Translations under genes and position numbers: made by a program
Notes under the pieces: model-generated
Told to the model about the DNA's origin: nothing
Database searches by the model: none
What the model saw: only the letters and a program-made list of their open reading frames with translations
Assembly (NCBI GenBank): GCA_009783205.1
Contig: WRHO01000017.1
Span: forward strand, 1-38,606
Source of the DNA: Oscillospiraceae bacterium
GTDB taxonomy: Bacteria; Bacillota; Clostridia; Oscillospirales; Ruminococcaceae
DNA length: 38,606 nucleotides
Direction of reading: 5' to 3'
Part shown: positions 1 through 38,606 of the stretch, one piece after another
Numbering within the stretch: position 1 is the stretch's first letter
Layout: every line of letters begins with the position of its first letter

Positions 1-354
1 TTTTTGCACGATAACCAAATCAGCGACCTATCCCCCCTATATGATTTAAAAAATCTACAAATATTAACCTTAAACAACAACCCCATAGACGAATCTCATA
101 TTATCGAGCTTAAATCACATTTGCCCAATTGCAAAATAAGCTACACCCCGACACCCGGTCATGTCCTCGGCAATATTGATGTTACAATTTTTGACGGGAT
201 TGAGATATTGAAGTATTTGGTGGGGATTGAGTCGGTTATTGATGACAGCAAGGTTGCGTTAGAAGCGGCAATGCTGACAGCGGAATCAAAGGCGCGCGGT
301 GAGCCTACGATATTCGATTTTGTGGAGATATTGTTAATATTGGTGGGAATGTAG
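1..354 (+). CDS. Secreted leucine-rich-repeat protein with degenerate dockerin-like tail (3' end only)
   Basis: The frame is open from the first base, so only the C-terminal 117 residues are present. The first ~30 residues are an internalin-type leucine-rich repeat (NQISDLSPLYDLKNLQILTL). After a short Pro/Thr linker come two helix-like halves, TIFDGIEILKYLVG and TIFDFVEILLILVGM, which have the IFDxxxIL spacing of dockerin duplicates but lack most Ca2+-loop acids before the final Asp. The same IFDG/IFDF pair occurs in the secreted proteins at 36514 and 37992, where it follows the signal peptide instead of ending the protein. The function of the whole protein cannot be read from this fragment; cell-surface binding or anchoring is an inference. 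Confidence 0.75.
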   Translation, partial: FLHDNQISDLSPLYDLKNLQILTLNNNPIDESHIIELKSHLPNCKISYTPTPGHVLGNIDVTIFDGIEILKYLVGIESVIDDSKVALEAAMLTAESKARGEPTIFDFVEILLILVGM

Positions 355-370
355 AGCCGAACAATAGCTA

Positions 371-399
371 AACAAGAGGGGATTTATTTCCCTCTTGTT
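371..399 (+). terminator. Hairpin after the LRR gene, terminator-like
   Basis: AACAAGAGGG (371-380) and CCCTCTTGTT (390-399) form a perfect 10-bp stem with a 9-nt loop, 17 nt after the stop codon. The run of T residues begins only about 13 nt after the stem, so this is not a textbook intrinsic terminator, but its place between a gene end and a strong promoter fits that role. Confidence 0.5.
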
Positions 400-439
400 C
401 TGCGATTACGGCGATTTTTTTCGCTTTTTCAAAAAACGC

Positions 440-468
440 TTGACAATCCTTGGTTATTGTTATATAAT
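440..468 (+). promoter_or_regulatory. Consensus housekeeping-sigma promoter of the rnj operon
   Basis: TTGACA (440-445) and TATAAT (463-468) are perfect -35 and -10 hexamers with a 17-nt spacer. The predicted transcription start is near 475, giving a leader of roughly 45 nt before rnj. Confidence 0.85.
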
Positions 469-518
469 AAGACGATTATGATTTAAAATGCAATAACGAT
501 TAAAAAAATGAGGAAAAT

Positions 519-2348
519 ATGGCGTATAACAATAATACTACAAAAACAAACACGAACACGAGACAAGAAACGACGAACGGTTCGGTCGATTTAACGACAT
601 CTGAAACGCGACAGGGGAAGCAAAGTATATTAAACAACATTAAAGTTAAAAAGCCGGTACGGAAGCGTCCGCCGCAAAGACGGAGCGCGCCGGTAAAGAT
701 TATCCCGTTGGGCGGGCTTAACGAAATCGGAAAAAACCTATATGTCTTTGAATGTTCAAACGATATGTTTATCATAGACTGCGGCTTGGCGTTCCCCGAC
801 GCGGATATGCTCGGGGTCGACATTGTAATTCCCGACTTTTCTTATCTCGAAAAGAATAGAGAGCGGTTCCGAGGCATAATTCTCACACACGGACACGAAG
901 ACCACGTAGGGGCTTTGCCGTATCTTTTGAAAAATATTAATGTTCCCGTATTCGGTACAAGGCTTACAATAGGGCTTATAGAAGGAAAACTCAAGGAACA
1001 CGGTATTCTCAATCAATGCTCGTTAAACGTGATTCAACCGAGACAGACGGTCAGTATGGGGTGTATGGCGGTAGAATTTATACGGGTGAACCACTCGATT
1101 CCCGACTCTTGTGCTATGGCGATTCATTCGCCCGCGGGAATTATTGTTCATACGGGTGACTTTAAGGTTGACTATACCCCTATAGGTAACGAAGGCATAA
1201 TTGACCTCGCGAGATTTGGTGAGCTTGGCAATAAAGGTGTGCTTGCGCTCCTTTCCGAGAGTACTAATGCCGAGCGACCCGGCTACACAACCTCCGAGCG
1301 CAAGGTGGGCGAAAGCTTCCGCAATATATTTGCCACCGCCGAAGGAAGGCGGATAATTGTCGCGACGTTTTCGAGTAATATTCATCGCGTGCAACAAATT
1401 ATCGACAATGCGTCGGTTACGGGGCGGTATGTCGCCGTTTCGGGCAGAAGTATGGTTAATGTTATAAATAAGGCGATTGAGTTAGGGTATATAAAGGTTT
1501 CGTCGAGCATGATTATTGACGTCGCCGAGGTAAACAATTACCCGCCCGAAAAAGTTGTCATTATCACGACGGGGAGTCAAGGCGAACCGCTCAGTGCGCT
1601 TTCGCGTATGGCAACCAACGACCACAGACAGGTTAAAATTAATCCTCGCGATTTGATTATCATATCCGCGACACCAATCCCCGGTAATGAAAAGCTTGTA
1701 GGGCGCGTGGTGAACGAACTCATGCGCTCGGGGGCGGAGGTCGTTTATGAGGCCATGTATGAGGTTCATGTTTCGGGACACGCCTGTCAAGATGAATTGA
1801 AAATGATGTTATCGCTTGTGAAGCCGCGTTTTTTTGTACCGATTCACGGCGAGTACAAGCATTTGCAAAAACATTCTCAATTGGCTCGCACAATGGGAAT
1901 AAGCGAAGAGGATATATTTGTACTCGGACTCGGCAACGTCCTCGAAACAGACGGCGTAGAAATGAAAATCACCGGACAGGTTACGGCGGGCGCGGTGCTT
2001 GTGGACGGGTCGGGCGTCGGCGACGTCGGCGCGGTTGTGCTTCGCGACCGCAAAAAGCTCGCCGAAGACGGACTTATAACAATTGTAGCGGCAATCGAGC
2101 GCGAGACGGGCGAAATACTCTCGGGGCCGGATATTGTTTCGCGAGGCTTCGTCTATGTAAGAGAGTCGGAGGAGCTTATGACCGAGGCGCGCGATTTAAT
2201 GCGTAAGGTCTTAGAATCCTGTGCCGCGAGCAACACCCGCGAATGGGGTATGGTCAAAAACATTATGAAGGATAAGCTTTCCGATTTAATCTACGACAAA
2301 ACAAAACGAAGCCCGATGATACTGCCGATTCTTATGATGGTTGATTAA
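519..2348 (+). CDS. rnj: Ribonuclease J
   Basis: RNase J is a metallo-beta-lactamase/beta-CASP ribonuclease with 5'-to-3' exonuclease and endonuclease activity, central to mRNA decay and rRNA processing in Firmicutes. The metal-binding motif HGHEDH is at about residues 124-129, preceded by GGLNEIGKN. Downstream come the beta-CASP region (STNAERPG, VATFSSNIHR) and the HGEYKHL motif. The 609 residues exceed the ~555 of typical RNase J because of an Asn/Thr-rich then Lys/Arg-rich extension of about 60 residues before the catalytic domain; such basic tails are common in clostridial homologues and may bind RNA. ATG 519 follows GAGGAAAAT. It is the first gene of a plus-strand run and has its own strong promoter. 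Confidence 0.97.
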   Translation: MAYNNNTTKTNTNTRQETTNGSVDLTTSETRQGKQSILNNIKVKKPVRKRPPQRRSAPVKIIPLGGLNEIGKNLYVFECSNDMFIIDCGLAFPDADMLGVDIVIPDFSYLEKNRERFRGIILTHGHEDHVGALPYLLKNINVPVFGTRLTIGLIEGKLKEHGILNQCSLNVIQPRQTVSMGCMAVEFIRVNHSIPDSCAMAIHSPAGIIVHTGDFKVDYTPIGNEGIIDLARFGELGNKGVLALLSESTNAERPGYTTSERKVGESFRNIFATAEGRRIIVATFSSNIHRVQQIIDNASVTGRYVAVSGRSMVNVINKAIELGYIKVSSSMIIDVAEVNNYPPEKVVIITTGSQGEPLSALSRMATNDHRQVKINPRDLIIISATPIPGNEKLVGRVVNELMRSGAEVVYEAMYEVHVSGHACQDELKMMLSLVKPRFFVPIHGEYKHLQKHSQLARTMGISEEDIFVLGLGNVLETDGVEMKITGQVTAGAVLVDGSGVGDVGAVVLRDRKKLAEDGLITIVAAIERETGEILSGPDIVSRGFVYVRESEELMTEARDLMRKVLESCAASNTREWGMVKNIMKDKLSDLIYDKTKRSPMILPILMMVD

Positions 2349-2367
2349 TAGATAGGGGGGGAATTGA

Positions 2368-4377
2368 TTGAAAAATTTCTACCGCGACGGCGGACTTGTT
2401 TTGTCGATTGCCGCGCTCGTAGTTGTGATACTTGCCATTTCTGCGGCGTTGTACACCCGTGATTCGGTGGTATTTTGGATTTTTACGCCTTTTATTGTTT
2501 TAACGTCGGGGTTTGCAATAGGAAAGCTCATATTAGTTACGCGTAAAACCTTTCAATACTTTTCAATTATAAAAAACGAACTCGATTTAGCGGACGGTGC
2601 GTCCTTGTATCATTCGCCAATTGCCATAGGAATCATCGACCGCGAGCATCGCTTTATTTGGTTTAATGCGGAATTTTTGCGCGAGTTCGGAAACGCCGTG
2701 CAACACGGGAATCTTTTAGATACAATCACAACCGCGAGCATGGATTTACTCATGAGTGAAGACGGTGCGAGGGTAAGATATGACGAAAGATATTTTAACG
2801 TAAACGTCACCATGCCTAATGTAGACACGGTGAATGAAATTTTCATTGTGTATTTTGAAAACATCACCAACGAGGTTGTTCTGAAATTAGAAAAAAGTCT
2901 ATCACAGCCGGTCGTTGTGCTTATTACAATTGATTCATATGATGAGCTTTTTTCGGGGGGGAGCGAAAGTACAAGAGCCTCCGTCATGGTGCAGATTGAT
3001 AAGCTTCTCGAGGATTATATACAAACGACGACCGGCGTAATGCGTAAATCGGGGAGCAATCGCTTTTGGGCGGTTATTGAAGACAGACACGTTCAACAGT
3101 TGATTGAGGGGAAGGTGATAATCCTCGACAAGGCGCGCGAAATTGCCGTCACAGACAGATTAAACGTAACGCTTTCTATCGGCGTGGGAAAAACCGGCAA
3201 GGACATGGCGGAGAGCGAGATGTTTGCGAGACAGGCACTTGAAATGGCATTAGGGCGCGGCGGAGACCAGGCGGCTGTAAAAACAAAAACGGGGTTTGAA
3301 TTTTATGGCGGCTTTTCTAAGGGTATTGAGCGACACACAAAGGTTCGCGCAAGAATTATTGCCAATTCGTTGCTCGATTTAGCCAACAACGCAGATATTA
3401 TATACATAATGGGGCATAAATTTTCCGACCTCGACAGTATCGGTTCTGCCGTCGGTCTCGCCTGCGGATTGCGAAATTTAGGGAAATCCGCTTATATAGT
3501 TATTGATAAAGCGACATCTCTCGGCGGTAAGCTTATTGAAAAGGTAGAATCACGGGAAGCGGCACAGGAGCGGCAAGCGGAATTGTTTATTGAACCCGAA
3601 AAGGCGCGAGACGCTTGGACAACCGAATCCTTGTTAATCATTGTTGATACGCACAATAAAAAGCTTCTCGAGGATATCGCGCTCTATGAAAGCGCGGAGA
3701 AGGTCGTCGTAATCGACCATCATCGAAAAATGGTCGATTTTATCGAAAACGCAAAGATTTTCCACCATGAAGTAACCGCATCGTCGGCGTCGGAAATGGT
3801 GGCGGAGCTTTTACAATATTTCGGCAAGGCGGGGGTTATCGACGGGGTTCAGGCGGAGGCATTATTAGCGGGAATTGTACTCGATACAAAGAATTTCTCG
3901 GTTAAAACGGGGGTTCGGACTTTTGAAGCGGCGGCGTTTTTGCGAAAACTCGGTGCGGACACGGCAGATGTAAAGCCGTTATTCGCGAGTACAATTGAAA
4001 ATTATAAAAATAAAGCTGCTTTGGTTGCGGGTTCGTCGGTGTACAAAAACTGCGCCGTTGCGTCCTCCGAAACCGTCGGCGGGGATATAAGAATTATCGC
4101 GTCACAAGCCGCGGACGAATTGCTCGATATTTCCGGCGTTTCCGCATCGTTCCTGATTTACAAAACCTCAAATAACGAGATAAGCATTAGCGCGCGGTCT
4201 ATGGGGAGCGTCAATGTGCAGATTATTATGGAGTCGCTCGGCGGCGGCGGACACCACACCATGGCGGGGGTACAGTTGAAGGATATCGGCGTCGATACGG
4301 CGCGGGAAAGGCTGTACGAGGCGATTGATAAATACTTTGCCGACCAACCGAACAAAAATAAGGCGACGCCTAATTAA
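2368..4377 (+). CDS. gdpP: Cyclic-di-AMP phosphodiesterase GdpP (DHH/DHHA1, PAS, degenerate GGDEF)
   Basis: GdpP is a membrane enzyme that hydrolyses c-di-AMP to pApA. Two transmembrane helices lie within residues ~8-56, then a PAS-like region (~80-165), a degenerate GGDEF-like domain (~170-310) and the DHH-DHHA1 core. Catalytic motifs are visible: HKFSDLDS (~350), VVIDHHRK (~450) and GGGGHHTMAG (~624). The 669 residues match the family. The start is taken as TTG 2368, 7 nt after a run of G residues (2355-2361); TTG 2364 is a less likely alternative. It lies 19 nt after rnj and 34 nt before rplI, so the genes are probably co-transcribed, and gdpP-rplI-dnaB is a common order in Firmicutes. Confidence 0.95.
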   Translation: MKNFYRDGGLVLSIAALVVVILAISAALYTRDSVVFWIFTPFIVLTSGFAIGKLILVTRKTFQYFSIIKNELDLADGASLYHSPIAIGIIDREHRFIWFNAEFLREFGNAVQHGNLLDTITTASMDLLMSEDGARVRYDERYFNVNVTMPNVDTVNEIFIVYFENITNEVVLKLEKSLSQPVVVLITIDSYDELFSGGSESTRASVMVQIDKLLEDYIQTTTGVMRKSGSNRFWAVIEDRHVQQLIEGKVIILDKAREIAVTDRLNVTLSIGVGKTGKDMAESEMFARQALEMALGRGGDQAAVKTKTGFEFYGGFSKGIERHTKVRARIIANSLLDLANNADIIYIMGHKFSDLDSIGSAVGLACGLRNLGKSAYIVIDKATSLGGKLIEKVESREAAQERQAELFIEPEKARDAWTTESLLIIVDTHNKKLLEDIALYESAEKVVVIDHHRKMVDFIENAKIFHHEVTASSASEMVAELLQYFGKAGVIDGVQAEALLAGIVLDTKNFSVKTGVRTFEAAAFLRKLGADTADVKPLFASTIENYKNKAALVAGSSVYKNCAVASSETVGGDIRIIASQAADELLDISGVSASFLIYKTSNNEISISARSMGSVNVQIIMESLGGGGHHTMAGVQLKDIGVDTARERLYEAIDKYFADQPNKNKATPN

Positions 4378-4411
4378 ATATATTAAATTTATTAAGGAGC
4401 TTTTTTAGACT

Positions 4412-4852
4412 ATGAAAATTATATTTTTAAAAGATGTCCCCGGGAGCGGTAAAGCGGGAGAGATAAAAGAGGTGAAGGACGGGTTTGCGCGCAATATGCT
4501 TTTCCCAAAGGGCTTGGCGATAGAAGCGACAAAGGCTAATTTGAATTTACTCGAGCAGAAGAAAGCGGCTGTTCAACATAAAAAAGACCTCGAGAAAGAA
4601 GCCGCAGAAAAAACCGCATCAAAAATGGAGGGTAAGACGTTTAAAATTGCGGCGAGAGCGGGAGACGGCGGGAAGCTTTTCGGTTCCGTTACCGCAAAGG
4701 ATATCGCCGCCGCTTTAAAGAAAGAGGGGCACGATATTGATAAAAGAAAGCTCACCGTAAAAGACGATATAAGAGCCTTCGGAACATATGAGGTCGAAGC
4801 GAAGATTCATTCGGCGGTCAGCGCGAAATTTTTTATCAACGTGAGCGAATGA
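4412..4852 (+). CDS. rplI: 50S ribosomal protein L9
   Basis: L9 is a two-domain ribosomal protein joined by a long helix. The N-terminal domain has the signature pattern [20 protein letters not shown] followed by [14 protein letters not shown]. The Lys/Glu/Ala-rich connector is at about 50-75 and the C-terminal domain begins near GKTFKI. The 146 residues are normal. AAGGAG (4394-4399) precedes ATG 4412. It is followed 19 nt later by dnaB, as in most Firmicutes. Confidence 0.97.
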
Positions 4853-4871
4853 GGTTTTCGGAGGTTGCCTT

Positions 4872-6230
4872 ATGTCTATCGAAATTAATCAATCGGCTCT
4901 GCCGAACAGTCTCGACGCAGAACAAACCGTACTCGGCACAATAATCATCGACTCGACGTCAATGAGCGGCGTCGCGGCTTTATTGCGGCCGGAACACTTT
5001 CATGTGGGCTTACACAGTCAATTATTCAAGGTTATGTACGGTATGTTCGTCGGGAATAGTCCGATTGACCTCGTTACCGTTATAGAAAGCTCTGTAAGAG
5101 AACGGGTTTTTGATAATCAAGATGAAGCGCGGGGATACCTTCTTAAGCTCGCCGAATCGGTTGTAAACCCGTCGGGAATTGAGGATTACGCGAGGATTAT
5201 TGCCGAAAAGCATATGCTCCGTTCGTTAATGTACGCCTGTCGCGATATATATGACATGGTTGTTGCGGGAACGGACAAGCCTCAACAAATAATGGAAGTC
5301 GCCGAAAAAATGATATACGACCTCCGAAGCGAGCGCGAGGTGGGCGGACTCGATTTAATCCACCCCATTATTGAGGAACGGTTAAGGGTTATACAGGAAG
5401 CCTGTGCAAATCCCGGCGCGAGACCGGAAGGGAGTCTTTCTACCTCATACGCCGATTTGGACAGGTATATTTTCGGCTTAAATCCCGCCGCGCTTATTAT
5501 CATAGCGGGGAGACCGGCTATGGGCAAAACGTCTTTTGCGCTAAATATGGCGGTCGGAACGGCAAAGAAACACCCCGATAAAGCGGTTGCCGTTTTTTCG
5601 CTCGAAATGTCGCGTGAAGAATTGGTTACGCGAATGATTTCCACCGAGACGCTTGTGACGACCGAACAAATGCGCGAGGGACAACTCGATAACGAGAATT
5701 GGGCAAATATTTCTACCGGCGTCGGCACACTCTCAAAGCTAAGAATATACGTTGACGATTCTTCAAACCCCTCTATCGGCGAAATGAAAGCCAAGCTTCG
5801 GCGGGTTGACAATTTAGGGTTAGTTGTCATAGACTATCTTCAGTTAATCACAACGGGGCGACGAATCGACAACCGAGTTCAAGAGGTCAGCGAGATTACA
5901 AGAACGCTCAAGCTTCTCGCAAAAGACCTCAATGTTCCCGTCGTAGTAGCGTCACAGCTAAGCCGCGATTCCGCAAAGGCGGGAAAACGCCCCGCGCTTA
6001 CCGATTTGCGCGACTCCGGCTCAATTGAACAGGATGCCGACATTGTAATGTTCCTACACCGTGAGCATTATTATAACCCCGAATTTGATAAGCCGTATTT
6101 GTGCGAATGTATAATCGCAAAACACAGACAGGGGGAAACCGGAACGGTCAATCTCCACTGGGACAAAAGATATACAAGGTTTACAACATTGGATTTGCAC
6201 CGTAGCGGCGACAGCAGTAATGAACAGTGA
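4872..6230 (+). CDS. dnaB: Replicative DNA helicase DnaB
   Basis: DnaB is the hexameric 5'-3' helicase that unwinds the fork during chromosomal replication. The N-terminal primase-interacting domain begins with LPNSLDAEQTVLGTI. The RecA-like C-terminal domain has Walker A GRPAMGKTS at about 212-220, Walker B-type LVVIDYLQLI, and the conserved QLSRDSAKAGKRPALTDLRDSGSIEQDAD segment (written here only to mark its order). The length of 452 residues is standard and no intein is present. GGAGG lies just before ATG 4872. The stop lies 23 nt before the preferred start of tilS. Confidence 0.97.
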   Translation: MSIEINQSALPNSLDAEQTVLGTIIIDSTSMSGVAALLRPEHFHVGLHSQLFKVMYGMFVGNSPIDLVTVIESSVRERVFDNQDEARGYLLKLAESVVNPSGIEDYARIIAEKHMLRSLMYACRDIYDMVVAGTDKPQQIMEVAEKMIYDLRSEREVGGLDLIHPIIEERLRVIQEACANPGARPEGSLSTSYADLDRYIFGLNPAALIIIAGRPAMGKTSFALNMAVGTAKKHPDKAVAVFSLEMSREELVTRMISTETLVTTEQMREGQLDNENWANISTGVGTLSKLRIYVDDSSNPSIGEMKAKLRRVDNLGLVVIDYLQLITTGRRIDNRVQEVSEITRTLKLLAKDLNVPVVVASQLSRDSAKAGKRPALTDLRDSGSIEQDADIVMFLHREHYYNPEFDKPYLCECIIAKHRQGETGTVNLHWDKRYTRFTTLDLHRSGDSSNEQ

Positions 6231-6253
6231 GGAGTATAGCAAGCAAGGAGTAT

Positions 6254-7186
6254 ATGATTGACAAGGTAAAAAAAGCAATTGGGCAATATAATATGCTCGA
6301 GCAAAACGATTCCGTTACCGTCGCGTTAAGCGGAGGCGCGGACAGCGTTGCGTTGCTCAATATATTGCTTGCGTTGCGCGAGGACTGTAATTTGTCCGTT
6401 TCCGCCGTTCACGTTAATCACCAACTTCGCGGTGAAGAGAGTTTTCGCGACGAAGCGTTTGTTCGCAAGTTATGCGAAAAGTTGAATATTCCCGTCGTTA
6501 TACGTTCCGTTGACGTAATGGGGGATAAAAAAAAGCATCAAAGCGTAGAAGAGGCGGCGCGGGAGGCTCGATACAAGGTTTTTTCGGAAATGCCCGGTAA
6601 AACGGCAACGGCGCATACGGCGGACGATAACGCAGAGACGGTTTTATTAAATTTGATACGCGGGACGGGGCTAAAAGGCTTGTGCGGGATTCCGCCGGTC
6701 AGAGAAGTGATAATCAGACCGCTGATTCTGTGTGAACGGAGCGATATTGAGGAGTTCTGTCGCTCAAAGGGGTTATTGTACGTTACCGATTCCACAAATT
6801 TTTCCGAAGAATTTACCCGCAACAAAATAAGATTGTCGCTAATTCCGCTTATAAAAGAACTCAATCCTTCTTTTGCGGGCTGTGTCACGAGGACGAGCGA
6901 GATTTTACGAGAGGATTGTCGCTTTCTCGAAGGGCTGATAAAAACAGATGATAAAGCGGGCGATTATAACATCGAATATTTGCGTTCTTTGGAAAAACCG
7001 TTACTGAACCGCATAATTATAGACTTATTATCCAACAATAATGTATCACCGTCAAAAACGCGTATTTCAAATATTTCCGAAATAATTGCGGCGGGACGGG
7101 GAAAGATTAATGTTGAAAAGAATAAATTTGCGGTTATAGAAGGGGATTTTTTAAGAATTATTACGATTATTCAAAATTATCGTTAA
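6254..7186 (+). CDS. tilS: tRNA(Ile)-lysidine synthase, short form
   Basis: TilS converts C34 of the CAU-anticodon isoleucine tRNA to lysidine using ATP, so that the tRNA reads AUA codons. The PP-loop motif SGGADS is at about residues 26-31, followed by HVNHQLRG and TAHTADDNAET. ATG 6254 is preferred over the in-frame GTG at 6227 because the family begins with an MIxKVxxxIxxxNM pattern and AAGGAG (6245-6250) lies just ahead, although the 3-nt spacing is tight. At 310 residues it stops after the middle domain and lacks the C-terminal substrate-binding domain found in long TilS proteins. In B. subtilis TilS and HPRT are reported to act together on ftsH expression; the same three genes are adjacent here. 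Confidence 0.93.
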   Translation: MIDKVKKAIGQYNMLEQNDSVTVALSGGADSVALLNILLALREDCNLSVSAVHVNHQLRGEESFRDEAFVRKLCEKLNIPVVIRSVDVMGDKKKHQSVEEAAREARYKVFSEMPGKTATAHTADDNAETVLLNLIRGTGLKGLCGIPPVREVIIRPLILCERSDIEEFCRSKGLLYVTDSTNFSEEFTRNKIRLSLIPLIKELNPSFAGCVTRTSEILREDCRFLEGLIKTDDKAGDYNIEYLRSLEKPLLNRIIIDLLSNNNVSPSKTRISNISEIIAAGRGKINVEKNKFAVIEGDFLRIITIIQNYR

Positions 7187-7192
7187 TTTTTC

Positions 7193-7221
7193 TTGATTTT
7201 TACAAATATTTGTGTTATAAT
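7193..7221 (+). promoter_or_regulatory. Internal promoter before hpt
   Basis: TTGATT (7193-7198) and TATAAT (7216-7221) are separated by 17 nt, and the -10 element carries a TGT extension (7213-7215). It begins 7 nt after the tilS stop and would give hpt-ftsH a transcript independent of the upstream operon, with a leader of about 70 nt. Confidence 0.8.
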
Positions 7222-7277
7222 TTACCCCGTATCAGAAAAAAAGCAAAATTTCGCGGGGGTGATTCGCGGGTTACATT

Positions 7278-7292
7278 TCGGAAAGGAATGGT
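7278..7292 (+). promoter_or_regulatory. Conserved translation-start motif TCGGAAAGGAATGGT (hpt)
   Basis: AAAGG is the likely Shine-Dalgarno core. It lies 1 nt before an in-frame ATG (7288), too close for normal initiation, and 13 nt before GTG 7300, the start chosen for hpt. The same 15-base pattern recurs before three minus-strand genes in this window (20489, 24137, 28080). Confidence 0.7.
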
Positions 7293-7299
7293 TATAATA

Positions 7300-7851
7300 G
7301 TGAAAAACACGGATAAGGTATTGTTTAATCAATATAGTAAAGAAAAAATTTCCGAGGCGGTAAAACGGGTCGGCGCGGAGATAACGCGCGATTATGCCGG
7401 TAAAAAACCGCTGATTATAGGCGTCTTAAAGGGGTCGTTCATATTCATGGCGGATTTAGTCCGCGAAATTGACCTATCGTGTCAGATTGATTTTATGGTG
7501 GTCAAATCCTACGGCGGCGGAACCGTTTCGTCGGGTTATGTCAACATCGTTAAGGACGTAGACATGGATATCAGAGACAGAGACGTTATTATCGTCGAGG
7601 ACATTCTCGATACCGCCGGAACGCTCCAAAGCGTGTGCGACGCGTTAAGCTCGAGAAACCCGAGGTCGTTAAAGGTTTGCGTTTTTCTCAATAAACGAAA
7701 TAAAAGAAAGATTCAGTTTGACGCAGATTATGAGTGTTTTGAAATAGAAGACGAATTTGTTGTCGGTTACGGGTTGGATTATGCCGAGAAGTACAGAAAC
7801 CTCCCCTATTTGGCGGTACTTAACGATATAAAGAATTCTGACGAAAAATAA
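7300..7851 (+). CDS. hpt: Hypoxanthine phosphoribosyltransferase
   Basis: HPRT salvages hypoxanthine and guanine with PRPP to make IMP and GMP. The PRPP-binding signature VIIVEDILDTAGTL is at about residues 96-109, preceded by MVVKSYGGG (the flexible-loop region) and IIGVLKGSFIF near the N terminus. GTG 7300 gives 183 residues, the normal family length; ATG 7288 would add four residues but sits 1 nt from the AAAGG ribosome binding site. It is preceded by its own promoter and followed by ftsH after 53 nt. Confidence 0.94.
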   Translation: MKNTDKVLFNQYSKEKISEAVKRVGAEITRDYAGKKPLIIGVLKGSFIFMADLVREIDLSCQIDFMVVKSYGGGTVSSGYVNIVKDVDMDIRDRDVIIVEDILDTAGTLQSVCDALSSRNPRSLKVCVFLNKRNKRKIQFDADYECFEIEDEFVVGYGLDYAEKYRNLPYLAVLNDIKNSDEK

Positions 7852-7904
7852 TAGTAAGAAACAATCAAATAAACAATTTATAAAAACATTTGAAGGAGAG
7901 ATTA

Positions 7905-9827
7905 ATGTATAGAGGGTTAAAAGGGGTAACGATTTACATTTTAATAATAATCGGACTCGTCGCGTTGCTTTTCTTTGGGGTGAGAAGCCTCGGCGGTGAT
8001 TCGCCGACCACTACCTCGGAGAAGCCGACCTTTTCCGATATAATGCTTAATTTTGATAATTATGAGGTATCGTGGTACAAGCTTAATCTCGGAAACGGAA
8101 AGTTAGAGTATCGGCTTCGCTCCGCGCCCGATAAAACCGAAACGTACAATGTACCGTTTCAGGCTTTGTTCATTTCACATACACAAGATTACAGACAGGA
8201 ATATAATAAAAAATACCCCGAGGAATTGGTTCAAGATTTTGTCCCGGTAAGTGATAATTCATTTTGGATGAATATATTCCCGTATCTTTTACTTTTGGGA
8301 ATTATGATTGCGTTTACCTTTATAATCATGAGACAAACCGCGGGCGGCGGAAGAATGTCTACCTTTTCGCGGGCAAACACCCGTCATCAACCGTTGTCGG
8401 GCAAGAGAGTCACCTTTGAGGACGTTGCCGGCGCAGATGAGGAAAAGGAAGAGCTCGCCGAAATTGTTGACTTTTTAAAAAATCCAAGAAAGTATCAGGA
8501 GATTGGCGCGAGGATTCCGAAGGGCGTATTGCTCGTCGGCCCTCCGGGTACCGGTAAGACCTTGCTCGCAAAAGCAGTAGCGGGTGAAGCCGATGTTCCG
8601 TTTTTCTCGATAAGCGGCTCGGACTTTGTTGAAATGTTTGTGGGTGTAGGCGCGTCGCGTGTGCGCGATTTATTTGAACAGGCGAAAAAGCGCACCCCCT
8701 CAATTATATTTATTGATGAAATAGACGCGGTCGGAAGACACAGGGGCGCGGGACTCGGCGGCGGTCATGACGAGCGCGAACAGACGCTTAACCAATTGCT
8801 CGTTGAAATGGACGGGTTCGCCGAAAACGAAGGCATTATCATCATAGCGGCAACCAATAGACGGGATATACTCGACCCCGCGCTTTTACGACCGGGAAGG
8901 TTCGACAGACAGATTGTCGTTCATTATCCCGATATAAAAGGGCGCGAGGAGATACTCGTTGTTCACACACGCAACAAAAACCTTTCGCCCGATGTAAGCC
9001 TTTCGACAATCGCTAAATCGACGGCGGGGTTCACGGGGGCGGATTTGGAAAACTTAGTCAATGAAGCGGCGTTGCTCGCCGCGCGCGCCAATAAGAAGGC
9101 AATTACCGAGACCGATATTGAAGAAGCAACCGTCAAGGTGGTTGCGGGGCCGGAAAAGAAATCGAGGGTCGTTACCGAGAAAGAGCGAAGGTTGACCGCT
9201 TTTCACGAGGCGGGACACGCGCTTTGCACCTATTTTTGCGAGACACAGGATAAGGTTCATATGGTGACGATTATCCCGAGGGGAACCGCCGGCGGGTTTA
9301 CAATGTCGCTCCCGGAACAGGATAAAAACTATATCAGCAAGAACGAATTTGAGGAGGATATAGTTGTGCTTTTAGGCGGGCGGGTTGCCGAAAAATTAGT
9401 TCTCGACGATATTTCTACCGGCGCGTCGAGCGATATAAACCGCGCAACCTCAATTGCGCGTAATATGGTAACGCGATACGGCTTCTCCGAAAAGCTCGGC
9501 CCGATTGTTTACGGACACGAAAATCCCGAGGTTTTCTTGGGGCGCGATTATTCACAGGGGCGGAATTATTCCGAAAATGTCGCCGCGGAAATAGACGGCG
9601 AAATTCGTAGAATTATTGAGGTGGGCTACGAGAAAGCAAAAGAACTCGTCACAATCAACATGGAAAAGCTTAACATCATAGCCGAATACCTCATGGAGTA
9701 TGAAAAAATCGACGGCGAAGATTTTGCAAAGCTTATGAAGGGCGAACTCGAATGGGTTAAAGGGAAGAAGTCGAACGAGAAGTCGCGTGAAGAAGCTGAA
9801 CAGGTTGATGAAAGCACAGACGAATAA
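7905..9827 (+). CDS. ftsH: ATP-dependent zinc metalloprotease FtsH
   Basis: FtsH is a membrane-anchored hexameric AAA+ protease that degrades misfolded membrane proteins and short-lived regulators. Transmembrane helices are at about 5-25 and 120-142, enclosing an extracytoplasmic domain. The AAA module has Walker A GPPGTGKT (~212-219), [10 protein letters not shown] and the SRH segment; the zinc site HEAGH is at about 433-437. The C terminus is charged and rich in Glu/Lys. ATG 7905 follows GAAGGAGAG (7892-7900). The stop codon is only 4 nt from the stop of the convergent helicase gene, with no terminator visible between them. Confidence 0.97.
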
Positions 9828-9831
9828 GAAG

Positions 9832-12036
9832 CTATTTCATGACAATTCCCAAACCGTCAAAGTCCAAATAATCCTCAATAAACTGTTTCCTTAAAAGCTC
9901 GAGCGGAACAAATTCGTTATACTTTCCGAGTATTTGGACTTTTTCGGGCAACGGCAAGTCATAAAGGTTTAAATCACTTTGAAGTATTTCGCAGACAATT
10001 TCCTCCAATTCTGACGCCTCGCCGTCGAATATTACCTCAAGATAGACGCAGGTAATCCACGGGTGTTTGCTTTTAACCCCCTTATAACGGAGTGCGTAGT
10101 TTAATGTTACAATTTGCCTTGTTCCTACCCACGGGAACACGGCAAATTTTTTATTTGATATGGGCGTAACCAAATTCTCGAGAATACCCGAATTACGGGT
10201 TATATACTTAATCTCATCAAGGCGGCTTTTACAGCGGTCGCTCAAATAGTTGTATTCATCATCGGATTTTAGAATGTCTCTTATTTTGCGAACAAGAACG
10301 GTGTGCAATTCGGCGGTGAAATCGACGTCCCAATCAACTACAGATATTCCGGGGACTCGTTTTACAAATATAACCTTTGATTTCTCGTTTACATCTATTG
10401 TTTCCCAGGTGAGCCCCGCGAGCGCGAAACGCGTCCCGACTGGATAAACCTTGTCGACCGTTCCTATTGTTCTGTTTTCATCTTTTACGAGAAGGTATTC
10501 GGTGGCGAGAAAAACGGTAAGGAATTTATGGCTGTTCACGACCTTTTCCCCCTCCGTCCCGATTATCAAGCCGCCGCGCTCTGTCCGTTGAAGCTGTTTT
10601 GAGTAAACCATATATGACAAAAGCTTTTTGTAATCTTCTTGCGGAATATGCTTGAAGCTGCCTAATGATAATACCGTTTGCGCCAACATCGCCGAGGACA
10701 TTTCCCCGTTGCTTTTTAATATGCTCATGGTTTGATGATAAAGCAAATTATAGGGGTAATTATGCGGCGGAATAGGTTCAATCCACCTATCCTTAAGATA
10801 TAGCTCGACAATTGCGATTGTCCTGATAAATTCCCAGTTGACGGGGCCGAGAACATCGTCCGCGTTAATCCTTATACTCTCGACAAAAGTGAACAGTAGC
10901 TGCGGTATTTGTCCCCGCCGACCGCACCGCCCCAATCGTTGGGCAAAGCTCGAGACGTTAAGCGGCGCGCCGACCTGTACCGCCTGGTCAAGCGAGCCTA
11001 TGTCTATTCCAAGCTCTAAGGTTACGGTCGCGCCGGTAACAATTTTTTCGTCGTTAAACTGTGATTTCATTTCGTCTTCTGTGCTTTCGCGGAGTAAAGC
11101 CGAGACATTCCCGTGGTGAACGCGATAAACGTCCGGCGACTTGTTCCTAATTGCGATTTCGCGAAGATTCGCCATTACCAATTCGGTTTCCTCGCGGCTG
11201 TTTGTAAAAATAATGGTCTTTTTATCGAGGGTATGCTTGAACAAATATTCATAATGCTCCCTGTTGCCCATATCGCCCGAGGCGGTATAAATGATATTGC
11301 CGCTCGTATCCTTTTGGGTTAGGTCGCGGTTCTCGGCGTTGTTTACAAATCGCTCGATATGAAGGCGCACCCGCTTTTTCCCCTCTTCCGCAACGGGGGC
11401 GGCACAACCCCTCCCCGTTCCCGTATTAAGCCAATTTTGCGCCAACGAGATATCGCCCAATGTTGCCGACAACCCGATTCGGCGGGGATTGACCCCGTTT
11501 AAAAGCTTCAGCCGTTCGAGAACGCACAATAATTGTGAGCCGCGTATATCCCGCATAAATTGATGCACTTCATCAATAATAACGAATCGCAAATCCGAAA
11601 ATAAAGCTAAACAAGCTCCTCGCTTATTAGACACTAAGCTTTCTAACGATTCCGGCGTTATTTGTAATAAACCCTCGGGGTTTTTTATAAGCTTATTTTT
11701 CCTTGTAACCGACGCGTCCCCGTGCCATTTGGTGACGGGTATATTCGAATCCTCGAGCAATTGTTCGAGACGTTTAAACTGGTCGTTAATAAGTGCCTTA
11801 AGCGGCGAAATATACATTACGCCGACCGAACTCGACGGATTATTGTACAGCTCGGTCAAAACGGGTAAAAACGCCGCTTCGGTTTTTCCCGACGCGGTTC
11901 CCGATGACAAAAGAAGGTTGTCGTCGCTGTCGAATATAACCTCACACGCCGCAACCTGATTCCCGCGCAATTCTTCCCACTTATTGAGGTATATAAAATC
12001 TTGTATAAAAGGCGCGAGTCTTTCAAAAGCGTTCAT
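9832..12036 (-). CDS. Lhr-like superfamily 2 DEVH-box ATP-dependent helicase
   Basis: The N-terminal RecA domain has SSGTASGKTE (Walker A, ~44-53), YISPLKALINDQ (motif Ia), QITPESLES and DEVH (~155-158, motif II). LSATLG is motif III. The second domain has TNSREETE and motif VI QRLGRCGRRG. This layout resembles Lhr and related helicases that act on nucleic-acid duplexes, possibly in repair or RNA metabolism. The C-terminal third has no motif I recognise. It is the last gene of the minus-strand operon, beginning 56 nt after the subtilase stop. Its ribosome binding site AAGGAG lies inside a strong inverted repeat (12042-12104). The exact substrate is unknown. Confidence 0.85.
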   Translation of the reverse strand: MNAFERLAPFIQDFIYLNKWEELRGNQVAACEVIFDSDDNLLLSSGTASGKTEAAFLPVLTELYNNPSSSVGVMYISPLKALINDQFKRLEQLLEDSNIPVTKWHGDASVTRKNKLIKNPEGLLQITPESLESLVSNKRGACLALFSDLRFVIIDEVHQFMRDIRGSQLLCVLERLKLLNGVNPRRIGLSATLGDISLAQNWLNTGTGRGCAAPVAEEGKKRVRLHIERFVNNAENRDLTQKDTSGNIIYTASGDMGNREHYEYLFKHTLDKKTIIFTNSREETELVMANLREIAIRNKSPDVYRVHHGNVSALLRESTEDEMKSQFNDEKIVTGATVTLELGIDIGSLDQAVQVGAPLNVSSFAQRLGRCGRRGQIPQLLFTFVESIRINADDVLGPVNWEFIRTIAIVELYLKDRWIEPIPPHNYPYNLLYHQTMSILKSNGEMSSAMLAQTVLSLGSFKHIPQEDYKKLLSYMVYSKQLQRTERGGLIIGTEGEKVVNSHKFLTVFLATEYLLVKDENRTIGTVDKVYPVGTRFALAGLTWETIDVNEKSKVIFVKRVPGISVVDWDVDFTAELHTVLVRKIRDILKSDDEYNYLSDRCKSRLDEIKYITRNSGILENLVTPISNKKFAVFPWVGTRQIVTLNYALRYKGVKSKHPWITCVYLEVIFDGEASELEEIVCEILQSDLNLYDLPLPEKVQILGKYNEFVPLELLRKQFIEDYLDFDGLGIVMK

Positions 12037-12041
12037 TTACT

Positions 12042-12104
12042 TATACTCCTTAACTGCTAAATTTTGCAGTGATTTTACAGAATATTTAGTGGTTAAGGAG
12101 TATA
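12042..12104 (-). promoter_or_regulatory. Inverted repeat sequestering the helicase ribosome binding site
   Basis: TATACTCCTTAAC (12042-12054) and GTTAAGGAGTATA (12092-12104) are a perfect 13-bp inverted repeat; an inner 6-bp stem (12057-12062 with 12084-12089) follows a 2x2 internal loop. On the minus-strand mRNA the 5' arm covers the subtilase stop codon and the 3' arm contains the AAGGAG of the helicase gene. Ribosomes finishing the subtilase would open the stem, which predicts translational coupling. No U-tract follows, so termination is less likely. Confidence 0.6.
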
Positions 12105-15100
12105 TCTCCTTACACCGTCTGCATAACTGATTAATAATGTTTCCGGTAAACCCATTGTTGTGTTGTGTGCAATTAATGTCGAAAATCCCGCCCTTATAAT
12201 AAGCGTTTGAAGCTGTCGCTTAAACAATTGTTCTTCATCGTCCGAAAGATACAACCCCCTTGTTGAAAGCGCGATATTTTCAGAGGGGTTGTAGATTTGA
12301 ATAAAATCTTCGCCCATAAACTTAACCGCCCTCAGATACAATCTTTCTCGATATACGTCTCTCAAAACGGGGTACCCGTTGTTCGAGTTTTCAAAGCCCC
12401 AAATTGTATCAAAATCAAACCCGATAAACACATTCCGTTGTTTCATTTTGACCGAGTCAGAAGCGGTCGTTGTATCGTTTCCCATGTCGACTCCTTTTTT
12501 GGGATTTTGGTCGTTATTGTTTACCGTTTGAAGGTTATCGCCGTTCCAGTAACAGTTTTCGATTATACTGTAGTCGCCGTAGTTGTAGCCGCATATTCCC
12601 GCATTGTATGTGTTATAGGCGCAATATACAGAAAGGTCGCCCGCATTGTAACAGTCGGCTATTCTTCCTTCGCCGTTTTTATTGTCGCTTATTAAGTAGC
12701 CGATAATCCCCCCTACCACAGATGCGTAAAAATCGGAATCGGAATAAACATTTATATCGCCGATATTGTAACAGTTGGTTATACTCGGTATATTCACGGT
12801 TTTATCGGGCATTGTGTATACTTCGCCGGCACCGCAAATCCCACCCGCATGAACCGAGCGAGAGGTGAGCGAGGTCACCGATACCGTCGCGCTATTATAA
12901 CATTTGGTTATAACGCCGCCGGCTTTATTGCCGCAGATTCCACCCGCCGCAAAAGCGGAAGCGGTTATTTCTCCCGCGTTTGAACAAAGGGATATGTCAC
13001 CGCCGTCATAACCGCAAACCCCTCCCGCCGCCGAATTTGCATCTGCCGACGACATATCATAAACGGATATATCCCCCCTATTGTGAAAGTTTTTTATTGC
13101 ATAGCTTTGATTATTGCCGCAGGCTCCGCCGACATAGGAACAGACGTTATCGGAATAATATGAATCGGAGGATATATCGCCGAAATTCTCACAATTGATA
13201 ATACCGCCGTAAGCGTTTGAATCGGTTGACGGAAAGCTCCCCCCGCAAATCCCCCCGACATAAACGGGCGTATTGTCGGAAAAGTACAGCTTTGTGCGGA
13301 CTTCTCCCGCGTTGCGACAATCGGATATTTTAACGCCGCCGTTATAACCGCAAATCCCCCCGACAATTGCTTTATTTTCTCTTTCTTTTTTACCGAATAC
13401 GGCTATTGCGGATATATACCCCGTATTGTAACAGTTGGTTATACCCTCGAACATTATACCGTCATTGTCATTATCGTCGTCCGCGCTTGCGTAACCGCAT
13501 ACCGCGCCGACATATACGATTGAGCCATAAGCTAACTTGGGATACTCGACGCTAATATCTATCAATGTGTTTTCCATACCGAGGTTTTTAATTATCGTTC
13601 CTTTAATAATGCGTCCGAATAAGCCTATATATTGACGGTTACAATTTCCGGTTATTGTCATATTGCGTATAGTATGCCCCCGCCCGTCAAAAACGCCCGT
13701 AAATTCGTTGTATTCGGAATTGTTTTCATTACCGCCTATAGGTATCCATTGTTCACCCGAAAGGTCTATGTCTGCGGCTAAATGATACCGCCCGTTCAAA
13801 TTGTCTTTTATACCCTCTAACCCCGCTCTGTCATAAATTGCCGTTGAATCGGGTGCGGGCGGCTCGGCAACGGGTATGGAAAACCCTTTAACGCCTTTAA
13901 AATTATCGGGCGGCTTTTGTCTGTCGGGTACATACGGGTAAACGGCGGTTATTATGTATTCGGCGGGTAGGTTGCTGTAGGTTCCCGCATAGACGGTTGT
14001 CTCGGCTTCAACCTTTATAATTCCGCCAAAATGATGCTCGGCGATGTTATCAAAAAGAATACGCGCCCCGTTTTCGTTGTACAAAACGGGTTGGCTCCCC
14101 TCTGTCGCCGACTCGGAGCTCATTAGGTATACAAACCCCTTTGTGTTAAAGCTCTCCGCTTTTATCACAATCGGAACCCGTCCGCTTTTGCCTGCATCGA
14201 CAAAGATATTTGCCGACGGCGCGTCCTCGGTTAAAACTATTGCGGACGGGGGCGGCGAGCTTGGCGGGAGTAACGGGGTAGACTTTTTATTAAGCAACGC
14301 CGCGTAAGCGTCGACAACCCCGCCGCAATAGATAAACTCGGTTAATTGGTCTAATCTGCGCGAGGTTGAACACAAAAGCTCGCGCATTTCCTCGGGTGTA
14401 TAATGGGGATTTTCGGACAGAACTAACGCCGCGACACCCGCTATGTACGGCGACGCCATTGAGGTTCCGCTCATTTTTCTATATGTACCGTTTAAATGCG
14501 TACTCAAAACGCCCGAACCCGGCGCGGCAATATGCACGTTTTTGACCCCGTAATTTGAAAAGTCAGAAAGCCTGTCCTTATGGTCGGTTGACGCTACCGA
14601 TATCACATTGGGCAAATTGTAATCGGAAGGATAGTGCGGAACTACGTCGTTATTGTTCCCTCTCCCGTTACCCGCAGAGGTGACAAATATCCCGTTATAA
14701 TCGGCAATTGCCTTTTCGAATATTGTCGAATAGCCGCTACCGCCATAGCTGTTGTTAGTGATTTGAATACCGTGCGTGTTGGCGTAATTCAACGCTTCGA
14801 TTGCGTTTGATGTATTTATTGACGTTCCGCTCGTGCTTGCGCCGAGCCACGCTAAGCTTACGTTCCAATTAATGCCGCAAACCCCGATATTATTATTTCC
14901 GACCGCTCCGACAATTCCCGCAACATGGGTTCCGTGTCCCCCCTTGTCGGTAGGTGTGCCGCCGACTTTTTCCGCAAAATTATACCCGTGTATATCGTTT
15001 TCAAATCCGCCCAAATTCGGGTTGGGATTGACCCAAAGGTTGTCTTTTAAATCGGGGTGCGTTCCGTCAATCCCCGTATCAATAATCCCGACCACAATAT

Positions 15101-15662
15101 CCTTACTCCCCGTCGTTATGCTCCAAGCCGCCTCAGCGTTAATTTTCTGCAATGCGTACTGCGCGTTAAATTGCGGGTCGTTTGCGGCGTGCAAAATCGC
15201 CGACGTCTCCATTATATAATCCGGCTCCGCTATTTCAACCGCGGGGTCGGCGTTGAGCAAGGCTATGGCTTCTTCTATCGGGCTTAAAGCTTTTGCCGCT
15301 TTTTTAAGCTTTTTTGTTGTATCGTCGGATTTGTCCGAGGATAGCGTCAGTACGAAGGTGTTATTCTGTGTTTCGGTAATTTCCTCTGTGTTAAACTCAT
15401 CTGTATTATCAATATCGAGCGACGGATTGAGCATTTTCGCCTCCGTAAAATCGAGCGGCAAATCGGGGGTTTCCGCCCGCGCCTGCGGCGTATTCGCCAT
15501 TTTGACTATTATACGCTCGGGTTCAAATTCAATCCCCGGTTCCGTTTCCGGAAATAAACCCTTTTCAAAAGAAAAAGAGGGCGTTACAAGAGGTAATAAA
15601 AAGGTTAATAAAACTTGTAATACAAGAAACGTCGATAAAACATTTTTAAATTTATTTAACAT
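12093..15662 (-). CDS. Secreted subtilase (S8) with cysteine-rich GLUG repeats and lamin-tail-like C terminus
   Basis: This is an extracellular serine protease. A signal peptide (residues 1-~32) is followed by a propeptide-like region ending in EIAEPDYIME (~143-152). The S8 domain has the triad Asp195 (DTGIDGTHP), His243 (HGTHVAG) and Ser401 (GTSMASP). A Pro-rich linker near 455 leads to an all-beta region, then from ~650 a beta-helix opener (YHLAADIDLSG, FDGRGHTIRNMTI) and about nine GLUG-like repeats of the form GGICGYNGG...NCYNxG, most with two cysteines. The end (FIQIYNPSENIALSTRGLYLSDD) resembles a lamin-tail domain. ATG 15662 is chosen because the signal peptide begins there and GGAGG lies 11 nt upstream, inside the tail of the NapH-like gene; an upstream GTG/ATG frame to 15734 is open but would bury the signal. 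Substrate unknown. Confidence 0.9.
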   Translation of the reverse strand: MLNKFKNVLSTFLVLQVLLTFLLPLVTPSFSFEKGLFPETEPGIEFEPERIIVKMANTPQARAETPDLPLDFTEAKMLNPSLDIDNTDEFNTEEITETQNNTFVLTLSSDKSDDTTKKLKKAAKALSPIEEAIALLNADPAVEIAEPDYIMETSAILHAANDPQFNAQYALQKINAEAAWSITTGSKDIVVGIIDTGIDGTHPDLKDNLWVNPNPNLGGFENDIHGYNFAEKVGGTPTDKGGHGTHVAGIVGAVGNNNIGVCGINWNVSLAWLGASTSGTSINTSNAIEALNYANTHGIQITNNSYGGSGYSTIFEKAIADYNGIFVTSAGNGRGNNNDVVPHYPSDYNLPNVISVASTDHKDRLSDFSNYGVKNVHIAAPGSGVLSTHLNGTYRKMSGTSMASPYIAGVAALVLSENPHYTPEEMRELLCSTSRRLDQLTEFIYCGGVVDAYAALLNKKSTPLLPPSSPPPSAIVLTEDAPSANIFVDAGKSGRVPIVIKAESFNTKGFVYLMSSESATEGSQPVLYNENGARILFDNIAEHHFGGIIKVEAETTVYAGTYSNLPAEYIITAVYPYVPDRQKPPDNFKGVKGFSIPVAEPPAPDSTAIYDRAGLEGIKDNLNGRYHLAADIDLSGEQWIPIGGNENNSEYNEFTGVFDGRGHTIRNMTITGNCNRQYIGLFGRIIKGTIIKNLGMENTLIDISVEYPKLAYGSIVYVGAVCGYASADDDNDNDGIMFEGITNCYNTGYISAIAVFGKKERENKAIVGGICGYNGGVKISDCRNAGEVRTKLYFSDNTPVYVGGICGGSFPSTDSNAYGGIINCENFGDISSDSYYSDNVCSYVGGACGNNQSYAIKNFHNRGDISVYDMSSADANSAAGGVCGYDGGDISLCSNAGEITASAFAAGGICGNKAGGVITKCYNSATVSVTSLTSRSVHAGGICGAGEVYTMPDKTVNIPSITNCYNIGDINVYSDSDFYASVVGGIIGYLISDNKNGEGRIADCYNAGDLSVYCAYNTYNAGICGYNYGDYSIIENCYWNGDNLQTVNNNDQNPKKGVDMGNDTTTASDSVKMKQRNVFIGFDFDTIWGFENSNNGYPVLRDVYRERLYLRAVKFMGEDFIQIYNPSENIALSTRGLYLSDDEEQLFKRQLQTLIIRAGFSTLIAHNTTMGLPETLLISYADGVRRYTP

Positions 15663-16560
15663 CTTTCCTATTTCCTCCATTCTCCTCATTCTCTCCATTA
15701 TCTTTACTGTTACCCCCGTTTTTGCCGAAATCAACTATTGCGTTATAGCATAATGCACCGGTACCACATTCTCTTATACAGGCTCCGCAGCGTATACATT
15801 CGGGGGAGTTCGGGCGTTTCGCGGGGTTTAAAAAAAGGTGACAGCTTTTGGCGCAACGTCCGCACGAAACACATTCCGATTCTACACACTTCATTTTAAA
15901 TAAAGCGTTTTTGTTAAATAGCGAGTATATTGCACCGAGCGGGCAAAGCACCCTGCAAAAAAAGCGGTAGGTCGAAATTGAGGCGACGACGAGCCACATC
16001 GCTAACGACACCTTCCACACAAATAAATTACCCGCGAAATCGCGCAAGTATTCATTTGACGCCAATATAGGCAATGCGGCGAAAATCGTCCCCGACGGAC
16101 ATATATATTTGCAAAACCACGGCGAACCCACCCCCGATAAATCGTTTATAAAAAGCATTGGAAAAACGACGACAAAAAGTACCAAGACCGCATATTTGAT
16201 GTATCGAGCAAATTTGAGCTTTACTCTCATTTTCGGCGTCTTTATTTTATAAATAATGTCTTGAAACAAACCCATTGGGCAAACATATCCGCATATAAAA
16301 CGCCCGAAAATCATGCCGATTGTTAGCAGAAAGCCCGCAACAAAAAAGCTTATGTTGTGCTTTGCACCCGCGAAAAACAACTGTGCCGCGCCCATAGGAC
16401 ACGATGTAACCGCCGCGGGACACGAGTAACAGTTCAGCCCGGGCGTGCAGATTCTTTTTCCCCCGCCCCGATATATTGTCCCCGTGAAAATGTTTTTTAA
16501 TAGCGGGTTTTGTATAAAGAAGAAAACTATTTGTGTTAATAATCTGTTGGTATACTTCAT
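15652..16560 (-). CDS. NapH/CcoG-like membrane 4Fe-4S electron-transfer protein
   Basis: This is a polytopic membrane protein of the NapH/NosR/CcoG-like group, which passes electrons across the membrane. Cys motifs near the N terminus (CYSCPAAVTSCPMG), after a helix (CGYVCPMG) and after another (CRVLCPLGAIY) are typical. Two ferredoxin-type 4Fe-4S motifs follow: CVSCGRCAKSCHLF and CIRCGACIRECG. About four to five hydrophobic helices are visible. The last ~22 residues are low-complexity Asn/Gly/Glu/Lys, encoded by purine-rich DNA that also supplies the ribosome binding site of the overlapping subtilase gene. It follows a TlpA-like lipoprotein and a 46-residue CXXC peptide, so its likely job is to reduce or supply electrons to an extracytoplasmic thiol partner. 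Confidence 0.88.
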   Translation of the reverse strand: MKYTNRLLTQIVFFFIQNPLLKNIFTGTIYRGGGKRICTPGLNCYSCPAAVTSCPMGAAQLFFAGAKHNISFFVAGFLLTIGMIFGRFICGYVCPMGLFQDIIYKIKTPKMRVKLKFARYIKYAVLVLFVVVFPMLFINDLSGVGSPWFCKYICPSGTIFAALPILASNEYLRDFAGNLFVWKVSLAMWLVVASISTYRFFCRVLCPLGAIYSLFNKNALFKMKCVESECVSCGRCAKSCHLFLNPAKRPNSPECIRCGACIRECGTGALCYNAIVDFGKNGGNSKDNGENEENGGNRKDVK

Positions 16561-16567
16561 GTCTGCC

Positions 16568-16708
16568 TCACCCTATACCTATGCACTCTAAGCAAACCTT
16601 GGTTGCTTTTCGGGCAATTTCCGAAAGCTCGCCCGATACCGCGCCAAAAATCATCAACCCGATTCCAAACAATATAACCGCAACCTTAACCGCGATTTTA
16701 ACTTTCAT
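16568..16708 (-). CDS. Small membrane CXXC-motif peptide (CD1871A-like family)
   Basis: This 46-residue gene starts at ATG 16708, overlapping the end of the TlpA-like gene by 11 nt, and stops 7 nt before the NapH-like gene. The peptide has one hydrophobic helix (VAVILFGIGLMIFGAV), an amphipathic stretch, and ends in VCLECIGIG. It matches my recollection of the small clostridial CXXC family named after C. difficile CD1871A, which occurs beside thioredoxin-like and 4Fe-4S proteins. Translational overlap on one side and tight spacing on the other support it as a real gene. A membrane-tethered thiol relay between the Fe-S protein and the thioredoxin is an inference. Confidence 0.85.
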   Translation of the reverse strand: MKVKIAVKVAVILFGIGLMIFGAVSGELSEIARKATKVCLECIGIG

Positions 16709-17327
16709 TTAACAAGCCCTCAATTAAATTATAGTTTGCCCCCGCCTCCGGCCCGATTAATTCGCCGCCGTATATAATCACCGACGACGGGAAAAAACCG
16801 GTTTCAACGAGTTCGAGCAAGGACTTAACGCCGTTGCCGTTCGCGTTTACCATGAGGAAAGCTTCGGGAACCTCGGACGATTCTATGATGTTCACCGCAC
16901 CCTCGAGATTTTGTTCATAATCGTCAATTAATGCGATAAACCCGACTCTTTCTCCAAATTGCTCGGCAATTTTTGCCAATTTCGGCATACCGTTTACACA
17001 AGGCCCGCACCATGTCGCCCATTGGTAAACGAAAAACATCTCTTTTTCACCTAAATCGTCCTGTGCGACGTTGTTCCCGTAAACATCAACCGCGGTGAAT
17101 TGATACGGGAAAATCGTCGGCTCAATTGTGATTGCGGTTTGTATTGTGTTATCTCCGTCTCCGTTTTCATTATCTGTATTCGCGCTTTTTTCATCTCCGT
17201 ATTCGTTTAATAAATCCGGCGTTGCTTCGTCACAAGCTATGAGCGATAACATCAACATTAAAATGAGTATTGATATTATCGGCAACCGTTTGTTCGTTTT
17301 TGCTGTTTTTTTATTTTTACTATACAT
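16698..17327 (-). CDS. TlpA/ResA-like thioredoxin-fold lipoprotein
   Basis: The N terminus has a basic stretch, a hydrophobic core and a lipobox ending LIAC (Cys ~32), so the protein is predicted to be a lipoprotein on the outer face of the membrane. After an acidic Asn/Asp/Glu-rich linker comes a thioredoxin fold with the redox motif WATWCGPCVNGMPKL, and a possible cis-Pro region near TGFFPSSVII. Such proteins reduce or form disulfides in exported proteins. ATG 17327 follows AAGAGGTG. The gene begins 11 nt after mutS and overlaps the CXXC peptide gene; the three-gene unit TlpA-CXXC-NapH reads as one redox module. Confidence 0.9.
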   Translation of the reverse strand: MYSKNKKTAKTNKRLPIISILILMLMLSLIACDEATPDLLNEYGDEKSANTDNENGDGDNTIQTAITIEPTIFPYQFTAVDVYGNNVAQDDLGEKEMFFVYQWATWCGPCVNGMPKLAKIAEQFGERVGFIALIDDYEQNLEGAVNIIESSEVPEAFLMVNANGNGVKSLLELVETGFFPSSVIIYGGELIGPEAGANYNLIEGLLNES

Positions 17328-17338
17328 TCAAACACCTC

Positions 17339-20023
17339 TTACTCTGTTAAAAGTTTTTTTATCTCGGACAATTCGCTTAATGCATCCATAGGGGTCATAC
17401 TGTTTAAATCGAGCGATTTGATTTTATTTACGGCGTTATCGCGTTGAATAAGCGCGAAGTCGATTTGACCGCCCGCTTCTTCCTCAATCTGAAGCTGTTC
17501 CTCGAGTTCAATTTTAGAATTAAGCTCCATTTGCTTGAGAACTTTTTTTGATTCGGCTATTACCTTATCGGGAAGTCCCGCTAATTTAGCCACCTCGATT
17601 CCGTAGCTTCTGTCGGTTCCCCCTTCGATTATCTTGTGTAAAAATGTTATCCTTTCGCCGCGCTTTGCTACGTTAACGCTATAGTTTTTTATGCCGGGGT
17701 TTTGTTTTTCGAGTTTTATTAGCTCGTGGTAATGGGTCGCAAAAAGCGTTTTACAACCGATTTTATTGTTGATATATTCGGCGACGGCTTTTGCTATTGA
17801 AACGCCGTCAAAGGTAGATGTCCCCCGCCCTATTTCATCGAGAATGACAAAGCTTTGAGCGGTCGCGCCCGATAAAATCTCCGCAACCTCTAACATTTCT
17901 ACCATAAAAGTAGACTGTCCCGCGCTAAGGTCATCGCTCGCGCCGACTCGCGTGAAAATTTTATCGACGGCTCCGATTAACGCCGATTTTGCCGGGACAA
18001 AGCTCCCCATTTGCGCCATAATGACCGTAAGAGCGATTTGTCGCATAAAAGTCGACTTTCCCGACATATTTGGCCCGGTTATAATCATCAACCGCGTTGC
18101 CCCGCTTTTTGAGTCCGAATCAAGACGACAGTCGTTGGGCGTGAATCCCGCCCCTTCAAATTCGAGATTTTCACACAACATTTTTTCGACGACGGGGTGT
18201 CGCGAATCTTTTATATCTATTACATTATCGAGGGTTATTTCGGGTCGACAATAATTTTCTCTTACCGCGACGTCCGCCAATGAACAAATTAGGTCGATTT
18301 CGGCGACATTGCGCGCCGTAGCGTGGATTTTTTCATATTCGTTTTCAATAAATGCTTTTACGTCTTTTATGATTTCCGCCTCTAACTCAATTGCCTTTTC
18401 CTTAGCCGAAAGAATATCCTCCTCAATTTTTTTAAGCTCGTCGGTGATGTATCTTTCTGCGTTCGCTAAGGTTTGTTTCCTGTGATAATGTTCGGGGGCA
18501 GAATTGATGTTTGATTTGGATATTTCGATATAATATCCGAATACTCTATTATATCCTACCTTTAAGTTTTTAATTCCGGTTGCCGTTTTTTCGCGTTCTT
18601 CTATTTCCGATAATAGTGCGTTTCCGCCGTCGGTTAACCCCCTAAGCCTGTCCAATTCTTGATTAAACCCGTCATTTATATAGCCGCCGTCGCGGGTAAT
18701 TGCGGGCGGTTCGGGAATTATTGAGTTTTCTATAAGCGCGGAAACTTCGGATAAACAGTCGACCCCTCTGTCGAGCTCGGCAAGAAGACTCGACGAAAAG
18801 CCGCTCAAAAGCCCTTTTATAATCGGCAATTGTAAAGAGGCTTTTCCCAATGCGGATATATCTCTCGGATTTGCAGTTTTGTAAACAATCCTCGACATTA
18901 GTCGCTCGAGGTCGTATATGCCCGAAAGGGTTTCGCGTATTTGGGACAGCTTCGGGGTATTTTTTGTCAACTCTTCAACCGCGTCGAGACGTTTTATAAT
19001 TGTAAGGTGATGCTTAAACGGCTCTTGTATTAATTGGCGTATACGGCGTTTTCCCATTGCCGTTTTTGTGCGGTCGAGAACCCACAGGAGCGTGCCTTTT
19101 TTCTCGCGGTTACGCATTGTTTCGGTCAATTCTAAATTGCGGCGCGCGGTCATTCCTATTTCCAAATGCTCGTCCGTAAAGGCGGAGCCGCTTTTAACAG
19201 ATGTAAAGCGAACTTCGAGCGTTTTTTGTGTATGCTCTATGTATTTTAACAAAGCCGATAACGCGCCCGATTCGGCGTTATTTGTGCAGACGGCGTTTTT
19301 GCTTTCTTTGTCAAAAAGCTCGCCGAGTTGTTTTTTTATATATTCGCGGTCGGGAACAAATTGTTCGTCGTTCGCTACCTCCGCGAGACAGGTTGTACGT
19401 GTTCTTAAAAAATCCCCCGCTTTTTTATAATCCATAAAAGCGGGATTAAACATAACCTCGGCGGGCATAAATCGCGCAATATGATTTATAATATCCGCCT
19501 CGTTATCGACCCCGCTTACAAAAAGCGTCCCCGTCGACAAATCGCCGAAGGCGAGTCCCGTTTGTCCCGATTGGTCGGCAAAAAAGCTGCCTATGTAATT
19601 ATTTTCGCCCTCGTTCAACATGGAATCCTGTGTAATTGTTCCGGGGGTGACGAGACGGACAACCTCTCGATTAATTTTACCTTCGGGAGTTTCGATTTGT
19701 TCACACATCGCTACCCTAAAGCCTTTTTTGATTAACCTTTGAATGTATGTCTCGGCGGCGTGATGCGGAACTCCGCACATAGGTGTACCCGCCCTCGCCG
19801 TTAAGGTGAGAGCGAGTTCTTTTGAAATATTCACCGCGTCCTCAAAGAACATTTCATAAAAATCACCGAGCCGGTAAAACAATACATATCCGGGATGCTG
19901 TTCCTTTATATCGAGGTATTGTTGCAGCATAGGGGTTAAATTTGCTTTTTCCGACGTCAAGATTCGCCCGTCAGACGAGCAAAGCCCGTCCTTTGGGCTT
20001 ATCCCTTGTTTAGCTTTCTCCAT
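17339..20023 (-). CDS. mutS: DNA mismatch repair protein MutS
   Basis: MutS recognises mispairs and small loops and starts repair with MutL. The mismatch-reading motif DFYEMF is at about 54-59, and the ABC-type ATPase carries Walker A ITGPNMSGKST (~645-655), Walker B VILDEIGRGTSTFDG and LFATHYHEL. The 894 residues include an N-terminal extension of about 25 residues before the usual LTPMLQQYL. ATG 20023 is preferred to GTG 20035, which lies only 1 nt after AAGGAG. In B. subtilis the order is miaB(ymcB)-ymcA-cotE-mutS-mutL; here miaB and the YmcA/YlbF gene precede it but no mutL follows. The leader contains heptamer repeats. Confidence 0.97.
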   Translation of the reverse strand: MEKAKQGISPKDGLCSSDGRILTSEKANLTPMLQQYLDIKEQHPGYVLFYRLGDFYEMFFEDAVNISKELALTLTARAGTPMCGVPHHAAETYIQRLIKKGFRVAMCEQIETPEGKINREVVRLVTPGTITQDSMLNEGENNYIGSFFADQSGQTGLAFGDLSTGTLFVSGVDNEADIINHIARFMPAEVMFNPAFMDYKKAGDFLRTRTTCLAEVANDEQFVPDREYIKKQLGELFDKESKNAVCTNNAESGALSALLKYIEHTQKTLEVRFTSVKSGSAFTDEHLEIGMTARRNLELTETMRNREKKGTLLWVLDRTKTAMGKRRIRQLIQEPFKHHLTIIKRLDAVEELTKNTPKLSQIRETLSGIYDLERLMSRIVYKTANPRDISALGKASLQLPIIKGLLSGFSSSLLAELDRGVDCLSEVSALIENSIIPEPPAITRDGGYINDGFNQELDRLRGLTDGGNALLSEIEEREKTATGIKNLKVGYNRVFGYYIEISKSNINSAPEHYHRKQTLANAERYITDELKKIEEDILSAKEKAIELEAEIIKDVKAFIENEYEKIHATARNVAEIDLICSLADVAVRENYCRPEITLDNVIDIKDSRHPVVEKMLCENLEFEGAGFTPNDCRLDSDSKSGATRLMIITGPNMSGKSTFMRQIALTVIMAQMGSFVPAKSALIGAVDKIFTRVGASDDLSAGQSTFMVEMLEVAEILSGATAQSFVILDEIGRGTSTFDGVSIAKAVAEYINNKIGCKTLFATHYHELIKLEKQNPGIKNYSVNVAKRGERITFLHKIIEGGTDRSYGIEVAKLAGLPDKVIAESKKVLKQMELNSKIELEEQLQIEEEAGGQIDFALIQRDNAVNKIKSLDLNSMTPMDALSELSEIKKLLTE

Positions 20024-20043
20024 ATATACTATCACACTCCTTA

Positions 20044-20067
20044 ACTGTCAATTGTCAATTGTCAACC
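20044..20067 (-). repeat. RTTGACA heptamer repeat in the YmcA/YlbF-mutS junction
   Basis: On the minus strand this reads as three consecutive TTGACAA-type heptamers, and the TGA stop of the upstream gene falls inside the first one. It leads directly into CAGTTAAGGAGT, the mutS ribosome binding site. A longer version lies before the GH94 gene at 33101-33154. Confidence 0.75.
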
Positions 20068-20481
20068 GCACCCGCTGCAACCGCCGCAACCGCCGCTTCC
20101 GCAGCCGCCCGCGGGTTGAACTTCGCAGGTTTCGGGGTCTTCCCCGTCACAGCACATACTTATAATCGCGCTTATATCGCGAATCATTTCGTCCATTGCG
20201 TTTTTAGAATCGGTAAATTTAATCATGTTTTCGTTTTCCATAATCTTTGCGTAAACATTTTGCGCTTCCTCGTTAAGCGCGTTGACCTTTTCGGTATCCT
20301 TTACGTCGTCGGGTTTATTCGCCTCCATCGTCAGCTTTTGCCGTATAAGGTTAAACTCGCCTATAACCGCCTGTAGCCCTTCGTCCGCGTCGTTGAGTTC
20401 CTTTGCTTTTTGATACGCCGCGTATCTTTCGTCCGCTTGAATCACCTTGCCGAGCTCCCTCGTCATTTTAATTGTGTCCAT
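20062..20481 (-). CDS. YmcA/YlbF (RicA/RicF) family protein with Cys/Gly-rich tail
   Basis: This 139-residue all-helical protein belongs to the YlbF/YmcA family, whose B. subtilis members form the RicAFT complex that assists RNase Y-dependent mRNA processing and carries Fe-S clusters. The helical part spans ~1-110 (ERYAAYQKAKELNDADEGL). The C terminus has seven cysteines, ending AGGCGSGGCGGCSGCG. Placement directly after miaB and before mutS matches ymcB-ymcA-mutS of B. subtilis, so a YmcA (RicA) identity is favoured by synteny. ATG 20481 is chosen because an upstream ATG (20493) is 1 nt from the AAAGG ribosome binding site. Confidence 0.85.
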   Translation of the reverse strand: MDTIKMTRELGKVIQADERYAAYQKAKELNDADEGLQAVIGEFNLIRQKLTMEANKPDDVKDTEKVNALNEEAQNVYAKIMENENMIKFTDSKNAMDEMIRDISAIISMCCDGEDPETCEVQPAGGCGSGGCGGCSGCG

Positions 20482-20488
20482 GTTTATA

Positions 20489-20503
20489 ACCATTCCTTTC
20501 CGA
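20489..20503 (-). promoter_or_regulatory. Conserved translation-start motif TCGGAAAGGAATGGT (YmcA/YlbF gene)
   Basis: This is the reverse-strand copy of the pattern seen before hpt. Its AAAGG is 13 nt from the chosen ATG 20481; the ATG inside the motif is in frame. Confidence 0.7.
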
Positions 20504-20596
20504 GGTATAAAACCTCTACGAATAAAAACCTATCCGGCTTCGGGGCGGCAGAGCCACCCCTGCCAGCTTTTATTCAAACTTCCTCATTTCTTTCTA

Positions 20597-21973
20597 TTAC
20601 TTTTTGAATACTCCTCGAAATACTCCTTGAACCGCCCATTTTAACGCCTTATCTACTTTAATATTGACAAATTTTCCCGTAATATCCAAATCCTTTGGTG
20701 TATTAACAATATCGGTAATAACCCCTTCTCTGCTTTTTCCGGAAAACTCGCCGCCGGCTCTGCCCGCTCCCTCGCACAAAACATTGAGCGTTTTACCGAT
20801 ATACCGCTCATATGCCGAGCCGCTCGCCTCGTCGAGAACCGCCAACATTTCGTTAAACCGCGAGCTTTTCTCTCCCGCTTCAACATTGTCCGACATTTGC
20901 GCCGCCTTTGTTCCTTCGCGCTTTGAGTATATAAAAGTGTATGCCGAATCAAAACGAATTTTGCGGATTAGGTCGAGCGTTTGGTCAAAATCGTTGCGCG
21001 TTTCTCCGGGGAACCCGACAATTATATCTGTCGTTATTGATATGCGAGGTATGCGAAAACGCGCATAATTGATTATATCGGTATATTGTTGTATAGTATA
21101 ACCGCGATTCATCGCCCGCAAAACCTCGTCGCTTCCCGATTGTACCGGTAAATGCAGATGATGTGATATTCGCGCGGACTCGGCGATTACGTCAATAAGC
21201 TCTTTTGATAAATCCTTCGGGTGCGAGGTCATGTAGCTTACGCGAAAATCGCTTCCCCCGATTTCTTCGCTTTTTATACCGTCGATTTGCCGCAATAAAT
21301 CCGCAAAGCTTGTATTTCCGGTGAGACCCTTTCCGTAGCTGTTGACGTTTTGCCCGAGCAACATGATTTCCTTAACGCCGTCGTTTATCAAACCGCGTAT
21401 TTCGTTAAACACCGCGTCGGGCGTTCGCGAGCGTTCCCGACCGCGCACATACGGTACCACGCAGTATGTGCAAAAGTTATCGCAACCGTACATTATCGGA
21501 ACGTCTGCTTTTAAGCCGCCCTCTCTTCGAATCGGTAAATTCTCTCTGTCCGACATTTCGGGAGTTTTTGAATCCGATATATCGACAACGCGCTTTTTCT
21601 CTTGAATTACGTTTTCGAGCAATTGCGGTAGCTTGGGGAGGGCGTGTGTTCCGAAAATCAAGTCGACAAAAGGAAAGGTTTTGTACAGTTTTTCGGTGAT
21701 ATGCTCCTGTTGAACCATGCAACCGCAGACGGCTATAATCAAATTGGGGTTGCGGCGTTTTTGATGAATCAACGCGCCGACATTTCCGAATACACGCGTT
21801 TCGGCGTTTTCGCGAACGGCACAGGTGTTGAATAAAATTAAGTCGGCACTGTTTATATCCCGCGTGAAGCCGTAACCGATTTCGGCTAACATTCCGTTTA
21901 TCCGCTCCCCGTCGGCAACATTTGCGCGACACCCGAAGGTGCGGGTATAAGCCAATTTAGCCTTAACTCTCAT
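20597..21973 (-). CDS. miaB: tRNA-2-methylthio-N6-dimethylallyladenosine synthase
   Basis: MiaB is a radical-SAM enzyme that adds the methylthio group to i6A37 of tRNAs. The three cysteines of the auxiliary cluster are C15 (TFGC), C51 (NTCAVREN) and C85 (CGCMVQQE). The radical-SAM motif is C164xxxC168xxC171 (GCDNFCTYC), followed by VPYVRGRERSR, a MiaB hallmark. A TRAM-like C-terminal domain follows. The length, 458 residues, is typical. ATG 21973 overlaps the end of the SGNH lipoprotein gene by 11 nt, so the two genes are coupled. MiaB rather than the related MtaB is supported by the VPYVRGRERS and C-terminal pattern and by its neighbours. Confidence 0.94.
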   Translation of the reverse strand: MRVKAKLAYTRTFGCRANVADGERINGMLAEIGYGFTRDINSADLILFNTCAVRENAETRVFGNVGALIHQKRRNPNLIIAVCGCMVQQEHITEKLYKTFPFVDLIFGTHALPKLPQLLENVIQEKKRVVDISDSKTPEMSDRENLPIRREGGLKADVPIMYGCDNFCTYCVVPYVRGRERSRTPDAVFNEIRGLINDGVKEIMLLGQNVNSYGKGLTGNTSFADLLRQIDGIKSEEIGGSDFRVSYMTSHPKDLSKELIDVIAESARISHHLHLPVQSGSDEVLRAMNRGYTIQQYTDIINYARFRIPRISITTDIIVGFPGETRNDFDQTLDLIRKIRFDSAYTFIYSKREGTKAAQMSDNVEAGEKSSRFNEMLAVLDEASGSAYERYIGKTLNVLCEGAGRAGGEFSGKSREGVITDIVNTPKDLDITGKFVNIKVDKALKWAVQGVFRGVFKK

Positions 21974-22781
21974 TTACAAAATCCCAAGCGGCTTCACCTA
22001 ATCTTATTGCGTCCTCTCCGTCATATATATTGTCCTCGTTAATGTCCTTTACCTGAATATCAAATAAAGTCGAAACGAAAACACAAGCGGTAAAATACGC
22101 GCCGCAATTGTTGGCGTGAAAATCGTCTTCCTTGTATAGCTCAATATCGGGGTGTTGAGCATATGCGTAAACCCACGCGTCGGCGGCATTAACAAGAATT
22201 GCGTTATATAGAAAAGCGGCGTCTTTATATGGTCTCGTAAGCTCCTCTTGAAAACTTTCGTCGGGTTTTCCGTCTATGTTAGCCCAAGCGGGATTGTATA
22301 AAACGGGAATTATATCAAATTCCTCCGCCGTGTTGCACAATAATTCCAAATCGGCGAAAAAGACCTCCGTCTCAAATTGTCGCCCGCCGTAATCTTGAAA
22401 AACTGCGTAATCATAAGCGTTTTCCCTAAGCTTTTCCAACGCCTCTTCCATATTGTCGTCTAATGTCGCGCCGCCGTTAGTCACAACGTCGAATTTCACC
22501 GTTACACCATACATTTGAGAAAGCTTTGCGACCTGTCCCGGAACCCAACCGGTTGCCGTAAAGCTGTTTCCGACAAATAGAATATTGAATTCATTTTGCC
22601 CTTTAATCGGCTCGCGTTTAACCGCCGCTTGTGTTTCGATGTCCGCTTGTTCTTCGGTTGTTGCCTTAGTCTCGGACGGGTTTGCTTGTAAATCGTCTTC
22701 GACGGAACATGAGGCGAAAATAATCGCCGCCATAAATTGTATAATCAATAATATAACTAATAAAATAAAGTTTTTCTTCAT
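21963..22781 (-). CDS. SGNH-fold hydrolase-like lipoprotein
   Basis: A signal peptide ends in the lipobox IIFASC (Cys25), so the protein is likely tethered outside the membrane. After a Thr/Glu/Ala linker comes FNILFVGNSFTATG, the SGNH block I with nucleophile Ser73; TNGGATL supplies a Gly near 103, and DDFHANNCGAYF supplies the Asp219-x-x-His222 of block V. The family includes esterases and carbohydrate deacetylases; the substrate cannot be told. The C terminus reads DINEDNIYDGED, which has acids or Asn at positions 1, 3, 5, 9 and 12 as in a Ca2+-binding loop, though this may be chance. It sits between ysxC and miaB, with a coupled overlap into miaB. Confidence 0.8.
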   Translation of the reverse strand: MKKNFILLVILLIIQFMAAIIFASCSVEDDLQANPSETKATTEEQADIETQAAVKREPIKGQNEFNILFVGNSFTATGWVPGQVAKLSQMYGVTVKFDVVTNGGATLDDNMEEALEKLRENAYDYAVFQDYGGRQFETEVFFADLELLCNTAEEFDIIPVLYNPAWANIDGKPDESFQEELTRPYKDAAFLYNAILVNAADAWVYAYAQHPDIELYKEDDFHANNCGAYFTACVFVSTLFDIQVKDINEDNIYDGEDAIRLGEAAWDFVNES

Positions 22782-22807
22782 TTAACCGAATTCCTCTCTA
22801 TACCTAC

Positions 22808-23428
22808 TTATACCTCTCTGTGCATCTCTATACAATGTCTCAATTCCTCCACCCCTTCTCCCGTTTCTGACGAAAACTCTATCATGTCGACTATCATTCC
22901 GCTCGTATCTGTATCGCGGCTTATTCCCTCAAGGTTTTTGTATAACTCTCTCATTTTCTCGCGTTGACTCTTTTTGAGCTTGTCCGCTTTAGTTAAAACA
23001 ATTATATGTTTTATCCCCGTCTGTCGCAAGAAGTCGAGCATCATTAAATCGTCCTTTGTCGGCGGGTGACGAAAGTCGATTAATTGTATCAAAAGCGAAA
23101 TACGCCCCGATTGAAGATATTTTTCTGCGAGCGTTCCGAACCTCTCTTTTTCGGTTTTTGATATCTTTGCATAACCGTAGCCCGGTAAATCCACAATAAA
23201 TATTTGAGCGTCAATATTAAAATAGTTAATGGTGATTGTTTTACCGGGTCTTGAGCTGACCCGCGCAAGCGATTTTCTGTTTAAAAGCTTATTGATAAGC
23301 GACGATTTACCCACATTTGAGCGACCGGAAAACGCTATTTCCGGGATTAAATCGGAAACGGGCGGGAATTGTGTAAATTTACCGTAGGTCGCGTGAAGCT
23401 CGGCATTATGCCAGTTTATTTTTTTCAT
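22808..23428 (-). CDS. ysxC: Ribosome biogenesis GTP-binding protein YsxC/YihA (EngB)
   Basis: This is a small essential GTPase needed for 50S subunit assembly. G1 GRSNVGKSS is at about 35-43, then the switch region RPGKTITINYF, G3 DLPGYGYAK and G4 LTKADK. The length of 206 residues fits. It begins 8 nt after the zinc-ribbon gene, with AAGGA before ATG 23428. In many Firmicutes it follows lon; no lon is present here. Confidence 0.96.
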   Translation of the reverse strand: MKKINWHNAELHATYGKFTQFPPVSDLIPEIAFSGRSNVGKSSLINKLLNRKSLARVSSRPGKTITINYFNIDAQIFIVDLPGYGYAKISKTEKERFGTLAEKYLQSGRISLLIQLIDFRHPPTKDDLMMLDFLRQTGIKHIIVLTKADKLKKSQREKMRELYKNLEGISRDTDTSGMIVDMIEFSSETGEGVEELRHCIEMHREV

Positions 23429-23436
23429 AGTGTTCC

Positions 23437-24129
23437 TTAATTATAACAACGGGGACAGGTTCCGATATACTGTCTTATACCGTCGGCGGGGTATACGTGA
23501 ACAATATTATTTGAGTTTGTATGGACAGATATAATGTTCCAGCCGTTAGATTCAAAAGTTACCACAACATTCGGTATGCCGTGTCCGCGACCGTTGGGAA
23601 ACCCGTCGTCCTCCGTTACGCAGAGGTAATAGACATATTCTCCGCGCGCGTTTGATTCGGTTACAAACTCCGACACGGTGTTATGGGCGATTTTTACATC
23701 CATTAACGATGACGAACAACTCGACGCGCCTGTATAATTTAAAAAAAGCGGTATAGTAATTGCGGCGACTATTATGGTAATGAAAATCGAAATAAAGAAA
23801 CAGACGGCGTTACTTATAATCCCCGCTATGGAAATGGCGGAATATGTACCCGTTTTCTTGCTTTTCATATTGGATAATACACCCAATATGACGCCGACGA
23901 CCGCAATAAGCGTCCCGAACGGGATTAACGATAATCCCGCACAGACTATTGCCGCGATACCGAGACCGAAGCCGGGATTTTTTGTGTTCGCATTTGTTAT
24001 ATTCGCGTTTTCTTGAAGCGTTTGCGGTTGTATTTGCGGTTGTATAAGCGCGATTTGTTTCTCGCCGCAATTTACGCAAAATTTAACGTCGTCTTTAATT
24101 TTAAAGCCGCATTTTTCACAGTATTTCAT
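23437..24129 (-). CDS. Zinc-ribbon membrane protein (DUF4190-like)
   Basis: The N terminus is a zinc ribbon with C4, C7, C18 and C21 (YCEKCG...FCVNCG). After a Gln/Pro linker there are two to three hydrophobic segments between about 55 and 135 (GLGIAAIVCAGLSLIPFG and AVCFFISIFITIIVAAITI) with a GLG/K-rich loop, the arrangement of DUF4190-type proteins. The C-terminal ~90 residues are probably extracytoplasmic and end in a further CPRC. The function is unknown. It is the first gene of the minus-strand operon, with a good promoter at 24166-24194. Its ATG is immediately preceded by a three-codon mini-ORF, ATG GTC ATG TAA. Confidence 0.85.
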   Translation of the reverse strand: MKYCEKCGFKIKDDVKFCVNCGEKQIALIQPQIQPQTLQENANITNANTKNPGFGLGIAAIVCAGLSLIPFGTLIAVVGVILGVLSNMKSKKTGTYSAISIAGIISNAVCFFISIFITIIVAAITIPLFLNYTGASSCSSSLMDVKIAHNTVSEFVTESNARGEYVYYLCVTEDDGFPNGRGHGIPNVVVTFESNGWNIISVHTNSNNIVHVYPADGIRQYIGTCPRCYN

Positions 24130-24136
24130 TTACATG

Positions 24137-24151
24137 ACCATGCCTTTCCGA
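24137..24151 (-). promoter_or_regulatory. Conserved translation-start motif TCGGAAAGGCATGGT (zinc-ribbon gene)
   Basis: AAAGG lies 13 nt before ATG 24129. The ATG inside the motif opens a three-codon reading frame whose TAA directly abuts the gene's ATG, so here the inner ATG is in frame but separated from the gene by a stop. Confidence 0.7.
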
Positions 24152-24165
24152 GCCGAAGTATTTTA

Positions 24166-24194
24166 ATTATAAATCAATTTTTTAAAAAAGTCAA
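24166..24194 (-). promoter_or_regulatory. Housekeeping-sigma promoter of the minus-strand operon
   Basis: On the minus strand TTGACT (24194-24189) and TATAAT (24171-24166) are separated by exactly 17 nt. It would drive the zinc-ribbon, ysxC, SGNH, miaB, YmcA/YlbF and mutS genes and probably the redox-subtilase-helicase tail. Confidence 0.8.
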
Positions 24195-24294
24195 TAATTT
24201 TCCATTAATAAACTAAGTATATATTTTGACTCGTTAAGAGAAAATATAAATATTAGAACCTGTGTTCAAGAAAGGAAATTCAACTTATTTAATT

Positions 24295-24960
24295 ATGAAA
24301 GCTTTATTAAAAATCAGTATTCCGGTATTTGTGGTTGCGGCAATATTCGGAGTTTACAGCAGAAATCTCGACACCGTTCCCGTTTATTCACAATACGGGT
24401 TTCAAGGGCAAGAGGTCGAGGAAATACAACGTGTAATGCGCGAGTGGGGTGTGTTCAGCGGGGAAATAACCGGGTATTACGGCCCGGATACAGAAGCCGC
24501 CGTACGCAAGGTGCAGGAGTATCACGATTTGAAGGTCAACGGTATTGCCGATAACGCAACCCTTGAGGTACTCGGAATTAACTTGAACAGCAGTCCGCTC
24601 ACCGCCGACCAGTCGGATATAAACCTTCTTGCGCGAATGATTTCGGCAGAGGGGCGCGGGGAGCCGTATGAGGGGCAGGTAGCAATCGGCGCGGTTATTG
24701 TCAATCGTATGAATCACCCGTCATTCCCCGATACAATTGCGGGCGTTTTGTATCAGGACGGGGCGTTTACCGCCCTTGTGGACGGACAGTTTAATGAGCC
24801 TATTGCGGATTCGGCATACTCGGCGTCGCGAGACGCGCTCGAGGGGTGGGACCCGTCGGGCGGCGCGATTTATTATCACAACCCCGAAAAACACAACAAT
24901 GCGTTTATGAACTCGAGACCGGTTATTAAACGTATAGGTAATCATTTATTTTGCGAGTAA
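24295..24960 (+). CDS. sleB: SleB-type spore cortex-lytic enzyme
   Basis: A hydrophobic N-terminal segment (residues ~5-21) acts as signal or anchor. Residues ~35-95 are a peptidoglycan-binding repeat (QGQEVEEIQRVMREWGVFSG, YGPDTEAAVRKVQ). The C-terminal Hydrolase_2 domain has ARMISAEGRGEPYEGQVAIG with the presumed catalytic Glu119, then VNRMNHPSFP and GQFNEP. This is the architecture of SleB, a lytic transglycosylase acting on muramic-lactam cortex during germination. ATG 24295 is used; the frame extends to GTG 24262 but AAAGGA (24271-24276) lies between them. It is a single-gene unit followed by a hairpin. Other cell-wall hydrolases share the fold, but the context of a sporulating clostridium fits. 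Confidence 0.85.
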   Translation: MKALLKISIPVFVVAAIFGVYSRNLDTVPVYSQYGFQGQEVEEIQRVMREWGVFSGEITGYYGPDTEAAVRKVQEYHDLKVNGIADNATLEVLGINLNSSPLTADQSDINLLARMISAEGRGEPYEGQVAIGAVIVNRMNHPSFPDTIAGVLYQDGAFTALVDGQFNEPIADSAYSASRDALEGWDPSGGAIYYHNPEKHNNAFMNSRPVIKRIGNHLFCE

Positions 24961-24977
24961 ATTATAGCAGTTCCGCA

Positions 24978-25013
24978 ATAACAGGGGTGACAGAACACGG
25001 TCGCCCCTGTTAT
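24978..25013 (+). terminator. Hairpin after sleB
   Basis: ATAACAGGGGTGA (24978-24990) pairs with TCGCCCCTGTTAT (25001-25013), 13 pairs with one G-U, around a 10-nt loop. The tail is only moderately T-rich. Its place just after the stop codon suggests termination. Confidence 0.6.
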
Positions 25014-25067
25014 TTCAATGATTCTCAATGCTTAATGTTATATATATGTAAAATTTAACAAAAACAC

Positions 25068-25096
25068 TTGACATGGTATATAAACGCTTGTATAAT
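25068..25096 (+). promoter_or_regulatory. Perfect consensus promoter of hppA
   Basis: TTGACA (25068-25073), 17-nt spacer, TATAAT (25091-25096). The predicted leader is about 45 nt and is very AT-rich. Confidence 0.88.
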
Positions 25097-25145
25097 AATA
25101 CTAATATTATAAAATATTAGTAATTTATGTAGGAGGATATTGTTT

Positions 25146-27245
25146 ATGGATTTAATGCTTTTCACGCCGCTTGGGGCTTTGTTGGCACTTAGCTTTGTTG
25201 TGTTCAACATTGTGAAGGTACTTAAATACCCCGAGGGCAATCCGGAGGTACAATCAATCTCTGCGAAAATACGCAAGGGTGCGAATGCGTTCCTTAAACG
25301 ACAGTATACCGTTGTTTCAATCTTTTTTGCCGTTATGTTGGTTGTTTTATGTGTTATGGCGGCACTCGACTTTTTAACGTGGTTTGTTCCGTTCGCATTT
25401 ATCACGGGCGGGTTCTTCTCGGGATTATCGGGGTTCATCGGAATGAAGCTCGCCACCGCCGCAAACGGGCGTACCGCTACGGCGGCGAAGGATAGCCTCA
25501 ACAAAGGCTTGCGGGTTGCTTTTTCGGCGGGTTCGGTCATGGGGTTCACCGTTGTCGGGTTAGGCTTGCTTGACCTTTCTATTTGGTACTATCTTTTACA
25601 TTATGTCTTTAAATTGGGGATAGCCGACGTCACCGCCGCAATGCTGACGTTCGGAATGGGCGCGTCAACAATGGCGTTATTCGCCCGCGTCGGCGGCGGA
25701 ATCTTCACAAAAGCGGCGGACGTAGGCGCGGATTTAGTGGGCAAGGTTGAAGCGGGAATACCCGAGGACGACCCGCGCAACCCCGCCGTTATTGCCGACA
25801 ATGTAGGCGATAACGTGGGCGACGTCGCCGGAATGGGCGCGGATTTGTATGAATCGTATGTAGGCTCAATCGTTGCGTCCTGCGCTTTGGGCGTTGCCGC
25901 CTTCCCACAGTTTAACGACACACCGGGAAGTCCCGCCGTGACTATACCTATGGCAATGGCGGGGATAGGCGTTATCGTTACAATTATTGGCTCCTTCCTT
26001 ATTCGCACAAAAGAAAATGCCGACCAAAAGACCCTTTTGGCGGCTTTACGCCGCGGAACAAACTTTTCGGCGGTTGCAATTGGTATTCTTTCCTTCCCGC
26101 TTGTGTATTATATGCTCGGAAAAGATTATCTCGGTATATACGGCGCGATTCTTTCGGGATTATTTGCGGGGGTCGGGATTGCGCTAATAACCGAGTATTA
26201 TACCTCGGATACCTATAAACCGACAAAAGAACTCGCCGATTCTACAAAAACGGGTACGGCAACATTGATTATAGGCGGTTTATCGTTGGGCATGGTTTCA
26301 ACCGCCATACCGCTGATTATCGTATGCGCGTCTATATTGTTCTCCTATTTTATTGCCGGCGGTGCGGATAATCCCGCTATGGGGTTGTACGGTATCGGTA
26401 TATCTGCCGTCGGTATGTTATCCACCCTGGGACTTACCCTCGCCAACGACTCATACGGCCCCGTCGCGGACAATGCGGGCGGTATTGCAGAAATGGCGGG
26501 ACTCGAGCCGCAAATACGCAAGCGTACCGACGCGCTCGACTCTCTCGGAAACACCACCGCCGCGGTCGGTAAGGGCTTCTGCATAGGCGCGGGGGCATTG
26601 ACGGCGTTGGCGTTAATTGCTTCTTATATTGACCGAATCAATATAATAGACCCCGAATATATCCTCGATTTAAACATAAACAACCCGTTAGTTCTTGTGG
26701 GGTTGCTTTTGGGCGGTATGCTCCCGTTCCTTTTTACCGCAATGCTTATGAAATCGGTTGGGCAAGCGGCACAAGCGATTGTCGTCGAGGTGCGGCGACA
26801 ATTTAAGGAGATAAAAGGGCTTTTGGAAGGCAAGGAGGGCGTCGAAGCCGATTACGCAAAATGCGTGGATTTATGTACGCGCTCGGCTTTGCATAAAATG
26901 GTACTTCCTACCGTTTTAGCGGTTGCCGCCCCTATTGCGACCGGTCTTCTCTTAGGGCCGAGCGGCGTTGTCGGCTTGTTAATCGGGTGTACGGTGTCGG
27001 GGTTCATGATAGCCGTTTGGACGGCAAACTCCGGCGGCGCGTGGGACAACGCTAAAAAGTATATTGAGGCGGGCAATCACGGCGGGAAAGGCTCCGACGC
27101 GCATAAAGCCGCCGTTGTCGGGGATACCGTCGGCGACCCGCTCAAGGACACCTGCGGCCCTTCAATTGATATTCTTCTCAAATTAAGCTCAATGGTATCT
27201 ATTGTTTTCGCCGCGCTTATATTAAGCTTTTCCGTATTCGGATAA
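25146..27245 (+). CDS. hppA: Membrane-bound ion-pumping pyrophosphatase, K+-dependent type
   Basis: This protein couples PPi hydrolysis to H+ or Na+ export. It is a ~699-residue polytopic membrane protein with about 16 hydrophobic helices. The substrate-site motifs DVGADLVGKVE, EDDPRNPAVIADNVGDNVGD and later DNAGGIAEMA and VGDTVGDPLKDT are all present. GNTTAAVGKG has Ala at the position where K+-independent enzymes carry Lys, so the enzyme is predicted to need K+; whether it pumps H+ or Na+ cannot be decided by eye. ATG 25146 is 9 nt after AGGAGG. It is a single-gene transcript between a consensus promoter and a strong terminator. Confidence 0.96.
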   Translation: MDLMLFTPLGALLALSFVVFNIVKVLKYPEGNPEVQSISAKIRKGANAFLKRQYTVVSIFFAVMLVVLCVMAALDFLTWFVPFAFITGGFFSGLSGFIGMKLATAANGRTATAAKDSLNKGLRVAFSAGSVMGFTVVGLGLLDLSIWYYLLHYVFKLGIADVTAAMLTFGMGASTMALFARVGGGIFTKAADVGADLVGKVEAGIPEDDPRNPAVIADNVGDNVGDVAGMGADLYESYVGSIVASCALGVAAFPQFNDTPGSPAVTIPMAMAGIGVIVTIIGSFLIRTKENADQKTLLAALRRGTNFSAVAIGILSFPLVYYMLGKDYLGIYGAILSGLFAGVGIALITEYYTSDTYKPTKELADSTKTGTATLIIGGLSLGMVSTAIPLIIVCASILFSYFIAGGADNPAMGLYGIGISAVGMLSTLGLTLANDSYGPVADNAGGIAEMAGLEPQIRKRTDALDSLGNTTAAVGKGFCIGAGALTALALIASYIDRINIIDPEYILDLNINNPLVLVGLLLGGMLPFLFTAMLMKSVGQAAQAIVVEVRRQFKEIKGLLEGKEGVEADYAKCVDLCTRSALHKMVLPTVLAVAAPIATGLLLGPSGVVGLLIGCTVSGFMIAVWTANSGGAWDNAKKYIEAGNHGGKGSDAHKAAVVGDTVGDPLKDTCGPSIDILLKLSSMVSIVFAALILSFSVFG

Positions 27246-27267
27246 CATACTCGATTGATTAAACAAA

Positions 27268-27303
27268 AATCCACCGGCTCTGTACCGGTGGATTCTTTTT
27301 TTA
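27268..27303. terminator. Bidirectional intrinsic terminator between hppA and the SpoIIQ-like gene
   Basis: AATCCACCGG (27268-27277) and CCGGTGGATT (27285-27294) form a 10-bp stem with a 7-nt loop. A T-tract follows on the plus strand (27296-27302) and another, ATTTTTG, on the minus strand, so it can serve both convergent genes. Confidence 0.88.
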
Positions 27304-27316
27304 TCAACACAACTTC

Positions 27317-28075
27317 TTAATCATTAATATAAGCAATCGGGTCAATCCATTCGTCGTTCTTCCTTATCGCGAGGTGTAACGAAGGCGGGTCGGCAATTTC
27401 CGCTTCGGCTGTGTTTCCGATTAACCCTATGACGTCGCCCGCTTCAACCTGTGTCCCCTCGGCAACCGTTACGTCTTTATCCAAGCCCATATAACTGCTT
27501 ATAACGCCGTTACCGTGGTCAATTGTTACGCATATACCCCACATGACGTTGGTGTAAACCTCGCTAATTGTGCCGCGTTGTATTGCGCGCACCTCTGTGC
27601 CGAGATTAGCGGCAATATCTACCGCGTCATGCGTTCGCCATACCCCTAATGTGTTCGATTTAACCAACTCGCCGTTGCTGAACGGGGTGATAACCTCACC
27701 TTCAACCGGCATAACCTTTGGCGATTCCGGTCTTATAAAATTATTCGCCTCCTCAGATGGTTCTAAATCATAAGGAATGAGCGGGCCGAGCGCGGATTCT
27801 GTTTGAATTTCTTCTTCTTTTTCTGCTCCTCGGTGAGAATTTGCGTCCTCTGCGTCATTGTCCTGCGAAGCGCGCGGTACCCCCCTCTGCGGATTTTCCA
27901 CCGCCGCCGCTTCTTGTTCCCAATCGGGGTCGTCCGGTTCGCTTAATTTTGCGAGCGTCGAGTTGTAAGCCACATACGCCGAAATCCCCACCGCACCTAT
28001 GCTTAATACTAACGCAGTAGCGAACCCTTTTCCTTTAATAAATTTCCTAAAACCCGAAAACCTTACTTTTTTCAT
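27317..28075 (-). CDS. SpoIIQ-like membrane LytM/M23 domain protein
   Basis: A single transmembrane helix at about 19-37 is followed by an acidic linker (~45-120) and a LytM/M23 domain (~125-250). The Zn2+ ligands H149 and D153 (HDAVD) are present, and SLHLAIRK supplies H234. However, the first His of the usual HxH is replaced by Ser232, so the endopeptidase site looks incomplete. A membrane-anchored degenerate LytM protein of this size fits SpoIIQ, which forms the forespore channel with SpoIIIAH; no spoIIIA genes are in view, so this is an inference. ATG 28075 is chosen over ATG 28084, which lies 1 nt from AAAGG. Confidence 0.75.
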   Translation of the reverse strand: MKKVRFSGFRKFIKGKGFATALVLSIGAVGISAYVAYNSTLAKLSEPDDPDWEQEAAAVENPQRGVPRASQDNDAEDANSHRGAEKEEEIQTESALGPLIPYDLEPSEEANNFIRPESPKVMPVEGEVITPFSNGELVKSNTLGVWRTHDAVDIAANLGTEVRAIQRGTISEVYTNVMWGICVTIDHGNGVISSYMGLDKDVTVAEGTQVEAGDVIGLIGNTAEAEIADPPSLHLAIRKNDEWIDPIAYIND

Positions 28076-28079
28076 AGCT

Positions 28080-28094
28080 ACCATGCCTTTCCGA
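28080..28094 (-). promoter_or_regulatory. Conserved translation-start motif TCGGAAAGGCATGGT (SpoIIQ-like gene)
   Basis: AAAGG lies 10 nt before ATG 28075. This copy is identical to that before the zinc-ribbon gene over all 15 bases, and the ATG inside it is in frame. Confidence 0.7.
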
Positions 28095-28210
28095 GCCTCA
28101 AAAAGCTCAATGTACTTTTTATTTTTGCCGCTTGTACAAGAAGAGTATTAACCGTTTTTCAAGGAATATACAGGATAATATACATAAATTTGTTAATTTT
28201 TTTAGGACGC

Positions 28211-28239
28211 TTGCATTTAAATTTGTTTTGTGTTATAAT
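28211..28239 (+). promoter_or_regulatory. Extended -10 promoter of the CheC operon
   Basis: TTGCAT (28211-28216), 17-nt spacer and TATAAT (28234-28239) with TGT just before it. The predicted leader to ATG 28294 is about 48 nt. Confidence 0.78.
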
Positions 28240-28293
28240 GTGTTGTATACTTAGTTAAGTCAGAACAATTTATTAGTATGAGGATTATTTAAT

Positions 28294-28923
28294 ATGCCCG
28301 AAAACAACAATATTATGGCTTTTCTTGAGCGCAACCCCGACCTTTTTAAGGAAATGGGAAATATCGGTATGGGACACGCTTGTACCGCGGTTTCGTCGCT
28401 TCTCGGCATAAAGGTCAATCGCTCTATACCGACCGTCTGGAATCTTTCAAAGGAAGAGGCGGCGGGTTACTTTGAGCTTTTCCGCGGGGGCGCAATCGGT
28501 GTTAAGCTTACGCTTCATGAAGATATTGCCGGCTCGATAATACATATCGTCAGCCTTCCGTTTGCGGCTAACCTTGTTGAAAGGTTCTTTCAGAAACAGG
28601 TTAGCTCTATTGACGAGATAGACGATGTGTCCATGTCGGTGGTTCAGGAGATGACAAATATTACCACGGGGTCTTTTGTAAACTCGATTTCTTCAATGAC
28701 CGGTCTTTTTATCGACATTTCTACGCCGAATTTTTGTACGGATTTAACAAAAGAGGCGTTACACGATGTCCCCGAAAGAATGATTGTTGTTGAGAATCGC
28801 TTTTTAATCAACATGGGGAGTATAAGCAGCGAATTAATATTCATGCCTACCCGCGACTCGCTCGGCTTAATCGCCGAAAAGTTATGTCAAAGATACGGTA
28901 TCGAAATACCGCTTAACTCTTGA
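28294..28923 (+). CDS. CheC-family protein phosphatase
   Basis: CheC proteins dephosphorylate CheY-P and bind CheD. Both pseudo-repeats carry the active-site pattern E-x2-N with a downstream Pro: E20-M-G-N23 with P46, and E119-M-T-N122 with P145. The 209 residues match CheC rather than the single-site CheX. No other chemotaxis gene lies in the window, and it is followed by a CvpA-family gene after 31 nt, so it may act on a response regulator outside classical chemotaxis. Confidence 0.9.
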   Translation: MPENNNIMAFLERNPDLFKEMGNIGMGHACTAVSSLLGIKVNRSIPTVWNLSKEEAAGYFELFRGGAIGVKLTLHEDIAGSIIHIVSLPFAANLVERFFQKQVSSIDEIDDVSMSVVQEMTNITTGSFVNSISSMTGLFIDISTPNFCTDLTKEALHDVPERMIVVENRFLINMGSISSELIFMPTRDSLGLIAEKLCQRYGIEIPLNS

Positions 28924-28954
28924 CGTTGAACATGACGGAGGTTAATTATAATAT

Positions 28955-30004
28955 ATGGGGACGCAATTCTTTTGGTTTTACGATATACTTTTAGCGGCAA
29001 TACTTACCGGAATAATCTACAGATGTGCGCGACAGGGGTTTGCGGCGAGGATTTGGGCATTCGTCGGCGTAGCCTTGGCGTTCATAATCGCGCTTAGCGT
29101 GAGCGCGCCCATTGCCGTTTTATTGTACGATAATTGGATTAGTCCGGGGGTAATTGATAAAATCAATTATACAGAGAGTTTAGAGGTGTCCGAACATTTG
29201 TCGTCAAATTCGGCTAAGGCGACCTTTGATACATTACGAAACGCAGATATGTCAAAAGCTTTATTTTCGGGCAAAACGCTCGCTCAAATTGAAACAGAGG
29301 TCGTTATTGACGAATTTGGAAAGGCGTTCTTGGACTTATACGATTATGATATTGATTTAAGCAAAACGGGTATTGCCGAGGGGGATTTAAGCTTTTTCGC
29401 GCTCGATTCAAAATTTGCTCTTTCTAAGGTTAATCTCGGAAAGCTCGATATAAGCGCGGCGGATTATGCTAAATATGATTTGGGCGATATTATACTTTCA
29501 CAGATTATATCGCACAGAATTGCAGAAAGGGCGAAAGCCAACCATGAGGAGCTAAATCAAATTTTAACGGATACAATGCCCGGGTTTACACACGCCGCGC
29601 GGGGCGGCTCGGATATGATTGCGCTTTTAATGCTTAATGTCATTAATTTTCAGGCGGAAAGCCTCGAAACAATTGTGAACGACAACTTAGTGCGACCGAC
29701 AATGTTGGTTCCGCTAAAAGCGTTAATTTTCGCTATTGTATTTGCATTAGTCAACATTTTGGCGACGGCCGTATCAAGAGCCGCGCGGTTGGTAAACGCC
29801 GTCCCGTTAGTGGGGCGAGTAAATCACATTCTCGGCGGATTTTTGGGTGTTATAGAAGCGGGGATAGTGATTCTCTTAGTTTGTATAGGTATAAGGATAG
29901 TTATATCCTTAACCGGCGATAACATTATTTTGCTTAACAGCATGACAATCGACAATACGCTTGTATTCAAACACATATATAATATAAGCTTTATAGCGGG
30001 TTAA
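28955..30004 (+). CDS. CvpA-family membrane protein
   Basis: Two N-terminal hydrophobic helices (FFWFYDILLAAILTGIIYRC, IWAFVGVALAFIIALSV) have the CvpA pattern, with GFAARIW between them. A largely soluble insert (~55-235) follows, then two more helices (ALIFAIVFALVNILATAV and GVIEAGIVILLVCIGIRIVI). At 349 residues it is about twice the length of simple CvpA proteins because of the insert. CvpA-type proteins have been linked to colicin V export and envelope functions, but the biochemical role is unclear. It follows CheC and is followed after 36 nt by a Clp ATPase gene. Confidence 0.8.
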   Translation: MGTQFFWFYDILLAAILTGIIYRCARQGFAARIWAFVGVALAFIIALSVSAPIAVLLYDNWISPGVIDKINYTESLEVSEHLSSNSAKATFDTLRNADMSKALFSGKTLAQIETEVVIDEFGKAFLDLYDYDIDLSKTGIAEGDLSFFALDSKFALSKVNLGKLDISAADYAKYDLGDIILSQIISHRIAERAKANHEELNQILTDTMPGFTHAARGGSDMIALLMLNVINFQAESLETIVNDNLVRPTMLVPLKALIFAIVFALVNILATAVSRAARLVNAVPLVGRVNHILGGFLGVIEAGIVILLVCIGIRIVISLTGDNIILLNSMTIDNTLVFKHIYNISFIAG

Positions 30005-30040
30005 ATCAGATGAAACCGGAGTAAAGGAATTCAATTTAAT

Positions 30041-32395
30041 ATGAAATGTAACAGATGCAAAAAAAGAATGGCTGTCGTTTTTATAACGACGATGCAGGGT
30101 AACGAAAAGCATAACGAAGGGTTATGTCTTCTCTGTGCCAAAGAACTCGGCGTTCCGCAGGTTGGCGAGTATATGAAACAAATGGGTATTTCCGAGGACG
30201 ATATTGAAGAGAGCTACAAAGCGATTTTCGGCGATGACGATATGCTCGGGTTTGATGACGACGATGACTATGACGGCGAGGACGACGATGATAATGTAGA
30301 CGGGTTCAAGCCGGGGGGCGCGGGAACAATGCCTAAGTTTCTGCAAAACCTTTTTAATGATTTTAAGGAAGCACCCGAGTCGTCTTCAAATAAAACGACA
30401 GACTCTGCGTTGCCTTTATTCAACTCTGTCTCGGGGAGGGAAAAAGCCCCAAAAGAAAACAAAAAAACAAAAAAAGCGGGGAAAGAAGACAAAAAACGAA
30501 AGTTTCTCGATACCTTCTGCACGAATATAACCACAAAGGCAAAAAAAGGCGAGCTCGACCGTATTATCGGAAGGGAGAAGGAAATAGACCGCGTTATACA
30601 AATCCTTTCGCGCAGAACGAAAAACAACCCCTGTTTAATTGGGGAGCCGGGTGTCGGTAAAACGGCAATTGCCGAAGGTATCGCACAAAGACTTGTGTCG
30701 GGCGACGTCCCGTTTCGCCTTCAAAGGAAAGAGGTGTACCTCCTCGATTTGACCGTCCTTATCGCGGGGACACAGTTTCGCGGACAGTTTGAGAGTCGGG
30801 TTAAATCGCTCGTTGAGGAAATACGCAACGACGGGAATATAATTATTTTTATTGACGAGGTTCATAATCTTGTCGGAACCGGCGATTCGGAGGGGACTAT
30901 GAACGCCGCAAATATGTTTAAGCCGGCTTTGTCGCGGGGCGAAATGCAGGTAATCGGCGCGACCACCTTTGGCGAATACCGCAAGTATATCGAAAAGGAC
31001 GGCGCGTTAGAAAGACGGTTTCAGCCGGTGACAATCGTAGAGCCTACGCTCGAAGAAACAATTGAGCTTTTAAAAGGAATTAAAAGCTATTATGAGGAGC
31101 ATCATAAAATTAAGGTTACGGAGCCTATGCTGCGTTCGTGCGCGGTTTTGTCCGAGCGTTATATTAATGACCGCTTTCTCCCCGATAAAGCAATTGACCT
31201 TCTTGATGAAGCTGCCGCCTGTGCGAGTATCAGAAATAACGATTTGAATTTATACGAAAAGCTTAAATCAGAAAACCTCGGTCTCGATAAACAAGAGAAG
31301 GACATTATGGCGACGGACGATATTAACTATGAAAAAATCGCCGAAATTAAAACAATAATCGCGAGAAATAAAGAGAAGCTTTCCGAACTCGAGCCGATTG
31401 TATCAAAGCTCGAAATAACCGAAAACGATATATCCACGGTTATTGAGCTTTGGACGGGTATTCCCGCCGCAAAAATTCTCGAAACCGAATTTAAGAAAAT
31501 TGCTCATTTAGAAGAAACGCTTAAGGAAAAGGTAATCGGACAGGACGAGGCTTGTAACTTAGTCGCGGCGGCAATCCGTCGCGGAAGGGTTCGTCTTTCT
31601 ATGCGGAAAAGACCGTCGTCGTTTATATTTGTTGGGCCTACCGGCGTCGGTAAAACCGAGCTCGTCAAGGTTTTGGCGGGAGAGCTTTTTGACTCGGTTG
31701 ACCCTTTGATTCGTCTCGATATGTCCGAGTTTATGGAGAAACACTCTGTTTCGAGGATAATCGGCTCACCCCCGGGATATGTGGGATATGACGAGGCGGG
31801 GCAACTGACCGAAAAGGTTCGCCGAAGACCCTATTCGGTTGTATTATTCGATGAAATCGAAAAGGCGCACCCCGATGTTATGAATATACTTTTACAAATT
31901 TTAGACGAGGGGAAGGTCAACGACGCACACGGGCGAACCGTTTCGTTTGAAAACACGGTTATCGCCATGACGAGTAACGCCGGCTCTACCGACAAATCCA
32001 CCGGCTTAGGCTTTGCTAAAACTGACCAAGATATATCCACCGAAAAAGCAATGAAGGCACTTAAAGAGTTTTTGCGCCCCGAGTTTCTAAGCCGCGTTGA
32101 CGAGGTGGTTATATTTAAACCGCTCAAGGAAGACGATTATGCAAGAATAGTTAAGCTTATGGTTGACGAAATGCGCGAGCCGCTTAAAGAAAAGAATATT
32201 GATTTAAGGGTATCGGAAAATGTATATACGTATACGGCGAAAAAAGCGTTCGGTGGAAAGTATGGCGGGCGCGATATAAGGCGGGTTATCCGCGACGAAA
32301 TCGAAAACGCCGTAGCGTTATTGGTTGTCGAAAAGGGCGAGGAAATTGATGCCGTTAATATTAGTGTAAAGGGTGATAAAATCCATGTCAAATAG
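30041..32395 (+). CDS. ClpE-like Clp ATPase with N-terminal zinc finger
   Basis: This is a Hsp100 unfoldase with two AAA+ modules that should deliver substrates to ClpP. The N terminus is a Cys4 zinc finger (C3, C6, C29, C32) in place of the Clp-N repeat domain, as in ClpE. A very acidic stretch (~66-90, [15 protein letters not shown]) and a Lys-rich linker follow. Walker A motifs are GEPGVGKT (~201-208) and GPTGVGKT (~532-539). A coiled-coil middle region (~405-455) lies between the modules. GLGF after STDKST matches the LGF-type ClpP-binding loop. There is no ctsR or mcsAB nearby. ATG 30041 follows AAAGGA at a long spacing of 13 nt. Confidence 0.88.
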
Positions 32396-33098
32396 TGAAC
32401 AAAAAAGAAAAACGGCGGTAATAACCGGCGGAACGGGAACAATCGGACAAGCACTCGTTGAAATCATTTCGAAGCGTTACGACGTTGTATTCACCTATCT
32501 CTCAAATAAAAATAAAGCGTCGGAGCTTGAACACTTGTATTCGGCGAAGTCGTATCGTTGTGATATAACAGATATTAATGTGGCGAAGCGAATCGCCATG
32601 AAACACGATTGTGACTTGCTGATTAACAATGCCGGGATTTCCCAAATTAAGCTTTTCACCGATATAACCGAGCTCGATTGGTACAAAATGATGGACGTTC
32701 ACTTGACCGGCTCGTTTTATTTTACACAGGCGTTTGTCCCGCAAATGGTCAACAGGAAAAGCGGCTGTGTAATCAACATATCCTCGGTATGGGGGTTGGT
32801 AGGCGCGTCGTGCGAGGTACATTATTCAACCGCTAAGGCGGGTTTAATCGGGTTTACAAAGGCGTTGGCGCAGGAACTCGGTCCATCGGGAGTCAGGGTC
32901 AACTGTATCGCGCCGGGTGTAATCACCGGTAGCATGAATAAAGGCTTATCCGAAGATGTGTTACACGAATTGCGCGAGGACACCCCTCTGCGACGTTTGG
33001 GTACGGCAAAAGAGGTAGCCGTTGCCGCGCTTTACTTAGCGGGTGCGGAGTTTGTAACCGGACAGGTGTTGAGCGTTGACGGCGGGTTCGGATTGTGA
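32385..33098 (+). CDS. Short-chain dehydrogenase/reductase (FabG-like)
   Basis: This is a classical SDR with the NAD(P)-binding GGTGTIG at about 15-21, NNAG near 85-88, the catalytic Ser in INISSVWG, and Y147xxxK151 (YSTAKAG). The C terminus GQVLSVDGGFGL is FabG-like. The 237-residue length fits 3-oxoacyl-ACP reductases and also YmfI, the reductase that modifies elongation factor P; the sequence alone does not choose. ATG 32385 overlaps the end of the Clp ATPase gene by 11 nt, so the two are translated together. The gene ends directly before a heptamer repeat. Confidence 0.88.
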   Translation: MSNSEQKRKTAVITGGTGTIGQALVEIISKRYDVVFTYLSNKNKASELEHLYSAKSYRCDITDINVAKRIAMKHDCDLLINNAGISQIKLFTDITELDWYKMMDVHLTGSFYFTQAFVPQMVNRKSGCVINISSVWGLVGASCEVHYSTAKAGLIGFTKALAQELGPSGVRVNCIAPGVITGSMNKGLSEDVLHELREDTPLRRLGTAKEVAVAALYLAGAEFVTGQVLSVDGGFGL

Positions 33099-33100
33099 TG

Positions 33101-33154
33101 GCAGTTGACGTCAATTGACAGTTGACGGCAGTTGACAATTGACAGTTGACAGTT
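33101..33154 (+). repeat. RTTGACA heptamer tandem repeat in the GH94 gene leader
   Basis: Six TTGAC units occur within 54 nt, the last three in tight 7-nt register. The repeat begins two bases after the SDR stop codon. TTGACA is the -35 consensus; one unit (33132-33137) lies 18 nt before TATTAA (33156-33161), so the repeat could double as a promoter. The same repeat family occurs at 20044-20067. Confidence 0.75.
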
Positions 33155-33192
33155 TTATTAAGAATTACAGGTTACAGGAGGAATAGCAGAGC

Positions 33193-35679
33193 ATGAAATT
33201 TGGTTATTTTGACGATGTTAAAAGGGAATATGTAATAACAACGCCGCAAACCCCCTACCCTTGGATTAACTATCTCGGGACGCAGGGGTTTTTCTCGTTG
33301 ATTTCAAATACGGCGGGCGGGTACAGCTTTTACAAGGATGCGCGACTCCGCAGAATTACCCGATACCGCTACAACAATGTACCGGTAGATATGGGGGGGC
33401 GATATTTCTATATAAACGACGACGGCGATGTGTGGAACCCCGGGTGGTCGCCCGTAAAAACCGCGCTTTCCTCCTATGAATGTAGGCACGGTATGGGTTA
33501 TACAATTATAAAGGGTTGTTACAAAGGTATTTCGGCTTGCGCTAAATTTTTTGTGCCGCAGGATTTTGACGGCGAGGTTCAAAAGCTCACCCTCTCAAAC
33601 ACGACAGATGAGTTTAAGAGAATCAAGCTTTTTAGCTTTGCCGAGTGGTGTTTGTGGGACGCACAAGACGATACGACAAACTTTCAGCGCAACTTCAACA
33701 CGGGTGAGGTTGAGGTTGAGGACTCGACTATATTCCACAAAACCGAATATAAAGAACGCCGTAACCATTTTGCTTTTTATTCGGTAAATGCAAAGCTATC
33801 CGGGTTCGATACCGACAGAGAGCGATTTTTGGGTCTGTACAACGGGTTCGGCGAGGCACAGGTTCCGTTTAAAGGAATTGCGTCTAATTCTGTTGCCGAC
33901 GGCTGGTCGCCGATTGCTTCGCATTATATTGAGGTTCCGTTAGAACCGGGCGAGTGCAAAGACTATGTATTCATACTCGGTTATATCGAAAATCCTCAAG
34001 ATGAAAAATTTGTACAAGACGCCAACACAAAAACGGATAAAATTTCCGTCTCCGGTAAAGTCTCAAAAAACATTATCAACAAGAAAAAAGCATACGAGAT
34101 GATATCGAGGTGCGATACCGCAGAAAAAGCGGACAAGCTTTTTGACGAGCTTAAGCGACATTGGGACGGTTTATTGGGACAGTATAACGTAAAATCTCCC
34201 GACGAAAGGCTTAACCGAATGGTCAACATTTGGAATCAATATCAATGTATGGTGACCTTTAACCTTTCCCGCTCCGCGTCTTATTTTGAGTCGGGAATAG
34301 GACGGGGAATGGGGTTTCGCGACTCGAATCAGGATTTGCTCGGATTTGTTCACCAAATACCCGCGAGAGCCCGCGAACGTATTCTCGACCTCGCCGCGAC
34401 AATGCTCCGAGACGGGGGCGCATATCATCAGTATCAGCCGCTTACAAAAATGGGAAACCACGAATTAGGCTCAAACTTTAACGACGACCCGCTTTGGATG
34501 ATATTGGCGACGGCGGCTTATATGAAGGAAACGGGCGATTTCGACATTTTAGACGAGGTTGTGCCTTATGAGAATAATCGAGAGCTTTCCGCAACCCTTC
34601 TCGACCATATGAAACGCGCATTTGACCACGTTTGCACAAAAACGGGGCCGCACGGACTTCCGCTTATCGGGCGGGCAGACTGGAACGATTGTCTCAACCT
34701 CAATTGTTTCTCGTCGACGCCCGGCGAATCGTTTCAAACCACAACATCAAAAGACGGCAAGGTTGCCGAATCGGTAATGATTGCTTGTATGTTTACTTTT
34801 ATCGCGCCGGAATATTCCGCAATGTGCAAAATTAAAGGCGATAATGAAGAAGCCGCGCGCGCCGACGCCGAAATAGAAAAAATGAAAAAAGCCGTTATGC
34901 AACACGGGTATGACGGAGGGTGGTTTATTCGCGCATATGACGATTTCGGCAAAAAAGTAGGAAGCGACGAATGTGACGAGGGGAAAATTTTTATCGAGCC
35001 GCAAGGGTTTGCCGTACTCGGCGGCTTGGGCATTGATGACGGTAAAGCGATTTCAACATTAGACAGCGTTGACAAATATCTCAACTCTGACCACGGCTTA
35101 GTTTTGAACAATCCCGCTTTTACGCGGTATTATAAAGAGTATGGCGAAATATCCACATATCCCGCGGGATATAAGGAAAACGCGGGCATTTTCTGTCACA
35201 ACAACGCGTGGATTATTTGTGCGGAGGCGAAAATAGGCAGAGGGGATAAAGCTTTTGAATATTACAGCAAAATCGCGCCCGCCTTCCGCGAGGAATTGAG
35301 CGACCTTCACCGTACCGAGCCGTATGTTTACGCACAGATGATTGCCGGGAAAGACGCGACGCGCCACGGTGAGGCAAAGAACTCGTGGTTGACCGGCACT
35401 GCCGCATGGAACTTTGCGGCGGTTTCACAGTATATCCTCGGCGTTCACCCGCAGTATGACGGCTTAAAAATTGACCCGTCAATTCCGAGCGAGTGGGACG
35501 AGTTTAAGGTTAAACGCATTTTCCGAGGCGCGATATATAATATCACCGTGAAAAACCCCGACCGTGTTTCAAAAGGCGTGGTAAAAATGACGGTTGACGG
35601 GGTTGATACAAAGGGGAATATTATTCATGCGTTTAAGGCCGGTACGCATGAGGTCGAGGTTGTGTTGGGACTCATATGA
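33193..35679 (+). CDS. GH94 glycoside phosphorylase, cellobiose phosphorylase type
   Basis: This cytoplasmic enzyme splits a beta-linked disaccharide with phosphate, giving a sugar-1-phosphate; cellobiose is the best guess. The 828 residues have the full GH94 arrangement: N-terminal beta-sandwich starting KFGYFDD and WNPGWSPVK, an alpha/alpha barrel with [29 protein letters not shown] (~427-436) and [11 protein letters not shown], where the DWND (~496-499) is the family's general-acid region, and a C-terminal sheet. ATG 33193 follows AGGAGGAA. Cellobiose and cellodextrin use would fit the dockerin-like secreted proteins nearby. No sugar transporter is in view. Confidence 0.9.
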
Positions 35680-35729
35680 GGTATATATGTCTTATATGGG
35701 TATATATTGAGGTAATTGCAAAAAATAAT

Positions 35730-36203
35730 CTAAAAATCGCCCCTGTGTCCCTTCATCACCCTGTCCAATTTTCTCTTAACATCGCGTTCGGCTATACTGT
35801 CGCGTTTATCGTGGAGCTTTTTACCCTTGCACAATCCGACCTGTAGCTTTACGCGACTCCCTTTAAAATACATTGAAAGCGGTACTAAGGTAAGCCCGTC
35901 GCGCTTGACCTTTTCGTACAGCTTTCGTATTTCCTTTTTGTGCATTAAAAGCCGTTTATCGCGCATAGGGTCGCGGTTAAATATATTCCCCTTTTCATAA
36001 GGCGAAATATGAACATGGCGCGCAAACATTTGCCCGTTTTCGACGGCGACCCACGAATCCTTAAGATTAACGCCGCCGCCGCGAATCGACTTTACCTCTG
36101 TACCGAACAATTCAACACCCGCTTCGTGGCTTTCTATTATATGATATTCGTGTCGCGCGGAGCGGTTGTCCGAAATCTTCTTTATTGTTTTTATTTCACT
36201 CAT
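35730..36203 (-). CDS. smpB: SsrA-binding protein SmpB
   Basis: SmpB carries tmRNA into stalled ribosomes for trans-translation. The family pattern is complete: NRSARHEYHI, GVELFGTEVKSIR, VNLKDSW, RDKRLLMHKKEI and GLTLVPLSMYFKG, ending in a basic tail (KRDSIAERDVKRKLDRVMKG). ATG 36203 gives 157 residues, the normal length. The frame is open further upstream, but that stretch is the promoter. There is no Shine-Dalgarno sequence; the -10 element ends 8 nt before the A of ATG, so the mRNA is predicted to be leaderless. The ssrA gene is not visible. Confidence 0.93.
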   Translation of the reverse strand: MSEIKTIKKISDNRSARHEYHIIESHEAGVELFGTEVKSIRGGGVNLKDSWVAVENGQMFARHVHISPYEKGNIFNRDPMRDKRLLMHKKEIRKLYEKVKRDGLTLVPLSMYFKGSRVKLQVGLCKGKKLHDKRDSIAERDVKRKLDRVMKGHRGDF

Positions 36204-36210
36204 AATAAAC

Positions 36211-36239
36211 AGTATATATTGTTTTTCTTTATTTGTCAA
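36211..36239 (-). promoter_or_regulatory. smpB promoter, predicted to give a leaderless mRNA
   Basis: On the minus strand TTGACA (36239-36234), 17-nt spacer, TATACT (36216-36211). Only 7 nt separate the -10 hexamer from ATG 36203, so transcription should start at or one base before the start codon. Confidence 0.8.
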
Positions 36240-36297
36240 GACGTTTTTATCATTTACCGACACAACATCACAACCCGCCCGCGCAAACGCAAACCAC

Positions 36298-36331
36298 GCT
36301 ATATGGTTAACTCACCTTGCTATATGGTTAA
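36298..36331. repeat. Two 13-bp direct repeats at 21-bp spacing (possible operator)
   Basis: GCTATATGGTTAA occurs at 36298-36310 and 36319-36331, start to start 21 bp, that is two helical turns. Paired direct repeats of this spacing are typical for LytTR-type regulators such as AgrA, and GTTAAG fits half of that consensus. The repeats lie between the divergent smpB promoter (36239) and the secreted-protein promoter (36404), so either could be controlled. Apart from these promoters and repeats, I see no gene in 36204-36513. Confidence 0.6.
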
Positions 36332-36403
36332 GTTTATCCAAAAATGCCCACTTTTTGTACATATTAGCCAAGGTATCCACAGAAATTTCTACCAATTTGT
36401 GCA

Positions 36404-36432
36404 TTGACAAATTAAACTCCCCGTGGTATCAT
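36404..36432 (+). promoter_or_regulatory. Promoter of the secreted-protein locus
   Basis: TTGACA (36404-36409), 17-nt spacer, TATCAT (36427-36432). The predicted start near 36439 gives a leader of about 75 nt that contains the palindrome at 36456-36481. Confidence 0.75.
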
Positions 36433-36455
36433 TAAAGCAGTTAATTATAGTAAAC

Positions 36456-36481
36456 ATAGTATACGCGCGCGCGTATACTAT
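36456..36481. promoter_or_regulatory. Perfect 26-bp palindrome in the leader
   Basis: The 26 bases are exactly self-complementary, with half-site ATAGTATACGCGC. It lies about 17-43 nt downstream of the predicted transcription start. It may be an operator or an mRNA hairpin. Only its right arm (TATACTAT) is kept in the second cassette copy at about 37952. Confidence 0.65.
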
Positions 36482-36780
36482 ACAAACAAAACAATTTTTA
36501 GGAGGATTCTATTATGAAAAAGCTACTATCACCACTGCTCACAGCGGCAATGCTGTGCGCGCTCACACTGCCCGTACTCGCGACCACACCCGCCGACAAT
36601 GCTCAAACGCGCAACGCCGACATCTTCGACTTTATTGACATTCTCGAGGATTGCGTAGGCATGATTGAGCTTACGCCTGTCGAGGTATACGACCATAACA
36701 AGAACGGTGTCGTTGATATCTTTGACGGGATTATTGTGTTGGAGGGGATTATTGGATTGGGGGATTGTGTGACAATGCCG
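36466..36780 (+). repeat. Leader cassette, copy 1 (RBS, signal peptide, dockerin-like module)
   Basis: This segment is about 95% identical by eye to 37949-38267. Differences are about ten substitutions, mostly synonymous, a 1-nt change in a T run of the leader and a 9-nt insertion in copy 2. Identity stops abruptly after ATGCCG on the 3' side and at GCGC-TATACTATAC on the 5' side. Confidence 0.85.
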
Positions 36781-37503
36781 AGGGTGAATAATCAAGGTGA
36801 TGATGACGACCAAGGCGGGACAGAGCCGCCTGTGACTACAATTGGTGTACCGGAGACGACAGTTTTAGTTGATGAGACAGAGCCGGTTGTACCTGCTACG
36901 AACGCGCCGGAGACTACTACACCGCCGGAGAATACAACAGGTGTTACGGAGACTACAGAGGAACCACCGACTACAACACAGTCTGCAACTGATGAAGATG
37001 TTGATTTCGGTGTTGTTAATTATGCGTATATAGGTTTATCATTTGAAGTTGAAGCGAAAGTTTTATATGGACAGAAATTTAAAATTTATACAGCACAAAC
37101 ATTAGAAGAGTATAAATTTATTACTCGAATTGTTAATAAAGGAAATGTAGAATATGACTTTTTAAATTTTGATGTCGATGAAAGTTTTTTTATAGATAAA
37201 GCAATCATTTTAGTTTATCGTGTTTGGTCAAATGCAGGCGGTTTTACAATTATAGATTCACTAAAAAGAGAGCAAAATCAATTAATTATCAATTCTACAT
37301 CAATAAGTCCCTGTAGTTCGGATGACGCAATAACATTTTATCGAATTGCTTTATCTATAGATAAAAATAACATCAATGACATAGATGATATTATTTTTGA
37401 TGATAAACTATCAGATTTTTGTAAATGTGGTAGTTGTGATTATAATAATATCATTGAAAATTTTACAAAATGGCGTAATAACTGGTTAGAATCTAAAAAA
37501 TAA
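36514..37503 (+). CDS. Secreted protein: signal peptide, dockerin-like pair, Thr-rich linker, unknown C-terminal domain
   Basis: The signal peptide is about residues 1-23. The first dockerin-like half, DNAQTRNADIFD, is degenerate; the second, DHNKNGVVDIFD, has all Ca2+-loop residues (D1, N3, N5, D9, D12) and is followed by GIIVLEGIIG. A Thr/Pro/Glu-rich linker (~95-165) leads to a ~165-residue C-terminal domain with beta-rich pattern (AIILVYRVWSNAGGFTII) that loosely recalls PrcB-type domains, and an end with CKCGSC. The DNA switches from the GC-richer style of the cassette to clearly AT-rich from about 37000, so the protein looks chimeric. AGGAGG lies 8 nt before ATG 36514. The function is unknown; cell-surface or complex attachment is an inference. 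Confidence 0.8.
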   Translation: MKKLLSPLLTAAMLCALTLPVLATTPADNAQTRNADIFDFIDILEDCVGMIELTPVEVYDHNKNGVVDIFDGIIVLEGIIGLGDCVTMPRVNNQGDDDDQGGTEPPVTTIGVPETTVLVDETEPVVPATNAPETTTPPENTTGVTETTEEPPTTTQSATDEDVDFGVVNYAYIGLSFEVEAKVLYGQKFKIYTAQTLEEYKFITRIVNKGNVEYDFLNFDVDESFFIDKAIILVYRVWSNAGGFTIIDSLKREQNQLIINSTSISPCSSDDAITFYRIALSIDKNNINDIDDIIFDDKLSDFCKCGSCDYNNIIENFTKWRNNWLESKK

Positions 37504-37521
37504 TAAACGGAGGTTAAAATA

Positions 37522-37995
37522 ATGTTAAAAAATAAAAGGATTCGCATACTAAGCGTATGTTTAGCTTTATCTATGCTTTTTTGCACATTGGTTACAAGCG
37601 GAGCAGAAATAGCAGATAGCAAAACGAAAGAAAAAATTGTTACGGATTTAGAGGAAGTAATTGAGATTAGTCCGGAAGATAAGATAGACCCTGCGTTGCA
37701 AGAAATTATGGAGAATTCTAAAGCAACAGAGAAAATTCCTGTATCAATTTGGTTGACCGATATAGACCAAGAGGCAGTTGATAGAACTGTTGAGAGAAAA
37801 ACAGGGCTTACTCGTGATAATCTTGAGGTTGTAAAAGAAAATATTTCTGATGATTTAGCTTTGGAAATAATGTCTTTATCGGAAGATAGTGTTATTGATA
37901 AAAAGGTTGAAAAAGAATTTGATGATTATATGGAGCGTACATCAAAGGCGCATATACTATACAAACAAAACAATTTTAGGAGGATTCTATTATGA
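37522..37995 (+). pseudogene. Truncated secreted-protein gene, cut by cassette copy 2
   Basis: GGAGG precedes ATG 37522, 18 nt after the previous stop. Residues 1-~28 are a signal peptide; residues ~50-142 (KIPVSIWLTDIDQEAVDRTV, TGLTRDNLEVV, YMERTSKA) resemble the N-terminal region of large secreted clostridial proteins that I recall only from memory. At about 37949 the sequence switches into the untranslated leader of the cassette, so the final ~14 residues (HILYKQNNFRRILL) are read from a ribosome-binding-site region in the wrong frame and the stop overlaps the next start codon. The original gene was probably much longer. The DNA is AT-rich like the preceding 3' domain. It may be expressed as a short secreted remnant. 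Confidence 0.7.
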
Positions 37996-38267
37996 AAAAG
38001 CTACTATCACTACTGCTCACAGCGGCAATGCTGTGCGCGCTCACACTGCCCGCGACCTTCGCAACCGCGACCACGCCCGCCGACAATGCTCAAACACGCA
38101 ACGCCGACATCTTCGATTTTATTGACATTCTTGAGGATTGCGTAGGCATGGTTGAGTTAACGCCTGTCGAAGTATACGACCATAACAAGAACGGTGTCGT
38201 TGATATCTTTGACGGGATTATTGTGTTGGAGGGGATTATTGGATTGGGGGATTGTGTGATAATGCCG
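37949..38267 (+). repeat. Leader cassette, copy 2
   Basis: This is the second copy of 36466-36780. It keeps the ribosome binding site, signal peptide and dockerin-like module but not the promoter or the left arm of the palindrome, so its gene depends on read-through from upstream. Confidence 0.85.
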
Positions 38268-38606
38268 AAAGAAAAAATAATGCTGTCGCCTTGTCCGGGG
38301 TGCGGTGATGAACGTTCTTATTTCCCTATATCTATTGATGATGATTTCCTTGATGATACCATATTCGTTGTATTGACGCATTGTATCAGCATAAGGGATA
38401 ACAGAGACTGGACTGTAGAAGATTTTAAGAATATCGGTGCTGTTGTGGTCGAAGATAATTTCAGAGCATCTAATGAGAATTGGGAATTATTTCAAGCCGG
38501 AAGAGGAAACGAAACCATGATTAATTGGAATCAATTTAGGAGATTGTTGACTATCAAGCTTGATAAACACAGTAAAGAAAATGTATTGTGGGCACTTGAA
38601 CAACTT
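37992..38606 (+). CDS. Secreted dockerin-like protein, paralogue of 36514, 5' part only
   Basis: The frame runs off the window after 205 codons. Residues 1-~92 nearly repeat the protein at 36514 (three extra residues, ATFATATTPAD, at the signal-peptide end). After MPK the sequence is unrelated: CPGCG, then DDTIFVVLTHCISIRD, DWTVEDFKNIGAVVVED and LLTIKLDKHSKENVLWALEQL split over ~100 residues. The ENVLxALEQL end resembles the helix of I9-like propeptides that precede S8 protease domains (compare EEAIALLNADPAVEIAEPDY in the subtilase here), so the missing part may be a protease; this is inference. ATG 37992 follows AGGAGG. Confidence 0.75.
   Translation, partial: MKKLLSLLLTAAMLCALTLPATFATATTPADNAQTRNADIFDFIDILEDCVGMVELTPVEVYDHNKNGVVDIFDGIIVLEGIIGLGDCVIMPKEKIMLSPCPGCGDERSYFPISIDDDFLDDTIFVVLTHCISIRDNRDWTVEDFKNIGAVVVEDNFRASNENWELFQAGRGNETMINWNQFRRLLTIKLDKHSKENVLWALEQL

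What the first reader, a model, noticed from the sequence alone, without database searches (positions are those of the whole stretch)
36466..38267. Leader-cassette duplication: one signal-peptide/dockerin-like unit joined to different 3' domains
A ~315-bp unit (ribosome binding site, signal peptide, two-loop dockerin-like module) occurs twice with about 95% identity and sharp boundaries, followed by unrelated C-terminal coding sequence. Copy 2 has landed inside another secreted-protein gene. Substitutions are mostly synonymous. This looks like a recombination system that gives new extracellular domains a ready leader and attachment module, or an expression site that changes its cargo.
Basis: partly seen in the sequence, partly recalled or inferred. 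Interest (0 to 1): 0.75.

Follow-up and report, generated by a model that had tools for sequence, protein, structure and literature searches.

The report
Secreted proteins sharing a copied leader
In an uncultured gut-type bacterium, one front piece of a gene (translation start, export tag and a small docking-like module) has been copied onto at least five secreted-protein genes that differ further on, which shows how such bacteria can exchange the front ends of exported proteins.

Summary
The repeat is real: copies at 36469-36781 and 37948-38268 run into unrelated coding sequence. It is not a single tandem duplication. The same genome holds five full copies, two contig-edge fragments and two shorter leader-only versions. 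Their edges differ on both sides, so no fixed recombination site is visible. Shared variants are reticulate (12 of 15 pairs of events fail the four-gamete test), and synonymous divergence rises along one gene pair (cassette 0.14, next module 0.37, last module 0.62), as expected if 5' ends are exchanged or homogenised by recombination. The copy-2 cargo is a subtilase propeptide; its relatives in two sister species begin with a plain leader. A sister species carries its own, different, near-identical cassette on other cargo. I found no evidence for an expression switch. Closest known processes: terminal reassortment and promoter reuse with gene conversion, here on Sec leaders with a dockerin-like module in a genome with no detected cohesin. 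Caveats: metagenome assembly; copy 2 lies within 0.7 kb of a contig end; same-species strains, long reads and structure models were not available.

The parts
36313..36468 (+). Upstream region of copy 1, shared with the C2 copy, with a sigma-70-like site (TTGACA, 17 nt, TATCAT, TG before it) at 36404-36432
   Evidence: 94.9% identity over 473 bp (upstream plus cassette) with C2; promoter scan searches find the same 11-of-12 site in both. The scan finds 19 sites in the region against 8.6 expected, so a single match is weak evidence.
36456..36481 (.). Perfect 26-bp palindrome (13-nt arms); its centre coincides with the left limit of homology to copy 2
   Evidence: alignment starts at 36469
36469..36781 (+). 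Cassette copy 1: 5' untranslated stretch, ribosome binding site, signal peptide, dockerin-like module
36514..37503 (+). Gene of copy 1 (329 aa): cassette, Thr/Pro-rich linker, cargo domain A of unknown family
   Evidence: no Pfam family at E <= 1; cargo homologous to cargo of the C5 and C2 copies
37006..37503 (+). Cargo domain A of copy 1, GC 25.5% (cassette 51.1%)
   Evidence: lower than all 1421 windows of the rest of the contig (minimum 34.1%) and all 2010 windows of ten other stretches of this genome (minimum 28.7%)
37522..37995 (+). ORF2: signal peptide and truncated propeptide-like region of another secreted protein; native sequence up to about 37950, then read-in of the copy-2 5' stretch
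   Evidence: homologue in C6 and in sister genome G067, where the frame goes on into a weak Peptidase_S8 match (PF00082 E 0.0014, below cut-off)
37948..38268 (+). Cassette copy 2
37992..38606 (+). Gene of copy 2, open at the contig end
38269..38606 (+). Cargo of copy 2: start of a subtilase propeptide (catalytic domain lies beyond the contig end)
   Evidence: homologous to propeptides of G006 (L180:1065-3392-) and G016 (L181:468-2966+), both Peptidase_S8 (PF00082 E 6.5e-28 and 2.2e-28):

Best explanation
A native 5' gene segment (ribosome binding site, Sec signal peptide, dockerin-like module; in some copies also the promoter) is copied by ordinary recombination (ectopic homologous recombination or gene conversion, with occasional illegitimate joins) onto the front of unrelated secreted-protein genes, replacing their own leaders, and copies then go on exchanging sequence with each other. 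Shown: the dispersed copies, different cargos, variable edges, reticulate variants, the step in synonymous divergence, and sister-species relatives of two cargos with other leaders. Inferred: that the carrier process is general recombination and that selection keeps the cassette because it gives expression, export and a common docking-like module to cargo, some of it AT-rich and probably acquired. Copy 2 most likely arose when the cassette replaced the leader of a subtilase gene, and a deletion fused its 5' stretch to a truncated neighbour (ORF2).
For: Five full copies, two contig-edge fragments and two leader-only versions in one genome. Left edges lie >200, 53, 44, 29 and 3 bp before the ATG and right edges about +28, +92, +254 to +279, so ends are not fixed. 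Same gene pair, C2 and C5-end copies: pS 0.14 in the cassette (89 codons), 0.37 in module X (99), 0.62 in the last module (139); cargo A of copy 1 against C5-end 0.75 (149). 12 of 15 pairs of six hand-collapsed variant events show all four combinations; 92 of 136 informative column pairs conflict, permutation value 0.012 with gap columns counted singly. Leader exchange: the subtilase of copy 2 and module X have plain leaders in sister genomes. GC break 0.51 to 0.255 at copy 1. Sister genome G006 has its own cassette at 95.7% over 209 bp and 100% over 117 bp on other contigs, with different cargo, and its C108 gene ends in an out-of-frame piece of module X (94.7% over 113 bp). G016 has an 80% leader duplication over 160 bp with different 3' sequence.
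Against: Metagenome assembly: C2, C5-end, C15 and C30 copies lie at contig edges and copy 2 ends 338 bp from one, so mis-joins inside the 0.3-kb repeat are possible. pS of 0.11-0.20 between cassettes means the copying is not very recent, and strong constraint (pN 0.00-0.03) could have slowed loss of similarity. With only five full copies, recurrent mutation could account for part of the four-gamete conflicts. The C5-internal copy shows no GC break (0.504 on both sides). G006 C108 also joins a leader-dockerin unit to a domain weakly similar to the copy-2 cargo (E 0.001), so that pairing may be older than the exchange.
Confidence: 0.66

Rival explanations
1. Plain duplication of whole genes followed by fast divergence or replacement of the 3' part under diversifying selection; the 5' part is only strongly conserved.
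For: Copy 1, C2 and C5-end share homologous cargo modules, and the dockerin-like part is under purifying selection.
Against: Synonymous divergence, which protein constraint should not hold down, steps from 0.14 to 0.62 along one gene pair. Copy 2, C5-internal and the leader-only C16 and C15 genes have unrelated cargo and unrelated upstream sequence.
Confidence: 0.17
2. A phase- or antigen-variation system like the Vpma/Vsp loci of mycoplasmas, in which a promoter-leader unit is moved in front of alternative cargos by a site-specific recombinase acting in the 5' untranslated region.
For: Conserved 5' stretch and signal peptide with divergent cargo, a perfect 26-bp palindrome whose centre is the left edge of copy-2 homology, and a large serine recombinase gene (PF00239 E 7.6e-36) about 1 kb from the C15 copy.
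Against: At least copy 1 and C2 carry the same promoter-like site; edges vary; copies are dispersed over several contigs and not clustered at one locus; the palindrome is not conserved in the copies. Only the C15 copy was seen beside an apparently full-length recombinase.
Confidence: 0.06
3. Assembly artefact: repeat-induced mis-joins created some cassette-cargo pairs, above all copy 2.
For: Short contigs, many breaks in the cassette, copy 2 within 0.7 kb of a contig end.
Against: Each copy has private variants. The left junction of copy 2 shares only a few bases with the flank, too little for a usual assembler overlap. Copies in other genomes of the genus, assembled separately, show the same pattern with another sequence. 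An artefact would not create the cassette family, only wrong pairings.
Confidence: 0.08
4. A transposable or integron-like element with the cassette as cargo.
For: Dispersed copies; IS-like and recombinase genes occur near two of the family loci.
Against: No constant ends or flanking repeats were seen in the alignment of copies; no match in 72,556 plasmid or 50,697 phage records; one weak partial hit in viral contigs.
Confidence: 0.03

Closest known systems
Terminal reassortment of type III effectors (Stavrinides et al. 2006; recalled, seen only as a citation and in passages of PMC6460904)
   Same: An N-terminal secretion signal is shared by otherwise unrelated secreted proteins, giving reticulate chimeric families.
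   Different: Here a Sec signal peptide plus a dockerin-like module in a Gram-positive-type gut bacterium, several near-identical copies inside one genome, with ongoing homogenisation.
Vpma/Vsp/Vsa variable surface proteins of mycoplasmas (passages of PMC2268961)
   Same: 5' untranslated region and signal peptide conserved, downstream coding sequence divergent; in Vsa a promoter-RBS-5' coding unit is placed before silent 3' ends.
   Different: Those are clustered loci with one active promoter, a recombinase gene and a defined recombination site; here dispersed, several promoters, variable edges, no switch shown.
Promoter reuse / mobile promoters in prokaryotes (recalled; seen only as reference titles in PMC9208149)
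   Same: Upstream regulatory DNA duplicated in front of unrelated genes within a genome.
   Different: The copied unit includes about 270 bp of coding sequence.
Dockerin-bearing proteins in cohesin-poor ruminococci such as Ruminococcus albus 8 (passages of PMC4081043)
   Same: Dockerin-type modules on varied secreted proteins without a detected cohesin partner.
   Different: The module here is N-terminal, has one clear calcium-loop motif, fails the Pfam model, and is what is copied at DNA level.

Membership tests
Dockerin type I (PF00404) | Match to the Pfam Dockerin_1 model | tested here: not met
   No Dockerin_1 hit for both window genes at E <= 1 nor for the C2, C5-end, C5-internal and C16 genes at E <= 0.5. 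The G016 subtilase does carry one at its C-terminus (E 8.9e-11).
Dockerin type I (PF00404) | Two calcium-binding loop-helix repeats | tested here: inconclusive
   Second repeat has the loop (YDHNKNGVVDIFD), first lacks it. A profile of 14 modules finds calcium-loop proteins in the PDB, led by a hyaluronidase module (E 0.0089) and several dockerins (E 0.047 and weaker), over the second loop only. No structure could be predicted.
Cellulosome-type dockerin-cohesin system | Cohesin partner in the same genome | tested here: not met
   PF00963: 0 candidates in G000 (96.6% complete); 27 of 71 genomes of the genus are over the cut-off.
Terminal reassortment | Shared N-terminal secretion signal at DNA level on unrelated C-terminal parts | tested here: met
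Terminal reassortment | Homologous cargo carries a different leader elsewhere | tested here: met
   Subtilase in G006 and G016, module X in G016
Vpma/Vsp-type phase variation | Single active promoter and clustered silent genes | tested here: not met
   Copies on several contigs; same promoter-like site at copy 1 and C2
Vpma/Vsp-type phase variation | Rearranged junctions within one population | not testable with these tools
   No reads and no same-species strains held
Subtilase S8 (cargo of copy 2) | Catalytic domain | not testable with these tools
   Contig ends in the propeptide; two sister-genome relatives have PF00082

The most novel reading that the evidence does not exclude
A lineage-wide, still active leader-capture process: species of this uncultured genus each keep their own homogenised 5' cassette (promoter, leader, dockerin-like module), and perhaps 3' cassettes too, and repeatedly install them on acquired secreted-protein domains, so that new extracellular cargo is at once expressed, exported and tagged for one common surface partner.
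Probability: 0.2. Interest if true: 0.75.

Novelty: new variant of a known kind. Interest (0 to 1): 0.52.

Why it matters
If right, it is a clear natural case of front-end exchange among Sec-secreted proteins within one bacterial genome, seen independently in at least one sister species. It makes a testable route for how newly acquired extracellular domains become expressed, exported and tagged, and points to a docking-like module whose partner is unknown because no cohesin was detected.

Tried and rejected
A single old tandem duplication was rejected. Horizontal spread of the cassette itself: no DNA match in plasmids or phages, none confirmed in the named species genomes for the cassette protein (own and near genomes may be left out there), one weak partial hit in viral contigs, and in the 70 other genomes of the genus only 31-49 bp start-region matches in six. 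The 5' stretch as a separate element: the 26-base pattern occurs only at four cassette places. Synteny in named relatives: 80 loci fetched with the neighbouring phosphorylase contained no match to SmpB, the window cassette, its cargos or ORF2, so they did not help. Family searches for cargo A gave no Pfam hit and one non-significant PDB hit; my private guess of a PrcB-like fold is recalled and unconfirmed. The Ada-like metal-site guess for the C5-internal cargo is below cut-off (E 0.054). Rfam found nothing in the window, L070 and L016. Literature searches listed no paper describing this cassette or process in these bacteria; only the listed top rows were looked at.

Dropped rows: the four-gamete count uses six events that I coded by hand; I left out column 48 (a gap at a contig end in one copy) and the tail columns 346-352, and treated neighbouring columns as one event. 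Fragments (C15, C30) and leader-only genes were left out of the recombination counts because they are too short.

Full report
What is there. The window is the whole contig C17 of a 1.91-Mb metagenome-assembled genome in 49 contigs, 96.6% complete. The nearest named relatives of a neighbouring phosphorylase are uncultured Oscillospiraceae/Ruminococcus-type Clostridia from animal and insect guts at 78-79% identity (some records bear other labels). The two copies named in the finding are real: 322 aligned columns at 92.9%. Copy 1 encodes a signal peptide, a dockerin-like module, a Thr/Pro linker and cargo domain A; copy 2 has the same front end on another cargo and runs off the contig.

Not a pair but a family. 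A DNA search of the same genome finds five full copies: copies 1 and 2, C2 (183420-183765, minus), C5-end (74648-74942, minus) and C5-internal (11500-11782, plus); fragments at the edges of C15 (135 bp) and C30 (58 bp); and shorter matches at C16 (95 bp) and C15:895-925 (31 bp). A 28-nt leader-start pattern with up to 3 mismatches hits 8 places, all at 0-1 mismatch, with none for the reversed control. Copy 1 and C2 share at least 200 bp upstream up to the end of C2, including a TTGACA-17-TATCAT site. Copy 2, C5-internal and C15 have other upstream sequence. No plus-strand promoter-like site was found between 37446 and copy 2; C5-internal and C15 were not scanned. C30 and C5-end share a 28-bp identical overlap at their edges, so they may be one gene; this is inference.

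Edges. Taken from the local alignments, homology begins >200 bp (copy 1 against C2), 53 bp (C15), 44 bp (copy 2), 29 bp (C5-internal) and 3 bp (C16, C15 lipoprotein gene) before the ATG, and ends about +28 (C15 lipoprotein gene), +92 (C16), +254 (C5-internal) and +268 to +279 (others). No constant end is visible. The left limit of copy 2 falls on the centre of a perfect 26-bp palindrome at copy 1, which the other copies keep only in part.

Cargo. In copy 1 the cargo is a domain without a Pfam hit at E <= 1. C2 carries a module here called X and a domain related to cargo A; C5-end carries X and two such domains. C5-internal ends in a short Cys-containing domain without a significant hit. C16 has leader only, then an ORF2-like region and C-terminal dockerin-like repeats. 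The cargo of copy 2 matches 2 of 70 other genomes of the genus (G006, G016); both relatives are Peptidase_S8 proteins (E 6.5e-28, 2.2e-28) in which a plain leader runs directly into the propeptide, with no dockerin-like module in between. Module X likewise follows a plain leader in G016. These two comparisons are the direct evidence for leader exchange. A complication is G006 C108, a leader-dockerin gene whose next domain is weakly similar to the copy-2 cargo (24% over 96 residues, E 0.001).

ORF2. The frame interrupted by copy 2 has a homologue in C6 of the same genome and one in G067 (1 of 70 others). In G067 the frame continues into a weak Peptidase_S8 match (E 0.0014, below cut-off). ORF2 is therefore probably a truncated propeptide region. 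In C6 the homologue is also cut short and continues into the C-terminal part of Maf (PF02545 E 1.7e-11, residues 99-162). So the flanks of copy 2 belong to two different genes, and insertion is not required.

Recombination signal. In the same two genes, C2 and C5-end, synonymous difference is 0.14 in the cassette, 0.37 in module X and 0.62 in the last module; cargo A of copy 1 against C5-end is 0.75. In the dockerin-like part over ten pairs, pS is 0.11-0.20 and pN 0.00-0.03, so the module is under purifying selection and the copying is not very recent. Six hand-collapsed variant events give 12 conflicting pairs of 15; on raw columns 92 of 136 pairs conflict and compatible columns cluster (0.012 of permutations as low, but gap columns are counted singly). 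Recurrent mutation cannot be fully excluded with five sequences. GC falls from 0.511 in the cassette to 0.255 in cargo A, lower than any of 1421 windows in the rest of the contig and 2010 in ten other own stretches; cargo GC of other copies is 0.37-0.41, but C5-internal shows no break (0.504).

Sister species. The cassette DNA is absent from the 70 other genus genomes apart from 31-49 bp start-region matches in six; at protein level 7 of the 70 have a match at E <= 1e-4. G006 has its own cassette: full in C108, 95.7% over 209 bp up to the edge of C92 and 100% over 117 bp from the edge of C18, where module X follows; that C92 and C18 are halves of one copy is inference. The C108 gene ends in an out-of-frame piece of module X (94.7% over 113 bp). 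G016 has an 80% leader duplication over 160 bp with other 3' sequence; the aligned start codon of that copy is ATA, so it may start elsewhere or be decayed. In a 14-row tree the own C6 leader groups with G010 and G016 leaders (96/96), apart from the window family, while both leader types carry related cargo; most other branches are unresolved.

Dockerin question. The module has one clear calcium-loop motif; it misses the Pfam model and its profile finds calcium-loop and dockerin chains in the PDB only weakly (E 0.0089 at best, second loop only). No cohesin was detected in this genome, while 27 of 71 in the genus pass the cut-off. Dockerins without cohesins are described for Ruminococcus albus 8 (passages of PMC4081043).

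Mechanism and verdict. The best-supported account is exchange of gene fronts by general recombination followed by homogenisation, kept by selection for export and a common module. A site-specific switch of the Vpma type (passages of PMC2268961) is disfavoured by several promoters, dispersed places and variable edges, but within-population rearrangement could not be tested. The same stretches also contain shared 3' ends and shared upstream leaders of housekeeping genes, so exchange of gene ends may be broader than this cassette. I rate it a new variant of a known kind.

Noticed in passing
window 20476-20591 and L070:7956-8073: A 118-bp upstream block at 90.7%, including ribosome binding site and first codons (MVINMD), is shared by a YlbF-like gene in the window and the DNA ligase gene on C24 (names from reading the proteins); no Rfam family reaches its cut-off.
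   Followed up: partly
window 19954-20011 and L069:6478-6535: A 58-bp block at 93% lies in the 5' coding part of the mutS-like gene and near the start of an ORF on C6; it looks like a small dispersed repeat.
   Followed up: partly
L014:9688-9848, L014:7079-7139 and L016:1831-1990: Shared 3' gene ends: the last half of a C-terminal dockerin-like pair, stop, terminator-like hairpin and further downstream sequence, 88.8% over 161 bp, plus a 61-bp piece at 100%. Gene back ends seem to be exchanged too.
   Followed up: partly
L054, L057, L059 (sister genome G006): A roughly 80-bp unit with ribosome binding site and start codon is repeated, in part in tandem, upstream of three secreted-protein genes.
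   Followed up: partly
L069:1380-1889 (own contig C6): An ORF2-like secreted N-terminus is fused to the C-terminal part of Maf; an IS-like transposase gene and a truncated serine recombinase lie nearby (names partly recalled).
   Followed up: partly
L014:973-2589 (own contig C15): Large serine recombinase gene about 1 kb from the C15 cassette and divergent from a lipoprotein gene that shares the leader start.
   Followed up: partly
71 genomes of the genus: Cohesins are patchy: 27 of 71 genomes pass the Pfam cut-off, the window genome and G006, G010 and G016 show none.
   Followed up: no
window 1-354: The left end of the contig holds the C-terminus of a leucine-rich-repeat protein with two dockerin-like IFD repeats.
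   Followed up: no
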